From Paeniglutamicibacter quisquiliarum (GTDB taxonomy: Bacteria; Actinomycetota; Actinomycetes; Actinomycetales; Micrococcaceae), in contig NZ_JAHRED010000008.1 in the NCBI RefSeq assembly GCF_019084045.1, forward strand, positions 124,001 through 188,000: a DNA stretch of 64,000 bases, given 5' to 3'. Every line of letters starts with the position of its first letter. Position 1 is the stretch's first letter. Shown piece after piece: positions 1-64,000 of the stretch. A program made the position numbers and the translations under genes. The notes beneath the pieces are model-generated. The model did not search any database and was not told the DNA's origin. It saw only the letters and a list, made by a program, of their open reading frames with translations.

Positions 1-2995
1 AGGCCGCAAGCAGCTTGATGGTGCGGGTGCGCAGCAGGCCGTTTCCGAACACGTCCCCGGACATGTCGCCCACGCCGACGGCGGTGAACTCCTGGGTCTG
101 GGTGTCGACGCCGAACTCGGTGAAGTGGCGCTTGACCGATTCCCAGGCGCCGCGGGCGGTGATGCCCATGGCCTTGTGGTCGTAGCCGATCGAGCCGCCG
201 GAGGCGAAGGCGTCGCCCAGCCAGTGCCCGCGCTCCTCGGAGATCGCGTTGGCGATGTCGGAGAAGGCCGCGGTGCCCTTGTCGGCGGCGACCACCAGGT
301 AGGTGTCGTCCCCGTCCAGGCGCACCACGTTGGCCGGCGGCACCACGCGTTCGCCGTTTTCGTCGGCCACCAGGTTGTCGGTGATTTCCAGCAGCGAGCG
401 GATGAAGATCCGGTAGGCGGCCTTGCCCTCCTCCATCCAGCCGGCGCGGTCCAGCGCGGGGCTGGGCAGCTGCTTGGCAAAGAAGCCGCCCTTGGCGCCG
501 GTGGGCACGATCACGGCGTTCTTCACCATCTGGGCCTTGACCAGGCCCAGGACCTCGGTGCGGAAGTCCTCGCGGCGGTCGGACCAGCGCAGCCCGCCAC
601 GGGCGACCTCGCCGAAGCGCAGGTGCACGCCCTCCAGGCGCGGGGAGCAGACCCAGATCTCGTACTTGGGGCGCGGGAAGGGTGCGTCGGTGATCTTCCC
701 GGGCATCAGCTTGAAGGCCAGCGCGGCCGGGTCGGCGTAGTAGTTGGTGCGCAACGTGGCCTCGATGAGGTTCACGAAGCGACGCAGCAGCTTGTCCGCG
801 TCCAGCGTCGGAACCTTCTCCAGGGCCTCGGCCAGCACCGCGTGGGCGCCCTCGATGGCCCGGGCGGACTCCTCCGCGCCCAGGGTCGGGTCGAAGGTGC
901 CCTCGAAGAGCGCCAGGATCCCGTGGGTGACATCGGGGTTGCCCACCAGGGTGTCTGACATGAAGGTGTAGGAGTTCGAGACGCCCAGCTGGTGCAGGTA
1001 CCGGCAGTAGGCGCGCAGCAGCGCGACCTGCCGCCAGGACACGCCCTCGAGCAGCACCAGGCGGTTCATGTGGTCGGACTCTGCCTCGCCGGTGACGACG
1101 GCGCCGTAGGCCTGCGCGAGCAGCGGCTCGGCGGCCAGCGGGTCGATTCCGGCGGGGAACTTCAGCCCCAGGTCGTAGAGGTAGCGCTCCTCGGCGCGGG
1201 AGGGGGTCACGGCGAAGGGGCGCTCGTCGATGACCTCCAGGCCCAGGTCCTGCAGCACGGGCAGGATCTTCGAGAGCGAGAGCGGGGCGGTGAGATAGAG
1301 CTTCATCCGCGCGTTGATCTCGGAGTCCTCGTCCTCCTCGGGCACGTAGAACCTCACCACCGGCCCGACGTGGCCGGGCTTTTCATAGAGCCCGAAGCGC
1401 TCGATGTCGGCCAGGGCGTCCTCGACCTCGAACTCGACGCGGTAGGCGGCGGGGAAGGCCTCCGCCCAGTGGGCGGCCAGCTCGGTGCCCTGTTCGGGGC
1501 CGTAGTGCTCGTTGGCGGCCACGGCGATGCCCTCGGACCAGGAGCGCACGGCGGCGACGAGGCGGGTTTCCAGTGCCGCGCGGTCGACCACCGGGGTCAG
1601 CCCGTGGCGCTGCAGGCGGATCCGGTAGAACAGGCGCACCAGCGAGGACTCCGACATGCGGACCTCGAAGTCCATCGACTCGGCGTTGAACGCCGCGGTC
1701 AGTTCCTTCTCGATGCGCAGCCGCACGCCGGTGGTGTAGCGGTCGCGGGGCAGGTAGACCAGGGCGGACATGAAGCGCCCGTAGACGTCCGGGCGCAGGA
1801 AGAGCGAGGTGCGGCGGCGTTCCTGCAGGCGCAGGATGCCCAGCACCGTGGTGGTGAGGTCCCCCACGGAGATCTGGAAGAGCTCGTCGCGCGGGTAGGT
1901 CTCCAGGATGGTGACGATGTCCTTGCCGGAGTGCGAGTCGGGGGCGAAGCCGGCGCGCTTGAGCACCGCCTCGACCTTTTCGCGGACCACCGGGACGCTG
2001 CGCACCGAGGAGGTGTAGACGCTCGAGGCGAAGAGCCCGATGAAGCGGCGTTCGCCGTTGACGTTGCCCTGGGCGTCGAAGCGCTTGACGCCCACGTAGT
2101 CCAGGTAGATCCCGCGGTGCACGGTGGAGCGGGAGTTGGCCTTGGTGATCACCAGGGCGCGCTTGTCGCGGGCCATGGCCCGCCCGCGCTTGGTCAGGTG
2201 CTGCAGCCCGCTGGCCGGCTGCGCGTTGCGCATCAGCCCCAGACCGGACTCGACCTGCAGCCGCAGCACGTCCTCGTTGTTCTCGGTGATCAGGTCGTAT
2301 TCGCGGTAGCCCAGGAAGGTGAAGTTCCCGTCGTCGAGCCAGTGCAGCAGGTCGATCGCGGCATCCAGGTCGGGGATGTCCTGCGCGCCGGTGACGGTGG
2401 CCAGCGAATCGGCGATCTCGTGTGCCTTGTTGCGCATCGGCACCCAGTCCTCGACGGCGGCGCGGACGTCCTTCAGGATGCGTTCGAGCCCGGCCACCAG
2501 CGCGGAGACGGCCTCGTCGCTCGGGTCCCCGCCCAGTTCCACGGAAATCCACGATTCGATGGCGGTGTCGCGGTTTTCGGCGACCAGCGCGGAGATCGAG
2601 GGCATGGCGGCGGTGTCGCCGCTGGCCAGGTGGCTGTTGGCGGAAACCGTGTGAAGGGTGGTGATGTGTCCGTCGGAAGCGTCGCGGGTCACCAGGAACG
2701 TGGGGTGCACGACCACGTTGATGGCAAGCTTTTCCCGCACGATTTCCGCGGTGACCGAGTCGACGAGGAACGGCATGTCGTCGGTGACCACGTATGCAAT
2801 GGTCGATCCTGCATGTCGGGTGACTGCCACGCGTGCCGTCTTGGGTTCGCGCTTCCAGCCGACGGCCAGGTGCGCCGCGACCCGGGTTTCAAGTTGCTTC
2901 GGCGCGTACGCCGCCGCGTCCTCCGCTGCCAACTGCCCGTAGTAGGTATCTACCAAATTGGGCGTGAGTGTCTCAGCGATGAAAGTTTCGGACAT
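1..2995 (-). CDS. NAD-specific glutamate dehydrogenase, large (about 180 kDa) type; 3' part outside the window
   Basis: About 998 N-terminal codons are present and the gene runs off the left edge. The family oxidatively deaminates glutamate to 2-oxoglutarate with NAD+ in the cytoplasm. The translation from the ATG at 2995 begins MSETFIAETLTPNLVDTYYG and stays open to base 1. The start of the dehydrogenase core is visible near residues 790-840, with GGLRWSDRREDFRTEV and the lysine-bearing segment PTGAKGGF typical of the large GDH family. The long region before it corresponds to the ACT-like and regulatory domains of this family. Family members are usually about 1,600 residues, so roughly 60 percent is seen. 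The gene is alone in its orientation block, and its upstream region carries two dyads near 3053-3079. No frameshift is seen. The family call is firm; the catalytic C-terminus cannot be checked here. Confidence 0.95.
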   Translation of the reverse strand, partial: MSETFIAETLTPNLVDTYYGQLAAEDAAAYAPKQLETRVAAHLAVGWKREPKTARVAVTRHAGSTIAYVVTDDMPFLVDSVTAEIVREKLAINVVVHPTFLVTRDASDGHITTLHTVSANSHLASGDTAAMPSISALVAENRDTAIESWISVELGGDPSDEAVSALVAGLERILKDVRAAVEDWVPMRNKAHEIADSLATVTGAQDIPDLDAAIDLLHWLDDGNFTFLGYREYDLITENNEDVLRLQVESGLGLMRNAQPASGLQHLTKRGRAMARDKRALVITKANSRSTVHRGIYLDYVGVKRFDAQGNVNGERRFIGLFASSVYTSSVRSVPVVREKVEAVLKRAGFAPDSHSGKDIVTILETYPRDELFQISVGDLTTTVLGILRLQERRRTSLFLRPDVYGRFMSALVYLPRDRYTTGVRLRIEKELTAAFNAESMDFEVRMSESSLVRLFYRIRLQRHGLTPVVDRAALETRLVAAVRSWSEGIAVAANEHYGPEQGTELAAHWAEAFPAAYRVEFEVEDALADIERFGLYEKPGHVGPVVRFYVPEEDEDSEINARMKLYLTAPLSLSKILPVLQDLGLEVIDERPFAVTPSRAEERYLYDLGLKFPAGIDPLAAEPLLAQAYGAVVTGEAESDHMNRLVLLEGVSWRQVALLRAYCRYLHQLGVSNSYTFMSDTLVGNPDVTHGILALFEGTFDPTLGAEESARAIEGAHAVLAEALEKVPTLDADKLLRRFVNLIEATLRTNYYADPAALAFKLMPGKITDAPFPRPKYEIWVCSPRLEGVHLRFGEVARGGLRWSDRREDFRTEVLGLVKAQMVKNAVIVPTGAKGGFFAKQLPSPALDRAGWMEEGKAAYRIFIRSLLEITDNLVADENGERVVPPANVVRLDGDDTYLVVAADKGTAAFSDIANAISEERGHWLGDAFASGGSIGYDHKAMGITARGAWESVKRHFTEFGVDTQTQEFTAVGVGDMSGDVFGNGLLRTRTIKLLAA

Positions 2996-3052
2996 GCTGG
3001 ACTCCGACGAGTTCAAAAGAACGCCTCCGTGGATCGAGTGTGCGTTTCGCTC

Positions 3053-3079
3053 CGTTGCGCAACGCTTGTGTTACAACAC
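3053..3079 (-). promoter_or_regulatory. Two adjacent dyads upstream of the glutamate dehydrogenase gene
   Basis: A perfect 12-base palindrome CGTTGCGCAACG spans 3053-3064, and a second dyad GTGTT-AC-AACAC spans 3068-3079. They lie 58-84 bases upstream of the GDH start. On the minus strand a -10-like GATAGT lies just upstream of the second dyad, so both would sit near or just after the transcription start. They look like repressor sites; no regulator is identified. Confidence 0.35.
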
Positions 3080-3100
3080 TATCCCGCCAGGTTACGAACG

Positions 3101-4351
3101 TCACATCGAGGGTGCGAAGCGGCGCAGAAGCGGCATCTTTGCCTTGATCTTGTGTCCGGCAAGCGCCGCGATCGCCACCCGGAGACCCGAATGCGGGGCG
3201 ATCTCTGCTAGGGCGCTGCCGGCCAGCAATGCCGCGTCGACCGCCGCGGGGTCGTGCGGCAGGTACCCCGCAACCGGGACATCGGGCCCGAAGCGCGCCC
3301 AGGTCTCGGCCAGCGCCTGGCGCGGGGAGGCGCCCACATTGGCCGCGGAGACCTTGTTGAACAGCACCTTCACCTCCAGTTCCCCCAGCACCTCGCGCAT
3401 CTCCTCCAGCGCCCGGATCAGCCGCGGCACGCCGATGCTGTCCGCGGCACCGACCGCGTAGATCTCATCGGCAATGCGCAGCATCGCCGCGGTGACTCCG
3501 TTTCGTTGCGGGGCCGCGGTGTCGAAGGACAGCTCCTCGTCGAGCTCCAGGGCAGCCGCGACATCGATGACGATCATGTCGCACCCCTCCTGCAGCGCCA
3601 GCACCGCCCGGCGCAACGCGGTCGGGCGCAGCTCCGGCCAGCGGCTGGCCCGCGGCAGCCCGGTGGCCACGCGCATCCGCGCCCCGGCAATCACCACCGG
3701 GGCGCAGCTTCGTTCCAGCTTCGTGGCATCGAACCTGCCCGAATCCACGGTGCGGCAGATCTGGGCGATGCCCGCCGCCTCGTCGAGCAGGCCCAGCTGC
3801 ACCGCCTGGGAGGCCCCGTAGGTGTCCGCGTCCAGCAGCACCACGTCCTTGCCGTCCAGGGCACACTCCACCGCGTAGTTCAGCGCCAGCAGCGAGCGCC
3901 CCGGCGATCCGACCGGACCCCAGAAGACCACGATGCCGGCGCGCTTCGGGGTGCCACCGCCCGCAGGCTCCCCCGGCTGGACCGGTTCCGGGGCGTGTTC
4001 GCGGTGCCCCAGCTCGGCGCGGGCCCGGCCGACCAGGATGCCCAGCTCGGCCGCCGGGGTCCCCGTCGCCGCCACGTAGGCGCCGGCGGCCGCCAGCCGC
4101 TTGCCCTGGGCCGCGTCGTCGCAGAGCACCACCACCGGCACGCCGCGTTCGATCATGGCATCGATGTCGTGGGTTTCCACCTCTTCCGGCGGTCCGGCCA
4201 GGATCGCCGCGTCGGCCAGCCCGGTCTCGCACAGGGCGATCACCTCGGCTATTTCCGCGCAGGTGCGGGCCACCGTGAGCACGCCGCGGTGGCTCTCCAG
4301 CCGGTCCACCACGGTCCCGTCGTCCCCGTGCACCACCACGGAAATGTTCAT
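3101..4351 (-). CDS. CpaE/TadZ-like MinD-family ATPase with an altered P-loop
   Basis: The 416-residue protein starts at the ATG whose first bases overlap the stop of the gene before it (ATGA, 4348-4351), so the two are probably translationally coupled. An N-terminal receiver-like region of about 110 residues (MNISVVVHGDDGTVVDRLES...) is followed by a linker and a ParA/MinD-type ATPase domain. The P-loop at about residues 145-153 reads GPVGSPGRS, where the usual GK[ST] lysine is replaced by arginine. The DxD motif follows in LLDADTYG (about 172-179). In Tad systems the CpaE/TadZ protein helps localise the secretion machine at the inner face of the membrane. The partner gene encodes a CpaB-like SAF protein, which supports the call. 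The altered Walker motif makes normal ATP hydrolysis doubtful. The true Tad motor genes lie at the far end of the window. Confidence 0.75.
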   Translation of the reverse strand: MNISVVVHGDDGTVVDRLESHRGVLTVARTCAEIAEVIALCETGLADAAILAGPPEEVETHDIDAMIERGVPVVVLCDDAAQGKRLAAAGAYVAATGTPAAELGILVGRARAELGHREHAPEPVQPGEPAGGGTPKRAGIVVFWGPVGSPGRSLLALNYAVECALDGKDVVLLDADTYGASQAVQLGLLDEAAGIAQICRTVDSGRFDATKLERSCAPVVIAGARMRVATGLPRASRWPELRPTALRRAVLALQEGCDMIVIDVAAALELDEELSFDTAAPQRNGVTAAMLRIADEIYAVGAADSIGVPRLIRALEEMREVLGELEVKVLFNKVSAANVGASPRQALAETWARFGPDVPVAGYLPHDPAAVDAALLAGSALAEIAPHSGLRVAIAALAGHKIKAKMPLLRRFAPSM

Positions 4352-5004
4352 GACGCACTGGCCCCGGGATTGAAGACCACGGTGATGCGCGCATCGTTGG
4401 CCATGGCCTCGAGCAGGCCCGCCAGCCCGGTGTCCACCACCAGGATCTCCACGAGGGTTCCGGCCGTGCCGCCGAACCCGGTGGCCCGTTCGGTCCGTGC
4501 GGTGACTTCCGCCGCGGGCAGCAGGAGCGTCGGCGGTGCGTAGGCGTTGGCGGAGCGGTCCTTGAGGGACACCCACACATCCACGTGGGCACCGGAGGTG
4601 ATGGCCGAGGGCAGGGCGTCGGGCAGGTCGATGGACACCGGGCGGCGATTGGTTCCATCGTCCAGGCCCAGCGCGCTGCGCGGGAGCAGCTGCCCGGCGC
4701 GGATCAGGGCGTTCGCCCGCGTACCGGACAGCAGGCCGGCGTCCGCCGGGACATAACCGGCTTCCAGGGCGTCGAGCTTCACGTTGACCACGTTGAGTTT
4801 CTCCGCGGTGATCTCCTCGCCCAGCGAGATGTCCGACTTGGCCGAGTACATGGGCGTGGTGCGGTCCATGGAACTGGTCAGGGCAACCACCCCGACACAG
4901 GAGGCCAGCACGATGAGGATGCCCAGCAGCAGGCGGGGGTCCTTCCAACTGGGCTTGCCCAGCCGGCTTGCCGCAACGGCCACCTGATCGCGCGCCTTCT
5001 CCAT
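4348..5004 (-). CDS. SAF-domain membrane protein (CpaB/RcpC-like pilus accessory protein)
   Basis: The protein is 218 residues. The start at 5004 is chosen because GGAGG lies a suitable distance upstream and the N-terminus then reads MEKARDQVAV, a short cytoplasmic leader. One membrane segment lies at about residues 24-43 (LLLGILIVLASCVGVVAL). It is followed by a SAF domain (about 53-115), containing the phrase ISLGEEITAEKLNVV characteristic of CpaB and flagellar FlgA relatives, and a periplasm-facing C-terminal region. CpaB-type proteins support the outer part of Tad pili; in a Gram-positive actinobacterium the protein would face the cell wall. It overlaps the downstream CpaE-like gene by four bases. 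A possible promoter (TTCACC, 16-base spacer, TAGGGT) lies about 120 bases upstream. Confidence 0.75.
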   Translation of the reverse strand: MEKARDQVAVAASRLGKPSWKDPRLLLGILIVLASCVGVVALTSSMDRTTPMYSAKSDISLGEEITAEKLNVVNVKLDALEAGYVPADAGLLSGTRANALIRAGQLLPRSALGLDDGTNRRPVSIDLPDALPSAITSGAHVDVWVSLKDRSANAYAPPTLLLPAAEVTARTERATGFGGTAGTLVEILVVDTGLAGLLEAMANDARITVVFNPGASAS

Positions 5005-5124
5005 CTCGCCATTCCCCCTCCGCCACCCGTCCCCGCACACGTGTTCCGTCGCTTGCCCGGCGCGCACGATGACTGGAATGCTCCGACCCGGGACCACAGG
5101 TCCCGTTTCCGGTCCTTGGGGGCC

Positions 5125-5152
5125 ACCCTACGCCGCGGCGGCGATCGGTGAA
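5125..5152 (-). promoter_or_regulatory. Predicted promoter of the CpaB-like/CpaE-like operon
   Basis: On the minus strand TTCACC (5147-5152) is followed after 16 bases by TAGGGT (5125-5130), the same -10 form seen at several other genes in this window. The leader to the start codon at 5004 would be about 110-120 bases. Confidence 0.35.
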
Positions 5153-5188
5153 CAGGGGGCGGGCAACAATGGTGGATAACCCGCCGCC

Positions 5189-5734
5189 TCACTCCTCGCG
5201 GCGCACCCGGGCCAGCGCGGCGAAGGGGATCACGGTCCGGCCCAGCACGGCGGCGGACCGGCGGAACTCGTCGCGGGAATGCAACGCCACCTCGAGGAAG
5301 TCCTGGCCCACCTGGTCCAGGGTTCCGCTGGCCAGCAGTTGGCCGTCAAGCCCGCCGATGCTGACCCTGGCGCGGTCACGCACCAGTACGCGCAGCGCCT
5401 GGGAAAAGCCCACACGCCGCTCCCCCGGCGGCGGACCTGCGCCCACCTCGAGTGCCGCCCACCAGGCCAGCGCCTGGATGGGGATGAGCTCCTCGCTGCC
5501 GCCGTGGTGGAGCACCAGCCAGTCCTTGCCGATGCCCGCCAGCCGCCCGCCGACGCGCTCGCCCCCGAGCAGCTGCACGTCGACCCGGGTGCCCAGGTGC
5601 CGGGCCAGTCGCTGCATCAGGGTTTGCCGGGCGCGTTCGATCCGCACAAATTCCTGGATTTCACTGTCCTGGTTGCGGGCCTCATCGGCCTCGAACTGGG
5701 CTTCCAGGTCCGCGAAGAGCGATTCCCATCTCAT
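5189..5734 (-). CDS. Conserved hypothetical protein with Sm/SH3-like repeats
   Basis: The protein is 181 residues, starting MRWESLFADLEAQFEADEAR. After a helical, acidic N-terminus (about 1-45) come two beta-rich units. The first, about 47-95, has the pattern TRVDVQLLGGERVGGRLAG then DWLVLHH and IPIQALAWW. The second, about 115-175, ends in TVIPFAALARV. Both resemble Sm-like or small SH3-like barrels, which is my reading of the hydrophobic pattern and not a recognised family. No membrane segment or signal peptide is seen. The start is supported by TAGGGT six bases before the ATG, which suggests a leaderless mRNA. It lies 184 bases upstream of the CpaB-like gene in the same direction, with its own promoter, so a pilus role is not implied. 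Confidence 0.7.
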   Translation of the reverse strand: MRWESLFADLEAQFEADEARNQDSEIQEFVRIERARQTLMQRLARHLGTRVDVQLLGGERVGGRLAGIGKDWLVLHHGGSEELIPIQALAWWAALEVGAGPPPGERRVGFSQALRVLVRDRARVSIGGLDGQLLASGTLDQVGQDFLEVALHSRDEFRRSAAVLGRTVIPFAALARVRREE

Positions 5735-5740
5735 GAGCAC

Positions 5741-5746
5741 ACCCTA
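5741..5746 (-). promoter_or_regulatory. -10 element (TAGGGT) for a leaderless mRNA
   Basis: TAGGGT on the minus strand ends exactly six bases before the ATG at 5734. This spacing puts the transcription start at or next to the start codon. No convincing -35 hexamer is visible. Confidence 0.4.
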
Positions 5747-5797
5747 GAGGCTCAAAAGATTTCCGCCTACCCCTAGCTTCTCCGTGCACGAAGTGTC

Positions 5798-5840
5798 ATC
5801 ATGCTCATACAAATATCAACAAATGACATCAAACATCATC
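5798..5840 (+). promoter_or_regulatory. AT-rich region with repeated ATCA units upstream of the LysM gene
   Basis: Five ATCA units lie within about 45 bases (in TCATCATG, ATATCAAC, ACATCAAA and ACATCATCAAAG), in DNA much richer in A and T than its surroundings. They end directly at a strong Shine-Dalgarno sequence, AAAGGAGGTC (5841-5850). The direct-repeat arrangement could bind a MerR- or BldC-like regulator, which is only an inference. Confidence 0.3.
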
Positions 5841-5853
5841 AAAGGAGGTCAAG

Positions 5854-6639
5854 ATGCGCACTCAACGCGTCCGTGACGCCCTGTCCCTCACCGGCATCGC
5901 CGCACTCTCGCTGGCCATGCTTGGTGCAAGCCTTGGCATCTGGCGTTCGCTGCACGCACGCTCCTTCACCGAGACCACGCTGGATGCCCGGTCGCTGGAA
6001 CAACTCACGGGACTGGCCCTGGGCCTGCTGGGAGGTCTGGTGCTCACCTGGCTGCTCACGTGTCTCGGGCTGGCCCTGGTCGCCCGCGTTGCCTGCGCCC
6101 GCGGCCACCGGCTCCACGCCGCCGCCATGCTCGGACTCGTCCCCGGATGCGTTGCCCGGCTGGCGCTGGCGGGACTGGGCGGATCGATTGCCCTTGCGGG
6201 GTGTTCACTCGGTGCCGGGCCTGCCGGCACCGACGTCACCGTTGCCGTCGCCACGCCCCTGCAACCGCACCGGGAAGTTGCGCCGGATTCCGGGCCGGTC
6301 ATCGAGGCCAAGGAACCTCCGGCCGGATCCCTGGAGCCTGCCGGTGCAGAGACCGAACTGCTGAGCCCCGGGTGGGTCCCCCACCGCGTTCCGCTGCCGT
6401 TGCAGCGGGTCGTCGGCGGCGGCAACACGCGTCCGGACGACGAGGTGGTGGTGGGCCCCGGCGACAGCCTCTGGGCCATTGCCGCCCGGCACCTTCCGGC
6501 CGGCGCTTCCGCCGAGGAAATCTCCGCCGCCTGGCCGCGTTGGTACGCGGCCAACCGCCGGCTCATTGGACCGGACCCCAATCGGCTGGACGTCGGCATG
6601 GTGCTCGAGGCACCACTCCCCGCGCCCCTGCGGTCCTGA
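5854..6639 (+). CDS. Membrane-anchored LysM-domain protein
   Basis: The protein is 261 residues and starts after a near-perfect Shine-Dalgarno (AAAGGAGGTC, three bases before ATG). Hydrophobic segments at about residues 12-30, 52-76 and 88-112 make a multi-spanning N-terminus. A Pro/Glu-rich linker leads to a LysM module at about 198-256 (VVGPGDSLWAIAARHLP ... LDVGMVLEAP), which in this family binds peptidoglycan. The LysM part would therefore sit in the cell wall, tethered to the membrane. It precedes the Rv3235-like gene by 51 bases on the same strand, so the two may be cotranscribed. Related actinobacteria keep this pair next to secA. The domain call is firm; the cellular role is unknown. 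Confidence 0.85.
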   Translation: MRTQRVRDALSLTGIAALSLAMLGASLGIWRSLHARSFTETTLDARSLEQLTGLALGLLGGLVLTWLLTCLGLALVARVACARGHRLHAAAMLGLVPGCVARLALAGLGGSIALAGCSLGAGPAGTDVTVAVATPLQPHREVAPDSGPVIEAKEPPAGSLEPAGAETELLSPGWVPHRVPLPLQRVVGGGNTRPDDEVVVGPGDSLWAIAARHLPAGASAEEISAAWPRWYAANRRLIGPDPNRLDVGMVLEAPLPAPLRS

Positions 6640-6690
6640 TCCGCCCCAGCCACCCAACCCCGACGCACCGCCGCCAACCAGGAGCCCGCC

Positions 6691-7370
6691 ATGTCCATCA
6701 CAGCGATCACGCCGTCCACCGCGAACGCCGAGCCGCTGCTCTTGCACGAGAACGTCTTTGCAACGCCCGGGGATGCAGCCCCTCCGCGGATCGAGGTCAG
6801 GCGATTCCCCGAGGCCTTGCGCACCGATCTCGCACCGCGCCGGCGGCGGTGCCTCCGTCCGGAAACCGGGACCGAGGCCCCGCCACCCGGCTTCCCGTCG
6901 CCCGCGGAGCCCGAAGCCGACGTCCCCGCGGAATTCGGGCGCGGATGCGACGAGGATTTTCCGGAAACGGTCCCCAACCCGGCCGCCCGGATGGTTCTTG
7001 AACAACTTTTCCCGCCCACGAACGCCCTGCTGGGCCTGGAGGAATCCGTGGCGGCAATCGTGCACGCTGCCGCGCCCGCGGTCCTGGAGGTGCTGGCCGG
7101 TGCCCGGCCGGCCCGCCAGTTGCTTCATGCCCTGAGCCCCACGTGCATGAGCAAGCTGGAACAACACATGCGGCTCGGCGCGGGCAACCTGCCCGACCCG
7201 CAGAGCCGTTGCTATTCCAATCCACGGGTGATGCGCATGCGCATCACCCAGGTCCTGCCTCTGGTCTTCGAGGCCGCCGTGATCCTGCGCGACATGCAAA
7301 AAGTCCGTGCCACCGCCCTGAGAATAGAGCGGTGGCACGGACGCTGGCAGGTGACTGCCTTGGAAATCGG

Positions 7371-7374
<4 letters not shown>
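6691..7374 (+). CDS. Rv3235-family protein of unknown function
   Basis: The protein is 227 residues. An unstructured, proline-rich N-terminal half is followed from about residue 125 by a compact alpha/beta domain ending [19 protein letters not shown]. That C-terminal phrase and the position beside secA match the actinobacterial Rv3235 family. SecA adapters have a C-terminal zinc motif that this SecA lacks, so a SecA-partner role is conceivable but not shown. The gene converges on secA. The two stop codons share the tetramer CTAG at 7371-7374, one TAG on each strand, leaving no room for a terminator between them. No membrane segment is seen. Confidence 0.7.
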
Positions 7375-10094
<2,720 letters not shown>

Positions 10095-10137
10095 GAGGCA
10101 GCTCCCAAATCTCAAGCACAGGAATTCTGGCGTGTTC

Positions 10138-10143
10138 AGTCTA
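10138..10143 (-). promoter_or_regulatory. Predicted -10 element of secA
   Basis: TAGACT reads on the minus strand 43 bases upstream of the secA GTG. This matches the TANNNT form found at other genes here. The matching -35 is weak (around AGGTGA). Confidence 0.35.
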
Positions 10144-10171
10144 CGTGAGAGATTGCTTTCACCTGTGGCTT

Positions 10172-11392
10172 TTAGCTGGATTCGGGCGAGCTTAGTGAAA
10201 ACTCCAAGGCGGCTGCCAGATTCCCCCGCGCCGAAACCACCACCTCGCCAAGCCCCAGCCAGTTCGCCATGAGCCGCAATTCGGCCGCCAGTTCCCCGGC
10301 GGTGTTCCCCGGAGCGCCGGGCTCGGCGAAGGCCCCGCGGACCAGAAGCTGCCCGGTGGCCCGGTCGGCCTTCAAGTCGACGCGGGCCACCAGCTGCTCG
10401 CCCAGCAGGAAGGGAAGGACGTAGTAGCCGTAGACGCGCTTGGCCTCCGGGGTGTAGATCTCCAGTCGGTAGGTGAACCCGAACAGCTTTTCGATGCGGC
10501 GGCGGTTGAACACCATCGAGTCAAAGGGGCCCAGCAGGGCCCTTCCGCCGGCGGACCGGGGAACGACGGTGCCGGGCAACAGGTAAAAGGTTTCCTTCAG
10601 CCCCTCGATGCCCACCCGCTCCAGGGCCCCGCGCCCGGCCAGGTCCTCAAGGACCTCGGCGCTTTGCCGCAACGGCAAGCGGAAATAGTCGGCGAGGCAG
10701 TGCACGCTGCCCACCCCGTGCGCCTTGGCGGCGGCCAGCAGCAACCGTTCCATCCCCAGCCGCCGCTCGTGCTCCGCAGCGGGACCCGGGGTATCGGGGA
10801 ATACCCGGTGCAGCGAGGTGTAACGGCGCTCGAACGCGCCATTGCGGCCCTCGGTGCTGATCATTCCCTCCGCAAACAATGCCTCCAGGGCGCGCTTGAC
10901 CGCCGACCAGTTCCATCCCCAGGATTCCTGGTCCCTGACGTGTTCGTGGCCCAGTTCGGCGGCGACCTCACGGGAGGTCAGCGCCGTGCCCCGGGCCAAC
11001 AGCTCCAGGATCCGGTGGGCCAGCACGCGCCCCTCGTCGTCGATGGTCTTCATGCTTCCGGGCCATGAACGTTGCTGCCAGGGCACAAGGTCGTGGAAAT
11101 GTTCACTGCGCACCAGCGATGCCTCATGCGCCCAGTATTCAACGGCCTTGCGCGGGCGCTTCACCGCAAGCCTGTCCAGGAGGTCCGGGGCGTAGGGGCC
11201 CAGGCGGGAAAAGATCGGCAGGTACTGGGCGCGGGCGAGGACGTTGACCGAGTCGATTTGGATCAGTTCCAGACGCGCAAAGGTCCGGCCCACCGCCCCC
11301 AGGTTGATGGGAGTGGTGGGCCGGACCTTGTGCAGCCCTTGGGCTGCCACGGCGATCCGACGGGCCTGCGAAGAAGTAAGATTCCTGCTCAT
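10172..11392 (-). CDS. YcaQ-like winged-helix protein (HTH_42 family, possible DNA crosslink glycosylase)
   Basis: The protein is 406 residues and cytoplasmic. It opens with [20 protein letters not shown] and shows the family landmarks [20 protein letters not shown] (about 41-60) and [14 protein letters not shown] near residue 82-95. The repeated winged-helix arrangement continues to a C-terminal domain with [20 protein letters not shown]. YcaQ of E. coli is a DNA glycosylase that unhooks interstrand crosslinks, and Streptomyces AlkX is a relative. Whether this protein shares the activity cannot be told from the sequence. It lies 24 bases downstream of hpf on the same strand and 77 bases upstream of secA, so it is probably cotranscribed with hpf. 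Confidence 0.85.
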
Positions 11393-11416
11393 GAGCCCAT
11401 CGTAGGTCCCGCGATG

Positions 11417-12127
11417 CTAGGCGTTGGCCGGTTCCGGGTCGCGGTACCGGCGTGTCTCCAGTGTCGCCTCATCGGTGGCATCCGGGTCCAGGGTGATGGT
11501 TCCGTAGGAGTACTGCTGGTTGCCCTTGCCCTTGCGGGCGTAGACCACCGAGTGTGCCCCGGTCGCCGCATCCACGAAGAGGTAGAAGGGGTGCCCGATC
11601 ATTTCCATGCGGTCAACGGCGTCGTCGACACTCATGGTTTCCGCAGGGAAGACCTTGCGGCGGATCTCGATGGGCGGTGCGCCGTTCTGGTCGGCTTCGG
11701 CGGCCTGGCGGGCTTCTTCCTCCTGCTGGGCCAGACGCGTTGATTCGTGCAGCGGAAGCGAGCTGTCGGCCGGTTCCAGGCGGCTGGTGGCCTGGTGCAC
11801 GGCTGTCGGGGTCTGGCGTCCGTGGTGGATCTTGCGACGATCCCGGGCCTTGCGCAAACGCTCGAGGAGCTTTGCGAACGCGGTGTCAAAGGCTGCGAAC
11901 TTGTCCGCGGCCTTGGCCTCGGCGCGGATCGCGGGGCCACGACCCAGGACCGTCAATTCGACGGTCAGAGCAGTGTCCGCATTGCGTGCGTGCTGCTCCT
12001 TGGTGACCTTGATGTCCAAGCGCTGGATCTTCGTTGCAAGTTGATCGACCTTGTCGATCTTCTCGTCCACGTACTCGCGGAACCGATCCGTGACACTGAC
12101 ATTGCGTCCGTTGATCGTCATCTCCAT
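11417..12127 (-). CDS. hpf: Long-form ribosome hibernation-promoting factor
   Basis: The protein is 236 residues. The start at 12127 is preferred because GGAGG lies five bases before it; a pair of ATGs further upstream lacks such a site. The N-terminal domain (about 1-105, MEMTINGRNVSVTDRFREYV) is the S30AE/YfiA fold that binds the 30S decoding centre. The C-terminal domain (about 165-225, VFPAETMSVDDAVDRMEMIG ... YFLFVDAATG-like) is the dimerisation module of long HPF that joins 70S ribosomes into 100S dimers. A variable linker separates them. The gene has its own predicted promoter and a leader stem-loop, which fits stress or growth-phase control. It sits between comF and secA as in mycobacteria. 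Confidence 0.95.
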   Translation of the reverse strand: MEMTINGRNVSVTDRFREYVDEKIDKVDQLATKIQRLDIKVTKEQHARNADTALTVELTVLGRGPAIRAEAKAADKFAAFDTAFAKLLERLRKARDRRKIHHGRQTPTAVHQATSRLEPADSSLPLHESTRLAQQEEEARQAAEADQNGAPPIEIRRKVFPAETMSVDDAVDRMEMIGHPFYLFVDAATGAHSVVYARKGKGNQQYSYGTITLDPDATDEATLETRRYRDPEPANA

Positions 12128-12158
12128 GGTGTCCTCCATCATTGCTCAGGTGACACAA

Positions 12159-12192
12159 CAGCGACCGAAGAATTCACTCCTTCCGGTCGCTG
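12159..12192 (-). promoter_or_regulatory. Stem-loop in the hpf leader
   Basis: The arms CAGCGACC (12159-12166) and GGTCGCTG (12185-12192) pair perfectly, and GAAG/CTTC inside extends the stem. It lies 32 bases upstream of the hpf start codon and downstream of the predicted promoter, so it would be part of the 5' leader. There is no T-run, so it is not a typical terminator. It may affect stability or translation. Confidence 0.4.
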
Positions 12193-12231
12193 AAGATGGG
12201 TTCGTTTCCCCTCGCGGGGTGCCCATACCTC

Positions 12232-12259
12232 ACCCTATGACACCTGCCAAGATAATCAA
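12232..12259 (-). promoter_or_regulatory. Predicted hpf promoter
   Basis: On the minus strand TTGATT (12254-12259) is followed after 16 bases by TAGGGT (12232-12237). The predicted leader is about 100 bases and carries the stem-loop at 12159-12192. Confidence 0.5.
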
Positions 12260-12278
12260 GGATGTGCGCATTATTACT

Positions 12279-13172
12279 TCATCGCGTTGAGCGAACACCG
12301 CGCTTTTCATCCGGTGCGGGTGTCGCCGCCAGCACCACGGCACCGCAGGCCGGGAGACCTGCCTCGGCCAGCGCGCGTTGCGCCTCGGCCAGCGTCGATC
12401 CGGTGGTGAGCACATCGTCGATGAGCAGGACCCGGGCGCCCCGGCCGGCGAGCCGGTCCAGCGTTCGCCTGCGCCGCGCGCACATGGAATTCCGCACCGC
12501 GCCCCGGGCGCGCCGTCCCTTGCCCTTCTGGGCCGCGGTGAATTGCCGCGCGGCCCGATAGCGCACCAACCGGGCAACCCGCACCCCCTCCGGCAACACC
12601 CCCGCCCGCCGCAGCCGGCCCAGCAACAGGCCCACCGGGAAGTATCCGCGCCGGTTCCTCGCCTGCAGCCGGGTGGGCACCGGAACCAGCACCACCGGCG
12701 CGCCGGGCTCGGCCAGGGTGTCCAGGGCGGACTTCACGGCGCGGGCCAGCGGCGGCACCAGCATCCCGGCCAGGGCCGGCATCTGGTGGTTCTTGTAGGC
12801 CAGGACGACGGCGGCCAGCTCGTGTTCGTAGGAGCCGGCGGCAATCACCGGCATCGGCTCGTTGCCGGGGTTCAGCGGGAGGGCCTCGGCCCGGTGCTCG
12901 ACCCTCCGGGGACGAAGGCACGCGGTGCGCAGGGCCCGCGCGCACCGCCCGCACACCACGGCATCGGGGCGTCGGCAGCAGACGCATTCGACAGGCAGCA
13001 GCAGGGCCGCGGTGCCGCGGACAGCGGAACGCACCGCACGCGGGGACCCGTGCACCCACCATGCGTCGAGGCGCCGGAGCCAGTCTCGCGCCGGCGCTCG
13101 TCCGGCGGGAACCGCACGCCTGAACGCGGCATCCGGATCGGGGCGCACCCAGTTCGTCATGTCAACCAGCAT
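12279..13172 (-). CDS. ComF-family phosphoribosyltransferase-like protein
   Basis: The protein is 297 residues from the ATG at 13172; a second ATG at 13160 is an equally possible start because neither has a strong ribosome-binding site. An N-terminal cysteine cluster (CVCCRRP then CGRCAR, roughly residues 68-85) looks like a zinc ribbon. A type I phosphoribosyltransferase domain follows, with the PRPP-binding phrase VLLIDDVLTTGSTL near residue 255. ComF in naturally competent bacteria works with ComFA in DNA uptake, but most relatives act in unknown salvage or competence-independent roles. Rv3242c holds the same place between lpqB and hpf in mycobacteria. It lies 68 bases downstream of lpqB on the same strand. 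The family is clear; the function is not. Confidence 0.9.
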   Translation of the reverse strand: MLVDMTNWVRPDPDAAFRRAVPAGRAPARDWLRRLDAWWVHGSPRAVRSAVRGTAALLLPVECVCCRRPDAVVCGRCARALRTACLRPRRVEHRAEALPLNPGNEPMPVIAAGSYEHELAAVVLAYKNHQMPALAGMLVPPLARAVKSALDTLAEPGAPVVLVPVPTRLQARNRRGYFPVGLLLGRLRRAGVLPEGVRVARLVRYRAARQFTAAQKGKGRRARGAVRNSMCARRRRTLDRLAGRGARVLLIDDVLTTGSTLAEAQRALAEAGLPACGAVVLAATPAPDEKRGVRSTR

Positions 13173-13240
13173 GGGCCCGCGGGCCGCCCTCCGGTCTCCC
13201 GCCGCCTGCGGGCTGTGGATGGCCGCGGCCCGGGAGCTGC

Positions 13241-14956
13241 TCAGCCCGGGTAGGACAGGTCCCGGACCATGTCTTCCATGATGTGCCAGGAGTTGCCCAC
13301 GCGCGAGTGGATCTTGTCCGTGGTCTCGGCGTAGACCGGGCGGCGCTCCCCGGGCCCTGCGGACAGGCCCACCATGCCCAGCAGCGGCAGGTACTTCACC
13401 CGGGTGCCGGTCAGGCTGATTTCCTCGGCCGCGACCTTCTCGGTGGTGCTGGTCGAGGAGACGATGACCGAGACGTCGGAGTTCCACACCGCCTGGGTCG
13501 CCGGGACCTCGGGGTAGATGCGCTTGGGCGGGGCGAAGCCGCGCGGGGCGCCGTCCACATCGCGCAGGATCCCGCTGATCGTCACGCTGGTTTCCCCGTC
13601 GCGGGAGGAAACGATCAGCGCCCTGGTCCCGTCGCGCGAGACCCGCAGCGAGGTGACCTTGGAGTCGGCGAGCCCGTCGGCGGTGACGGGCCGGACCTTG
13701 CCGTTCAGGTCCGTGTCGGCCGGCACCGCCAGGACCCTGGTGGTCGCCGAGTTGTCCACGGTCCAGGTCCACCCGTGGGCGTCCATGGACGGGCGGACCA
13801 GGTCCTTGCCGGTGGCGACCACGGAGTTGCTGCCGTCCTCGTCGACGACGACCAGGGAGGTCCGCGACCCGTTGAGGAACGCGTAGCGGTTGCCCAGCGG
13901 GCTCATCGCCGGCAGCCGCGGGTGGTAGCCGGCGATGTCGCCGATGCCGCCAACCAGCCGCAGGGAATTGCCCTTGAGGTAGTACAGCGCGTGGTCAACC
14001 ACGCCGATCTGGGTGTCGGGCACCGCGGGGTTGATCTCCGCGACCACGAATTCGGGGTCCTTCGGGCCGACCTTGACCTCGGACTGCTCCTCGGTCATCA
14101 CCACCGAGCGCACGCTGCCCAGCCCGCCGAGGGTCAGTTCAAGCTGCTGCTGCATTTGCTGCCGCGACAGTTCGGTGGCGTCAAGGAACGTCTCCGAGCT
14201 CAGGTCGACGGTGGCGCGCTGCGACTCGATCGGCACCGAGGAACGGACCAGGCCGCTTCCGCTCGGGAAGGCGGAGACCACCGCGTTTTCCAGGTAGTCG
14301 GCGGGGCCCGCCAGCAGCGCCTCGACCATGGCGGCGGCGACGCCCGTGCGGGTCGGGAACCAGCGCACGTCGGGCACCGCATAGTGGAAGCTGACGTCGT
14401 AGAAGTACAGGGTCTGCGCGGCAAAGAGGTGGGTGAAGTTGGCCGTGTCCAGCATGATGCCGTCGGGCAGCTGCGAGATCCGCCACTGCCCGTCGACCTT
14501 TTCCAGGGACACGTCAAGGGCGCGGGTGGTGTGCGGCGGCATCTCGGTCATGATGCCCGCCGCGTCGATCTCGGAGACGACCTCCAGCTGGATCGTGTAG
14601 CTGTTGGCCTTGGCCCCGGGGATCACCGAGGGGCGGTCGTCGTAGACCAGCGTCCGCACCGAGCCCTTCCAGATGCCTGACTGCTTCGGGGTCAGGAAGT
14701 CGCGGGCGACCTTGTAGTCGTCCTGGGCCGCGACGCCGGCCTGGATGAAGCCCTCGACGATTTCCCTGGCGTTGGCGTCGGCCGTCGGACCGGGGGCGGT
14801 GAACTGCACGTCGCCGTTCTCCGCGGCGTCGCTCCCGTCCAGCGCGATGGACTGGACCGGGGAGTTGCGCGGGATCTCCGAGCAGCCGGTGAGCACCAGC
14901 GCCACGCCCAGGAGCACTGCCAGCATCCTTGCGGGAGTCGGGAGTTTCCTAGTCAT
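13241..14956 (-). CDS. lpqB: Lipoprotein LpqB, accessory protein of the MtrAB system
   Basis: The protein is 571 residues with a lipoprotein signal. The lipobox LVLTGC puts the lipidated cysteine at residue 25, so the mature protein is anchored outside the membrane. A GerMN domain lies at about 195-290 (MVEALLAGPADYLENAVVSA) and a propeller-like C-terminal half follows. In mycobacteria LpqB binds the extracellular part of the sensor kinase MtrB and affects MtrA phosphorylation, cell division and wall metabolism. Here it overlaps the end of mtrB by eight bases, which supports coupled expression. The length and order match the family. No break is seen. Confidence 0.95.
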   Translation of the reverse strand: MTRKLPTPARMLAVLLGVALVLTGCSEIPRNSPVQSIALDGSDAAENGDVQFTAPGPTADANAREIVEGFIQAGVAAQDDYKVARDFLTPKQSGIWKGSVRTLVYDDRPSVIPGAKANSYTIQLEVVSEIDAAGIMTEMPPHTTRALDVSLEKVDGQWRISQLPDGIMLDTANFTHLFAAQTLYFYDVSFHYAVPDVRWFPTRTGVAAAMVEALLAGPADYLENAVVSAFPSGSGLVRSSVPIESQRATVDLSSETFLDATELSRQQMQQQLELTLGGLGSVRSVVMTEEQSEVKVGPKDPEFVVAEINPAVPDTQIGVVDHALYYLKGNSLRLVGGIGDIAGYHPRLPAMSPLGNRYAFLNGSRTSLVVVDEDGSNSVVATGKDLVRPSMDAHGWTWTVDNSATTRVLAVPADTDLNGKVRPVTADGLADSKVTSLRVSRDGTRALIVSSRDGETSVTISGILRDVDGAPRGFAPPKRIYPEVPATQAVWNSDVSVIVSSTSTTEKVAAEEISLTGTRVKYLPLLGMVGLSAGPGERRPVYAETTDKIHSRVGNSWHIMEDMVRDLSYPG

Positions 14957-16760
14957 GCGGGTGGTGCCTTCCTGGGGTGTGTGCCGCGGCGCCCGGCGCG
15001 CCGGCGTCGGTGCCCGGGGATGCCTCGGGGATCAGCGGCGGGGCGGGCTTGAATCCGATGGCCGGGATCTCCCCGGTCAGCGGGAAGGAGACGACCTTCC
15101 CGGCCTCCAGGACGGCGTCGGCGAGCACGATCGGTTCCAGCGGGAGCGGCGAGGCGACGATCTGGTTGCCCAGGATCCGCGGCAGGGTCAGCCGGAAGCA
15201 CGATCCCACGCCGCGCTCCCCCCAGGCCTCGAGCCGGCCCTCGTGCAGCCGGGTGTCCTCCATCGCGATGGACAGGCCCAGTCCCGAGCCGCCGGTGGTG
15301 CGCGCCCGGGCGGGGTCGGCCCGCCAGAACCTGTCGAAGACCCGGCCCGCGGCCTCCGGGCTCATGCCGATGCCGCGGTCGCGCACCGTGATGGCCACCG
15401 CGTTCTGGTTCCCGGCCACGGTGATGTCGATGGGGTTTCCCTCGCCGTGCTCGATGGCGTTCATCACCAGGTTGCGCACCACGCGTTCGATGCGCCGCGC
15501 GTCCATTTCCGCCACCGCTCCCCCGGACGGGGTGCCCAGGCGCAGCACCGAGCCCATGGCGTCGGCGTGCGGGGTGGCAGCGTCGATCACGCGCCGGGCC
15601 ACGGTGACCAGGTCGTTGGGCTCGGCATCGAGCACCGCCACCCCTGCATCGAAGCGGGAGACCTCCAGCAGGTCGTTGAGCAGGATCTGGAAGCGCTCGA
15701 CCTGGTTGTAGAGCAGCTCGGCGCTTCGCTTGTTGATGGGGTCGAAGTCCTCGCGTGCATCGTGGAGCACCTCGGCGGCCATCCGCACGGTGGTCAGCGG
15801 GGTGCGCAGCTCGTGGGAGACGTCCGAGACGAAGCGCTGCTGCATCTGCGAGAGCGTTGCCAGCTGGTTGATCTGGTCCTGCAGGGACTCGGCCATGTGG
15901 TTGAAAGAGTTCCCCAGCCTGGCGGTCTCGTCCTCCCCGGAGACGACCATGCGCTCCTGGAGCTGGCCGGCGGCAAGCTTCTCCGAGACCTGTGCGGCGG
16001 CCGCCACGGGGCGAACCACGGCGCGGGTCACGTACCAGGTGATGCCGCCGACAACCAGCAGCAGCAGCCCGCCGACCAGGCCCATGGCCCGGTTGATGAA
16101 GTCGAGGGTCTTTTGCACGCTGGTGAGGTCATAGACCAGGTACAGGCCGTACTCGCGCCCCGGCGGCAGCGTCACCTTGGTGCCGAAGATCAGGCCCGGC
16201 CCGGCGCTGGCCCCGGCGTTGACCTCGATGGACTGCCAGTAGGTGGCGTTGGATTCCCGGACCTGGGCGGCCAGCGCCTCCGGGACGATGCGGGAGGTCA
16301 GGTTGCCGCTGGCGGTGGGCCCGACGTACAGGTCGTCGTCGCCCGGCAACGGGACCAGCACGAAGTCGCGCGGCACCAGGGCGGTGTCGCCCTCGAGGAT
16401 CTTCAGCGTGCTGGTCACCAGCGAGTGCGTGCTGGAGCGGTCGGTGGTGGCGGCCGAATCGAAGATCGCGCGCACCTGGTTCAGCCCGCGCAGGGACTCG
16501 GACTCGACCTGGTTGAAGCGTTCCTGGAACAGGCCGATGGCAATCTGGTTGGACAGGAACGCGCCGGCGCCCAGCATTGCCACGGCGCTGAGCAGCATCG
16601 CGGAGGTCACGGTCCGGAAAAGCAGCGAGCGGGTCCAGCGCGAGCGCATGGTGTTGCGCGCGCGCACCAGGGCCGCGAGCGCACGGCGCGGCCAGTCCCA
16701 CGTGCGCGGGTGGTGCGCCGGGGCCGCGGGGGCGGCCCGCGCCGGCTCGACGGTTTCCAT
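14949..16760 (-). CDS. mtrB: Sensor histidine kinase MtrB
   Basis: The protein is 603 residues from the ATG at 16760. An ATG four codons upstream (16772) directly abuts AGGAG and so is poorly spaced. Membrane segments lie at about residues 50-69 and 225-246 and enclose an extracellular sensor region of about 155 residues. A HAMP linker (about 247-295) leads to the HisKA box VSDVSHELRTPL, with the phosphorylated histidine at 316. The HATPase domain has its N, G1 and F boxes, including DRFWRADPARA. A proline-rich tail ends the protein. MtrB phosphorylates MtrA and is linked to cell division and wall hydrolase control in actinobacteria. It follows mtrA closely and overlaps lpqB. Confidence 0.97.
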   Translation of the reverse strand: METVEPARAAPAAPAHHPRTWDWPRRALAALVRARNTMRSRWTRSLLFRTVTSAMLLSAVAMLGAGAFLSNQIAIGLFQERFNQVESESLRGLNQVRAIFDSAATTDRSSTHSLVTSTLKILEGDTALVPRDFVLVPLPGDDDLYVGPTASGNLTSRIVPEALAAQVRESNATYWQSIEVNAGASAGPGLIFGTKVTLPPGREYGLYLVYDLTSVQKTLDFINRAMGLVGGLLLLVVGGITWYVTRAVVRPVAAAAQVSEKLAAGQLQERMVVSGEDETARLGNSFNHMAESLQDQINQLATLSQMQQRFVSDVSHELRTPLTTVRMAAEVLHDAREDFDPINKRSAELLYNQVERFQILLNDLLEVSRFDAGVAVLDAEPNDLVTVARRVIDAATPHADAMGSVLRLGTPSGGAVAEMDARRIERVVRNLVMNAIEHGEGNPIDITVAGNQNAVAITVRDRGIGMSPEAAGRVFDRFWRADPARARTTGGSGLGLSIAMEDTRLHEGRLEAWGERGVGSCFRLTLPRILGNQIVASPLPLEPIVLADAVLEAGKVVSFPLTGEIPAIGFKPAPPLIPEASPGTDAGAPGAAAHTPGRHHPHD

Positions 16761-16780
16761 GCTTCCCGTCATCTCCTGGC

Positions 16781-17458
16781 TCAGGCCTGGCCCGCCTTGT
16801 ATCCCACGCCGCGGACGGTCAGCACGACGCCCGGGCTCTCGGGATCAAGCTCGACCTTGGAGCGCAGGCGCTGCACGTGCACGTTGACCAGCCGGGTGTC
16901 GGCGGCGTGGCGGTAGCCCCACACCTGCTCGAGCAGCTGCTCGCGGGTGAACACCTGCCACGGCTTGCGGGCCAGGGCCACCAGCAGGTCGAATTCCAGC
17001 GGGGTCAGCCCGATGGGCTCCCCAGCGCGGGTGACGCGGTGTCCGGCGACGTCGATGCTCAGGTCCCCGATCTTCAGGGTCTCCGGGGCGTGCTGTTCGC
17101 CGGGGCGCAGACGGGCGCGCACGCGGGCGACGAGCTCGGCGGGCTTGAAGGGCTTGGGGACGTAGTCGTCGGCGCCGGACTCCAGGCCGCGGACCACGTC
17201 GGCGGTGTCGGACTTGGCGGTCAGCATGACGATCGGGACGTCGTCCTCGGCGCGGATGAGCTTGCAGACCTCGATGCCGTCGAGCCCGGGAAGCATCAGG
17301 TCAAGCAGCACCAGATCGGGCTTGACCTCGCGGAAGACACCCAATGCCTTGGCACCGTCGTAGCAGAACACGGCCTCGAAACCGTCGTTCTGCAACACGA
17401 TGCCGATCATTTCGGCCAGCGCCTCGTCGTCGTCGACAACCAGGATGCGTGCCTTCAT
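16781..17458 (-). CDS. mtrA: Response regulator MtrA
   Basis: The protein is 225 residues. The receiver domain has the acidic pair DDDE at 9-12 and the phosphoacceptor aspartate at position 53 (LVLLDLMLPG), with the conserved lysine in YVPKPFKP near 103. The OmpR-type winged helix spans about 128-222 and includes LTPLEFDLLVALARKPWQVF and VRGVGYK. MtrA controls wall hydrolases, dnaA and osmotic response genes in actinobacteria. GGAAGGG lies six bases before the ATG. It heads the mtrA-mtrB-lpqB-comF series and is divergent from the membrane protein gene at 17683. Confidence 0.97.
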   Translation of the reverse strand: MKARILVVDDDEALAEMIGIVLQNDGFEAVFCYDGAKALGVFREVKPDLVLLDLMLPGLDGIEVCKLIRAEDDVPIVMLTAKSDTADVVRGLESGADDYVPKPFKPAELVARVRARLRPGEQHAPETLKIGDLSIDVAGHRVTRAGEPIGLTPLEFDLLVALARKPWQVFTREQLLEQVWGYRHAADTRLVNVHVQRLRSKVELDPESPGVVLTVRGVGYKAGQA

Positions 17459-17595
17459 AATCTGCCCTTCCGTAGCGCTGCGCTGGGCGCTGAGAAGACC
17501 ACGCGCCCGGATACCTCAAGACTACATGAGCAAGCCGGGCAAATCGCCGCGGAAACGGCAATCCACCTCACCGTTCGCCCCGCCTGCCCCGGCGC

Positions 17596-17601
17596 TAGAC
17601 T
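17596..17601 (+). promoter_or_regulatory. Predicted -10 element in the mtrA/membrane-protein divergent region
   Basis: TAGACT lies 81 bases upstream of the ATG at 17683 on the plus strand, inside the 224-base divergent intergenic region. The -35 region is GC-rich and unclear. Confidence 0.3.
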
Positions 17602-17682
17602 GGAGCAAACGCGGGGGTCCGGCGCCTTCCTGGACGGATACCCGGACCGCATCACGGAACGCGAGGGAGAGCTGACGCTGAC

Positions 17683-18858
17683 ATGAGTACACACGGTGAT
17701 CCACCGACGCCGCCGCGGGACGCCGCCGGAACCCCGGGAGGCTGGGGCCAGCCGCCGCCCGGGTGGAACCAGCCGCCGGCCGGCGGCACCCGGGGCCCGG
17801 AGCCGCGGCCCGGCCCCTCGGGCTGGTGGCAGGCGCCCAAGCCCGGCGTGGTGGAATTGCGGCCGCTGGGCTTCGCCGACCTGCTCGATGCCACCTTCGC
17901 CGTGGTGCGCCGCGCACCGCTGGCCACCGTCGCCAATGCGATGCTCGTCCAGTTGTTGCCGGTGCTGGCCATGGTGTTGCTGGTGCAGTGGCTGGATTTC
18001 TCGGTCGTTGCCCTGGAACGCGCCCTGGATGCGCTGGCCTCCGACCCTGGATCCGACCCGCTGGGCCCCGGCGTGTGGGCCGAGGCCTTCCCCCACCCCT
18101 GGCTGGCCTATGCCGGCGCCGGCGTCGCCGTGCTGGTGGTGCAATTGCTGGCCAACGTGCTGGTCGTGGGTCCGGCCACCGTAGCCGCGATGCGTGCGGT
18201 GCTCGGGCTGCCGACCGGCTGGGGCCAGTCGCTGGCGCTGGCGCGCGGCGGGATGCTGCGCATCGCGCTGTGGAACGTGCTGCTTGGTGCAGCGGGCACC
18301 GCGCTCGTCGCGGTCCCGGTGGCGGTTTCGCTGCTGCTGGCCGGCGCCCTGGGCGTTGCTGTGGCGTCGCTCGGAATGGTGGCCATGTTCCTGGTGCTGG
18401 CACCGCTGTGGCTGTGGGTCGCCATCCGGATCTGCCTGGTCCCCGCGTTGCTCATCACCCGGCCGCCGGGGATCGCCCGCGCGGTGCGTTCCTCGTGGTC
18501 GCTGACCCAGGGCTCCTGGTGGCGGACGCTGGGGATCCTGCTCGTCGTCGCCGTGGTGCTCGGCATCATCGGCGGGATCCTCTCGCAGCTGGCCGCGGTG
18601 CTCGGCGGCCAGCTCTTCGGCGCCGCGTCCGCGCCGGATGCCGTGGTGGCCCTGGGCATCGTGGTCAACGCGCTGGTCGGCGCCGCCGGCATGGTGCTGA
18701 CGCAGTTGATGCTCACCATGTTGCAGGTTGACCTGCGCATCCGCCGCGAACGCCTGGACCTGGTGCTGGCCGCCGGGACGCAGCACCCCGGCAACCTGCC
18801 GATCCCCGGATACGGGGCGCCGGGCGCGATCCCCGCGGCCGGGCCGCCCGCCGCCTAG
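17683..18858 (+). CDS. Multi-pass membrane protein with proline-rich N-terminus
   Basis: The protein is 391 residues. Residues 1-50 are a Gly/Pro/Trp-rich disordered cytoplasmic tail. A hydrophobic region with about six membrane segments follows, starting after the phrase VVELRPLGFADLLDATFAVV (about 55-74). Arrangement and phrasing resemble the membrane domain found in front of some glycerophosphodiester phosphodiesterases, here without the enzyme domain. The function is unknown. GGGAGAG precedes the start. It is divergent from mtrA, and its stop codon abuts the stop of the convergent MetE-like gene in the octamer CTAGCTAG (18855-18862). Confidence 0.75.
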   Translation: MSTHGDPPTPPRDAAGTPGGWGQPPPGWNQPPAGGTRGPEPRPGPSGWWQAPKPGVVELRPLGFADLLDATFAVVRRAPLATVANAMLVQLLPVLAMVLLVQWLDFSVVALERALDALASDPGSDPLGPGVWAEAFPHPWLAYAGAGVAVLVVQLLANVLVVGPATVAAMRAVLGLPTGWGQSLALARGGMLRIALWNVLLGAAGTALVAVPVAVSLLLAGALGVAVASLGMVAMFLVLAPLWLWVAIRICLVPALLITRPPGIARAVRSSWSLTQGSWWRTLGILLVVAVVLGIIGGILSQLAAVLGGQLFGAASAPDAVVALGIVVNALVGAAGMVLTQLMLTMLQVDLRIRRERLDLVLAAGTQHPGNLPIPGYGAPGAIPAAGPPAA

Positions 18859-19923
18859 CTAGCCGTCGACGCGGACCTGGTTCAGCGCCTCAGCATAGGA
18901 GGCCAGACGCCCCAACACGGCGGTGGCACGTGCCGGGGACAGCCCCTCGAGCCCGCCGGCGGGGGTGAGCACCAAGGCGCCCAGGGCCGCATCGGGCAGG
19001 CCGAGCTGGCGCCAGGGCCGCCGGATTGCGTTGACCGCCTCCACGACGCCGGGCGGGTTCGCGGCCGCGTCCAGGCACCCCAGCCAGAGACGGCTGCCGG
19101 ATTCCACGGCGGCGGCCAGCAGTTCCCAGCCCGGGACGGTGAGCGATGCGGCGTTGGCGCCCAGTCCGTCGGCCCCGGCCTCCAGGGCCGTGGTGGCAAG
19201 CTTCGTCCAGGTTCCGGGTTCGGCGTCGGCGCCGATGACCACGGCCGCGGCACCGGCCCCGTGCAGCGAGTCGGCCAGTTCGCTCCACCAGCCGCGGATC
19301 TCGGCGGCCGGGACCGCGCGCAGCGTGCGGTAGCCGCTGGCGGTGGGCAGCGTGCCGTTGAGCACCGCGCCGGCGTCCGGCTCGTCGATGTACACGGTCA
19401 CTCGCTCGGCGCCGGTCATCCTGGCCACCGACTGCAGGTGCCGCACGGCGCCCAGCGCCAGGGACTGGGCCAGGTCGCGGCGCGCCCCGTGGTCGGAGAC
19501 CGCGCGTTCCCCGTGGTGCAGGTAGAGGTTGGCCGCCAGCGTGGCGGGACCCGGGAACTGGATCTTCAGCTCGGTGCCCGGGGCTTCCTCGGCGCCGATG
19601 GCATCGGAGAGCACGTTCAGGTCGGTGCGCAGCGCCGAGGCGGCCCGCCGCGCGTCGATGCCGGGTGCGGCGGCCAGCCGCCAGCCATAGGGCTGCAGGT
19701 CTACGGCGAGGTCCTCGAGCAGCTGCGCTCCGCGGCCGATGGCGTCGGAGCCGACGCCGCGCTCCGGTAGCTCGGGCAGGTGCGGCAGGTTCGGGGCCCC
19801 GATCTCGCCGCGGATCACCAGCACCGATTCCATCGGGTCGGTTCCGGGCATGGGGCCGTGCGCGCTGGCCTGGACCTGGGGCACGGCGGGCGCCGCCTGA
19901 AGTTCCTCGGGCATCGGGGGCAT
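18859..19923 (-). CDS. MetE C-terminal-domain-like protein (Rv3015c-type)
   Basis: The protein is 354 residues. It keeps the TIM-barrel pattern of the cobalamin-independent methionine synthase/UROD superfamily, with LKIQFPGPATLAANLYLHHG near residues 123-142, VTVYIDEPDAGAVL near 174-187 and a final LVLTPAGGLEGLSPARA. The core of MetE that binds zinc and homocysteine (His, Cys, Glu, Cys) is not evident, so methyltransferase activity is uncertain. Mycobacterial Rv3015c is a likely relative. The gene starts three bases after the chorismate mutase stop, so the two form an operon. The function remains unknown. Confidence 0.75.
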   Translation of the reverse strand: MPPMPEELQAAPAVPQVQASAHGPMPGTDPMESVLVIRGEIGAPNLPHLPELPERGVGSDAIGRGAQLLEDLAVDLQPYGWRLAAAPGIDARRAASALRTDLNVLSDAIGAEEAPGTELKIQFPGPATLAANLYLHHGERAVSDHGARRDLAQSLALGAVRHLQSVARMTGAERVTVYIDEPDAGAVLNGTLPTASGYRTLRAVPAAEIRGWWSELADSLHGAGAAAVVIGADAEPGTWTKLATTALEAGADGLGANAASLTVPGWELLAAAVESGSRLWLGCLDAAANPPGVVEAVNAIRRPWRQLGLPDAALGALVLTPAGGLEGLSPARATAVLGRLASYAEALNQVRVDG

Positions 19924-19926
19924 CGA

Positions 19927-20319
19927 CTAGTTTCCGGACTCGGCGTGCGTGGCGGAGATGTTGTTGTGGTGCCGGATGACCTCGGAAATGATGAAGTTCA
20001 TGAATTTCTCCGCGAATTCGGGGTCCAGGTGCGCTTCCTGGGCCAGCCGGCGCAGGCGCTCGATCTGTGCCTTTTCCCGTCCCGGGTCGCTCGGCGGCAG
20101 CGCGTGCACCGCCTTGAGGTGGCCCACCCGCTGGGTGGCCTTGAAGCGTTCGGCCAGCAGGTAGACCAGGGTGGCGTCGAAGTTGTCGATGCTGCTGCGG
20201 ATCGACAGCAATTCCGCCATGACCTCGTCGGGGACGGAGTCGGCCAGGGAGCTGGCAGTGGGGTCGTAGGCACCGGTGTCCGCGGGGTCCGCAGCCTGCG
20301 GGTTCTTCTGTTGGCTCAT
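19927..20319 (-). CDS. Chorismate mutase (AroQ type)
   Basis: The protein is 130 residues from the ATG at 20319 (MSQQKNPQAADPADTG). A short disordered leader is followed by the all-helical AroQ domain from about residue 30, with IRSSIDNFDATLVYLLAERF, then VGHLKAVHALP and a third helix reaching HHNNIS. The enzyme converts chorismate to prephenate for phenylalanine and tyrosine synthesis in the cytoplasm. TAGACT ends seven bases before the ATG, and no Shine-Dalgarno is present, so the mRNA is probably leaderless. An upstream in-frame extension exists but would place the promoter element inside the gene. It is followed directly by the MetE-like gene. Confidence 0.92.
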   Translation of the reverse strand: MSQQKNPQAADPADTGAYDPTASSLADSVPDEVMAELLSIRSSIDNFDATLVYLLAERFKATQRVGHLKAVHALPPSDPGREKAQIERLRRLAQEAHLDPEFAEKFMNFIISEVIRHHNNISATHAESGN

Positions 20320-20326
20320 GGCTTCA

Positions 20327-20332
20327 AGTCTA
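20327..20332 (-). promoter_or_regulatory. -10 element for a leaderless chorismate mutase mRNA
   Basis: TAGACT on the minus strand ends seven bases before the start codon at 20319, which puts the transcription start on or beside the A of ATG. Confidence 0.45.
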
Positions 20333-20464
20333 GGGTTGCCCGCTTCAATGCGCCCAACCGTGACGCGCGACTCCGGGACCAATCAGCTTTGGGCTGACAG
20401 ATCCCTTCCCCGGCCGCCCCGTTCCGCTCCCCCGCGGCGGCTCCGGGACGGCCACTGGACGGCC

Positions 20465-20499
20465 ACGGGGGCGGCCCGCACGTGGCGGGCCACCCCCGT
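20465..20499. terminator. GC-rich hairpin after the peptide ABC transporter operon
   Basis: The arms ACGGGGG-C-GGCCCGC (20465-20479) and GCGGGCC-A-CCCCCGT (20485-20499) pair over 14 positions with one mismatch and a five-base loop. The element lies 29 bases past the stop of the last transporter gene. A short T-run follows only on the plus strand. Confidence 0.6.
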
Positions 20500-20527
20500 T
20501 TCAGTGCCCTGCGGGCCACTTTCCTGC

Positions 20528-22210
20528 CTATACCGCCTTGAGGAATGCCTCGCGGCGCAGCGCCTGCTCCACCGGGTCGGGCACCGGCAGCGAGGCGATC
20601 AGCCGGCGGGTGTACGGGTGCTGCGGGTCGCCCATGACTTGGTTGCCGATGCCCTCCTCGACGAGCTTGCCGCGGTAGAGCACCCCCACCCAGGTCGAGA
20701 GCATGTCAACCACGGCCAGGTCGTGGGAGATGAACAGGGCCGCAAAGCCAAGTTCGGCCTGCAGCTCCTTGAACAGCTCCAGCACCTTGGCCTGGACGGA
20801 GACATCCAGCGCACTGGTCGGCTCGTCGGCGATCAGCAGCTTCGGGTCCAGCGCCAGCGCCCGGGCCAGCGAGGCGCGCTGGCGCTGGCCGCCGGAGAGC
20901 TCGTGCGGGAAGCGGGCGGCGAAGGCAGCCGGCAGCTGCACCGCCTCGAGCAGCTCGTCGACCCGCCTGCGGGCGGCACGGGCATCGAGCGCCTTGTGCA
21001 CCAGCAGCGGCTCGGCGACGCACTCGCCGATGCTCAGCTGCGGATTGAAGCTGGCCGCCGGGTCCTGGAACACGAACCCGATGTCCTGGCGCAGCTTCTT
21101 GAAGGTGCGCTCCCTGAAATCGAGCATCTCGTAGCCGAAGACCTTCAGCGAGCCGGCGCTGACCTTGTTCAGCCCCGCAATGGCGCGTCCGATGGTGGTC
21201 TTCCCGGAGCCGGATTCGCCCACCAGCCCGTAGACCTCCCCGGCACAGATGTGCAGGGAGACATCGTCGACGGCGGTGAACGATGGCGTGCCCAGGCGCC
21301 CGGGATAGACGATGGACAGGTTCCTCGCCTCGACCAGCACCTCCTTGCCCTGGCCGGAGCGCTCGACCATGCCCTCGGAAGCCGAGTGCCGGCCCAGGTG
21401 CGGCACCGCGGCCAGCAGCGCCTTGGTGTAGTCCTCGCGCGGGGCGGCGAAGAGCTCCGAGCTCGGCGCACTCTCCACGATCTTGCCTTGGTACATCACC
21501 ACCACGCGGTCGGCCAGGTCCGCGACCACGCCCATGTTGTGGGTGATCAGCACGATCCCGGTGTTGAAGTCGTCGCGCACCTCGCGCAGCAGCTCCAGGA
21601 TCTCGGCCTGCACCGTGACATCCAGCGCCGTGGTCGGCTCGTCGGCGACGATCAGCGCCGGGTTCAGGGCCAGGGCCGCGGCGATGATGACGCGCTGCTT
21701 CTGCCCGCCGGAGAACTGGTGCGGGTAGTAGTTCACCCGCTTCTCCGGCTCCGGGATGCCGACCTTGCGCAGCACCTCGATGGCGCGGGCCTTGGCCTCC
21801 TTGCGCCCGACCTTGCCGTGGGCGCGGATGCCCTCGGCGATCTGCCAGCCCACGGTGTACACCGGGTTCAGCGCGGTGGAGGGCTCCTGGAACACCATGG
21901 AGACCTCGTCCCCGCGCACGGCGCGCAGCTCGCGGGCGCCCAGGGTGAGCATGTTGCTGCCCTTGAGCACCACGGCCCCGCGGGCGACCGCGGTCTCGGC
22001 GAGCAGCCCCAGGATGGTGCGGGCGGTCACCGACTTGCCGGAGCCGGATTCGCCGACCACGGCGACGACCTCCCCGGCGGCGACCTCGAAGCCGACCCCG
22101 CGCACGGCCGGAACCTCGCCGGCGTCGGTGGTGAAGGTGACCTCGAGGTCCTTGATTTCCAGGACGGTGCCGTCGGCGCGGCCGATCACGTCCCTGCGGT
22201 GTGCGTTCAT
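20528..22210 (-). CDS. Double ATP-binding protein of a peptide ABC transporter (DppD-DppF fusion)
   Basis: The protein is 560 residues with two complete ABC ATPase domains, which in many systems are two proteins. The first half has GESGSGKS, SGGQKQR and LIVADEPTTALD; the second repeats them as GESGSGKTT, SGGQRQR and LIADEPTSALD. Each half ends with the oligopeptide-transporter extension (for example DPQHPYTRRLIASLP). Both halves look competent for ATP hydrolysis. It energises uptake of oligopeptides through the two permeases encoded just upstream. The start ATG overlaps the permease stop by four bases (ATGA, 22207-22210), so translation is coupled. Confidence 0.93.
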   Translation of the reverse strand: MNAHRRDVIGRADGTVLEIKDLEVTFTTDAGEVPAVRGVGFEVAAGEVVAVVGESGSGKSVTARTILGLLAETAVARGAVVLKGSNMLTLGARELRAVRGDEVSMVFQEPSTALNPVYTVGWQIAEGIRAHGKVGRKEAKARAIEVLRKVGIPEPEKRVNYYPHQFSGGQKQRVIIAAALALNPALIVADEPTTALDVTVQAEILELLREVRDDFNTGIVLITHNMGVVADLADRVVVMYQGKIVESAPSSELFAAPREDYTKALLAAVPHLGRHSASEGMVERSGQGKEVLVEARNLSIVYPGRLGTPSFTAVDDVSLHICAGEVYGLVGESGSGKTTIGRAIAGLNKVSAGSLKVFGYEMLDFRERTFKKLRQDIGFVFQDPAASFNPQLSIGECVAEPLLVHKALDARAARRRVDELLEAVQLPAAFAARFPHELSGGQRQRASLARALALDPKLLIADEPTSALDVSVQAKVLELFKELQAELGFAALFISHDLAVVDMLSTWVGVLYRGKLVEEGIGNQVMGDPQHPYTRRLIASLPVPDPVEQALRREAFLKAV

Positions 22211-23181
22211 GCTGTGGCCTTTCCGCCGCGACGCTTTGCTTTTCGGCGCATCCGCAGGCGCGGGTCTGCCAGGTCGTTCATGGATTCGCCCACCAGGGTC
22301 AGCCCGAGCACCGTGAGCACGATGGCGGCGCCCGGGAAGACCCCGGTCCACCAGATGCCGCTGCTGGCGTCGCTCAGGGCGCGATTCAGGTCAAAGCCCC
22401 ATTCGGCGGCCTTGGTCGGTTCGATGCCGAATCCCAGGAATCCCAGGCCCGCCAGGGTCAGCAGTGCCTCGGAGGCGTTGAGCGTGAAGATCAGCGGCAG
22501 CGAGCGGGTGGCGTTGCGGAAGATGTGCTTGGCCATGATCCGCACGTTGGAGGCGCCGACGACCTTGGCGGATTCAACGAAGGGCTCGGCCTTCAGCCGC
22601 ACGGTTTCGGCTCGGATCACGCGGAAGTACTGCGGGATGAAGACCACGGTGATGGAGATCGCCGCTGCCATGATTCCGCCCCACAGACTCGATTGGCCTT
22701 GGGAAATCACGATGGACATCACGATGGCCAGCAGCAGCGAGGGGAAGGCGTAAATGGCGTCGGCCAGCACGACCAGCACCCTATCCAGCCAGCCGCCGAT
22801 GTACCCGGAGATCAGGCCCAGGATCACGCCGAGGAAGATGGAGAAGACCACGGCGACAACGATCACGGCGACGGCGGTCTGCGCTCCCCAGAGGGTGCGC
22901 GAATACACGTCGAATCCGCTGACGGTGGTGCCCCACAGGAATTTATCGCCAGGCGGCTCCTGGGTGGGGAAATTGCCCTGCGCGTCGGAGAGCTGTGAGA
23001 ATCCGAAGGGTGCCAGCACCGGGGCGAGAAGTGCGGTGAGCAGGAAGACTGCGGACAGGACCAGTCCCGCCACCAGCATCCCGCGCTGCAGCCCGGCGCT
23101 CATCCGGTAGTGGGAGACGATCGGCAGGCGCGTCCACAGCGGCTTCCTGGCCCCGAGGGCCGTGGGGGTTGTGGTGGCCAT
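22207..23181 (-). CDS. Peptide ABC transporter permease (DppC-like)
   Basis: The protein is 324 residues. The N-terminal cytoplasmic region is followed by a first membrane segment (about 35-57), a periplasm-side loop containing the family phrase FLWGTTVSGFDVYSRTLWGA (about 81-100), and five further segments. The EAA-type loop, VVGASNVRIMAKHIFRN, contacts the ATPase. It forms a heterodimer with the DppB-like permease two bases upstream on the same strand and overlaps the ATPase gene downstream. Confidence 0.93.
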   Translation of the reverse strand: MATTTPTALGARKPLWTRLPIVSHYRMSAGLQRGMLVAGLVLSAVFLLTALLAPVLAPFGFSQLSDAQGNFPTQEPPGDKFLWGTTVSGFDVYSRTLWGAQTAVAVIVVAVVFSIFLGVILGLISGYIGGWLDRVLVVLADAIYAFPSLLLAIVMSIVISQGQSSLWGGIMAAAISITVVFIPQYFRVIRAETVRLKAEPFVESAKVVGASNVRIMAKHIFRNATRSLPLIFTLNASEALLTLAGLGFLGFGIEPTKAAEWGFDLNRALSDASSGIWWTGVFPGAAIVLTVLGLTLVGESMNDLADPRLRMRRKAKRRGGKATA

Positions 23182-23183
23182 GG

Positions 23184-24278
23184 CTAGAACCTCACTCGGG
23201 GGTCGATGAGCGCGGCAATGATGTCCACGATGAAGTTGGTGACCGCGACGATGACCGCCAGCAGCACCACAATGCCCTGCACGGCCACGAAGTCACGGGC
23301 CGTGAGGTACTCGGCCAACATGAAGCCCAGCCCCTTCCACTCGAAGGTGGTCTCGGTGAGCACCGCGCCTCCGAGCAGCAATGCGATCTGCAGGCCCATG
23401 ACCGTGATGATGGGGATCAATGCAGGGCGGTAGGCGTGCTTGGTGAGCAGCCGGTATTCGGAGACGCCGCGGGAGCGACCTGCTTCCACGTAGTCGCGCC
23501 CCAGGGTGCCGATGACGTTGGTGCGCACCAGGCGCAGGAACACCCCGGCGGTGAGCAGGCCCAGGGCAACGGCGGGCAGGATTGCGTGCTGGATGACGTC
23601 GGAGGCCGCAGCCATGTTCCCCGAGCGCAGCGCGTCAAGCAGGAAGATGCCGCTGGGCTGCTCCAGGGAAGTTAGCGCGAGTTCGGCATTGATGCCCGCC
23701 CGCCCGGCAATCGGCAGCCAGCCGAGCCACACCCCGAAGATGAGCTTGAGCAACAGCCCGGCGAAGAACACCGGGGTGGCGTAGCACAGGATCGCGAAGA
23801 CGCGCAGGATCGCGTCGGGCCAGCGGTCGCGCAGCTTGGCCGAGAGCAGTCCGAAGGGGATGCCGATCAGCAGGGCGATCACGAGCGAATTGAAGGCCAG
23901 CTCGGCGGTGGCCGCCCCGTAGGTGGCCAGCACCTCGGTGACGGCGCGGTTGTCGGTGAGCGTCCGGCCGAAGTTGCCGGTGAAAACCTGCCCGAGGTAC
24001 TCGAAGTACTGGACGAGGACCGGGCGGTCGTAGCCGGCGGCGGCGATGCGCTCGGCCAGCTGGTCGGGGGTCAGGCGGCCGCCGAGGGCGGCGGTGATTG
24101 GGTCGCCGGTGACGCGCATCAGGAAGAAGACGAGCGTCACCAGGATGAAGATGGTGGGGAAAATCAGCAGGAAGCGAGTGACGAGGTAACGTACAAAGCT
24201 GCCTCCTGCCTTGGTAGCCGTTGCCACCGGTGTCGGTTGTGGCGACTCGGCTTCGGCAAGATCGGTCATGATGGCCAT
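23184..24278 (-). CDS. Peptide ABC transporter permease (DppB-like)
   Basis: The protein is 364 residues. A short N-terminal cytoplasmic tail of about 28 residues leads to a first membrane segment (YLVTRFLLIFPTIFILVTLV), followed by the DppB landmark RVTGDPITAALGG and FTGNFGRTLTDNRAV. Five further segments and the EAA loop RSRGVSEYRLLTKHAYRPAL follow. It pairs with the DppC-like protein to form the channel. The gene lies 122 bases downstream of the substrate-binding lipoprotein gene, and a strong hairpin lies between them. Confidence 0.93.
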   Translation of the reverse strand: MAIMTDLAEAESPQPTPVATATKAGGSFVRYLVTRFLLIFPTIFILVTLVFFLMRVTGDPITAALGGRLTPDQLAERIAAAGYDRPVLVQYFEYLGQVFTGNFGRTLTDNRAVTEVLATYGAATAELAFNSLVIALLIGIPFGLLSAKLRDRWPDAILRVFAILCYATPVFFAGLLLKLIFGVWLGWLPIAGRAGINAELALTSLEQPSGIFLLDALRSGNMAAASDVIQHAILPAVALGLLTAGVFLRLVRTNVIGTLGRDYVEAGRSRGVSEYRLLTKHAYRPALIPIITVMGLQIALLLGGAVLTETTFEWKGLGFMLAEYLTARDFVAVQGIVVLLAVIVAVTNFIVDIIAALIDPRVRF

Positions 24279-24313
24279 GAATGGTGCATCCTAGCTAGTT
24301 TGGGGCTATGGGT

Positions 24314-24367
24314 GGCGGGCCCCGACATGGCCCGCCCCGGCTCCCCTCCGACGGAGGGGAACCGGGG
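24314..24367 (-). terminator. Tandem hairpins between the transporter lipoprotein and permease genes
   Basis: Two stems lie in the 122-base gap. GGCGGGCC pairs with GGCCCGCC (24314-24321 with 24329-24336). The larger one pairs CCCCGG plus CCCCTCC with GGAGGGG plus CCGGGG (24335-24349 with 24353-24367). The two stems overlap slightly, so they are mutually exclusive. There is no long T-run. Such intercistronic hairpins commonly keep binding-protein mRNA more abundant than permease mRNA. Confidence 0.55.
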
Positions 24368-24400
24368 CCGGTGTGTCGGTGGATCCCGACGGGTGTCTGC

Positions 24401-26038
24401 CTACTTGGAGATGACGCCCAGGCGGAACTTGAAGGACGGGTCGAGGGTCTTCTCGACGCCGGCGACGCTGGCTCCCGCGACGGCAACCTGGGCACCCTGC
24501 AACAGCGGCAGGGTGGAGAGGTCGCCGGCGACCTTGGTCTGGATTTCCTCGATCAGGGCGGTGCGCTTGGCTGCGTCCGTTTCCACGCGCTGCTCGTTGA
24601 TCAGCGTGTCAACTTCCTTGTTGTCGTACGCGTTGCCCAGGAAGTTGTTCTTGGCGAAGAACGGGCTCAGGTAGTTGTCGGCATCCGAGTAGTCCGGGTA
24701 CCAGCCCAGCTGGTACGACGGGTAGTCGGTGACGCGCGACTTCTGGTACGTCACCCATTCGGTGGACTGCAGGTCCACCTTGAACAGGCCGCCCTTTTCC
24801 AGCTGGCTCTTCACCAACGCGTATTCGTCGCCCGAGCTCGGTCCGTAGTGGTCCGGGTTGTACTGGAGCTTCAGGTCGACCGGGGTGCTGACGCCTGCCG
24901 CCTCGAGGACCGCCTTGGCCTTGTCCGGTGACGGCTTGCCGTCTTCCCCGTACATTTCCTTGAGCGGCTCAATGGCCCCGGTGAAGCCCTGCGGCACGTA
25001 GGAGTATGCCGGGAGGTAGGTGCCCTTGTAGACGCCGGTGGCGATCGCCTCGCGGTCAACGAGGTTGGCGGCCGCCTGGCGGACGGCAAGGGACTTTGCC
25101 GGGTCGGCGTCATCGGTCTTGGCACCGAACGGCATGATGTCGAAGTTGAAGACGATGTAGCGCAGCTCGCCGCCCGGTCCGGTGAGGACCTTGACCTTGG
25201 AGTCCTTGCCCAGGTCTTCCACGTCGGTGGATGAAAGTGCGCGCCAGGCGACGTCGATGTTTCCCTGCTGCACGTCCAGCTTGAGGTTGTTCGAATCCGC
25301 GTAGTACTTGATGTTGGCGGCGTTGTTCGCCGGCGCCCCCAGCAGGCCCTTGTAGCCTTCGTACGGCTTGAAGGAAACCAGCGAGTTCTTGGCGTAGCTT
25401 TCAATCGTGTACGGTCCGTGGAAGGCCTTGCCGGCGACGATGTCCTCGTCCGGGATGACCTTGTCGGCGGGGAAGACCTCGTCATCTACAATCGGGCCCA
25501 CGGGGCTGGTGAGCACCTGGGGGAAGGTCTGGTCGTTGCCGCTCTTGAGCTTGAACACCACGGTGGTGGCGTCCGGGGCCGACACGCTGTCGAGGTTGCC
25601 CAGGAGGGAGGACGGCCCGTTGGGATCGGCGATCTTCACCTGGCGGTCGAACGTGTGCTTGACGTCCTTGGAGTCAAGGGCCGTGCCGTTGGCCCATTTC
25701 AGGTCCGCCTTGAGCTTGACGGTGTATTCGGTTGGCGTGGTGAACTCGGCCGATTCGGCAATGTCGTTTACCGGGTCCGCCGAACCGGGCACGGAGTTGA
25801 GCAGGAACGGGAAGACCTGGTTCATGACCATGAACGAACCGTTGTCGTAGGATCCTGCAGGGTCGAGCGAGGTGACCTTGTCCGTGGTTCCCACGGTGAT
25901 CGGGCCGCTGGCTGGGGCGGATTCGCCTCCGGTGCCGGCGCCTGGAGTTTCGGCCGGACCGGTGCAACCGGTCAGGGCCAGGGCGGAGATGCCGATAACG
26001 GCTGCGGCGAGGCGCATCCCGTTTTTCTTGCGGGCCAT
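24401..26038 (-). CDS. Peptide-binding lipoprotein of an ABC transporter (SBP family 5)
   Basis: The protein is 545 residues from the ATG at 26038, chosen because AAGGA lies six bases upstream; another ATG two codons earlier falls inside that site. The signal peptide ends in the lipobox ALTGC with the lipidated cysteine at about 25. A Gly/Ser-rich linker and a family 5 solute-binding domain follow (ITVGTTDKVTSLDPAGSYDN near 49-68, ending FRLGVISK). The protein would capture oligopeptides at the outer face of the membrane for the permeases encoded downstream. A CRP/GlxR-like dyad overlaps the predicted promoter, hinting at carbon-status control. Confidence 0.93.
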   Translation of the reverse strand: MARKKNGMRLAAAVIGISALALTGCTGPAETPGAGTGGESAPASGPITVGTTDKVTSLDPAGSYDNGSFMVMNQVFPFLLNSVPGSADPVNDIAESAEFTTPTEYTVKLKADLKWANGTALDSKDVKHTFDRQVKIADPNGPSSLLGNLDSVSAPDATTVVFKLKSGNDQTFPQVLTSPVGPIVDDEVFPADKVIPDEDIVAGKAFHGPYTIESYAKNSLVSFKPYEGYKGLLGAPANNAANIKYYADSNNLKLDVQQGNIDVAWRALSSTDVEDLGKDSKVKVLTGPGGELRYIVFNFDIMPFGAKTDDADPAKSLAVRQAAANLVDREAIATGVYKGTYLPAYSYVPQGFTGAIEPLKEMYGEDGKPSPDKAKAVLEAAGVSTPVDLKLQYNPDHYGPSSGDEYALVKSQLEKGGLFKVDLQSTEWVTYQKSRVTDYPSYQLGWYPDYSDADNYLSPFFAKNNFLGNAYDNKEVDTLINEQRVETDAAKRTALIEEIQTKVAGDLSTLPLLQGAQVAVAGASVAGVEKTLDPSFKFRLGVISK

Positions 26039-26095
26039 GAGCATTCCTTATCTGTCAGCGAGCATGCGAGGTGATAGAAAACACATGCTTCACAC

Positions 26096-26116
26096 AGCTT
26101 AGGTGATCGTCGTCAC
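26096..26116 (-). promoter_or_regulatory. Predicted promoter with a CRP/GlxR-like site for the peptide transporter
   Basis: TAAGCT (26096-26101, minus strand) is a plausible -10. Immediately upstream, GTGA-N6-TCAC spans 26103-26116, the core of the CRP-family consensus TGTGA-N6-TCACA. GlxR, the CRP homologue of actinobacteria, uses the same core. The outer bases of the consensus are not matched. A site in this position would block RNA polymerase or act in the spacer. Confidence 0.4.
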
Positions 26117-26248
26117 TAAGCGCCATTGCCTGCGGCATTCGACCGAATTGAAATGAAAATGCAACCAGGTCTCCACTCAATCGCGCCCCGCGGCGCCGCC
26201 GCCCCCTGGCCGCCGCCCCTCCCGTCCCCGGGCCGCGGCGAAGTGGCC

Positions 26249-26254
26249 TAGGGT
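26249..26254 (+). promoter_or_regulatory. -10 element (TAGGGT) for a leaderless mRNA
   Basis: TAGGGT ends eight bases before the ATG at 26263. There is no Shine-Dalgarno in the short interval. Confidence 0.4.
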
Positions 26255-26262
26255 TAAGCACG

Positions 26263-26628
26263 ATGATGACACGAAGAGACGCTGCGATTGCGTTGGATAT
26301 CCCCATGGAAATGGCCAAGCGGCACGGCATTCCGCCACGCCTAAGCGAAGCCGCATTCGCCGAATTGAACGCCAATCCCCCGGCTTGGCTGATCCAGTCG
26401 CGCGCCAACCGCACGGGCAAGCGCGCCGTGTGGGTGCATCTGACCTGCGCCGTTTGCGGTTTCACCGAGGCCGAACGACCCAAGAAGTGGTGGCCTGAAT
26501 TCGACTTCGTGCACTGCGCCGAGCACGGCCCGGCCCAGCTGCCACGGCTCGAGGCGGGCAAGACGCGCCTGGAATACCCGGACATCACCCCGCGCATGTA
26601 CGGGATCGTCGACGAGGCGAAGGCCTAG
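26263..26628 (+). CDS. Conserved hypothetical protein with a CxxC and a C-terminal HC motif
   Basis: The protein is 121 residues and soluble, beginning MMTRRDAAIALDIPMEMAKR. A first part about 35 residues long looks like a small helical module that recurs with the phrase GIPPRLSEAAFAELNANPPA. It is followed by VHLTCAVCGFTE (about 65-76) and FVHCAEHG (about 87-94), so CxxC plus H/C could bind zinc. I recognise it as a type common in Arthrobacter-like genomes but know no function. The promoter element eight bases upstream supports the start. It is divergent from the peptide-transporter operon and is followed by a terminator. Confidence 0.75.
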   Translation: MMTRRDAAIALDIPMEMAKRHGIPPRLSEAAFAELNANPPAWLIQSRANRTGKRAVWVHLTCAVCGFTEAERPKKWWPEFDFVHCAEHGPAQLPRLEAGKTRLEYPDITPRMYGIVDEAKA

Positions 26629-26651
26629 CTAGCCGCACCCACAAGGTTTCC

Positions 26652-26700
26652 AACGTTCCGTCTGCCCGCCGCTTTCCGCGGCCGGCGGGCGGGACGTTTT
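26652..26700 (+). terminator. Terminator after the hypothetical gene at 26263
   Basis: A long imperfect stem joins AACGT..GCCCGCCG (26652-26671) to CGGCGGGC..ACGTT (26683-26697), and a T-run of four follows. It begins 23 bases after the stop codon. Confidence 0.65.
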
Positions 26701-27071
26701 CATGTGGGATGCAGCACGCGAATGCGAATGGGTTCCACCGGGTGCGCCGTCAGGAACCAAGGCCACCCATTCCACCCAAGGCCGACCATCGACGGATACT
26801 TCGAACCGGTGTAGGTGCATCCGTCGATGGACGGCGCATCCGCCTGCTGATTCCAGGTCGGGCGACGATTCAGAGGCGCATCGGAACAGGCGAGCCCTTC
26901 ACGCGTACGTCGACGCCATTGACGGTGCTGCCTCGATTCGCTGGGTGCTTCAAGGACACCGCGAATTCTCTGTTGGCCAACGCATTGCAGGAGTAGCCTT
27001 AAAGGGCGATCCTCACAGTGATCGCCAGTTAAGTCCTCAGTTGCCCTACGAGCTTCGGGAGAGAACCGTCC
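26701..27071. other. Gene-poor stretch with three inverted repeats
   Basis: No convincing gene is seen in about 370 bases. It holds a perfect 12-base inverted repeat, CCATCGACGGAT at 26786-26797 and ATCCGTCGATGG at 26819-26830 with a 21-base loop. There is also the palindrome GTTGGCCAAC near 26971-26980 and a stem-loop GGCGATC/GATCGCC (27005-27011 with 27020-27026) that would lie in the leader of the small membrane gene at 27072. Short open frames here have biased, low-complexity composition. Confidence 0.4.
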
Positions 27072-27254
27072 ATGGACTTCGTCTCCGTTTTGATCATTCT
27101 AGGGATTATCGTTCTTTGCCTGTTGCCGTTCTTGTTTGGGGCCTGGCGAAACATTGATAGGCGGGCAAACGATATTCAGGGCAGGGATCCTGATACCGCA
27201 CGTGCGCTAAGGGAGGCACGGAAGAACATCGATCGCGGCAAGGGCTGGAATTGA
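27072..27254 (+). CDS. Small single-pass membrane protein
   Basis: The protein is 60 residues. Residues 2-24 form one hydrophobic helix (DFVSVLIILGIIVLCLLPFL), followed by a charged cytoplasmic tail with NIDRRANDIQGRDPDTARAL. GGGAGAG lies eight bases before the ATG, which supports translation. It has no recognised family and no operon partner. A stem-loop lies about 45 bases upstream in the presumed leader. Small membrane proteins of this kind can regulate larger membrane complexes, but nothing here points to a partner. Confidence 0.65.
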   Translation: MDFVSVLIILGIIVLCLLPFLFGAWRNIDRRANDIQGRDPDTARALREARKNIDRGKGWN

Positions 27255-27366
27255 CCGTATTTCCCGCGAGGTACACCCTGCGGAAGTGAACCCACATTTT
27301 TTGCGTCACGTCAGCCGGAGCCTCCCTCGCCCCGGGGTGGGGCAAACGGGGGTAGGCAAACCCGAA

Positions 27367-27383
27367 GCACGGGGTTCCCGTGC
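27367..27383. terminator. Short hairpin between convergent genes
   Basis: GCACGGG and CCCGTGC pair perfectly around a three-base loop. It lies in the 198-base gap between the small membrane gene and the convergent reductase gene. There is no T-run, so terminator function is uncertain. Confidence 0.35.
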
Positions 27384-27452
27384 AGCCCGCGGAATACAGG
27401 ATGCCGAGGGATCGGTTCGCGCAAGCCTCGCCGTTCGGCGACTTGGTCCTGT

Positions 27453-28067
27453 CTAGGCGCCTGTGGCGTCGGCCGCGTTTCCCGTCTCAGGAGGCCCCTC
27501 CAGGCGCCTGTAGCGAAGCAGCATGACCCCGCTTCTGAAGGCTTTCGGCGGCTCGACCAATTCGAAGCGGCTGGGAGTGGTGCCCGCAGGAAAAAGCCGC
27601 TTGCCTTCCCCGATCACGACCGGGCACATCCACAGGTTCACTCGGTCGACCAGGCCCTCGCGAAACAGGGTCTGCAGGAGATTCGCGCTTCCCCACGTGT
27701 GGATCTGCTCATGCCGTTGCCGCAGGTCACGAACTTCCTCGGCGGCATCGGTGATTTGGGTGCTGGTGGCCCAGGTCAGCTCCGGGGTGCCGCGGGATGC
27801 CACATATTTAGGCACCCGATTGAAAACCTCGCCGATTTCGTCGGTCGCACCGGGCCAGTACCCGCGGAAGATCTCGTACGTCGTGCGGCCCAGCAACAGC
27901 GCGTCCGATGCCTGGACATCGAGTTCCAGCAGGTCTGACGACTCCCGGTCCCAAAACGGTCGTTCCCAGCCGGCGTATTCGAAGTCCCCGTCTTGTTCGT
28001 TGGGGCCGCCGTTGGCCTGGATCACCCCATCGAGTGTGATGTTCATGTTGACGTGCAGTTCACCCAT
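27453..28067 (-). CDS. Dihydrofolate reductase-fold protein (RibD C-terminal family)
   Basis: The protein is 204 residues and cytoplasmic. It opens MGELHVNMNITLDGVIQANG, has the family phrase DALLLGRTTYEIFRGYWPG (about 55-73) and HTWGSANLLQTLF near 120-135, and ends with the fold's last strand (VMLLRYRR). These are typical of the DHFR-like NADPH-dependent reductase family related to RibD and YyaP. The substrate is unknown. GAGGAGG precedes the ATG. It is downstream of, and in the same direction as, the DUF4259-like gene at a distance of 169 bases, and is probably a separate unit. A second, distinct RibD-like reductase is found at 37066. Confidence 0.88.
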   Translation of the reverse strand: MGELHVNMNITLDGVIQANGGPNEQDGDFEYAGWERPFWDRESSDLLELDVQASDALLLGRTTYEIFRGYWPGATDEIGEVFNRVPKYVASRGTPELTWATSTQITDAAEEVRDLRQRHEQIHTWGSANLLQTLFREGLVDRVNLWMCPVVIGEGKRLFPAGTTPSRFELVEPPKAFRSGVMLLRYRRLEGPPETGNAADATGA

Positions 28068-28236
28068 GATTCCGCCTCCTCGGCGTTCGCGCGGTGTCCA
28101 TCCCTACCCTGCAGCCAGTATCCGACCGGCAGTTCGATTCGACAACAGTTCGTGCTTGTTTCCGGGAGTGGACCGAACTCGAGCGGCTCGGGCAGCCTTC
28201 TTTCGGGGCGCCAGAGCCGCCTCACCACCACATCGC

Positions 28237-28653
28237 CTAAGGCAAACGTGACCGCCAGCGGAGGAGCTCGGCCTCGAATTCGGCGGACTCTCCCGCCTCG
28301 GCCCACAGCCCGGCCAGCTCATTCCCATCCGCATTGCCCATGCGGTCCAGGGCACCTGCCGCCTTGGCATTCAGGTGTTCGGGCAGCGGGTCCGATGATC
28401 GCGGCCATGGCTCCGGGGCGCTGCCGCCGTCCGTTCCCAGCAATTCCGGTTCATTCCACGAGACCACGAGTGCAGCGGCCGCCAGGCCCACCGCGCCGTC
28501 CGAGGCCTCGACCTCGGGGGCCGCGTTGAGTACCGTGTCGAGGGCTTGCTCCAATATCGGCGCAACCTTGGCAGCGGTGTCGGCGTCGTCAAATTCGTAA
28601 ATGAAGTCAGCGGCATCGTCGTTTCCAAAGACCGATGTGTCCCAAGCGCCCAT
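28237..28653 (-). CDS. DUF4259-like protein
   Basis: The protein is 138 residues and acidic. It begins MGAWDTSVFGNDDAADFIYE, the N-terminal signature of the DUF4259 family, in which GxWDxxxFxNDxAxDF is conserved. A helical remainder ends EFEAELLRWRSRLP. No membrane segment or signal is seen. AGGAGA lies at a good distance from the ATG. The function of the family is unknown; it is often found as small immunity-like or stress-linked single genes. No toxin-like partner is seen next to it. Confidence 0.8.
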   Translation of the reverse strand: MGAWDTSVFGNDDAADFIYEFDDADTAAKVAPILEQALDTVLNAAPEVEASDGAVGLAAAALVVSWNEPELLGTDGGSAPEPWPRSSDPLPEHLNAKAAGALDRMGNADGNELAGLWAEAGESAEFEAELLRWRSRLP

Positions 28654-28916
28654 AAGAAATTCTCCTGATTCGACTTCGGCCGACCATTTTCAGCCACGTT
28701 GCGATTCTGTCATTCACACGACCCAATGCCAATGGACTTCTGGCGAAACAATCAACCAGCCATCAGGACCGGCGGTTCCCCGATGCCCGGCCTTTCGAGC
28801 GAACCTTCGCCTCGGCCCGCGCCGCCGCGCAGGTTCCCCTGGCAGGAGCGTTGGGTCTTCGGGGAGCGCCGACGACCGGCCGCCTGCGCCCCGCGCGCTC
28901 GAGGTTGCCCCGGATC

Positions 28917-29297
28917 CTAGTCCAGGTTTTTCACGTCCTGCACGGTGCGCGACAGCAGGCAGAATTCGTTGCCCTCGGGATCGCACAGGACGACCCAGCT
29001 GACTCCTTCGCCCTGGCCCACGTCCGTGCGCCTGGCACCCAGGGCAAGCAGGCGCTCGAGCTCCTCGGCGGTGGACAGGCCGTCCGCCCGCAGGTCGAAA
29101 TGCAGCCGGTTTTTCACGCCCTTGCCCTCGGGCACCGCGAACACATCGATGGAGGGCCATGCCTTGTCGCGCGGCGCGATGCTGATTCCGTCGCTGTCTT
29201 CGTCGACAATCTGCCAGTCGAGGACAGCGCACCAGAACTCGGCCACGACCCGTGGCCGGATCGCATCGATGGCAATGGCGGCTATGCGACTGGACAT
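28917..29297 (-). CDS. VOC-fold protein (glyoxalase/bleomycin-resistance-like)
   Basis: The protein is 126 residues from the ATG at 29297 (MSSRIAAIAIDAIRPRVVAE). The paired beta-alpha-beta-beta-beta pattern of the VOC superfamily is evident. Landmarks are FWCAVLDWQIVDEDSDGISI early and WVVLCDPEGNEFCLLSRT at the end, where E in GNEF is a usual metal ligand. Family members include glyoxalases, dioxygenases and drug-binding proteins; the substrate here is unknown. TACTGT lies six bases before the ATG, so the mRNA could be leaderless. A longer upstream frame exists but has biased composition. Confidence 0.85.
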   Translation of the reverse strand: MSSRIAAIAIDAIRPRVVAEFWCAVLDWQIVDEDSDGISIAPRDKAWPSIDVFAVPEGKGVKNRLHFDLRADGLSTAEELERLLALGARRTDVGQGEGVSWVVLCDPEGNEFCLLSRTVQDVKNLD

Positions 29298-29435
29298 GGG
29301 ACCACAGTAGACCATAAGGTGCGGCCCTGGGCAGACCCTCCGACTCAGGATTTTCCCCCAGGCCCGTGGCCACCTGCCGGCGGAGGGTGAGGGTTGCAGG
29401 CGTGGCAACGACGGCCCGCTACCGCGCGCCTGATG

Positions 29436-29924
29436 CTATGGCTTGGGAAGTTCCAGTGCGTACCTGTCCAACCCGCGCTGGTGGGATTTACGCTGGAAGC
29501 CGCGGCGGGTGAGAAGCCTGGACGAGGCCGTGTTGGCCGGGTCCACGCGGGCGAAGAGTTCCCGGGTTTCGTAGACCTCGGGGATCGTGGTCAGCGCTCC
29601 ATCGACCATGGCCCCGGCAATGCCGCGTCCCCAGCAATCCGGCGACACCCAGTATCCGATCTCGACGCCCTCCTCCGTGCGGGTGGACACCACGATGCCG
29701 ACTGGTTCGCCTGCCTCCTTCGCCAGGAACCAGCGGGAAGCTCCCGCGCGATGTGGCGGGTCCTGTCGCAGGGCTGCGCGGATGCGGTCCTGGGTGATTT
29801 GCCGGTCCCACGGCCGCCCGTCCCCGATGAAGCGGGTCACCCTCTCGTCGGAGGCCATGGAAGCGAAAAATGCCGCGTCGGCCTCCTGGAACGGCTGGAG
29901 GGTGATCGACGGGGTTTGCGGCAT
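29436..29924 (-). CDS. GNAT-family N-acetyltransferase (RimJ/RimL-like)
   Basis: The protein is 162 residues. The GNAT fold is shown by the N-terminal strand and helix (SITLQPFQEADAAFFASMAS), the acetyl-CoA loop in YWVSPDCWGRGIAGAMVDGA (with G-R-G-I-A) and the late strand ARVDPANTASSRLLTRRGF. The C-terminus ends LDRYALELPKP. It would acetylate an amine on a small molecule or protein N-terminus. It lies 149 bases downstream of the PheS-like gene in the same orientation, so cotranscription is possible. AAAGAG precedes the start at a short distance. Confidence 0.88.
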   Translation of the reverse strand: MPQTPSITLQPFQEADAAFFASMASDERVTRFIGDGRPWDRQITQDRIRAALRQDPPHRAGASRWFLAKEAGEPVGIVVSTRTEEGVEIGYWVSPDCWGRGIAGAMVDGALTTIPEVYETRELFARVDPANTASSRLLTRRGFQRKSHQRGLDRYALELPKP

Positions 29925-30073
29925 TGGATCTCTTTCGGCGATGGCGGGCTCCTGGCCAAGCTATCAAGGACCAGGGCGAGGGCCGAATCCGTCCGGAGCA
30001 TCCGGCGCATTTCGGTTGGCGGCTGTTGGCCGCGGCAGGCCCGCTGGTTGGCGCCGACCGCGACCTTGCCGCG

Positions 30074-31192
30074 CTATTCCGCGATGAGCTCCATGACACT
30101 GCCCCGGTGGAGCGCCCTGTAGATGTCGTCGCGCATGAGGTTGGCCTCCAGGGCGGTGAGGGTCCTTTCGATTGGCCGGAGTGTTATGCGAACCAGGGCG
30201 TTGGCTTGCCCGGGGTCCAGCTGCAGTCGCTCCCGGGCCGCCTCGGGCAGGTCCTCGTAGTCGGTCAGCCCCAGCAACTCAACGGATTCCAGGTCATCCG
30301 ACCGGGTCCCCAGCGCCCGGCGGACTTCGTCGCCCAGGACTTCCTCGTCGAAGGATTTCGGGACGACGATGGAGATGTCGCGCCGGATCGAAGGAAGCAG
30401 CGAGACAGGTTGCCACGGTTCCAGATGGAGCATTTGGGATCCGATGCGCTGGTCCCGGGCGCGCAGCAGACGTATGTCCGGGATGCCCTTGCGCAGCATC
30501 AAGGCCCGGTCCAGGCCCATTCCCAGGGCAAGGCCCGACCACCGTTCCGGGTCGAGTCCCGCATCGGTGAACAAACGGGGCGCCATCATGCCGCATTCGG
30601 CAAGTTCCAACCATTCGCTTCCGACCAGGACATCCACTTGCATCCCCTTGGTCGTGTACGGGTGAACGGCCGGCACCGTGCGCCATTTGGCCCCGGGCAG
30701 GACCGCGTCGACAAGCACGGCGACCATCGATTCCAGGTCGTCCGGCGTCAGTGCGGTGGATGAAGATATCCGCCAGAGGTCAACCTGGTGGGGTGTGCCG
30801 ACGTGGGTACGGTCAATGGCGTCCCTGCGGTACACCAGTCCGGGCATGACCACCAGGTCGTCCATGGAGATGGATCGCGGTAGATTCCGCAACAGCGAGG
30901 GGACCGACGCCGAGGTGTGGCTCCTGAGCATGACCGAGGGGCTCACATATCGTGAATACCTTTGGTCGCGGGTCACCGTCGACGGGGCGAATCCCAGATT
31001 GTCGTAGTTGTCGGTGACCGAAACCAGCGGACTGTCTCGCACCATCCTGGCAGGCACGCCCCAACCATGGGCGAGAACGCTTGTGCATTGCCCCAGCAGC
31101 TCTTGCATGGCGTGCGGACCATGTGCAGGATCCGAGAGGTCGCGCAGTGTCAGGGCGTCGTGAAGTTCGTTCGCGGAGAGATACGTTGTCAT
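30074..31192 (-). CDS. Stand-alone PheS-like class II ligase with FDX-ACB-like C-terminus
   Basis: The protein is 372 residues. It has the catalytic signature of phenylalanyl-tRNA synthetase alpha subunits: LRSHTS (89-94), motif 2 YRRDAIDRTHVGTPHQVDLW (121-140) and motif 3 GMGLDRALMLRKGIPDIRLL (224-243). From about 258 to the end there is a domain like the ferredoxin-fold anticodon-binding domain that normally ends PheT (RRDISIVV, then LRPIERTLTALEANLMRDDI). No N-terminal coiled coil and no pheT gene are present. The layout resembles mitochondrial monomeric PheRS. It may belong to the family called PheS-related ligase SrmL in public annotation, which I cite from memory. A house-keeping PheST is presumably elsewhere. 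AAGGA lies six bases from the ATG, and a palindrome lies 88 bases upstream. Confidence 0.85.
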   Translation of the reverse strand: MTTYLSANELHDALTLRDLSDPAHGPHAMQELLGQCTSVLAHGWGVPARMVRDSPLVSVTDNYDNLGFAPSTVTRDQRYSRYVSPSVMLRSHTSASVPSLLRNLPRSISMDDLVVMPGLVYRRDAIDRTHVGTPHQVDLWRISSSTALTPDDLESMVAVLVDAVLPGAKWRTVPAVHPYTTKGMQVDVLVGSEWLELAECGMMAPRLFTDAGLDPERWSGLALGMGLDRALMLRKGIPDIRLLRARDQRIGSQMLHLEPWQPVSLLPSIRRDISIVVPKSFDEEVLGDEVRRALGTRSDDLESVELLGLTDYEDLPEAARERLQLDPGQANALVRITLRPIERTLTALEANLMRDDIYRALHRGSVMELIAE

Positions 31193-31548
31193 GGGAAGTC
31201 CTTGGTGGGGTTTGGATCGGTGAACAATCCCCCGATCCGCTCCGCCGCCAGGACTTAGGCGCGCGCCACGAAGCCCTCGCGACCGGTAACCGGTCGGGGG
31301 CTGGTAAATCGCTGTGGGGTACGCATATCGCCAAGGCTAACAGGCTGCCCGTCCCGGTCCAAGGAACACCTGGCCATGCGCTGAAGGCAAGCGCATGTGC
31401 GACGGTGTTTCCGTCCGGCCCGGCAAGTGGTGTCTTGGGCAGAGTCCGCGTCGGCAGTCGGTGGCTGCTGCGCGCGGCCATTTAGCGGGTCGGGGTCTGG
31501 TGCGCGAAGCACCGCCACGGGATCATTGCAACGGAGTAGGGTTGCAAC
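31193..31548. promoter_or_regulatory. Divergent intergenic region with a perfect 17-base palindrome
   Basis: This 356-base region separates the PheS-like gene from the divergent acetyltransferase gene. CGACCGGT-A-ACCGGTCG at 31280-31296 is a perfect dyad with a one-base centre, a typical form of a dimeric repressor site. It lies about 88 bases upstream of the PheS-like start. A -10-like TAGGGT for the acetyltransferase lies at 31537-31542. Nothing else in this stretch looks coding. Confidence 0.4.
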
Positions 31549-32097
31549 GTGCCCACATTGCAGCTCCTGCGAGCCGAACATTTTCCGGCCGTCCTGGCCT
31601 TTGAGCTGGCCAACCGCGCCTTCTTCGCTGCCCGGGTCCCCGACCGGGGCGATGCGTACTTCGAAGATTTCGACCACCGGCTCCAGACTTTGCTGGAGGA
31701 ACAAAACGCCGGAGACGGCGCCTTCTACCTGCTCGTCGACGGGGAAGGCCATGTCTTGGGGCGATTCAATCTGGAGTTCATTGGCGACGGCATTGCAGAA
31801 CTCGGCTACCGCGTCGCCGAACGGGAGACAGGACGGGGTGTGGCGACAGCCGCCGTTCGTGAAGTCTGCCGACTGGCAGCTGAATCGCATGGCCTACGCG
31901 CACTCAGGGCAGTTGCCGCCACCCGGAATCCGGCGTCCCGGAAAGTCCTGACCAAGGCAGGGTTCCTGGCCGCCGGCCAAGCCGACCCGGCAAGTCTCGA
32001 CGGTCAACCGGGAACCCGCTACTCGCTCGAACTAGGTCGAGCAGGACAGTTTGCCTTGGGTGACCCCACCCGTCCCGATTCCGGGCACAGCGCGTAG
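31549..32097 (+). CDS. GNAT-family N-acetyltransferase (RimJ/RimL-like)
   Basis: The protein is 182 residues from a GTG start (VPTLQLLRAEHFPAVLAFEL). A first half with LLVDGEGHVLGRFNLEFIGD leads to the acetyl-CoA loop ERETGRGVATAAVREVCRLA and the final strand LRAVAATRNPASRKVLTKAGF. TAGGGT ends six bases before the GTG and no Shine-Dalgarno is present, so the mRNA is probably leaderless. It is divergent from the PheS-like gene and differs in sequence from the other acetyltransferase at 29436. The substrate is unknown. Confidence 0.85.
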   Translation: MPTLQLLRAEHFPAVLAFELANRAFFAARVPDRGDAYFEDFDHRLQTLLEEQNAGDGAFYLLVDGEGHVLGRFNLEFIGDGIAELGYRVAERETGRGVATAAVREVCRLAAESHGLRALRAVAATRNPASRKVLTKAGFLAAGQADPASLDGQPGTRYSLELGRAGQFALGDPTRPDSGHSA

Positions 32098-32592
32098 TTG
32101 CCCTTGTTTCCCGTGGGTCGGATGCCGACCATGGCGATGTCCCTGGCGGCCGTGCTGCCGGTCCCCCTGCGGCGGACTGGTCACGTTCCGGACGGCGCGC
32201 AGGGTCCTCGGTTTGGGGAATCTTCACCGGATGGGCACCGACACAGCTGGGTGCCCGGCGGCCTTGATCCTGGACCAGATCGACATCACGCGTGATTTTC
32301 CGGCATCGGATGACTCAAGGGCCATGAGGAGTTGGTTGCGGCACTGGCTCATTCGGCCAACGAACTCCGAAGTCGAATGACACCGATGGGCACCCCGTGG
32401 GAGCCCCAGCACCATGAACGTGATGCCGGGGCACAACTCATCGGCGGAAAGTTGCCGTGTTCCAATCGGGAAGGATTACGGCGCCAGGCCGAACGCCATT
32501 CGGGGGGGGCCGATGGCTGTATTCCGCCTCGTTCAATTTGCCGCCATGTACGGTCCCCCGGGACTTGGCGGCTTCCCGGATGGCAATACCGC
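32098..32592. other. Gene-poor stretch between the acetyltransferase and mnmA genes, possible decayed gene
   Basis: No intact gene is supported over about 495 bases. On the minus strand at 32224-32436 a 70-codon frame contains RVMSIWSRIKAAGHPAV, which resembles the LigT/2'-5' RNA ligase family opening (xVxxLWxxLxAAGxPS). It stops at once, and the next frames do not continue the family. This would fit a degraded gene, but the match is short. No RNA gene or terminator is obvious here. Confidence 0.35.
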
Positions 32593-33729
32593 TCAGGAGA
32601 CCAGGCTCGGGTCCCAGGCGGTGGAGCGGGCCGAGTCGATGGTTGCCTGGCCCAGCACGCGGGTGCCCTGGTAGATGACCATGGTCTGGCCCGGGGCGAC
32701 GCCGCGCATGGGCTCGATGAGCGTGGCCACCAGGACATTGCTGCCGTCTTCCTGCGCCTCGACGCGGGCGCGGGCATCGACCGGGTCCCCGTGCGCGCGC
32801 ACCTGGACCATGCAGTCGAACTCGGTGCCGGCGGCCGCGTCGGCGATCGGCAGCCCGGCCCAGGAGATCCGGATGCCGCGCAGCTCGTCGACCGCCAGCA
32901 GGGCCTCGGGGCCGACGATGACCTTGTTTTCCTTGGGCCGGATCTCGAGCACGAAGCGCGGCTTGCCGTCGGCGGCCGGGGTGCCCAGCTTCAGGCCCTT
33001 GCGCTGTCCGACGGTGAAAGCGTGGGCGCCCTCGTGCTCACCCAGGGCTTTGCCCTCCTGGTCGACGATGGCACCGGGTTCCATGTCGATGCGCTCGGCC
33101 AGCCAGCCGCGGGTGTCCCCGTCGGGGATGAAGCAGATGTCGTGGCTGTCGGGCTTGTTGGCCACCGAGAGCCCGCGGGCCTCGGCCTCGGCGCGGACCT
33201 CTGCCTTCGAGGGGGTGTCGGCCAGCGGGAAGATGCAGTGCTCCAGCTGCTCGTGGGTGAGCACACCCAGCACGTAGGACTGGTCCTTGGCCCAGTCGGC
33301 GGCGCGGTGCAGCTCCGGGTTGCCCTCGGAATCGCGGATCACCTTGGCATAGTGCCCGGTGCAGACCGCGTCGAAGCCCAGCGCGATGGCCTTTTCCAGC
33401 AGCGCGGCGAACTTGATCCGCTCGTTGCAGCGCATGCACGGGTTGGGGGTGCGCCCGGCCTCGTACTCGGCGATGAAGTCGTCGACCACGTCCTCCTTGA
33501 AGCGCTCGGAGAAGTCCCACACGTAGTAGGGGATGCCGAGCACGTCGCAGGCGCGCCAGGCGTCGTTGGAGTCCTCCACGGTGCAACAGCCGCGGGACCC
33601 GGTGCGCAGGGTGCCGGGCATGCGGGAAAGGGCCAGGTGCACGCCGACGACCTCGTGGCCTGCCTCGACCGCGCGTGCCGCCGCGACCGCGGAGTCGACC
33701 CCGCCGCTCATTGCTGCCAAAACCTTCAT
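32593..33729 (-). CDS. mnmA: tRNA-specific 2-thiouridylase MnmA
   Basis: The protein is 378 residues. The PP-loop SGGVDS lies at about 8-13, the first active cysteine in [12 protein letters not shown] near 100-110, and the second in [12 protein letters not shown] near 200-211. The C-terminal beta domain ends with [13 protein letters not shown]. MnmA adds sulfur to the wobble uridine of certain tRNAs, using persulfide from a cysteine desulfurase. That desulfurase gene lies directly upstream and overlaps it (ATGA, 33726-33729), so the sulfur donor and acceptor enzymes are coupled in translation. Confidence 0.97.
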
Positions 33730-34961
33730 CGTGTGAACCCTGTCCCTGCCGTTTGGATGCTGCTGACTTGTGCGGCCATGCCGGCCTTTTTGGCGCGCGC
33801 GTATGCCTCGGGCAATGCGGCCACCAACTTCCCAACGTCGGCGGCGCCGGTTGTATGCCCGAGCGTGAAGCGTTGTGCGCCACGTGCCGTCGCCTCGTCC
33901 CGGCCCATGGCCAGCAACACGTGCGAGGGCCGCGGCACCCCGGCGGTGCAGGCCGAGCCGGTGGAGGAATGGATCCCGAGCATGTCCAGCACGAAGAGCA
34001 GCGAGTCGCCCTCGCAGCCCGGGAAGGTGAAGTGAGCGTTGCCCGGCAGCCGGGTGCCCGCGTGCCCGGGGTCCGCGGTGCCGTTGAACACGGCCTCGGG
34101 GACCAGCTGGCGCACTCCCTCAATGAGGGTGTCGCGCAGCGTGGCCAGGCGCTCGGACTCTGCCTCAAGGTTTGCCGCGGCCTGCGTGGCCGCGGCGGCG
34201 AACCCGGCTGCGGCAGCTGCATTGAGCGTGCCCGAGCGCAGGGCGCGTTCGTGCCCGCCGCCGTGCTGGACGGGGGTGAGCACCACGTCGCGGCGCACGA
34301 AGAGGGCGCCGATTCCCACCGGGCCGCCGATCTTGTGCCCGGAGACGGCCATGGTGGCCAGCCCGGAGCCGGCAAAGTCGGTGGGCACCGAGGTGAAGGC
34401 CTGGACCGCGTCGGAGTGCACCGGAATGCCGTGGGCGTCGGCGAGCGCAACAACCTTGGCCACGGGCTGGACGCTGCCGACCTCGTTGTTCGCCCACATG
34501 ACGGTGACCAGGGCGATGTCGCGGGGGTTTTTCGCAATTTCGCATTCGAGCGCGGCGAGGTCGATGACGCCGTCGGCGTCCACCGGCAGCCAGGTGACCT
34601 CCGCCCCCTCATGGGCCTGGAGCCACTCCACGGTGTCAAGGACCGCGTGGTGCTCGATGACCGAACAAATGATGCGGGTGCGCGCGGGGTCCGCGGCGTT
34701 CCGGTTCCAGTACAGGCCCTTGAGGGCGAGGTTGTCCGATTCGGTGCCGCCGGAGGTGAAGACGACCTCCGAGGGGTGCGCCCCGGCGGCGGCGGCCAGC
34801 TGTTCGCGGGCCTCCTCGGTGACGCGGTGGGCGCGGCGGCCGGCGCCGTGCAGCGAGGAGGGGTTGCCGGTCTGCGCCAGCTCATGGGTCATGGCGGCGA
34901 GCGCGGGGCCGGACATGGGTGTCGTGGCTGCGTGGTCTAGGTAAATGGGGCTCGTGGACAC
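33726..34961 (-). CDS. Cysteine desulfurase (IscS/NifS-like)
   Basis: The protein is 411 residues from a GTG at 34961 ([20 protein letters not shown]). It is a PLP enzyme. The Schiff-base lysine is K210 in SGHKIGG, and the catalytic cysteine is C338 in [11 protein letters not shown]. The loop length and the HHAVLDT motif fit the class I, IscS-type group. It removes sulfur from cysteine as a protein-bound persulfide; its gene overlap with mnmA suggests a dedicated role in tRNA thiolation. TAGAAT ends six bases before the GTG, which predicts a leaderless mRNA. The extended C-terminus (from about 365) is variable and ends AGTGFTR. Confidence 0.95.
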
Positions 34962-34967
34962 CGAACA

Positions 34968-34973
34968 ATTCTA
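34968..34973 (-). promoter_or_regulatory. -10 element (TAGAAT) for a leaderless cysteine desulfurase-mnmA mRNA
   Basis: TAGAAT on the minus strand ends exactly six bases before the GTG at 34961. It is close to the consensus TATAAT. The upstream -35 region is GC-rich and unclear. Confidence 0.45.
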
Positions 34974-35052
34974 GCCCTGTTGCCGGTTGGGCGGGCGGAG
35001 TGATTGCTCACAGCTCCCCGCCCGCCCAACGGTGCACGTCCGGGAGGGAAAG

Positions 35053-35964
35053 TTAGTTCCCTTCCCCCTGGAAGTACTCCCCCGCCAGTTCCTCCGGGTC
35101 GAAGGGTTCGGTGTCGGGCGCAGGCAGTTCGTTGCGGGTGTCCCCCGCCGCATCGAGCCGGGAGTCGGCGTCGACTTCCCAGGCCTCGATGCCGGGGCAG
35201 GCCAGCAGGGCGTCGATCAGCCCGCGGCTGCCTCCGACGATGGTGGAGTCCTCATACAGCTCCGTGGACATCAGCCAGGCACGGTCCTCCGGCCAGGCCA
35301 GGTTGGGCGACTGGCGCTGTTCGCCCTGGGAGGTCCGTGCCCACAGCGGGCTGGCCAAATCCTGCCCGTCGCCGCGGAAGACGTAGAAGGAGCGGTAGCC
35401 GGAGCCGATCTGCAGCGTCGGGGCGTTCCTGATCTCGTCGGAGAATGCCGGGGCCTTCGCCTGGGCGGCGAGCTCCGCGGTGCGCCGCGCGTTCTCCTCC
35501 TCGCCCAGTGCGGGGTCCTCCTCGATCACGACCTCGACCTGGTCCCCGCCGTGGATGAACGCCAGGCCGTTCCACAGCGCCAGGTGGATTTCACCGGGGG
35601 TACCCGTGTGTGCCGCGAGCAGCGGGGCGATGGCGCGCAATTCGTCGGCGCCCAGGCCGTCCCAGCCCGGTGCCTCGCCCTCCCAGGAGTCCTCCGCCAG
35701 CGGCACCCCGTCCTCGCCGATCCCGGAGAGCGCGGCGAACTGCGCCAGGGCGTGCATGGTGCTGCCGCGCCGCTTGGCGATCGCATCCCAGCGCACGGGC
35801 TGCCCGTCCGGGCCCATGGCCGGGTGGAAGATCCGCACGTAGGCGGCGAAACCGCGCGGCACCTGCCCGGCCACCAGGTTTGCGGTGTCCGCGTCCCGGC
35901 CTTGTTCCTGCAGGGCCTGCACTATCCATGCGCCGGCATCGGGGGCGACGAAGTTCAAAGTCAT
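35053..35964 (-). CDS. Conserved hypothetical protein
   Basis: The protein is 303 residues from the ATG at 35964 (MTLNFVAPDAGAWIVQALQE); an upstream in-frame start would place the promoter element inside the gene. It is soluble with mixed alpha/beta pattern. Recognisable stretches are RIFHPAMGPDGQPVRWDAI (about 43-61), EIHLALWNGLAFIHGG (about 125-140) and LIDALLACPGIEAWEV near 255-270. This matches a type of unnamed protein seen in Arthrobacter-like genomes, but I know no function. TACCCT lies six bases before the ATG. It lies alone between the desulfurase and the FolP2-like operon. Confidence 0.7.
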   Translation of the reverse strand: MTLNFVAPDAGAWIVQALQEQGRDADTANLVAGQVPRGFAAYVRIFHPAMGPDGQPVRWDAIAKRRGSTMHALAQFAALSGIGEDGVPLAEDSWEGEAPGWDGLGADELRAIAPLLAAHTGTPGEIHLALWNGLAFIHGGDQVEVVIEEDPALGEEENARRTAELAAQAKAPAFSDEIRNAPTLQIGSGYRSFYVFRGDGQDLASPLWARTSQGEQRQSPNLAWPEDRAWLMSTELYEDSTIVGGSRGLIDALLACPGIEAWEVDADSRLDAAGDTRNELPAPDTEPFDPEELAGEYFQGEGN

Positions 35965-36065
35965 TAGTACAGGGTACCCAAGCCCGCGCCCGTGGCGCGC
36001 CCGGTGGCCCGGAGCCGCCGCCGGGACTCCGTTGTGCCCTCCCAAAGCCTTCTAAAACTGGTATG

Positions 36066-36084
36066 AATGATCTAACAGATCATT
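36066..36084 (+). promoter_or_regulatory. Operator-like dyad upstream of the FolP2-like operon
   Basis: AATGATCT-AAC-AGATCATT is a perfect dyad with eight-base arms and a three-base centre. It lies 14 bases upstream of the start codon and ends two bases before the Shine-Dalgarno AAGGAG. A -10-like TATGAA overlaps its left edge. A protein bound here would block transcription start. The regulator is unknown. Confidence 0.5.
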
Positions 36085-36097
36085 GCAAGGAGCCCGC

Positions 36098-37066
36098 ATG
36101 AGCATGTACCTACCCGCACTTCGCCATCCGGTCCACCGCTTCGCGCACCGCAGCATCGATTTCAACACGCAGGTCGCGTTGATGGCGATCATCAACCGCA
36201 CCCCGGACAGCTTCTACGACTCCGGGGCGACCTTCGCCCTGGGCTCCGCGGTGGACGCGGCCCTTGAGGCAGTCGAGGCCGGTGCCGACTGGATCGACAT
36301 CGGCGGGGTTCCCTTCTCCCCCGGGCCCGCCCTGTCCTGGCAGGAGGAGGCGCAGCGGATCGTCCCCGTCATCAAGGCGGTGCGCGCGCAAAGCAACGTG
36401 ATCATCTCCGCCGACACGTTCCTGCCCGAGGTCGCCTCGGCCGCCATGGCAGCCGGCGCGGACGTCATCAACGACACCACCGGCCTGAGCAACCCGGAGC
36501 TCGGGCGGGTCGTGGCCGAGGCAGGGGCGCACCTGGTCATCACCCATTCGCTGGCCGCACCGCGCACCGTCTACCCGCGGCCGACCTATGACGACGTGGT
36601 GGCAGAGGTCACCGCCTACCTGCGCCGGAAGGTCGACTTCGCCCGTTCCCTGGGGATCGCCGAGGAGAAGATCATCGTGGACCCCGGGCACGACCTGAAC
36701 AAGAACACGCTGCACACCCTGGCCATCACCGCCGGGTTCGAGGCCATCGCCGCATTGGGCTACCCGAGCCTCGCGGCGGTCTCCAACAAGGACTTCATCG
36801 GCGAGTCACTGGACCTGCCCAAGTCCGAACGCACCGCGGGCTCCATGGCGGCGGCCACCATGTGCATCATGAACGGGGCGCGGATCATCCGCATGCACAA
36901 CATCCCCGAGTCCGTCTCCACCATCCGGATGCTCGAGGCCGCGATGGGCTGGCGCGAGCCGGCCTACCTGGTGCACAACATGGGCGACGTCAATCCCCCC
37001 GCGCACCCCGGCCCCGCTTCGGCCCGCCTGGGCTCCGGGCGCCCGGCCGCCCGGGAAGGGGCCTGA
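36098..37066 (+). CDS. Dihydropteroate synthase-like protein (FolP2 type)
   Basis: The protein is 322 residues from the ATG at 36098, six bases after AAGGAG. The TIM-barrel fold of DHPS is clear (IINRTPDSFYDSGATF at about 26-41; FLPEVASAAMAAGADVINDT near 107-126). Several DHPS catalytic motifs differ. The pterin-loop ESTRPG is replaced by GVPFSPGP, the MHMRG-like loop by VITHS, and SRKSFIG by SNKDFIGE. These changes match the FolP2 paralogs of mycobacteria, of which M. leprae FolP2 is reported to lack DHPS activity. A normal DHPS is likely elsewhere in the genome. The stop overlaps the next start (TGATG), so the two genes are coupled. Confidence 0.8.
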   Translation: MSMYLPALRHPVHRFAHRSIDFNTQVALMAIINRTPDSFYDSGATFALGSAVDAALEAVEAGADWIDIGGVPFSPGPALSWQEEAQRIVPVIKAVRAQSNVIISADTFLPEVASAAMAAGADVINDTTGLSNPELGRVVAEAGAHLVITHSLAAPRTVYPRPTYDDVVAEVTAYLRRKVDFARSLGIAEEKIIVDPGHDLNKNTLHTLAITAGFEAIAALGYPSLAAVSNKDFIGESLDLPKSERTAGSMAAATMCIMNGARIIRMHNIPESVSTIRMLEAAMGWREPAYLVHNMGDVNPPAHPGPASARLGSGRPAAREGA

Positions 37067-37848
37067 TGCGCCGCCTGCTGCCGGACCCGGCCCCGGACCT
37101 CGACGACGCCGGCGTGCTTGGCTCCTACGCGCCCCCGTCTGGCACCGACCCGTTCGTCCGCTTCAACTTCGTCTCCTCGATCGACGGGGCCGCGACGCTC
37201 GGCGGCCTCTCCGGTGGCCTGGGCGCCCGGGCGGACAAGCGCGTGTTCATGCTGCTGCGCCGGTCCGCCGACGTGATCCTGGTCGGCGCCGGAACCGTGC
37301 GGGCCGAAGGCTACGACGGGGAGCTGCTCGATGCGGCCTCGCGGGCCTGGCGCCTGGAGCGCGGCATGGCCGAGCGCCCGGTGCTGGCGGTGGTCTCCGG
37401 GAGCCTTGGCCTGGACCCCGACGGCGAGCTCTTCACCCGGAACCCCGGCCAGATCCTGGTGCTCACCTCGGGCGCCGCGGACAGCGGACGGGCATCGGCC
37501 CTGGGCGCGGTGGCCGAGGTCATCGCCGCCGACGCACCGAGTACCGCCATCGACCCCCGGTGGATCATCGAGACGCTGCACGGCAGGGGGCTGCGCGTGA
37601 TCCACTCCGAGGGCGGGCCCACGCTCCTTGGCGACTTCCAGCGGGCGGATGCCGTGGACAGCCTCTGCGTGACCTACTCCCCCCTGCTGGTGGCCGGGGA
37701 CTCGCGCCGGATTTCCCGCGGCACCCCCGCCGACGTGCCCCGGGAAATGGCGCTTCGCCTCTTGTTCGAGGAGGAGGGCAGCCTGCTGGCGGAATACCGC
37801 CGCCCCGATTCCGGCACCGGGCGGGACGGGCCAACACCCACCGGCTAA
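37066..37848 (+). CDS. Pyrimidine reductase-family protein (RibD C-terminal domain)
   Basis: The protein is 260 residues. It has the NADPH-dependent reductase fold of RibD (FNFVSSIDGAATLGGLSGG near 32-50; LRRSADVILVGAGTVRAEGY near 65-85; VIHSEGGPTLLGDFQRADAV near 180-200). It lacks the N-terminal deaminase domain of full RibD. The substrate is unknown, but family members reduce pyrimidine or pteridine-like compounds. It overlaps the FolP2-like gene, so a joint pterin or flavin-related step is a reasonable inference. An N-terminal motif that would recruit DHPS substrates is not seen. Confidence 0.85.
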   Translation: MRRLLPDPAPDLDDAGVLGSYAPPSGTDPFVRFNFVSSIDGAATLGGLSGGLGARADKRVFMLLRRSADVILVGAGTVRAEGYDGELLDAASRAWRLERGMAERPVLAVVSGSLGLDPDGELFTRNPGQILVLTSGAADSGRASALGAVAEVIAADAPSTAIDPRWIIETLHGRGLRVIHSEGGPTLLGDFQRADAVDSLCVTYSPLLVAGDSRRISRGTPADVPREMALRLLFEEEGSLLAEYRRPDSGTGRDGPTPTG

Positions 37849-37911
37849 CGGTAGGATCGCTTGAGCAACATCGCGCATCGATGCCTGCTCCCCGATCCGA
37901 AAGGCAGCCAC

Positions 37912-38835
37912 GTGGCCCAGCGGCAAACCCACTATGAGGTACTGGGCGTTGCCCCCACCGCCAGCGCCACCGAGATCAAGTCGGCCTACCGCCGCGCGGC
38001 CCGGCTGACGCATCCGGACCACGGCGGAAACGCCCAGGACTTTGCCCGCGCCACGCTGGCCTACGAGACCCTCATCGACCCGGCGGCCCGCACCCGGTAC
38101 GACCGCAGCTACGGCACCGAATCAAGCTACCTGCGCGGCAAGGCGCCCGCCCCCGGCCCCGGCGGCGCGGCCGGCGGTGGCTCGATGCGCTTCGAGACCG
38201 GCGGCAACCGCCCCGCGGCAACCGACGCCACCGTCTATGTGCCGGGCCTCGAGGAGCCCGGAGCCGTGGACCGGGCGACCTCCGTCCGCCAGGCGCACGG
38301 CACCCCGCGCAAGCGCGGGATCTTCGGCGCCCAGGCCCGCCTGGCCCGCGAGAACCGCACCGTGCAATTGCTGACCCGCCAGGTACTGCCCTCGTTGCCC
38401 TCCACGCGCCTGGTCAACGGGCTGCACGCCCCGGGCGGCGGCTACATCGACCACGTCCTGCTCGGCGGCTACCGGCTGGCGCTGATCCACTCCATGATGC
38501 TGCCCAAGGGCGTGTACCGCTGGGACGGGACCTCGCTGCTGCGTGACGGCAAGCACATCGACCCGCCGCGCATCGCGCCGCTGGTGCACGACATGCAGCG
38601 CCTGTTCCCCGAGCTGAACGTCACGGGGTGGACGGTCATCCTGTCCCCGGACGGGAACCTGCACGAACCGGTCATCGACTACGCCCGCGGCGGCGAACCC
38701 GGGCCCATGAACGTGCTGAACGTCGTCAACGCCATCAACCTGGTGCGCGAAATGAAGATGTTCCTGGGCACCGGGCCGGCCCCGCATGTGGTGGATCGCA
38801 CGATTTTGGCCCGCCTGCTGGGCGGAATGTACTAG
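37912..38835 (+). CDS. J-domain protein fused to a NERD-like domain
   Basis: The protein is 307 residues from a GTG at 37912, with AAAGG nine bases upstream. Residues 4-68 form a DnaJ J-domain with the HPD motif at 34-36 (RLTHPDHGG), so it can stimulate an Hsp70. A Gly/Pro-rich linker follows. Residues 145-275 resemble the nuclease-related NERD domain: GGGYIDHVLLGGYRLALIHS (about 176-195) matches the family's IDH step, but the usual catalytic lysine of the following strand is absent. The protein is probably not an active nuclease. A final helical region ends near VVDRTILARLLGGMY. It is alone between the reductase and trmL. Confidence 0.8.
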   Translation: MAQRQTHYEVLGVAPTASATEIKSAYRRAARLTHPDHGGNAQDFARATLAYETLIDPAARTRYDRSYGTESSYLRGKAPAPGPGGAAGGGSMRFETGGNRPAATDATVYVPGLEEPGAVDRATSVRQAHGTPRKRGIFGAQARLARENRTVQLLTRQVLPSLPSTRLVNGLHAPGGGYIDHVLLGGYRLALIHSMMLPKGVYRWDGTSLLRDGKHIDPPRIAPLVHDMQRLFPELNVTGWTVILSPDGNLHEPVIDYARGGEPGPMNVLNVVNAINLVREMKMFLGTGPAPHVVDRTILARLLGGMY

Positions 38836-38918
38836 CCGCGTGCGCCCCCGCGCCCCGCACGGGGCGGGCGGGCCGCGCCACGGACGGGCCCGCTGCCGGC
38901 CGCGGGCCCCGCGCACCG

Positions 38919-38924
38919 TAAACT
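38919..38924 (+). promoter_or_regulatory. -10 element (TAAACT) for a leaderless trmL mRNA
   Basis: TAAACT ends seven bases before the GTG at 38932, with no Shine-Dalgarno in between. Confidence 0.4.
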
Positions 38925-38931
38925 GGAGTGC

Positions 38932-39402
38932 GTGTTCCGAATCCTTTTTTACACTCCCGAAATTCCCGGCAATACCGGCAACGCCATCCGCCTGGCCGCG
39001 GTCACCGGCGCGCAGCTGCACCTCGTCGAGCCGCTCGGCTTCGACTTCGAGGACTCGAAGCTGCGCCGCGCCGGCCTTGACTACCACGACCTTGCCGTCG
39101 TGACGGTCCACAAGGACCTGGCCTCCGCCTGGGAGGCCCTGGCCCCCACCCGCGTCTTCGCGTTCACCTCCGAGGGCGAGACGATGTACACGGACGTTTC
39201 CTACGAGCCGGGCGACGTGCTGCTCTTCGGCCCCGAGTCCGTCGGCCTGCCCGCCGAGGTCAAGGCCGATGCCCACGTCACCGCTACGGTGCGCCTGCCC
39301 ATGTTGGAGGCCCGCCGCTCGCTGAACCTGGCCAACTCGGCCTCCATCGCCGTGTACGAGGCCTGGCGCCAGCACGGATTCGCGGGCACCGGCGCGCGCT
39401 AG
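38932..39402 (+). CDS. trmL: tRNA (cytidine(34)-2'-O)-methyltransferase TrmL
   Basis: The protein is 156 residues from a GTG (MFRILFYTPEIPGNTGNAIR). It has the SPOUT-family knot landmarks PEIPGNTGN near 9-17, LLFGPESVGLPAEV near 98-110 and the loop LPMLEARRSLNLANSASIAV near 121-140. TrmL methylates the wobble cytidine or uridine of certain leucine tRNAs with S-adenosylmethionine. The length is typical. It is a single-gene unit with a predicted leaderless mRNA. Confidence 0.95.
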   Translation: MFRILFYTPEIPGNTGNAIRLAAVTGAQLHLVEPLGFDFEDSKLRRAGLDYHDLAVVTVHKDLASAWEALAPTRVFAFTSEGETMYTDVSYEPGDVLLFGPESVGLPAEVKADAHVTATVRLPMLEARRSLNLANSASIAVYEAWRQHGFAGTGAR

Positions 39403-39526
39403 GCGCCGCCCCTCGCCGGGCAGCCGGGACCCGGCCGGCACACAAGAAACACCTAGGCTTCTGGCCTATGCTTACACGTGGCCTTCCCCGGCCACCCAAC
39501 TCGATTTCCAAAGGACGGCAACCCTC

Positions 39527-40084
39527 ATGACCGGCATCGATCCCTCCATCCCCGCGCACCGCGGCGACGAGAACGACGAGAACCTCGGCATGGACCTCGT
39601 CGACCAGGTTTCCACCCAGGCCGAGCGCCCGGCCCGGCGCCCGCTGAAGCGCTGGATGTTCGTGGTCGCGGCCCTGGCCGTGGTCGTCATCGGCCTCGTC
39701 GCCGGGCTGGTGAACCTGATTCCGACCAACTACGTCTCCAAGGTCGAGCGCGCCTCCGACCAGGTTGTCGCGCAGGCGGATCTGGAGGACGGCGGGCACG
39801 CGGTGCTCACCACCTCGGCCAAGGCCGACGCCGGCATGGTGGAACTGACCGACCTGCCGCGCCTGGAAGCCAGCGAAACCTACGCGGTGTGGCTCATCGA
39901 GGCCTCCACCGACAGGCCCACCCTGCTGGCCAACGTGCTGCCCGACGAGGATCCCATCCGGGAGGGCTTCAACGGCGTCGGGAAGATCGGCTCGGTGATG
40001 GTCTCGCTGGAGCCGGCCGACGGCAGCAGCACCGCCCCGAGCACCGAGCCGCTCGCGGTCCTCGACCTCCCCGAGGCCAAGTAG
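39527..40084 (+). CDS. RskA-like anti-sigma-type membrane protein without a zinc anti-sigma domain
   Basis: The protein is 185 residues. An acidic cytoplasmic N-terminus of about 40 residues lacks the HxxxCxxC zinc anti-sigma motif. A single membrane segment spans about 43-65 (MFVVAALAVVVIGLVAGLVN). The outside part contains the RskA C-terminal pattern, with ELTDLPRLEASETYAVWLIE (about 105-124) and GSVMVSLEPADG. No sigma-factor gene is next to it, so it is an orphan of this domain class, and a sigma partner elsewhere is possible. AAAGGA precedes the ATG. A long hairpin terminator follows. Confidence 0.8.
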   Translation: MTGIDPSIPAHRGDENDENLGMDLVDQVSTQAERPARRPLKRWMFVVAALAVVVIGLVAGLVNLIPTNYVSKVERASDQVVAQADLEDGGHAVLTTSAKADAGMVELTDLPRLEASETYAVWLIEASTDRPTLLANVLPDEDPIREGFNGVGKIGSVMVSLEPADGSSTAPSTEPLAVLDLPEAK

Positions 40085-40107
40085 CGCAGTTCCGGCGCCC
40101 CCGCGCC

Positions 40108-40163
40108 GCATACGACCGTGGGCCGGTCTCCCCTTGGAGGGAGACCGGCCCACGGTCGTATGC
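40108..40163. terminator. Very stable bidirectional hairpin between convergent genes
   Basis: The arms at 40108-40132 and 40139-40163 are perfectly complementary over 25 bases, with a six-base loop CTTGGA. The left arm begins GCATACGACCGTGGGCCGGT. It lies 23 bases past the RskA-like stop and 31 bases past the PIG-L stop of the opposite strand. There is no T-run, as is common for actinobacterial terminators. Confidence 0.75.
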
Positions 40164-40194
40164 CGCCGGAATGGCCCGGGGCCCGGTCCGCCGG

Positions 40195-40956
40195 CTAGAA
40201 GCCGGCGATGGTGTCGGCGGCGTTGACCGCGACCACGTGGAAGGCCTCGGCCAGGGCGCCGGGGGCAAGGCCCGCCGCCGCGCCCTGGGCCTCGGACTGG
40301 GCGCGCACGTAGCGCTCCATGGCCGGCACGTCGGGGTGCTGGCTCAGGTGCTGGCGCAGCGCCGCAAGCTTCTTCTCGAACACCTGGGTGATCTCCACCC
40401 GGTGGTTCTCCCGTTCCGCCGGCGCCCCGTAGAGCCACAGCCACGGCAGCTTGTACGCCGCCAGGCCCGCCTCCAGCAGCTCCGGGTAGGAGAACGGGTT
40501 CTCCACCGCAGGGTAGATCGCGCGGGTCACCGCCTCCCCGCATGCCAGGTGGTCGGGGTGCGAGCGCTGGATCCGCTCCCAGTTGCGTTCCGGGTGCATG
40601 GCCAGCACCACGTCCGGGCGCAGCGCGCGGATCAGCGCGACGACCTGCTTCATGACGCGGTGGTTGGGCTCCAGGAAGCCGTCGGCCTCTCCCAGGAAGT
40701 GCACGGTGTCAACGCCCACCAGGGCCGCGGCGGCACGCTGCTCGGCATGCCGGGTGGCGGTGATCTCCGCCGCGGTGCGCGCGTCGAAGCCGCCGGCGTC
40801 CCCGTCGGTCATGATGCAGTACTCGACCTGCACGCCCGCCGCGGTCCACGCGGCCACGGTGCCCGAGGCCCCGAAGTCCAGGTCGTCGGGGTGCGCGCCG
40901 AAGCACAGCACCCGCTGCACCCGGTGCACGGCCGGATCAAACAAACCCTGTCCCAC
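40195..40956 (-). CDS. PIG-L family deacetylase (LmbE-like)
   Basis: The protein is 253 residues and cytoplasmic. The metal-binding AHPDDLDFG motif is at about 21-29 and the second set HPDH lies near 132-135. The fold contains TDGDAGGFDARTAAE and LRPDVVLAMHPE. PIG-L enzymes deacetylate N-acetylglucosamine-containing compounds, such as precursors in mycothiol or bacillithiol pathways. It starts three bases after the etfA stop, so it is cotranscribed with the ETF genes. Its substrate is unknown. A mycothiol-type role is possible in an actinobacterium, but MshB/Mca would need a residue-by-residue comparison. Confidence 0.9.
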   Translation of the reverse strand: MGQGLFDPAVHRVQRVLCFGAHPDDLDFGASGTVAAWTAAGVQVEYCIMTDGDAGGFDARTAAEITATRHAEQRAAAALVGVDTVHFLGEADGFLEPNHRVMKQVVALIRALRPDVVLAMHPERNWERIQRSHPDHLACGEAVTRAIYPAVENPFSYPELLEAGLAAYKLPWLWLYGAPAERENHRVEITQVFEKKLAALRQHLSQHPDVPAMERYVRAQSEAQGAAAGLAPGALAEAFHVVAVNAADTIAGF

Positions 40957-40959
40957 GCC

Positions 40960-41913
<954 letters not shown>

Positions 41914-41932
41914 GTTTTTCCCCTTGTTGGTG

Positions 41933-42754
41933 CTAGATCAGCTTGGCGTCGGCCAGGAAGTCCACCAGCGCGATGCCGGCGTCACCGGAATCGGTGATGA
42001 CCTGCCCGCCCGCACGCGGCGGGCGGGGCGCGGCCTCGAGCACGCGGGTCGCGGACCCGGCGGCGCCAACGGCAGACCCGGCCAGGCCGAGCTCGGCGAG
42101 CGTGAGCGTGGTGGTCTTCTTCTTCTTGGCCGCCAGGATCCCCCGGAAGTTCGGGTAGCGCGGCTCGTTGGCCTGGTCGGTGACGGAGACCAGCACCGGA
42201 AGCTCCGCCTCCAGCGTCTGCTCCCCGTCCTCGCCCTGGCGCACGCCGGTGACGACGCCGGAGCCGGGGGCGAGCTCCACCTTGGACAGGTTGGTCAGCT
42301 GCGCCACGCCCAGGCGTTCGGCCAGCTGCGCGGGGACCAGCGAGGTTTCGGCGTCGGTGGACGCCATGCCGGTGAGCACCACGTCGAAGCCGCCCAGGTG
42401 CTTGATGGCGGTGGCCAGCACCAGGGAGGTGGCCCCGGCGTCGGAACCGGCCAGCGCCGGATCACAAATGTGCACGCCCGCGGCTGCCCCCATCTGCAAG
42501 GACTTCTTCACGGCGTTTGCCGCCGCCTCCGGCCCCATGGTCATGGCCGTGACGGTGTTGCCGGCCTTGTCCCCGCCGCGGGACTCGGCCAGTGCCAGGG
42601 CCGCCTCGATGGCGTACTCGTCGAGTTCCGACAGGACGGAATCCTTGCGGTCAAGCCGCTGCCCCGGGCCGGTCAGGTGCCGCTCGAATTGGACATCGGG
42701 AACGTGTTTGACCAACACGAGAATGTTCAAGGGCGTGCCGGTGTTCTGGCTCAT
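41933..42754 (-). CDS. etfB: Electron transfer flavoprotein beta subunit
   Basis: The protein is 273 residues from the ATG at 42754 (MSQNTGTPLNILVLVKHVPD). It shows the ETF-beta/FixA pattern, with LSELDEYAIEAALALAESRG near 42-61, VVLTGMASTDAETSLVPAQL near 121-140 and VTDQANEPRYPNFRGILAAK near 188-207. The C-terminal part has the KKKTTTLTLAELGL phrase that ends the conserved core, then an Ala-rich extension of about 50 residues. AAAGG lies six bases before the start. It heads the etfB-etfA-PIG-L operon. Confidence 0.95.
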   Translation of the reverse strand: MSQNTGTPLNILVLVKHVPDVQFERHLTGPGQRLDRKDSVLSELDEYAIEAALALAESRGGDKAGNTVTAMTMGPEAAANAVKKSLQMGAAAGVHICDPALAGSDAGATSLVLATAIKHLGGFDVVLTGMASTDAETSLVPAQLAERLGVAQLTNLSKVELAPGSGVVTGVRQGEDGEQTLEAELPVLVSVTDQANEPRYPNFRGILAAKKKKTTTLTLAELGLAGSAVGAAGSATRVLEAAPRPPRAGGQVITDSGDAGIALVDFLADAKLI

Positions 42755-43098
42755 TGCTGCCTTTCTGGAAACTTGGACAGATCTGCGTGGGAAACGGCGG
42801 CCGGTGCGCACCGGTTGCCGCCAGGGGCGGGCGGGACCGGCCATGTTCCCGGACTCCATCGTATCGGTGCCCGGCACCGTCCGATGGCACGGCCCGGGCA
42901 CCCCGTGCGGCGGGTTACGCGCCAGGTTCGCGGCACCGACGCGGCAAACGCGGCGTGCCGGCAGCAGAGTCAATCCCCGCCCCGGCACGCCGCGCCCGCC
43001 CAGATTTCGCCGCGTTGCGCAGCATTTCGCCGTGTGTCACCCGGCGTCGCCGGCAGTGTTGCGCCATGTGTCGGCCCCGCGGGGGCATCGCCCTGCTA
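42755..43098. other. Intergenic region upstream of etfB
   Basis: No gene is supported in these 344 bases. On the plus strand two similar segments occur, TTTCGCCGTGTGTCA and TTGCGCCATGTGTCG (near 43024-43077). The region is the presumed promoter region of etfB and the 3' end of the protease gene on the same strand. No terminator is obvious, although the density of GC pairs would allow weak hairpins. Confidence 0.35.
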
Positions 43099-44694
43099 TC
43101 AGGTGGCCGGGGATTCCCCGACCGTCACCTTCGCCGTGGCCTCGGACCCGCCGCGGGTGTAGTGGATCTCGGCGGTGCCGCCCGCGGGGATTTCGCGGAT
43201 CGCCGCGGTCAGCGAGGTGCTGTCGGAGATGATGCGGTCATCGACCCCGGTGATGATGTCCCCTTCCCTCAGGCCGGCCTTGGCCGCCGGGCTGTCGGCA
43301 ACGACCTTCCTGACCTCGGCGCCGACGCTGAAGGAGGAGGATCCGCCGTCCTTCACTGTCGCCGGCTTGGCCATGACCTCGACGCCGAGCATGCCGTGCG
43401 AGGCGGTGCCGTCGGCGATGATGTCGTTGGCGATGCGCTTGGCGTAGTCGATCGGGATGGCGAAGCCCACGCCGATCGAGCCGCTGTCCGAGGAGCCCTC
43501 GGAGCCGGATCCGGAGGAGGCGATCGCGACGTTCACGCCGATGATGTCGCCGTTGACGTCGACCAGGGCACCGCCGGAGTTGCCGTGGTTGATGGCGGCA
43601 TCGGTCTGGATCACGTTGATGAAGATCGAGCCCGCGGCCTTGGACCCCTGTTCGTCCGGGACCCCGGGGAACTCGAAGTTGAACTGGTTTCCGTTCCCTT
43701 CCTCCTCCGCGCCCTCGCCTTCCTTGGGCACCGCCGAGGAGGCGACCGAGATGGTGCGGTTCAGCGTGGAGATGATGCCGTCGGTGACGGTGCCGCTCAG
43801 GCCCAGGGGGGCGCCGATGGCAATGGCGGTATCGCCCACGTTCAGGGTGCCCGAGGCGCCCAGCGTGGCCGGCACCAGGTTCTGCGCGTCGATCTTGATC
43901 ACTGCCAGGTCCGAGAGCGGGTCGGTGCCCACCAGGGTGCCGTCGTGCACCTTTCCGTCGGAGGTGCGCACGGAGATCGCCGGGCTGCCGGTGGTGCCGC
44001 CGAGGGTCACCACGTGCGTGTTGGTGAGGATGTGCCCGGCGGTGTCCAGGATGATCCCGGAGCCCGAGCCGGCTGACCCCGAACCCGAGACGTCCAGGGT
44101 CACGACGCTGGGGCTGGCCTTGGCAGCGGCCGCGGTGACCGCGGTGACGTTCTTCGGGTTGTTGATGACCACGTCGCCCTGCGGGGTCTGGGTGCTCGAG
44201 GTCACCGTCGATCCGGAAGACGACATCACGTAGTTGGCGCCAACGGCCCCGCCGGCACCCACCAGGGCGGCGGCGACCATGCCCACGATCAGGGCGCCGG
44301 AGGTGAACTTCTTCGGCGCGTTGTTCCGTGCCGGGGGCACGGGGAGCGCGAAGGCGGAGGCGTGTTCCTCGGGAGTCGGGGTCCCATAGGGCGAGTCGGC
44401 GTGCGCCGGCGGCGTGTTCCACGCGTGTGGCGGTGCCGGCTGCTGGGCGGGTTGCTGCGGTTGCGCGCCGGGCGCGGATTCCTGCCCGTGCTCACCGGTG
44501 TGGCGCGGCAGTGCCTGGGTTGGGTCGGCTGCACCGTCGATCCTGGCCACCGGCGCCTGTGGGTCGGCCGCGGCATCCGGCGCGCTGGCCGGGGTGGTTG
44601 GCGGTGCCACGGGGCGCGGCGGCACAGCCCCGGACTCGGGCTGCGATTCGCCGTCGGCCGGGGTGCCCGGGTTCTTTGACTCGTTCTCGCTCAT
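43099..44694 (-). CDS. Membrane-anchored S1C serine protease (HtrA/DegP-like, PepD type)
   Basis: The protein is 531 residues from the ATG at 44694. A long Pro/Gln-rich cytoplasmic region (1-128) is followed by a single membrane segment (about 131-153). The trypsin-like domain has H227 (TNTHVV), D262 (PLSDLAVIKI) and S373 (NHGNSGGAL). One PDZ domain follows in the C-terminal quarter (VVADSPAAKAGLREGDIITG). HtrA proteases degrade or refold damaged extracytoplasmic proteins and are part of the wall-stress response. The cytoplasmic proline-rich tail is typical of the actinobacterial PepD/HtrB group. It is divergent from the TPM gene. Confidence 0.95.
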   Translation of the reverse strand: MSENESKNPGTPADGESQPESGAVPPRPVAPPTTPASAPDAAADPQAPVARIDGAADPTQALPRHTGEHGQESAPGAQPQQPAQQPAPPHAWNTPPAHADSPYGTPTPEEHASAFALPVPPARNNAPKKFTSGALIVGMVAAALVGAGGAVGANYVMSSSGSTVTSSTQTPQGDVVINNPKNVTAVTAAAAKASPSVVTLDVSGSGSAGSGSGIILDTAGHILTNTHVVTLGGTTGSPAISVRTSDGKVHDGTLVGTDPLSDLAVIKIDAQNLVPATLGASGTLNVGDTAIAIGAPLGLSGTVTDGIISTLNRTISVASSAVPKEGEGAEEEGNGNQFNFEFPGVPDEQGSKAAGSIFINVIQTDAAINHGNSGGALVDVNGDIIGVNVAIASSGSGSEGSSDSGSIGVGFAIPIDYAKRIANDIIADGTASHGMLGVEVMAKPATVKDGGSSSFSVGAEVRKVVADSPAAKAGLREGDIITGVDDRIISDSTSLTAAIREIPAGGTAEIHYTRGGSEATAKVTVGESPAT

Positions 44695-44845
44695 GGCTCT
44701 GCTTCCCATCCTGAAGGTGGACAATCCTGCGTTTCCTGGTATCAACTATGCCCGTTTGGGCTGTGGCGGCGAAAAGGAAGACCTGAGTGTCAGCTGTGAG
44801 AATGCGCTATTCCGCAACCCCCTGCCCGATGCACCGGCGATTCTG

Positions 44846-44874
44846 TGGACTCGCGCCGATCGCACCCATAGAAT
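44846..44874 (+). promoter_or_regulatory. Predicted promoter of the TPM-PspA operon
   Basis: TGGACT (44846-44851) is followed after 17 bases by TAGAAT (44869-44874). This is close to the general housekeeping consensus, and the leader to the ATG at 44966 is about 85 bases. Confidence 0.45.
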
Positions 44875-44965
44875 CAACATCGACAGCAGAAACCGGAAAG
44901 TTGCGAGTATCCATGCTCCCGGCCCGGTGCCTCTGCGGCCGACCATGCAAGGGTGAAGGAAAAAT

Positions 44966-47026
44966 ATGAAGTCGCTCCCCCGGCGGATGGCAGTTGTTGC
45001 CTCCGCAGGAATCTTGTCCCTGTTCATGCTTGCACAACCGGCCTCGGCCGACTCCCCGGTGCAGATTCCCCCGGGCGAATTCGTGGTGGACCAGGCGCGG
45101 GTTCTGGGGTCCGACGCCACCGAGGTGACCGACGCGGTGAACCAGCTGCGCCTTGACACCGGGCAGTCGCTCTTCGTGATCTACGTTGACACCTTTTCCA
45201 ATCCCGACGACCCCGACGACTGGGTTCGCGAGGTGGCCGCGAACAAGCAGATGGGCAGCAGCGACTCGGTCCTGGCCATTGCGGTCGAGCAGCGCCAGGC
45301 GCGGTTCGTGTCCCAGGAGAATGGCGACATCGTCGAACACGACCAGGAAATCTTCACCAAGCTGGTCAGTCCGCAATTGTCGCGTGACGACTGGGCCGCC
45401 GCGGCACTCGGCGCCGTCACCGGCATCGAGAACGTCGCCGAGGGCAACACGCCCACCGGGGAAGAGGCGCCGAGCGGTTCCGAGGGCTCGGGCGGATCCG
45501 GCGGCGGCGCCGGATGGATCCTGGTCGGCGGCGTCGCGGTCGTCGGCGGCGCCACCGCGTGGGCGCTGGCGCGCCGCAAGAAACTGCCGGCCGGTCCCCC
45601 GCAGGTGGCCACGGGCCCCGACGGCAAGCCGCTGGACCCGTTCGCATCGCTCAGCATCCCCGACCTGCGCACCAAGGCCGGCAGCCTGCTCATTGCCGCC
45701 GACGACGCCATCCGTTCCTCCGAGCAGGAGGTCGGCTTCGCGCAGGCGCAATTCGGCGAGGCGGCAGTCAAGCCCTTCGCCGAGGACATCGAGGCGGCCA
45801 AGGCCCACATGTCCGAGTCCTTCAAGTTGCAGCAGCAGCTCGACGACCACATCCCCGACACCGAGGCCGACCAGCGCTCCTGGCTCGGGGAGATCATCCG
45901 CCGCTGCGAGGCGGTGAACGAAACCCTGGAGGCGCACACCGAGGAATTCGCGTCGCTGCGCGAACTCGAGAAAAACGCCCCCGAGGCGGCCGCCTCGCTC
46001 AAGGCGCAGATCGACCCGATGCGCCAACGCGTCAGCTTGGTCCAGGACCAGCTCACCGAGCTCGCCGCCCGCTACACCGACGGTGCGCTGCACCAGGTCC
46101 ACACCAACATCGCCGAGGCCACCGACCGGCTGGACTTCGCCAACACCGCGGTGCTCACCGCGGAGGCGAAGATCGCGGCCTCCGAATCATCCGAGGCCGC
46201 CGTGGCGGTGCGCGCCGGCGAGGACGCCGTGCACCAGGCCACCGTGCTGCTTGACGCTGTGGCCCATGCCGGGGACGACCTCGACAAGGCCCGGGCCGAC
46301 CTCGAGTCCCTCGTTTCCACCGCCGCCAAGGACCTGGCCCAGGGCCGCGCCCTGGTCGCCAACGGCTCCAACCCCGAGCTTGCGGGTTCCGTCGCCGTCC
46401 TGGAGGCCGCGCTTTCCTCGGTCCAGTCCCAGGTAGGCAGCGGCCGGGTGGACCCGGTGGCCCTCGTTGCGGAGGTCGACGCGGGACTGCGTCCGCTCAA
46501 TGAGCAGCTGAACCAGATCCGCGACCAGCAGGAACGCGCCAACCGTGCCGCCGAGTCGCTGCAGGCGGCCATCCGCACCGCGCAGATGAAGATCAGCGGC
46601 ACCGACGACTTCATCCGGGCACGGCGCGGCGGAGTCGGCGCCACGGCGCGCACCCGCCTGGCCGAGGCCCAGCGCAACCTCGAGGAGGCCCTGCGCCTCG
46701 CTCCCTCGGACCCGCTCAATGCCCTGTCCCATGCCGAGCACGCCTCCGCACTGGCCGACCAGGCAGCACGCGAGGCGGAAAGCGACGTCGACGGCTTCGG
46801 CGGCGGTTTCGGCGGCGGCGGCTTTGGCGGTGGACGCGGCGGAGGCAGCGGGCTGGGCGGTGCCATCCTCGGCGGCATCCTCATCGATTCCATCCTGCGC
46901 GGCGGTTCGCACTCGGGGGACTCCGGCGGAGGCCTCTTTGGCGGCGGCGGCTTCGGCGGCTTCGGCGGGGGCGGCGGCGGAGGGTTCGGCGGCGGCTTCG
47001 GCGACGGAGCGGGCGGCAGCTTCTAG
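44966..47026 (+). CDS. TPM-domain envelope protein with coiled coil and glycine-rich tail
   Basis: The protein is 686 residues. A signal peptide (about 1-28, ending QPASA-DSP) leads to a TPM domain (about 35-150) of the YgcG type, with VDQARVLGSDATEVTDAVNQ and NKQMGSSDSVLAIAV. A Gly/Ser linker and a membrane segment (about 178-200, GWILVGGVAVVGGATAWALA) follow. A long helical region (about 220-590) is rich in coiled-coil heptads. The last 90 residues are glycine-rich repeats (GGGFGGG type). The TPM domain lies outside and the helices inside. The next gene, pspA, encodes a stress protein for membrane integrity, so the pair probably guards the envelope. GAAGGA precedes the ATG. Confidence 0.9.
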   Translation: MKSLPRRMAVVASAGILSLFMLAQPASADSPVQIPPGEFVVDQARVLGSDATEVTDAVNQLRLDTGQSLFVIYVDTFSNPDDPDDWVREVAANKQMGSSDSVLAIAVEQRQARFVSQENGDIVEHDQEIFTKLVSPQLSRDDWAAAALGAVTGIENVAEGNTPTGEEAPSGSEGSGGSGGGAGWILVGGVAVVGGATAWALARRKKLPAGPPQVATGPDGKPLDPFASLSIPDLRTKAGSLLIAADDAIRSSEQEVGFAQAQFGEAAVKPFAEDIEAAKAHMSESFKLQQQLDDHIPDTEADQRSWLGEIIRRCEAVNETLEAHTEEFASLRELEKNAPEAAASLKAQIDPMRQRVSLVQDQLTELAARYTDGALHQVHTNIAEATDRLDFANTAVLTAEAKIAASESSEAAVAVRAGEDAVHQATVLLDAVAHAGDDLDKARADLESLVSTAAKDLAQGRALVANGSNPELAGSVAVLEAALSSVQSQVGSGRVDPVALVAEVDAGLRPLNEQLNQIRDQQERANRAAESLQAAIRTAQMKISGTDDFIRARRGGVGATARTRLAEAQRNLEEALRLAPSDPLNALSHAEHASALADQAAREAESDVDGFGGGFGGGGFGGGRGGGSGLGGAILGGILIDSILRGGSHSGDSGGGLFGGGGFGGFGGGGGGGFGGGFGDGAGGSF

Positions 47027-47146
47027 GGGCCGGCCTGCAGCACGGACCCCGGGCGGGCCCGTTCCAAAGATTGCAGCACTGCGGTTCCGGAACCCGGAAG
47101 CGCGACAGGGAAAAGTTCAACAAGTCAGTCAACGAAAGGTCTCACC

Positions 47147-47887
47147 GTGGTAAAGCAGTCTATTTTTGGTCGTGTAGCCCAGCTGGCCAAGGCCAACATC
47201 AACGCCATGCTCGATTCGGCGGAAGATCCGCAGAAGATGCTCGACCAGATGGTGCGCGACTACACCGACAACATCGCCGAGGCCGAAACGGCGGTGGCGC
47301 AGACCATCGGCAACCTGCGCATGATCGAGGAAGACTACACCGAGGATGTCCAGGCCGCCTCGGACTGGGGCAACAAGGCGCTGGCTGCCTCGGGCAAGGC
47401 GGACGAGTTCCGTTCCTCCGGCGACGGCGCAAACGCCGACAAGTTCGATTCGCTGGCCAAGGTCGCCATCCAGCGCCAGATGCAGGCGGAGGCGGAGGCG
47501 AAGTCGGCCGAGCCGACCATCACCTCGCAGCGTGACATCGTGGATAAGCTCAAGACCGGCCTGGACGCCATGAAGTCCAAGCGCCAGCAGCTGGTCTCCA
47601 AGCGCGACGAACTCGTTGCCCGTGCCAAGTCCGCCCAGGCGCAGAACCAGGTGCAGGAGGCCGTGAAGAGCATCGACATCATGGACCCCACCAGCGAGGT
47701 CAGCCGCTTTGAGGAAAAGATCCGCCGCGAGGAAGCCCGCGTGCGCGGCGCCGCCGAGCTTGCCTCCTCCTCGCTCGACGCCCAGTTCAACTCGCTGGAG
47801 GACCTGGGCGAGCAGACCGAGATCGATGCCCGCCTCGCCGCGCTGAAGGCTCCGAAGGCCGCGCCTTCGATCACCACCGGCGAATAG
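47147..47887 (+). CDS. pspA: PspA/IM30 family membrane-stress protein
   Basis: The protein is 246 residues from a GTG (VVKQSIFGRVAQLAKANINA) with AAAGG about ten bases upstream. It is almost entirely helical, with the N-terminal amphipathic region and the long helical hairpin (SAEDPQKMLDQMVRDYTDNI at about 24-43) of the PspA/Vipp1 family. These proteins assemble on damaged membranes and maintain their integrity. A strong T-tailed terminator follows. It lies 121 bases after the TPM gene on the same strand, so they are probably one operon. No PspB or PspC is next to it. Confidence 0.93.
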   Translation: MVKQSIFGRVAQLAKANINAMLDSAEDPQKMLDQMVRDYTDNIAEAETAVAQTIGNLRMIEEDYTEDVQAASDWGNKALAASGKADEFRSSGDGANADKFDSLAKVAIQRQMQAEAEAKSAEPTITSQRDIVDKLKTGLDAMKSKRQQLVSKRDELVARAKSAQAQNQVQEAVKSIDIMDPTSEVSRFEEKIRREEARVRGAAELASSSLDAQFNSLEDLGEQTEIDARLAALKAPKAAPSITTGE

Positions 47888-47933
47888 CCCCGCCGGACCG
47901 ATCTTCGACCGTCACCTGCGGGCTGGCGCCTGA

Positions 47934-47999
47934 GGGGGCGGACGGAGGCGACACCCCGGCATCATGCCCGGGGTCCCGCCACCGTCCGCCCCCTTTTTT
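47934..47999 (+). terminator. Rho-independent terminator after pspA
   Basis: GGGGGCGGACGG (47934-47945) pairs perfectly with CCGTCCGCCCCC (47982-47993), and a run of six T bases follows (47994-47999). An inner hairpin (CCCCGGC/GCCCGGGG, near 47954-47974) strengthens it. This is the most typical terminator in the window. Confidence 0.9.
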
Positions 48000-48126
48000 G
48001 CTGCCCGGATGCTTCCCCGCACAAATTGGAGGCACGGCTGGCGCCGGGTCGGCTGGATGACCGGCCGGATCACGTTGTTGTCCACAGATTTCCACCGGGT
48101 CTGGAAACCCGGCCGCGTCATCGGCC

Positions 48127-49908
48127 ATGCTCAATGGCATGCACAACGACGAGTACTTTCGGATCTCTAGCCCGGGCCGAGGGCACGCCGGCCCAGGCCA
48201 AGGTCGCACATCGGGCGGGGCGGATCGCCTGCGCTCGCTGCTCGCCGCGCAGGACTACTTCGTCGCCACCGCCACGGAGCTGTCCGCCGCGGCGAGCTCC
48301 CCCACCGAGGCCGCAGCGCTTGCGCTGATAATTGAGCAGGCCCACCGGCGCGCTTCCTACCTGCAGATCCTCGCCGCCCAAGGTGCCCGGAAGACCCTCG
48401 CGCATGAGCTGCCCCTCGAAACCCTGGAGCAGCTCTCCGCGGCGATCACCTCACCGGCCCCGTTCCTCGCAGGTGAGGTGGAGCTCCCGGCGGATCCCGC
48501 GACCACACCGACCGGACGGCTGCCCCATAAGGACACCGCCGACCTGCTGCAACACTTGTTGGGGACCGGCTACTTCGAGGCCCGCGATCGCGTCAAGGCC
48601 GCGGACGCGCTCCTCCCCCAGACGGATGTCAACGGGATCGGCCGCGCGGCGCGCTATCCGCAGCTTTCAGCCGATGCCCAGGCAGGGACGATCGATCCCA
48701 GGCATGCAATGCAGGCCGCGAGAAAGCTCGACAAGGCCGCGCCCGTCATCCGAAAACAGCCCGATCCCGCGCAGCTGTCCCGCATCCTGGAGTCCCAGGT
48801 CCTGGAGTCATTGCACACCCAGGGTCCGCAATCCACCGGCAAGTTGATCACCGCCTGGCAACGCACCCTCGAGGAGTCCGCCCCCGGCGAGCCCGATGCC
48901 GAAGAGATCGGCGCCAAGACCGGGATCTTCCTCACCCGGCGCACGGAACACTTCTCGTACTTCAGCCTCTGCATGCTCAATGTCGAGGCTGAAATCTTCC
49001 TGTCGCACTTCGCGAACGCCGACAACCCCCGCACCGCCGCCGGCAACCGCGAGGCTCTTGCCCGCGACGCTGCCAACCGCGCCGGGACTCCGGCGGCAAA
49101 CGGCTCCGACAACGTTGGGGAGGACGACGACGCACCCCGCCTCCCCGCTTGGGCAGCCGACCCGACGACCCCGGTTGGCGAACGCCCCCGCGCCGCCTAC
49201 ACGGACCTCGGCATGGCGGCGGGCCAAGGACATACGTCGGCATCTTCAGCGCAGGGCCCACGGGCCGCAGAGCCCTCCGTTGACTGGCAACCGAACTCTC
49301 CGGGAGGCGACGGGCTCACACCGGCTCGGCGCCGCCTGCAGTCAATCCTCAACGTCCTGCGAAGAGTCGGGGAAAGCACCGGGAAGAACTGCAAGGGCCT
49401 TGCCCGGTCCACCTTGGTGGTCCATTGCCAACTCGAAACCCTCCTGGGTCTGGCCGAGCGGGCCGGCATCACTTCCCACGGACTGGATGTCAGTCCGGGC
49501 GAGCTCAGGCGACTGCTGTGCGATGCCGGCGTATTGCCCATCGTTTTCAACAGCAAAAGCCAGATCCTCGATCTTGGTCGCGAACAGCGCTACGTGCCCG
49601 AACACATTCGAGAAGCGGTTCTGGCCAGGGACGGCGGTTGCCTGGTTCCGGGATGCACGGTGCCGCCCGAACACTGCGAAATCTGCCATATAGATGCGTG
49701 GGAAGACGGCGGGGTCACCAGTGCAGAAAACTCCGGTCCGGCCTGCAGCGCCCACCACCATGATTTCCATTCCGGAAAGCTGGGTCTGGTCCGGGACGGC
49801 AATGGCTTGCCGGCGGTCTTGTTGCCCAAATATCTCGACCCAGAACAACTTCCGAGACGCAACGACCATTGGCAACGGAGACGGCAAACCATACCCACAT
49901 TGTTCTAG
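48127..49908 (+). CDS. DUF222 domain-containing HNH endonuclease-like protein
   Basis: The protein is 593 residues; an ATG four codons later (48139) is an alternative start, and neither has a clear ribosome-binding site. The N-terminal half is the DUF222 (13E12-type) domain with helical repeats. A loosely structured, low-complexity part spans about 315-395. The C-terminal HNH module has CLVPGC (about 501-506), CHIDAW and HHHDFHSGKL, with the H-N-H metal ligands present. Members occur in many copies in Micrococcaceae genomes and are often thought of as mobile. Whether this copy cuts DNA is unknown. It ends 49 bases before the tmRNA terminator. Confidence 0.92.
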   Translation: MLNGMHNDEYFRISSPGRGHAGPGQGRTSGGADRLRSLLAAQDYFVATATELSAAASSPTEAAALALIIEQAHRRASYLQILAAQGARKTLAHELPLETLEQLSAAITSPAPFLAGEVELPADPATTPTGRLPHKDTADLLQHLLGTGYFEARDRVKAADALLPQTDVNGIGRAARYPQLSADAQAGTIDPRHAMQAARKLDKAAPVIRKQPDPAQLSRILESQVLESLHTQGPQSTGKLITAWQRTLEESAPGEPDAEEIGAKTGIFLTRRTEHFSYFSLCMLNVEAEIFLSHFANADNPRTAAGNREALARDAANRAGTPAANGSDNVGEDDDAPRLPAWAADPTTPVGERPRAAYTDLGMAAGQGHTSASSAQGPRAAEPSVDWQPNSPGGDGLTPARRRLQSILNVLRRVGESTGKNCKGLARSTLVVHCQLETLLGLAERAGITSHGLDVSPGELRRLLCDAGVLPIVFNSKSQILDLGREQRYVPEHIREAVLARDGGCLVPGCTVPPEHCEICHIDAWEDGGVTSAENSGPACSAHHHDFHSGKLGLVRDGNGLPAVLLPKYLDPEQLPRRNDHWQRRRQTIPTLF

Positions 49909-49952
49909 GCGGCTCGACTGCTATGCCCCAGATCGGACGTGCATGGTTAACG

Positions 49953-49994
49953 CAAGAAAGGCCCTGCAGATCCGAAAATCCGCAGGGCCTTCAT
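49953..49994 (-). terminator. Terminator of the tmRNA gene
   Basis: On the minus strand AAGGCCCTGCGGAT pairs with ATCTGCAGGGCCTT around a short loop, followed by a T-rich tail (TTTCTT). The element begins one base beyond the tmRNA 3' end and also lies just after the HNH gene, so it may serve both strands. Confidence 0.75.
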
Positions 49995-49996
49995 TG

Positions 49997-50363
49997 TGGA
50001 GATGGGGAGAATTGAACTCCCGTCCGATGTGGTGTTGCCAGGTCTTCTCCGGGCGCAGTTTGCGTTGGAATTTCTCTGCCCCAGTCGTCATGCAAACAAG
50101 CGGCTGGTCCGGGCACAGTTACCTAAATTATGCGAGTTGTTCCGGTAACACTAACTTCCCGCAGTGGCTATCTAAATGACGTAAGGAACAGGGGCGATAG
50201 CATCCCCTGGCTTACGGACTGTCTGGCTGCTTAGGCAGCGAGAGCGAAGTCAGTGCGCTTTGAGTCGGCACTTATTGTTTTGCAAAGAGCGTTTACGAGA
50301 TAACTTTGCATCCTCGGCCCGCTTCACATGTCGCGACTCACACCGTCGAAACCGATCATCCCC
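49997..50363 (-). ncRNA. ssrA: Transfer-messenger RNA (tmRNA)
   Basis: The 5' end GGGGATG (50363 downward) pairs with CATCTCC near 49998-50004 to give the tRNA-like acceptor stem with one G-T pair. The T-arm GGACGGGAGTTCAATTCTCC precedes it. The reading frame for the tag begins at 50269 with GCC and ends with TAA at 50231-50233, giving ADSKRTDFALAA. The tag length and the ending ALAA match other actinobacterial tmRNAs, such as the mycobacterial tag ADSHQRDYALAA. After the discriminator A the DNA reads CA rather than CCA, so the full CCA tail must be completed after transcription. smpB lies 155 bases upstream on the same strand. Confidence 0.97.
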
Positions 50364-50425
50364 GTATTTTGTTGTCAACGGGCAACTTGCGTCACCCCAA
50401 CCACACGGATTAACCGCGTGCATCT

Positions 50426-50431
50426 AGTCTA
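50426..50431 (-). promoter_or_regulatory. Predicted -10 element of ssrA
   Basis: TAGACT on the minus strand lies about 63 bases upstream of the mature tmRNA 5' end, so the transcript would have a leader removed by RNase P. No good -35 hexamer is seen. Confidence 0.3.
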
Positions 50432-50518
50432 ACGCACAATCGCCCCACGTCTATTCCCCGTCGGCTTCCGCCCAATCGGTGCAGGCAGACGGTGAATTTC
50501 GGCCTAGGCAGCGAGCAG

Positions 50519-51001
50519 TTACTCGCGCGCTCCTCGATTGCGTTCCCGCATGGTGCGCAGGGCCTCGCGGTTGTCCTGCTTCTCACGCAGGCTCTGGCGC
50601 TTGTCGTATTCCTTCTTGCCGCGCGCCACACCGATTTCGATCTTGGCGCGCCCGTTCTTGAAATACAGGCTCAGCGGAACGATTGTGAGACCGGATTCGT
50701 TGATCTTGCGTTCGATCTTCAGTAGCTCCTGGCGATGCAGGAGCAGCTTGCGACGCCGTCTTGCTGCGTGGTTTGTCCACGAGCCATTGAGGTATTCCGG
50801 AATGTAGACGTTCTCCACGTACAACTCATTGCGGTAGAACTGGCCGAATCCATCAACCAGCGATGCCTTGCCCTCACGTAGGGACTTCACCTCGGTGCCG
50901 CTAAGCACCATTCCGGCTTCGTAGGTATCGAGAATCTCGAAATCATGTCGGGCCTTGCGGTTGCTGGCAACAATCTTCTGTTCCGGGTCTTTTTTAGACA
51001 C
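50519..51001 (-). CDS. smpB: SsrA-binding protein SmpB
   Basis: The protein is 160 residues from a GTG (VSKKDPEQKIVASNRKARHD), with GGAGAGGAG a good distance upstream. The SmpB barrel is shown by ILDTYEAGMVLSGTEVKSLR (about 23-42) and SLYFKNGRAKIEIGVARGKK. The basic C-terminal tail (KEYDKRQSLREKQDNREALR) is the part that enters the ribosomal mRNA channel. SmpB brings tmRNA to stalled ribosomes. Its order beside ftsX-M23 peptidase upstream and ssrA downstream is typical of actinobacteria. Confidence 0.97.
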   Translation of the reverse strand: MSKKDPEQKIVASNRKARHDFEILDTYEAGMVLSGTEVKSLREGKASLVDGFGQFYRNELYVENVYIPEYLNGSWTNHAARRRRKLLLHRQELLKIERKINESGLTIVPLSLYFKNGRAKIEIGVARGKKEYDKRQSLREKQDNREALRTMRERNRGARE

Positions 51002-51057
51002 GTGGTCAACTCCTCTCCGCGAGTGGTTTCGCCACTTGGCGAGCTTATAGCTTACCG

Positions 51058-52509
51058 CTAGAGAAGTCCCAATGGGTTGACGGCCGCACCGTTGACAATG
51101 GTTTCAAAGTGCATGTGGCAACCGGTGGAGTTGCCCGTCGTGCCGACATACCCGATCAACTGGCCCTGATTCACGTTCTGGCCGACTCCGACCACGACGC
51201 GTTGCATGTGGTGGTAGTTTGTGGCCAGTGCCCTGCCCTTGACCACGCCATGGCTGATGGTGACCTTGTTTCCGGAGCTTCCGCCCCAACCGGCCATCCA
51301 GACTTCGCCGTCCGCGGCGGCAAACACCGGCGAGCCGCATTGACCGCCGAAGCCCCAGTCGACCCCGGCGTGTACGTAGCCACCCCGCCCGCCGTAGTCG
51401 ATGGTTCCGGCGGGGGTTGGCCGCCAGCCAAAGCCCGAGGTCTGCCGTCCACCGGAAACCGGCTTGACAAGGCCCCAGGAACTGCGCTCCGGCACGGCCT
51501 GCGGCGCAGGGGCTACATACTTGGGCTTGACGTACGTGTTCTTTTTCTTCTGGCGCGCGGCTTCTTCCCTGGCTTCCTTCGCCCGGGCCGCTTCCTCACG
51601 TTCCCACTTGGCCTTCGCTTCAGCAATACGCTTGCGCTCGGCCTCCGCCGCCTTGCGCTTGCGCTCGGCTTCCTCGCGGATCAAGCGCTCTTGACGTTCC
51701 TTGATCTGCCCGTTGATCTTTACCTGGTTCGCTTCCTCGGCGCGCAGTTTCTGCTGGATACGCGGACGCTGGGCCAGCAGTTCGGCGCTCAAGGCATCGG
51801 TCTGGGAGATGATCCCATCGAGCTGCTTCTTCTTGGACTCGGCATCATCTCGGGCAACTTGCTCACGCGCCAGTGCCGCATCGGCGGCGGCCTTGAGATC
51901 GGTGATCTCGGCTTCCACCGCAGCCAGTCGCAATTTCGCATTGGCGTCTGTCGCCGACTGTTCTGACAAGGCATCGAGAGCGGCATTCTGTGACCGCATG
52001 GCCTGGTCGGCAAGATCCATGCCGGCCGCCAGATTGCCGTCGGATGTGGCGTTCAACAGGAGGGAAAGATCGGAGGAAACACCTCCGCGCTTATAGGCTT
52101 CCGTTGCTATCTGCCCGATGATTTCCTTGGAATCCTCGAGCTTCGCCTTGCCCTCGGCAATCTTCACGTTTAGCTGGTCGCGCGTTTCGCGGGCCGCCTG
52201 GACCCTTCGGGCAAGATCGGCTGCCTCATCGGCTGCCCGGCGCACCCTGCCCTGGGCATCGGCCAAGGCTTGTTCTGCACCGGGAAGCTGTGCCTGCAAC
52301 CCACGAAGCTTGGCATCGGTGACCTTGATGTCGTCGTCCAGGACCTCCAGGTCCTCGGATAGGTGGTCGATGTTCTGTTCAACCTGAACCTTGCGGTCAT
52401 CTAGCTCATCGGCGTGGGCGCCTACGCCTCCGGAAACCAAGAGTGCGATCGACAACGCACCCACCGTTCCCGAACGCGCCATTCGGCACCATACTGCTTT
52501 GGCTAACAT
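51058..52509 (-). CDS. M23 peptidase with coiled-coil region (EnvC/RipC-like, FtsX partner)
   Basis: The protein is 483 residues. A signal peptide (about 1-33) is followed by a coiled-coil region from about 35 to 335, with basic stretches (for example AERKRKAAEAERKRIAEAKA). The LytM/M23 domain at about 355-483 has the zinc ligands H and D in YVHAGVDW (about 385-392) and HMHFE (about 467-471). In actinobacteria such proteins cut peptidoglycan cross-bridges and are switched on by the extracellular loop of FtsX. The gene follows ftsX by 55 bases on the same strand. AAAGGA precedes the ATG. Confidence 0.9.
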   Translation of the reverse strand: MLAKAVWCRMARSGTVGALSIALLVSGGVGAHADELDDRKVQVEQNIDHLSEDLEVLDDDIKVTDAKLRGLQAQLPGAEQALADAQGRVRRAADEAADLARRVQAARETRDQLNVKIAEGKAKLEDSKEIIGQIATEAYKRGGVSSDLSLLLNATSDGNLAAGMDLADQAMRSQNAALDALSEQSATDANAKLRLAAVEAEITDLKAAADAALAREQVARDDAESKKKQLDGIISQTDALSAELLAQRPRIQQKLRAEEANQVKINGQIKERQERLIREEAERKRKAAEAERKRIAEAKAKWEREEAARAKEAREEAARQKKKNTYVKPKYVAPAPQAVPERSSWGLVKPVSGGRQTSGFGWRPTPAGTIDYGGRGGYVHAGVDWGFGGQCGSPVFAAADGEVWMAGWGGSSGNKVTISHGVVKGRALATNYHHMQRVVVGVGQNVNQGQLIGYVGTTGNSTGCHMHFETIVNGAAVNPLGLL

Positions 52510-52564
52510 AAATGTCCTTTGAGTCTTCGGTGGTGAACTGAATCTTTCATAAGTAAGTGACGCA

Positions 52565-53475
52565 CTAAACCTTCAAGTACCGCCGTAAGGTTACCAACGA
52601 CGATACACCAGCCAAAACCACACCCAGCAGAATCAGCCACGGCGCGACCAGGAAAACTTCTCCAGTGGATATGAAGGCCGTGTCCTTGTATTCAAGGGCA
52701 AGCTTGTCATCGATGAGGAACCTCACCGCCGCCCACAGGACGCCGCAGGCTAGCAGCGCACCGATCAGTGCCGAGATGACGCCCTCCAAGACGAATGGCA
52801 ATTGGAGCGATGACTTCGACGCGCCGACCAGGCGCATGATGCCTGTTTCGCGGCGGCGCAAATAGGCCGACAAACGAATCGTCGTGCCAACCAACAACAC
52901 CGCACACAGGATCATGACCCCGGCAATACCGATGGCAACGAAGGAAGCGATGTTGATGATGGAGAAGATCTTTTCGAGCAGCTCCCGCTGGTCAACCACC
53001 ACGTCGACGCCGTCCATCGACGAGAAGAGTTCCTTGATGATCTGGTATTTTTCCGGATCAACCAGGGAAACCCGGAACGATTCCGGAAGTTGGTCAGCGG
53101 TCACGGTTTCACTCATCGAAGAGTTCTCGAACTGTTCCCGGAAATGGGTGAGGGCTTGGTCCTTCGATTCATATTCGAAGTTGTCCACGTACGGCTTGAC
53201 TGCCGCCGAACCGAGCATTGAATCGATTTCGCCACGTTGGTCGGCCGTTACCGCGCCCTCTGCGCAATTGGTGCCTTCGTTGTGTTCACCGCATAGGTAA
53301 ATGGCTACCTGGACCTTGTCGTACCAGTAGCCCTTCATTTGCGTGATCTGCATCTGCATGAGTGCAGCGGTGCCCACGAACGTCAACGATATGAACGTAA
53401 CCAAGACGACTGAAACCACCATGGAGAGGTTTCGGCGGAGGCCAGTGCCTACTTCGCCGAGAATAAATCCGAGTT

Positions 53476-53479
<4 letters not shown>
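52565..53479 (-). CDS. ftsX: Cell-division ABC transporter permease FtsX
   Basis: The protein is 304 residues. The first membrane segment is near 19-41. It is followed by a large outside loop (about 45-180) that contains [20 protein letters not shown] and is expected to contact the M23 hydrolase. Three more membrane segments lie in the C-terminal half with [20 protein letters not shown] between them. FtsX with FtsE controls wall hydrolysis at the division septum. Its start overlaps the ftsE stop (ATGA, 53476-53479). Confidence 0.97.
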
Positions 53480-54303
<824 letters not shown>

Positions 54304-54599
54304 CGCAGCTCTGCCCGCGGGATCGCCGGCGCATGATCCAGGCACGGGACTTTGTTGAAGGAAGTTGCAAAGCCAGCTCTTGCACTCTATCGGGCCGGGT
54401 GGCGCGCAGTCGGCACAAAAAGCGGGTGTGTCACGAATCTGTGAGCCAGGTGAACGCCCGCTGCGTGACAGACACCGGGTGCGGGGGCATCGCCCGGCGC
54501 GACAATCACCCGTGGGGCAGGACGTCGGGCGGAGCCTCGACCGAACTGTCGATTGGCCTCTGGTTTTTCGGTCCCGGCGATGGTCTTCGGAACTCTTGA

Positions 54600-55229
54600 C
54601 TAGGACAGCAGCGGAGCGTCCGTAGCGTCGCGGACCTGTTCCGGCGTGACACCGGGGGCGCACTCAACCAGTCGTAGACCGGCATCTGTGACGTCTATTA
54701 CTGCAAGATCCGTAATGATGCGCTGCACCACCCCGCGGCCGGTCAAGGGCAAGGTGCACTCGCGGACGATCTTTGCACTGCCGTCCTTGGCGACGTGCTC
54801 CATCAGGACGATGACACGCTTGGCTCCGTGGACAAGGTCCATGGCGCCGCCGGGGCCCTTGACCATTTTCCCGGGGATCATCCAATTGGCGAGGTCCCCG
54901 CCCTCGGAAACTTGCATTGCGCCGAGGATCGCAGCATCGATCTTGCCGCCGCGTATCATCGCAAAACTCGTGGCGGAATCGAAGTAGCTGGCGCCGGGAA
55001 GCACCGTCACGGTTTCCTTCCCCGCGTTGATCAAGTCTGGGTCGACATCCGTCTCGGCGGGATAAGGGCCGACACCAAGGATCCCGTTTTCCGATTGCAG
55101 CACCAGCGTACGGTCGGCCGGAACATAGTTTGGTACGAGCGTCGGCAGGCCGATGCCGAGATTTACATAGGCGCCATCGGGCAGTTCCAGTGCGGCCCGG
55201 GCCGCCATTTCATTGCGTGACCAAGGCAT
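54600..55229 (-). CDS. 3-oxoacid CoA-transferase subunit B
   Basis: The protein is 209 residues. The active-site glutamate is in [10 protein letters not shown] (about 45-54), and the family phrases [20 protein letters not shown] near 103-122 and [20 protein letters not shown] follow. With subunit A it transfers CoA from succinyl-CoA to acetoacetate or a similar 3-oxoacid. It starts three bases after the subunit A stop, so the pair is cotranscribed. It sits between prfB and ftsE. Confidence 0.93.
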
Positions 55230-55232
55230 TGC

Positions 55233-56039
55233 CTAGCCTTCCTTAACGTGTGAGGTGTCGTTGGATCCAGCTGCGGCCGCCTGGACCGTCCGCTTTTCAA
55301 TGGGCTTTTCGATGTCTGGCCCGACCTCCACCACACGGTGCACGAAGACCCCGGGCAGGTGGATGGCATCGGGGTCAAGCTCGCCGGGCTCCACCAGTTG
55401 CTCCACTTCGGCGATGCAGATCTTTCCCGCCATCGCGGCTACCGGGGAGAATTGCCGCGCGGCCTTGTTGAATACCAAATTTCCGTGGCGATCCCCGAAT
55501 GCGGCGTGAACCAATGCGTAGTCGGCGACGATGGCTTCCTCCAGCACGAAGGTCCCCAGTTCTCCGCCGGGCGCGAAGTCACGCTGGTCCTTGGGTTGGG
55601 AGGCCTGCACGATCTCTCCGTTGGGGCCATATCGTTGTGGCAATCCGCCCTCGGCCACCTGGGTTCCGACGCCGGTGCGCGTGTAGAAGGCAGCAATGCC
55701 AGCCCCGCCCGCACGCAGCTTTTCGGCCAGCGTTCCCTGCGGGGTGAGTTCCAGTTCCAATTCGCCGCTGAGGTAGCGGCGCGCAAATTCCTTGTTTTCG
55801 CCGACGTAGGATGAAGTCATCTTCGATATCCGCCCAGCCCGCAGCAAGATGCCCAGCCCGTGTTCGTCGGTTCCGCAGTTGTTCGAAACCACCTTCAAAT
55901 CGCCCACTCCGGTCTGCAGCAACGCCTGAATCAGTACGTTGGGGTTGCCCGAAAGCCCAAATCCCCCCACCGCGATGGACGCCGACTCGGGAATGTCCGC
56001 CACGGCCGCGCTGGCCGATTCGTAGGTCTTGTCTAGCAT
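55233..56039 (-). CDS. 3-oxoacid CoA-transferase subunit A
   Basis: The protein is 268 residues from the ATG at 56039 (MLDKTYESASAAVADIPESA), with AGGAG seven bases upstream. The glycine-rich CoA-binding segment GGFGLSGNP lies near 25-33, and KVVSNNCGTDEHGLGILLRA and MTSSYVGENKEFARRYLSGE are typical of subunit A. The C-terminal 30 residues are a lineage-specific extension. With subunit B it activates acetoacetate or another 3-oxoacid. The 363-base region upstream is presumed to carry its promoter. Confidence 0.93.
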   Translation of the reverse strand: MLDKTYESASAAVADIPESASIAVGGFGLSGNPNVLIQALLQTGVGDLKVVSNNCGTDEHGLGILLRAGRISKMTSSYVGENKEFARRYLSGELELELTPQGTLAEKLRAGGAGIAAFYTRTGVGTQVAEGGLPQRYGPNGEIVQASQPKDQRDFAPGGELGTFVLEEAIVADYALVHAAFGDRHGNLVFNKAARQFSPVAAMAGKICIAEVEQLVEPGELDPDAIHLPGVFVHRVVEVGPDIEKPIEKRTVQAAAAGSNDTSHVKEG

Positions 56040-56402
56040 TCCTGCACTCCTGGGATTGCGGGTGGATGATGAGGCGAAACCACGGTCTGCCTGCACCAGG
56101 CATTTCGCATGGCGGTCTTTCGCCACCGGCCTGCGAGTACCTCGTAGCCACATCGTAGGACGTCCCGGCCAGAAATTCACCCATCGGGGCGCAACCGCTC
56201 CCCCAACGGGCCACGAAACCGCTTTCGCCCGCTGCCCACGGTACGAACGGCTAGCTGGATAATGCGCCGTCGTGTTCTGGAAATGCGGAAGGAGGTCCCG
56301 CGGGCACGTGGTGAAACGTGTCTGCGGAACCTCCCTGAGCTGCACTGCGCCCCTACGTCAACACTGGCGCTACGGGCCTGCCAGACCCAAGCTTGCGTGT
56401 GC
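56040..56402. other. Intergenic region between prfB and the CoA-transferase pair
   Basis: No gene is supported in these 363 bases. It holds the end of the prfB transcript and presumably the promoter for the CoA-transferase genes. Candidate elements such as CATTATCC near 56255-56264 on the minus strand are weak. No hairpin with a T-run is seen. Confidence 0.35.
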
Positions 56403-57518
56403 CTAGGACTGTGGACGGCGCTGTGCAGCCCGCCACCGGATCCCGGCATCAATGAAATCGTCAAGTTCGCCGTCGAATACGGCGGAAGTGTTTCCGACCT
56501 CGTGTTCGGTGCGCAGGTCCTTGACCATTTGGTAGGGGTTAAGCACGTAGGAGCGCATTTGGTCGCCCCACGAGGCTTTAACGTCGCCTGCCATTTCCTT
56601 CTTTTGCGCATCCTGCTCGGCCTTCTTCACCAGGAGCAACCGTGACTGCAGCACGCGCAGTGCGGCAGCACGGTTCTGGATCTGCGACTTTTCGTTCTGC
56701 ATCGACACCACGATGCCGGTGGGTATGTGGGTCATGCGCACGGCCGAGTCGGTGGTGTTCACGGATTGTCCACCCGGGCCCGAGGAACGATACACATCGA
56801 CGCGGATCTCGTTTTCCGGGATCTCTATGGAGTCGTTCTGTTCAATCAGCGGAATGACCTCGACAGCCGCAAAGGACGTCTGGCGGCGGCCTTGGTTGTC
56901 GAAGGGCGAGATGCGCACCAGTCGGTGGGTACCGGCCTCGACCGACAACGTTCCGAACGCGTAAGGCGCGTTGATTTCGAATGTGGCGGATTTCAGGCCC
57001 GCTTCTTCGGCGTAGGACGTGTCCATGACCCGCGTCGGGTAGCCGTGCTTTTCGGCCCACCGCATATACATGCGCATAAGCATTTCGGCGAAGTCCGCGG
57101 CATCCACGCCGCCCGCCCCGGCCCGGATCGTGACGACTGCCTCACGTGAGTCGAATTCACCGGAAAGCAGGGTCACCACTTCCAGGTTGGCCAATGCCTT
57201 GCGCACCGACTTGAGCTCGGTTTCGGCCTCTTGCATGGCTTCGGCGTCACCCTCCATTTCGGCGAGCTCGACAAGCACCTCCAAGTCATCGATGCGAGTG
57301 CGGATGCTCGTGAGTCGCTCCAGCTCCGATTGGCGGTGAGAGAGCTTGGAAGTGACCACCTGCGCGGCGGCCGGATTGTCCCAAAGATCGGGAACACCGG
57401 CTTCCTCGGAGAGCATCGCAATGTCCGCACGGATGCGCGGCACATCGGAGACCTCTTCAATGGAGGCGTAGGTGGAGCGCAGTGATTTGATTTCGGCAGA
57501 AAAGTCAGTTGAAGCCAT
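56403..57518 (-). CDS. prfB: Peptide chain release factor 2
   Basis: The protein is 371 residues. The stop-codon recognition motif SPF is in [15 protein letters not shown] (about 203-217) and the GGQ catalytic motif is in [14 protein letters not shown] (about 245-258). The reading frame is continuous from ATG, so there is no programmed +1 frameshift at the start of the second exon as in E. coli. RF2 ends translation at UGA and UAA. It follows the Tad operon by 167 bases and is upstream of the CoA-transferase pair on the same strand. Confidence 0.97.
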
Positions 57519-57685
57519 GGTAGTTTCCAGCCTACGACATTTACGGCGCCCGCTTTGCGTCGGCCCACGTTTCTGCCCGACGGATCCACGACCAACGGCT
57601 CCCCTGGAACACCCGACGCCAACCGGCGAGCGCGGATCAACGCGTCGGTCCCCGAATGCAGCTTGGGCCGGTTGCCCACCGGATT

Positions 57686-58183
57686 TCAGCGCGAGAGCAG
57701 CGTGCGGGCATAGGAATCGACATGGATGGACACCCCGCGCGGAACCACCCAGCCGATGATGGGCGGATGCACCACGGCGCCGAGGCGCACGTGCGCGGTC
57801 ACCGCATCGGGTTCCACGCCAGCGCTGATGATGTGCAGGTTCGAAAACCCTGCACCGGCGTTGATGTCCGCGAGGTACTTTTCGGCGGCGTTCCGCACCT
57901 CGGAGGGCTGCAATCGGAGCGTGGCGACGCTCTCGCCTCCAGCCGTGAGCTCGAAGTTGTCGGCTGCCGCGGCGACGGCCCCGTCTGCCACCGACAGGAG
58001 CTTGTGTGCCTGCACGTTGACCGCCGTGGCAGCCAACACCACGCTGATGGCCAGCATCGCGATGGCGATCATCCCGATGATCAGGATCATTGTCTGCCCG
58101 GTTTCCTTGCCTGAAGAGGCAGGGGCGCCGGGCGAGGCACCGGTGGCCGCGGGGCGTGGCAGGTCTCCGCTGCTGCTAACCAT
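57686..58183 (-). CDS. TadG-like minor pilin/pilus assembly protein
   Basis: The protein is 165 residues. A hydrophilic N-terminal tail of about 27 residues precedes the hydrophobic segment [20 protein letters not shown] (about 30-49). A mostly extracellular C-terminal domain follows. The arrangement is that of TadE/TadG-type pseudopilins in actinobacterial Tad operons, with the phrase [20 protein letters not shown] of the helicase-like pilin tail. It overlaps the preceding TadE-like gene by eight bases and is the last gene of the operon. Confidence 0.8.
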
Positions 58184-58643
58184 ATCGATCGACCCGCTGG
58201 GTTGCGTTCGAGCCCACGTTTCCGGTGCGCCAGCTCCATCCCTGAGGGAGCAGTGGAAGGACGGTCTCTATGGATACCCGGACCGTCACGGTGCTTCCCG
58301 CCGAGAGACAGGTCCCCTGGCAGCTGTAGCTAAAATTCGTGCGTCCGGGCCCGATCTGCATGTTGGCGGCCGCCCGTTGGACGGCGTCTGCGGCCCGGGC
58401 CCGGCCCTGTCCCTCGCTTTGTGCCGTCACGAATACCTTGGCGGCGTGGTCCGCCGCTCCGACCGCCGCGTAGCTCGCGGCCTGGACCTGCGCGGCACCC
58501 ACGACCAGATAGACCAGTGGCACCAGGAGCAGGACCACCAGAAAGATGAATTCGATGATTGAAGACCCGGACTGTGGCCCATGTTGCTCGCGTCCGGCCT
58601 GGCGGTTGCCCGGCTTCACGTCGCCCCGCGGCAGACTAGCCAT
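58176..58643 (-). CDS. TadE-like pilus assembly protein
   Basis: The protein is 155 residues. After a basic N-terminal part, SGSSIIEFIFLVVLLLVPLV (about 25-44) is the TadE-like segment with the conserved glutamate five residues after the cleavage-type glycine (GSSIIEF). The rest faces outside and has two cysteines in SYSCQGTCLSAG that could form a disulfide. It is the middle one of three TadE/G-like genes and overlaps both neighbours by eight bases. It probably acts as a minor pilin. Confidence 0.85.
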   Translation of the reverse strand: MASLPRGDVKPGNRQAGREQHGPQSGSSIIEFIFLVVLLLVPLVYLVVGAAQVQAASYAAVGAADHAAKVFVTAQSEGQGRARAADAVQRAAANMQIGPGRTNFSYSCQGTCLSAGSTVTVRVSIETVLPLLPQGWSWRTGNVGSNATQRVDRYG

Positions 58644-59043
58644 AGCGCACCGATTCCCCGTGCACCACGAACTCCCCGGCGAACGGAATCATGCCAATGA
58701 GCGGAATCCCCGCCCGAACTGTAATCCGAACACCGGGGGTTCCACCGACACTGATGGCTGTGGCCTGCACGTTGGAAGCGAAGCGGTCGCTCAGAGCCCC
58801 GCGGATGATGTCCTGGGTGCGTCCCACCCCGTCGCCGGGACCGCGGTCTGCCAACGTGCCGTATCGGGCACCTGCGGCCGCGGCGTCCATCAGGGTGTTC
58901 CTTACGTGAAGCGCGAGCGTGAGCTGCAGGATCGCCAGGAACACGGCAATGAGCAGCGCGGAGACCATCACGAATTCGGCAACAGCCGACCCTCGCTGGC
59001 CATCCCCCGCGCCGTCCCTCGGAGCCACGACGAACCCTGGCAT
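58636..59043 (-). CDS. TadE-like pilus assembly protein
   Basis: The protein is 135 residues from the ATG at 59043 (MPGFVVAPRDGAGDGQRGSA). The TadE signature is QRGSAVAEFVMVSALLIAVF (about 16-35), with the glutamate at the fifth place after the glycine. A mainly extracellular domain follows, with MDAAAAGARYGTLADRGPGD. Like the next gene it is a minor pilin of the Tad system. It starts 11 bases after the pilin stop. Confidence 0.85.
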   Translation of the reverse strand: MPGFVVAPRDGAGDGQRGSAVAEFVMVSALLIAVFLAILQLTLALHVRNTLMDAAAAGARYGTLADRGPGDGVGRTQDIIRGALSDRFASNVQATAISVGGTPGVRITVRAGIPLIGMIPFAGEFVVHGESVRYG

Positions 59044-59054
59044 GCCGGTAGTCT

Positions 59055-59288
59055 CTAGCCCAGGCCCGCAACCCGGTTGATCGCCTGGTTGAACAGCTCC
59101 TCCAGCCGGGGTCCGGCGATGGCCAGCAGAGCGGCAACCAGCAGCGCGCTCATCAAAGTGATCATTACCCACCCCGGCACGTCGCCGCGCTCGTTGCGCT
59201 TCACGCGTCCGGCCAATGCCGTGGCGCGGGCTCCTGCCCATACGCCCATGCCGAACATCAACAATCCAAACTGCCGTGCGATCCTCAT
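59055..59288 (-). CDS. Flp-type major pilin-like protein
   Basis: The protein is 77 residues. A positively charged leader ends ERGDVPGWVMITLMSALLVA (about 33-52), where the hydrophobic pilin helix follows a glycine as in prepilins. The usual conserved glutamate five residues after the processing glycine is not present in the same form, so the processing site is uncertain. The C-terminal LEELFNQAINRVAG completes a short helix. It is probably the main subunit of the pilus. TAGGGT at 59410-59415 on the minus strand could be its own -10, about 115 bases upstream. Confidence 0.75.
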   Translation of the reverse strand: MRIARQFGLLMFGMGVWAGARATALAGRVKRNERGDVPGWVMITLMSALLVAALLAIAGPRLEELFNQAINRVAGLG

Positions 59289-59454
59289 GTTGCTTCTCCT
59301 TGCCGGTTTGTTCCCTCGCCGTTCGCCGACGCGAGAGCCTGCTGCTGCATGCCTGAAGTTTGTTCCGGTCCGTGCCTGGTCATGCCCGGCGGCCGGCGGA
59401 CCCGGACTGACCCTATTCGGGTGCCACTGCGTATGTCGTGGTTTGCGCCTCCCG

Positions 59455-60396
59455 TTAGTAGTTCATGTCGATCAGCGAGAGCCCCGGGTACACCGCGAAA
59501 ACGATGGTCAAAGGCAGGATGCCGAAAACTATGGGTACCATCATGCCAATTTCCTTTTTTCCCGCGGTTTCCATCAGCTCCCTCTTGGCTGCATCACGCA
59601 CATCCTGGGCCTGGGCCCGCATGACCGCGGCGATAGGGGTCCCGCGTTCACTGGCCACGGTGATGGCGTCGACGAAGCGTGTCATCGCCGTGAGCTGGAT
59701 CCGGTCGGACATGTCAGCAAGTGCCCCGGCCAGGGTCGAACCGGCGCGGACGTGGGCAAGCGTGAGCGCGAATTCCTCGCTCAGTGCGCCCCGGGAGGTG
59801 CGGGCCACCCGCTCGATCGACCCCACCGTGCTTTCCCCCGCGGCCACCGCCAGCGCCATGAGCTCGGCGATCGTGGGGAACTGATTCAGTATCCGCTTGC
59901 TGCGCCGGGTGGTCTGCTCCCCCAGATACCAGTCACGCAGCAGGTAGCCACCCACCGCGCAAAAGACCAGGACCACCAGCGCCAACATAGGGTTGAAGCG
60001 CCCGGCCACGATGTTCAGGCCGATCAGGGCGGCGCCGAGCAATGTCAGCCCGGCCGACCACAAGAGCTGCTGCGCCCGGAAATCCAGCACGCCGATCCGC
60101 AGTCCGGCCCGCGCAAGGCGCCGCGCCAGCGCCTCGTTGCTAGGATTCAGTCGCTGTGACATCCGGGCCACGTCGGCCAGGGCCGGGCCGACGATGCGAC
60201 CGAGCGGCCCGAAGGGGGTTTGCGCCGCGAGCGGCTCGACGAGGATCCGGGAACCGTTCCTGCCTGCCCGCAGGTGCGGGGCCACGCGTTGGGCGAAGGT
60301 CACCGGGCGCATCGCCGGGATGCGGACGAGCACGAGCCATAGCCCGCTGCCCAGGCACAGCCCCAACACCAGGGACAGGATCGTGGTGGTGCTCAT
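59455..60396 (-). CDS. Tad pilus membrane platform protein (TadC-like)
   Basis: The protein is 313 residues from the ATG at 60396. It has the type II secretion system F-fold with membrane segments near 5-22, 110-150 and 285-308 and the cytoplasmic loop TIAELMALAVAAGESTVGSI. It starts within the stop of the TadB-like gene (ATGA, 60393-60396). It forms the inner-membrane platform with TadB, driven by the TadA ATPase. It is followed by a 166-base gap and then the pilin gene. Confidence 0.88.
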   Translation of the reverse strand: MSTTTILSLVLGLCLGSGLWLVLVRIPAMRPVTFAQRVAPHLRAGRNGSRILVEPLAAQTPFGPLGRIVGPALADVARMSQRLNPSNEALARRLARAGLRIGVLDFRAQQLLWSAGLTLLGAALIGLNIVAGRFNPMLALVVLVFCAVGGYLLRDWYLGEQTTRRSKRILNQFPTIAELMALAVAAGESTVGSIERVARTSRGALSEEFALTLAHVRAGSTLAGALADMSDRIQLTAMTRFVDAITVASERGTPIAAVMRAQAQDVRDAAKRELMETAGKKEIGMMVPIVFGILPLTIVFAVYPGLSLIDMNY

Positions 60397-61244
60397 CGAA
60401 ATACCCGTTCTTCCTCGGGCAGGCGTCCGATGCGCATCATTGCCCGATAGCAAATGAACGACACCACCAGTCCCCCGACGAGCACCAGCATCCCGGTGAC
60501 CGTCGAGTAGGCGTAGACGGCCGCGGGCTGGCTGGCCAGGAGCAGCAGGATGACCCACGGGGCGGCGATGGCCAGCCGGGCCGCCGACACCGTCCAGGAC
60601 TGCCGGGCCTCGAGTTCCCCGCGCGTGCGGGCCGAATCGCGCAGGAAGGAGCTGAGAGTGCCGAGCATTTCCCCCAGGTCGGTGCCCCCGACCTCGCGGG
60701 TGATGCGCAGCGCCTCGACGATCTTGTCGGCTACCGGGTCGGCCAGGCGCGCCGCGAGGCGCTCGAGGGAGTCGTTGAAGCGAGCGGTCGCCCGGTAGTC
60801 CAGCCCGAAGTCGGTAAAGGCCGGGCGCAGCGCTTCCGGCCCCTGCTGGCCCAGCTGGGTCAACGCCTCCGGCAGCGACATCCCTGCCCGGATCGCCGAG
60901 CGCAGGTGGTCGACGACGTCTGGCCACTGCTCGCGCAGGTTCGCCGCGCGCTTGGTGGCCTGGTGCGCCACGAGCACCCACGGAGCACCTGTCCCGAACC
61001 CGGCGAAGGTCAGCGCAATCAACGGCGCGCCTGTAAGGATTAGGACGATCAGCCCGACGATGACACCGGCGGTGATCGAGGCGGAAATGAATCCTCCCCG
61101 GGTGACCTTGTCCAGGCCCGCACGCAGCAACAGGATTTCGATCCGCCCGTTGGCGGCCCGGTTTCCCGCCCCCGCCACCGCGGTGAAGGAACGGTAGACC
61201 AGCAACAGACCGAAGCCGAGGGTCAGACCCAGGAAAATGCTCAT
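60393..61244 (-). CDS. Tad pilus membrane platform protein (TadB-like)
   Basis: The protein is 283 residues. The T2SF fold is shown by REQWPDVVDHLRSAIRAGMS (about 104-123), LPEALTQLGQQGPEALRPAF and AARLADPVADKIVEALRITR. Membrane segments lie near the N-terminus (1-20), near 60-95 and at the C-terminus. It overlaps the tadA stop and the tadC start by four bases each, so all three are translationally coupled. Confidence 0.9.
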   Translation of the reverse strand: MSIFLGLTLGFGLLLVYRSFTAVAGAGNRAANGRIEILLLRAGLDKVTRGGFISASITAGVIVGLIVLILTGAPLIALTFAGFGTGAPWVLVAHQATKRAANLREQWPDVVDHLRSAIRAGMSLPEALTQLGQQGPEALRPAFTDFGLDYRATARFNDSLERLAARLADPVADKIVEALRITREVGGTDLGEMLGTLSSFLRDSARTRGELEARQSWTVSAARLAIAAPWVILLLLASQPAAVYAYSTVTGMLVLVGGLVVSFICYRAMMRIGRLPEEERVFR

Positions 61245-62470
61245 GCCACCAGCCGCCCCAGCTCCGCGACGTCGATGCCGGCGTCGAGCAACTTTGGGTG
61301 CGCCAGGTCGGCGGCGGGCTGAAGTTCAAGCACTCCTTCGACGTGTTCAAACAGCGTCGTGGTCTCGATCGCACCGTTTTCCACGCGGCGCCCCAGCGCC
61401 ATGATCTCCCCGACGAAGCGCCTACCCGCGGCATCGCGCCGGCAATGGACCACCAGGTCGATGCACGCGGCGACGGTTGGAACCACGAAGGCCGAGGAAA
61501 TGTTTTCCCCGGCCAGCAGCGGCAGCGTGCAGATCTTCGTCAGCGCGTCGTGCGCCGAGTTGGCGTGGACCGTTGCCAGCCCGGGGATTCCGGCGTTCAG
61601 GGCGATCAGCATGTCCAGGGATTCGGCCTCCCGCACCTCTCCGATGATCAGGCGGTCCGGGCGCATGCGCAGTGCCTCCTTGACCAGCCGCCGCATGTTG
61701 ATCTCGCCGTGCCCCTCCAGGTTCTGTTGCCGGGTCTGCAGGCCCACCACGTCGCGCAGGTTGATCTTGAGTTCGAAGATTTCCTCGATGGTGACCACGC
61801 GCTCGCGACTGCCGATCGAGGAGGCCAGGCAGTTGAGCATCGTCGTCTTCCCCGCCTGGGTGGCGCCTGAAACCAGCACGTTCAGCCCGGCGCCGACCGC
61901 GGTGTCCAGGTACAGCGCCGCCTGCCGGGACATCGAGCCGAGCTCCACCAAGTGGTCGAGCCGGGTGGCCCGCGCAATGAACTTGCGGATGTTCACGGCC
62001 CAGTGCCTGCGGGTGATGTCGGGGATGACCACGTGGAGTCGCGAGCCGTCGGGCAGCTGGCAGTCAACGAACGGCTGGGAAAGGTCAAGGCGCCGCCCGG
62101 ACGACTTGAGCATGCGCTCGACAAGTGCCGGGATCTCGGCCTCGGGGAGCCTGATTGAGGTTAGTTCCGAGGTTCCTCCGCGGGCAGCAAAAACTTCGTT
62201 CGGGCCATTGATCCAGATTTCCTCGACGTCGGGGTCATCGATCAGCGGTTGAAGTGCGCCGAGTCCGGCTACTGCATCCATGACCCTGCGTCGGGCGATG
62301 CCCAATTCCCCCAGTGCCGGCAGAACCCCGAGCAGGGATCGTTCATCGTAGTCGCGGACGACCTCGTCAACCAGCCGCCGGACCTCGCCCACCTGCGTGG
62401 TCGGGTCAAGCCCGTGCCTGCGGATGAGTTCGCGTACCTCATCCTCGACTATCGCCAGTCCGTCAGCCAT
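61241..62470 (-). CDS. Tad pilus secretion ATPase (TadA/CpaF-like)
   Basis: The protein is 409 residues. It has a secretion ATPase core with Walker A VSGATQAGKTTML (about 200-212), an Asp box IEEIFELKI, and Walker B PDRLIIGEVREAE. The N-terminal region has VEEIWINGPNEVFAARGGTS of the CpaF family. It is the motor that assembles Flp pili. The start is supported by GGGAAG upstream, and a good promoter lies about 156 bases before it. The gene is the first of the operon tadA-tadB-tadC, pilin, TadE, TadE, TadG-like. Confidence 0.93.
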   Translation of the reverse strand: MADGLAIVEDEVRELIRRHGLDPTTQVGEVRRLVDEVVRDYDERSLLGVLPALGELGIARRRVMDAVAGLGALQPLIDDPDVEEIWINGPNEVFAARGGTSELTSIRLPEAEIPALVERMLKSSGRRLDLSQPFVDCQLPDGSRLHVVIPDITRRHWAVNIRKFIARATRLDHLVELGSMSRQAALYLDTAVGAGLNVLVSGATQAGKTTMLNCLASSIGSRERVVTIEEIFELKINLRDVVGLQTRQQNLEGHGEINMRRLVKEALRMRPDRLIIGEVREAESLDMLIALNAGIPGLATVHANSAHDALTKICTLPLLAGENISSAFVVPTVAACIDLVVHCRRDAAGRRFVGEIMALGRRVENGAIETTTLFEHVEGVLELQPAADLAHPKLLDAGIDVAELGRLVA

Positions 62471-62858
62471 CGTGCTTCCCTACCGTGAACCGCGCCCGGT
62501 GGTCACCGGGTGAGGCGCCGTTCGCCAAGGCATGCGGGGAGGCGATGCTGGGGGTGGCCTTGCGGCGCGCCCCCGGATGGCTCGTGAGCGGCGATATCCA
62601 GTTAGTTGCTTGACGCAATACCGCGACCATACCCGCGCGCCGGGCATGCTTCAAGGTTCCTGCCAAATATGTGGATAAACGGCCAGGGCCCGCACCCGTT
62701 CCGTCCACAGCCGGGCACGGAACCGGCGCCGGTGCGCCGCCGGAAACCCTAGATTGGGAGCGGATCCGGGGTACGCCGGGGACCCCGGCAGCCGGTGATG
62801 GCCGGAGCGCTCCGGCACAGGCGCAACTACCAACGTCGGCAGTAATAAGGCGGTGCAC
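62471..62858. other. Divergent intergenic region between the Tad operon and the FtsK/EccC-like gene
   Basis: No gene is supported in these 388 bases. It contains the promoter of the Tad operon (62626-62654) and the presumed promoter of the plus-strand gene. The predicted Tad 5' leader is about 150 bases. The DNA just before 62859 is GC-rich without clear -10 elements. Confidence 0.4.
62626..62654 (-). promoter_or_regulatory. Predicted promoter of the Tad operon
   Basis: On the minus strand TTGAAG (62649-62654) is followed after exactly 17 bases by TATGGT (62626-62631). This is the best sigma-A-like match in the window. It would give a leader of about 150 bases. Confidence 0.55.
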
Positions 62859-64000
62859 GTGGCAGGGAAACTCTTCATCCGGCTGTCCTCCCCGGCCCTT
62901 GCCCAACCGGTGCTCCTGGAGCTGTCAGGCGCCGAGGAGATCGGAGGGGCACGGCTGGCCACTGCACTGGCCCACCATTGGCCGGGTATTGTCTGGCATC
63001 TGGCCGGGCGGGCTCTCGAGGACGTGGCCCGGCTGCCTGCCAAGGGCAGGCTATTGCTTTGCGATTCACCGGTGGATCCGGACCCGCACGACCGCCGGGT
63101 CGGCGGCGGCAACGATCCCGCCATGCTCGTGGTGATGCGCGGTCCGGATCCCGGCGGGATGCTGTCGCTGCGCCGCGGCGTCTACGCGCTGGGTCGCGGC
63201 GACGTCGATTTGTCCGTCGGTGATCTGGGGCTCTCTCGCCGACACGCCCTGCTGCGGGTGACCGACACCTCCATCGTGCTCAGTGACGAGGGATCGGCCA
63301 ACGGGGTCTGGTTCGCCCAGACGCCGATCCTCGAACGGCGCCTGCTCATCGGGGATACCTTCAGCGCCGGGGAAAGCTGCTTTGCGGTGCTTCCGGCACG
63401 CGGGCTGGTTCCGGGCCCGGCACGGTGGCCATTGGATCCGGTCCCGATTGCCGAGGAGGAACCGGGAAGCCGGCTGGCGATGTTGCTGGTCGGGGCCCTT
63501 GCGCCGCTGGGCTTGGGCCTGGGACTGTTCCTGATGACGCGCAGCGTGTTCTTCCTGGCCTTCTCCGCGATTTCGCTTCTCACCGGCGGGTTGCCCGCCC
63601 TGCTGGTCCTTCGGGCCAAATCCCGTTTCCGGCGTGCCTGGGCCCGTGCCACGGCGGAAGATGCGAAACGGCGCGAGGACCTCGCCCCGCCCCTGGGCGC
63701 GGTGGCGGCCGGGCTGGCCGACGGTGTTGCAGTGAATGGGGAGGGATTCCCTGCGCTGGTCATCGGGCATGCCCGCCTTGCGGCATGGCTACGCACCGGT
63801 CCGGGCGCCGATCCGCCAGTCCCAAGGCCCGTGGGCCGAACCAACCACGAGGCCGCCGAACGTCGCATCGGCAGGCGGCGCAATGGGAAGCCATCAAGTG
63901 CCCGCGGCACCGGTTCCGACGGGCGGCCCACGGAGCCCGTGGACCTGGGGATCTTGCCCGACTCCCCGGTTCAGGTGCTCCTGCACGCCGGGGCCAACGT
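62859..64000 (+). CDS. FHA-domain FtsK/EccC-like protein; 3' part outside the window
   Basis: About 380 codons are present from the GTG at 62859 (VAGKLFIRLSSPALAQPVLL), chosen because AAGG lies eight bases upstream; a GTG two codons earlier is possible. An FHA domain spans about 85-165 (RRGVYALGRGDVDLSVGDLG, then SRRHALL). Two membrane segments lie near 195-235. The start of a cytoplasmic FtsK/SpoIIIE-type region follows. In Micrococcaceae such FHA-FtsK proteins resemble EccC of type VII secretion and are found near WXG100 genes; none is in view. The Walker motifs would lie beyond the edge. The position beside the Tad operon, on the opposite strand, is noted but not explained. Confidence 0.7.
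   Translation, partial: MAGKLFIRLSSPALAQPVLLELSGAEEIGGARLATALAHHWPGIVWHLAGRALEDVARLPAKGRLLLCDSPVDPDPHDRRVGGGNDPAMLVVMRGPDPGGMLSLRRGVYALGRGDVDLSVGDLGLSRRHALLRVTDTSIVLSDEGSANGVWFAQTPILERRLLIGDTFSAGESCFAVLPARGLVPGPARWPLDPVPIAEEEPGSRLAMLLVGALAPLGLGLGLFLMTRSVFFLAFSAISLLTGGLPALLVLRAKSRFRRAWARATAEDAKRREDLAPPLGAVAAGLADGVAVNGEGFPALVIGHARLAAWLRTGPGADPPVPRPVGRTNHEAAERRIGRRRNGKPSSARGTGSDGRPTEPVDLGILPDSPVQVLLHAGAN

What the first reader, a model, noticed from the sequence alone, without database searches (positions are those of the whole stretch)
30074..31192. Lone PheS-like ligase with FDX-ACB-like tail and no PheT
The protein keeps PheRS class II motifs 2 and 3 and the LRSHTS pocket, yet has a C-terminal FDX-ACB-like domain in the place of PheT and no N-terminal coiled coil. 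This is the architecture of mitochondrial monomeric PheRS. A paralog of this kind in a bacterium could charge an unusual substrate, be a resistance copy, or make a non-tRNA product. I recall a family name SrmL for PheS-related ligases; this should be confirmed. A perfect palindrome and a divergent acetyltransferase lie upstream.
Basis: partly seen in the sequence, partly recalled or inferred. Interest (0 to 1): 0.75.

Follow-up and report, generated by a model that had tools for sequence, protein, structure and literature searches.

The report
Likely phage-derived spare phenylalanyl-tRNA ligase
This bacterial gene, catalogued until now as a 'mystery ligase', looks like a compact second copy of the enzyme that loads phenylalanine onto its tRNA, probably captured from large phages and switched on by a tiny sensor peptide when loaded tRNA runs short.

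Summary
The ORF is real: 372 aa, PheS-like catalytic core plus FDX-ACB tail, no coiled coil, no PheT beside it. The genome also has a complete pheS-pheT pair and one tRNA-Phe gene. The protein belongs to NCBIfam NF051887 'PheS-related mystery ligase SrmL' (527 bits, cut-off 300), a curated family without a function. Two things were not in that record. (1) A dedicated regulator: a probably leaderless short ORF (M-x4-RF-x2-PRP, codons CGA TTT) precedes SrmL in 75 of 78 actinobacterial loci with 150+ upstream bases, and on an Azotobacter plasmid. Own-versus-swapped pairing tests favour a 1:2/2:3/3:4 attenuator hiding the srmL ribosome site, though equilibrium folding does not. (2) Six phage or viral contigs (181-635 kb) carry SrmL: two have Phe-rich leader peptides plus terminators, two lie beside tRNA-Phe genes, one follows serS and a hisS-like gene; in four records tested it is the only strong PheS-type match. 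Cellular SrmL nests among phage SrmL in the tree. Best reading: a single-chain, mitochondrial-type PheRS, captured from phages and kept by Actinobacteria as an auxiliary enzyme induced by Phe-tRNA shortage, perhaps for resistance. No biochemistry was done.

The parts
30074..31192 (-). srmL, single-chain PheRS-like ligase, 372 aa
   Evidence: NF051887 526.9 bits, cut-off 300
30434..31051 (-). class II PheRS catalytic domain (residues 48-253)
   Evidence: PF01409 E 7.1e-33
30104..30403 (-). FDX-ACB anticodon-binding-type domain (residues 264-363); carries about 13 residues (near 314-327) absent from own PheT
   Evidence: PF03147 25.2 bits, under the Pfam cut-off; hhalign to own PheT; fold match to 3cmq
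31255..31326 (-). leader ORF MRTPQRFTSPRPVTGREGFVARA*
   Evidence: a near-start CGN-TTY in a short ORF found in 75 of 78 actinobacterial loci with 150 or more upstream bases
31306..31311 (-). CGA TTT (Arg6-Phe7), proposed control codons
   Evidence: CGATTT in 72 of those 75 leaders; group-weighted CGA 96% against 8.4% and TTT 98% against 10% in ORFs of the same loci
31334..31339 (-). -10 box TAGCCT; start of transcription probably at or next to the leader ATG (leaderless)
   Evidence: TANNNT at -12/-13 of the leader start in 66 of 74, at -12 to -15 in 71 of 74 (73 loci plus the window)
31290..31303 (-). attenuator segment 1 (A)
   Evidence: A:B own-versus-swapped z -5.9
31271..31286 (-). attenuator segment 2 (B)
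   Evidence: B:C z -3.8 with narrow windows, z -1.3 with wide ones
31248..31256 (-). attenuator segment 3 (C), anti-Shine-Dalgarno
   Evidence: C:E z -9.4; fold
31229..31238 (-). segment D, complementary to A, role unclear
   Evidence: A with the stretch that holds C and D, z -5.5, while A:C alone is not supported
31196..31205 (-). segment 4 (E) with the srmL Shine-Dalgarno AAGGAC
   Evidence: fold

Best explanation
SrmL is a single-chain phenylalanyl-tRNA synthetase. Its catalytic core makes Phe-AMP and its FDX-ACB tail takes the place of PheT in holding tRNA-Phe, as in mitochondrial PheRS. Large phages use it as their own PheRS; Actinobacteria (and one Azotobacter plasmid) carry a captured copy as an auxiliary enzyme beside normal PheST. 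A leaderless short ORF in front of it senses Phe-tRNA. When Phe-tRNA is short, a ribosome halts with CGA in the P site and UUU in the A site and covers segment 1. Segment 2 then pairs with the anti-Shine-Dalgarno segment 3, and the srmL start is free. When Phe-tRNA is ample the ribosome passes, 1:2 and 3:4 form, and srmL is shut. Shown here by computation: family, architecture, predicted fold, second pheST, leader and its codons, pairing support, phage and plasmid contexts, tree. Inferred: Phe and tRNA-Phe as substrates, use by the phages, induction by Phe-tRNA shortage, direction of transfer. Most speculative: that the benefit is resistance to PheRS inhibitors.
For: Membership: window 526.9 bits; 6 of 6 phage or viral and 2 of 2 full-length plasmid homologs pass the cut-off. 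Fold and FDX-ACB. Second pheS-pheT and one tRNA-Phe gene among 57 tRNA matches. SrmL is the only strong PF01409 match in 4 of 4 phage or viral records tested, each with 49-71 tRNA matches. tRNA-Phe on both sides in L231 and two genes upstream in L233: 2 of 6. Phe-rich leaders plus terminators in L229 (MNTNTTFNFFFSHKMV) and L238 (MNMLNKNNFSFFMFDFFGTQARGAILLKE): 2 of 6. In truncated transcripts the terminator's 5' arm is paired away 0.74-0.75 (L229) and 0.95-0.99 (L238) with the ribosome at the Phe codons, against 0.24-0.54 and 0.40-0.62 further on. serS, a response-regulator-like ORF, a hisS-like gene and SrmL follow one another in L237: 1 of 6. Leader; RF with CGA TTT is also on the Azotobacter plasmid, followed by a terminator-like hairpin, and a ribosome at CGA/UUU leaves segment 2 paired with its 5' arm in the truncated transcript. 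Pairing tests. Tree: cellular SrmL is one clade (100/99) that nests among phage SrmL when PheS is the outgroup. The pocket FPF becomes H-x-Y; human cytosolic PheRS has Asn and Tyr there (PMC12447630, passages read).
Against: No activity data. The pocket differs from PheS and mitochondrial PheRS (Q158R, E217D, F255H, F257Y in M. tuberculosis numbering), so the amino acid could differ. An equilibrium scan of ribosome positions did not open the Shine-Dalgarno for a stall at UUU; only a ribosome at the end of the leader did. On full transcripts at equilibrium the terminator stays formed at every position in L229 (P 1.00) and at CGA/UUU on the Azotobacter plasmid (P 0.97), and on the latter it is lost with no ribosome (0.00) and at the stop codon (0.05-0.08), which is not the pattern wanted, so the model needs kinetic folding. 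In the truncated Azotobacter transcript the antiterminator also forms without a ribosome. In truncated actinobacterial transcripts the stall raised B:C pairing by more than 0.1 in only 11 of 25 and lowered it in 3. B:C was not significant with wide windows. A single Phe codon is little next to classical leaders. The A:D complementarity and the excess of TAG stops (53 of 74) are not explained. In 4 of 6 phage or viral copies no tRNA-Phe was seen in the fetched flanks and in 4 of 6 no Phe-rich leader in 350-450 upstream bases.
Confidence: 0.7

Rival explanations
1. SrmL is a PheRS, but its leader is a nascent-chain arrest peptide (RFxxPRP) that senses a drug or metabolite in the ribosome tunnel, not Phe-tRNA; a late stall opens the srmL start.
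For: R, F, P, R, P are kept at codon positions 1 and 2 while P and R wobble bases vary; late-leader ribosomes, not a stall at UUU, open the Shine-Dalgarno in the equilibrium scan; A:D pairing is supported; stop distance is 18 codons in 49 of 74; two plasmid copies, one of them partial, lie near resistance genes.
Against: PRP is replaced by PGP (L113), PRL (L138) and PW (Azotobacter) while RF with CGA TTT stays; two phage members have Phe-rich leaders of the classical kind; the PRP codons lie in the pairing segment A, which can explain them.
Confidence: 0.2
2. SrmL charges tRNA-Phe (or another tRNA) with an amino acid other than Phe.
For: Invariant pocket changes R78, D138, W140, H177, Y179 in 29 sequences; family-specific insert in the FDX-ACB domain; no PheT-type editing domain in a 372-aa chain with two Pfam domains.
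Against: Phage members keep the same pocket letters and are the only strong PheS-type match in 4 of 4 records; some sit behind Phe-rich leaders or next to tRNA-Phe; Asn and Tyr in human cytosolic PheRS show that FPF is not needed for Phe.
Confidence: 0.12
3. SrmL is a non-tRNA ligase that joins an amino acid to a small molecule, carrier or protein.
For: aaRS paralogs of this sort exist (PoxA, HisZ, aa:CP ligases; PMC9437257, passages read); no shared partner gene was seen.
Against: Such paralogs commonly lose the anticodon domain (recalled), while SrmL keeps it with many invariant positions; tRNA-Phe and aaRS neighbourhoods in some phages.
Confidence: 0.07

Closest known systems
NCBIfam NF051887, PheS-related mystery ligase SrmL
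   Same: Same family, 526.9 bits against a cut-off of 300
   Different: The record's name gives no function; leader, phage members, tRNA-Phe and attenuator contexts were found here
Mitochondrial PheRS (FARS2, TIGR00469)
   Same: Single chain, catalytic core plus C-terminal FDX-ACB; best fold and profile match
   Different: TIGR00469 118.7 bits, cut-off 258.35; H-x-Y pocket in place of FPF; bacterial and phage hosts
Bacterial PheS/PheT
   Same: Homologous catalytic core and FDX-ACB domain
   Different: No coiled coil, no B3/4 or B5 domains, no partner; outside the PheS sampled
Streptomyces coelicolor auxiliary TrpRS1 (indolmycin-resistant, ribosome-mediated attenuation; Kitabatake 2002, Vecchione and Sello 2010; seen only as citations and a table line)
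   Same: Second, inducible aaRS in an actinobacterium under an attenuator
   Different: Different enzyme; here single-chain, a leaderless ORF with one Phe codon, and control of translation rather than transcription in Actinobacteria; resistance not shown
Mupirocin-insensitive plasmid IleRS2 (PMC9437257, passages read)
   Same: Extra aaRS that can sit on plasmids
   Different: Inhibitor for SrmL unknown; most SrmL copies found here are on assembled contigs of unknown replicon
Huge-phage aminoacyl-tRNA synthetases (PMC7162821, abstract and passages read)
   Same: Phage-borne aaRS in genomes rich in tRNA genes
   Different: Its main text has 0 hits for 'phenylalan'; here the single-chain PheRS form and its Phe-rich leaders are described

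Membership tests
SrmL (NF051887) | whole-protein score over curated cut-off 300 | tested here: met
   526.9 bits; six phage or viral homologs 387-443, two plasmid homologs 515 and 524; own PheS 142.5, not met
Bacterial PheS (TIGR00468) | score over cut-off 237.45 | tested here: not met
   98.2 bits; own PheS 299.3
Bacterial PheS (TIGR00468) | pheT partner beside it, N-terminal coiled coil, FPF loop | tested here: not met
   ORF map by eye, model without a long N-terminal hairpin, alignments
Mitochondrial PheRS (TIGR00469) | single chain with C-terminal FDX-ACB and matching fold | tested here: met
Mitochondrial PheRS (TIGR00469) | score over cut-off 258.35 | tested here: not met
   118.7 bits
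Phenylalanyl-tRNA synthetase (function) | motif 2 and 3 arginines, Ser and Gln of the amino-group site kept | tested here: met
   R122, R229, Q136 invariant, S94 nearly so in 29 sequences
Phenylalanyl-tRNA synthetase (function) | makes Phe-tRNA-Phe | not testable with these tools
   no assay
Amino-acid attenuator | leader peptide with control codons for the amino acid | tested here: inconclusive
   Phe-rich in 2 of 6 phage or viral copies; only one, nearly invariant Phe codon in Actinobacteria and Azotobacter
Amino-acid attenuator | alternative 1:2, 2:3, 3:4 pairings | tested here: inconclusive
   supported; weakened (wide B:C)
Auxiliary antibiotic-resistant aaRS | normal copy also present | tested here: met
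Auxiliary antibiotic-resistant aaRS | insensitive to an inhibitor of the normal copy | not testable with these tools
   no assay, inhibitor unknown
Non-tRNA aaRS paralogs (PoxA, HisZ) | anticodon-binding domain lost (recalled) | tested here: not met
   FDX-ACB kept

The most novel reading that the evidence does not exclude
Bacteria have taken a PheRS from large phages and made it an inducible resistance gene against a natural PheRS-targeting compound that is not yet known, read out by a one-codon Phe-tRNA sensor (CGA-UUU) on a leaderless mRNA. As an extension, much less sure, the single-chain PheRS of mitochondria may come from the same phage-like lineage.
Probability: 0.3. Interest if true: 0.88.

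Novelty: new variant of a known kind. Interest (0 to 1): 0.74.

Why it matters
It gives a testable function to a curated 'mystery' family. It would be an auxiliary PheRS; the one review of aaRS duplications that I searched has 0 hits for 'PheRS' or 'phenylalanyl' (PMC9437257). It is a case of a translation enzyme that probably moved from phages into cells. It adds a conserved attenuator with no Rfam match over a gathering score (only chance-level matches) and, for the four leader peptides tried, no NCBIfam match. It points to PheRS as a possible target of natural toxins in soil, and offers a small single-chain PheRS for engineering.

Tried and rejected
Conserved partner gene: none seen. Clustering of neighbours found no family in more than 8 of 29 SrmL groups, and that one far off. 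Pfam and NCBIfam on 95 of 160 picked flanking ORFs gave no shared family (PF00583 GNAT in 9 of 95; only the 25 commonest families are printed).

Leader upstream of other genes: pattern CGATTTN6CCYCGRCCG in 396 order genomes gave 30 matches in 29 genomes (reversed control 3). By eye 7 have a near start codon and a short ORF, and all 7 lie before SrmL; I took the other 23 for chance. A looser leader before another gene would not have been found.

A second tRNA-Phe: patterns failed twice (the gap was set wrong) and then hit only genomes of other families; Rfam plus ARAGORN found one tRNA-Phe in the own genome.

Phe-rich leader at own pheS: not found in 455 upstream bases. Late-stall (nascent-chain) model: first preferred, set back to rival after the phage and Azotobacter leaders. 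B:C test: wide windows z -1.3, narrow windows z -3.8; the second was chosen after the first. One viral scan with the L229 protein alone found nothing.

Papers (open-access library only): 'PheS-related mystery ligase' 0; 'SrmL' with 'ligase' 1, unrelated; PheRS-paralog terms 5 listed, none relevant by title; leader and attenuation terms 108 held, 25 listed, none on this leader by title and abstract start; PheRS-inhibitor and duplication terms 7 listed, none on SrmL by title; TrpRS1 terms 25 held, 15 listed; 'huge phages' with 'phenylalanyl-tRNA synthetase' 0; phage aaRS terms 54 held, 12 listed. PMC13236596 passages held nothing on pheS. The impression that this is not in print rests on these searches.

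Rows dropped: 6 of 80 loci by the strict leader regex (L071, L132 with little upstream; L076, L091, L113, L138). The 74 leaders are 73 loci plus the window (L112 has no ATG, GTG or TTG start there). One search misses are L076, L091, L112; L071 and L132 were too short to count. Pairing tests used one sequence per group (26, 25). 19 of 42 PheS loci failed the ORF filter. SrmL rows with stops were left out of the trees. One search used 17 chosen of 80 loci and 14 PheS loci.

Full report
What is there. The ORF at 30074-31192 (-) is a 372-aa protein with a PheRS catalytic domain and a weak FDX-ACB match. NCBIfam calls it SrmL, 'PheS-related mystery ligase', far over its cut-off; the PheS and mitochondrial PheRS models score far below theirs. 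The AlphaFold2 model (29 sequences, mean pLDDT 91.2) matches human mitochondrial PheRS over both domains, ahead of every PheS chain in the list. The own genome has adjacent pheS and pheT, both over their NCBIfam cut-offs, PheT with B3/4, B5 and FDX-ACB domains, and one tRNA-Phe among 57 tRNA matches.

Distribution. In 99 genomes of relatives searched (own included), 16 have a strong match (E 1.1e-63 or better), 9 of 15 in the genus; G041 and G027 have it in pieces and G042 at a contig end. In 396 genomes of the phylum 2 pass the cut-off and one more has it in two pieces. A scan of named genomes confirmed 148 stretches and returned 80 loci, the cap; these 80 are Actinobacteria by their titles. 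Families are mixed in the tree, as expected from gene transfer; Arthrobacter subterraneus NP_1H holds two copies (L067, L126). No shared neighbour gene was seen.

Active site. Against own PheS and M. tuberculosis PheS the key arginine, Gln215 and Ser177 are kept, but FPF becomes H-x-Y, Glu217 becomes Asp and Gln158 becomes Arg (residue roles from PMC12447630, passages read). The same passages say that human cytosolic PheRS has Asn and Tyr in place of FPF, so the change does not exclude Phe.

The leader. Upstream of srmL lies a short ORF, in the window MRTPQRFTSPRPVTGREGFVARA (31255-31326). 74 of 80 loci fit a strict RFxxPRP pattern; with a looser test 75 of 78 loci with 150 or more upstream bases have a near-start CGN-TTY in a short ORF, 72 as CGATTT. 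Arg is CGA in 96% and Phe TTT in 98% by group, against 8.4% and 10% in ORFs of the same loci. A TANNNT box sits at -12 or -13 of the start codon in 66 of 74, so the mRNA is probably leaderless. Pairing of each sequence with itself beats pairing with swapped partners for A:B, C:E and A with the stretch that holds D, and for B:C with narrow windows but not with wide ones; A:C and A:E do not; B:E is marginal (z -1.9). C is the anti-Shine-Dalgarno. This is the layout of a 1:2/2:3/3:4 attenuator acting on translation. Against it: the equilibrium scan does not open the site for a stall at UUU, and B:C rises by more than 0.1 in only 11 of 25 truncated transcripts and falls so in 3.

Outside Actinobacteria. 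A plasmid of Azotobacter chroococcum carries SrmL (53% identity) behind a leader MNNRSHRFSRPWVRSDQDRAARA with CGA TTT, followed by a hairpin and T run. In the truncated transcript segment 2 pairs with the terminator's 5' arm without a ribosome and with one up to P-site codon 13, which includes CGA/UUU; from codon 14 on it does not. On the full transcript at equilibrium the terminator is formed at CGA/UUU (0.97) and lost without a ribosome (0.00) and at the stop codon (0.05-0.08), so only a kinetic reading fits. A Glutamicibacter plasmid has SrmL with the standard leader next to a Cmx/CmrA chloramphenicol exporter. A C. diphtheriae plasmid has a partial match between erm(X) and tet(65) (described only). 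The other plasmid matches listed (40 of 58 records shown) are at most about 33% identical and look like ordinary PheS.

Phages. The phage collection holds a 634-kb genome with a full-length homolog (40% identity); its other listed matches look like ordinary PheS. IMG/VR scans gave five more contigs of 181 to 578 kb (three loci repeat those), so six in all, and all six pass the SrmL cut-off. L229 and L238 have Phe-rich leaders with terminators; the terminator's 5' arm is paired away when the ribosome is at the Phe codons and less so afterwards, although at equilibrium on the full transcript of L229 the terminator always wins. L231 has tRNA-Phe on both sides, L233 has tRNA-Phe then tRNA-Val before SrmL; both loci hold 12 tRNAs, so part of this closeness is the array itself. 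L237 has serS, a response-regulator-like ORF, a short hisS-like gene, then SrmL. In the four records searched SrmL is the only strong PF01409 match (one further 21-bit match in the L231 record) and each has 49-71 tRNA matches. Records may be fragments.

Origin. With PheS as outgroup, phage SrmL is a paraphyletic series and cellular SrmL one nested clade (100/99; the fork that joins it to three phages 94/99, the next 88/94). This suggests phage to cell. Six phage rows, composition bias in three of them and long stems make it tentative. The mitochondrial sequence is one partial row and its place says little.

Reading. The chain from phage (own PheRS, Phe-rich attenuators, tRNA-Phe) to cell (same enzyme, same pocket letters, a fixed Phe codon in the leader) makes an auxiliary PheRS induced by Phe-tRNA shortage the simplest account. 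The closest precedent for the whole arrangement is the attenuated, indolmycin-resistant TrpRS1 of Streptomyces coelicolor (seen as citations). That the benefit is resistance is my guess from that precedent and from two plasmid neighbourhoods.

Noticed in passing
L067 and L126 (Arthrobacter subterraneus NP_1H): Two diverged SrmL copies in one strain, each with its own RFxxPRP leader.
   Followed up: no
L230 (C. diphtheriae FRC0402_p2): Partial SrmL match (query residues 155-370) between erm(X) and tet(65); described only.
   Followed up: no
L228 (Glutamicibacter nicotianae pGnB68): SrmL with intact leader next to a Cmx/CmrA chloramphenicol exporter gene.
   Followed up: partly
74 leaders: UAG stop codons are in excess (53 of 74, against 26% in ORFs of the same loci) and UGA is rare (14 of 74, against 64%).
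   Followed up: partly
window 31229-31238 with 31290-31303: Segment D is complementary to A with own-versus-swapped support, but no part in the model needs it; a pseudoknot with C:E is possible.
   Followed up: partly
L237:2348-2983: Short 211-aa hisS-like gene just before SrmL in a large phage contig; TIGR00442 150 bits, under its cut-off.
   Followed up: no
L235:1907-3004: Pnkp-like ORF whose end touches the SrmL start in a large phage contig (54 bits to TIGR04075, under its cut-off).
   Followed up: no
window 28917-29408 (-), 29436-29924 (-), 31549-32097 (+): A Glyoxalase_6 ORF (PF18029 E 1.1e-23) and two GNAT acetyltransferase ORFs around srmL.
   Followed up: partly
G171:C9, L017, L019, L091: SrmL copies in two reading pieces or with stops, so the gene also decays.
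   Followed up: no
window 49996-50363 (-): tmRNA gene, tag ADSKRTDFALAA.
   Followed up: no
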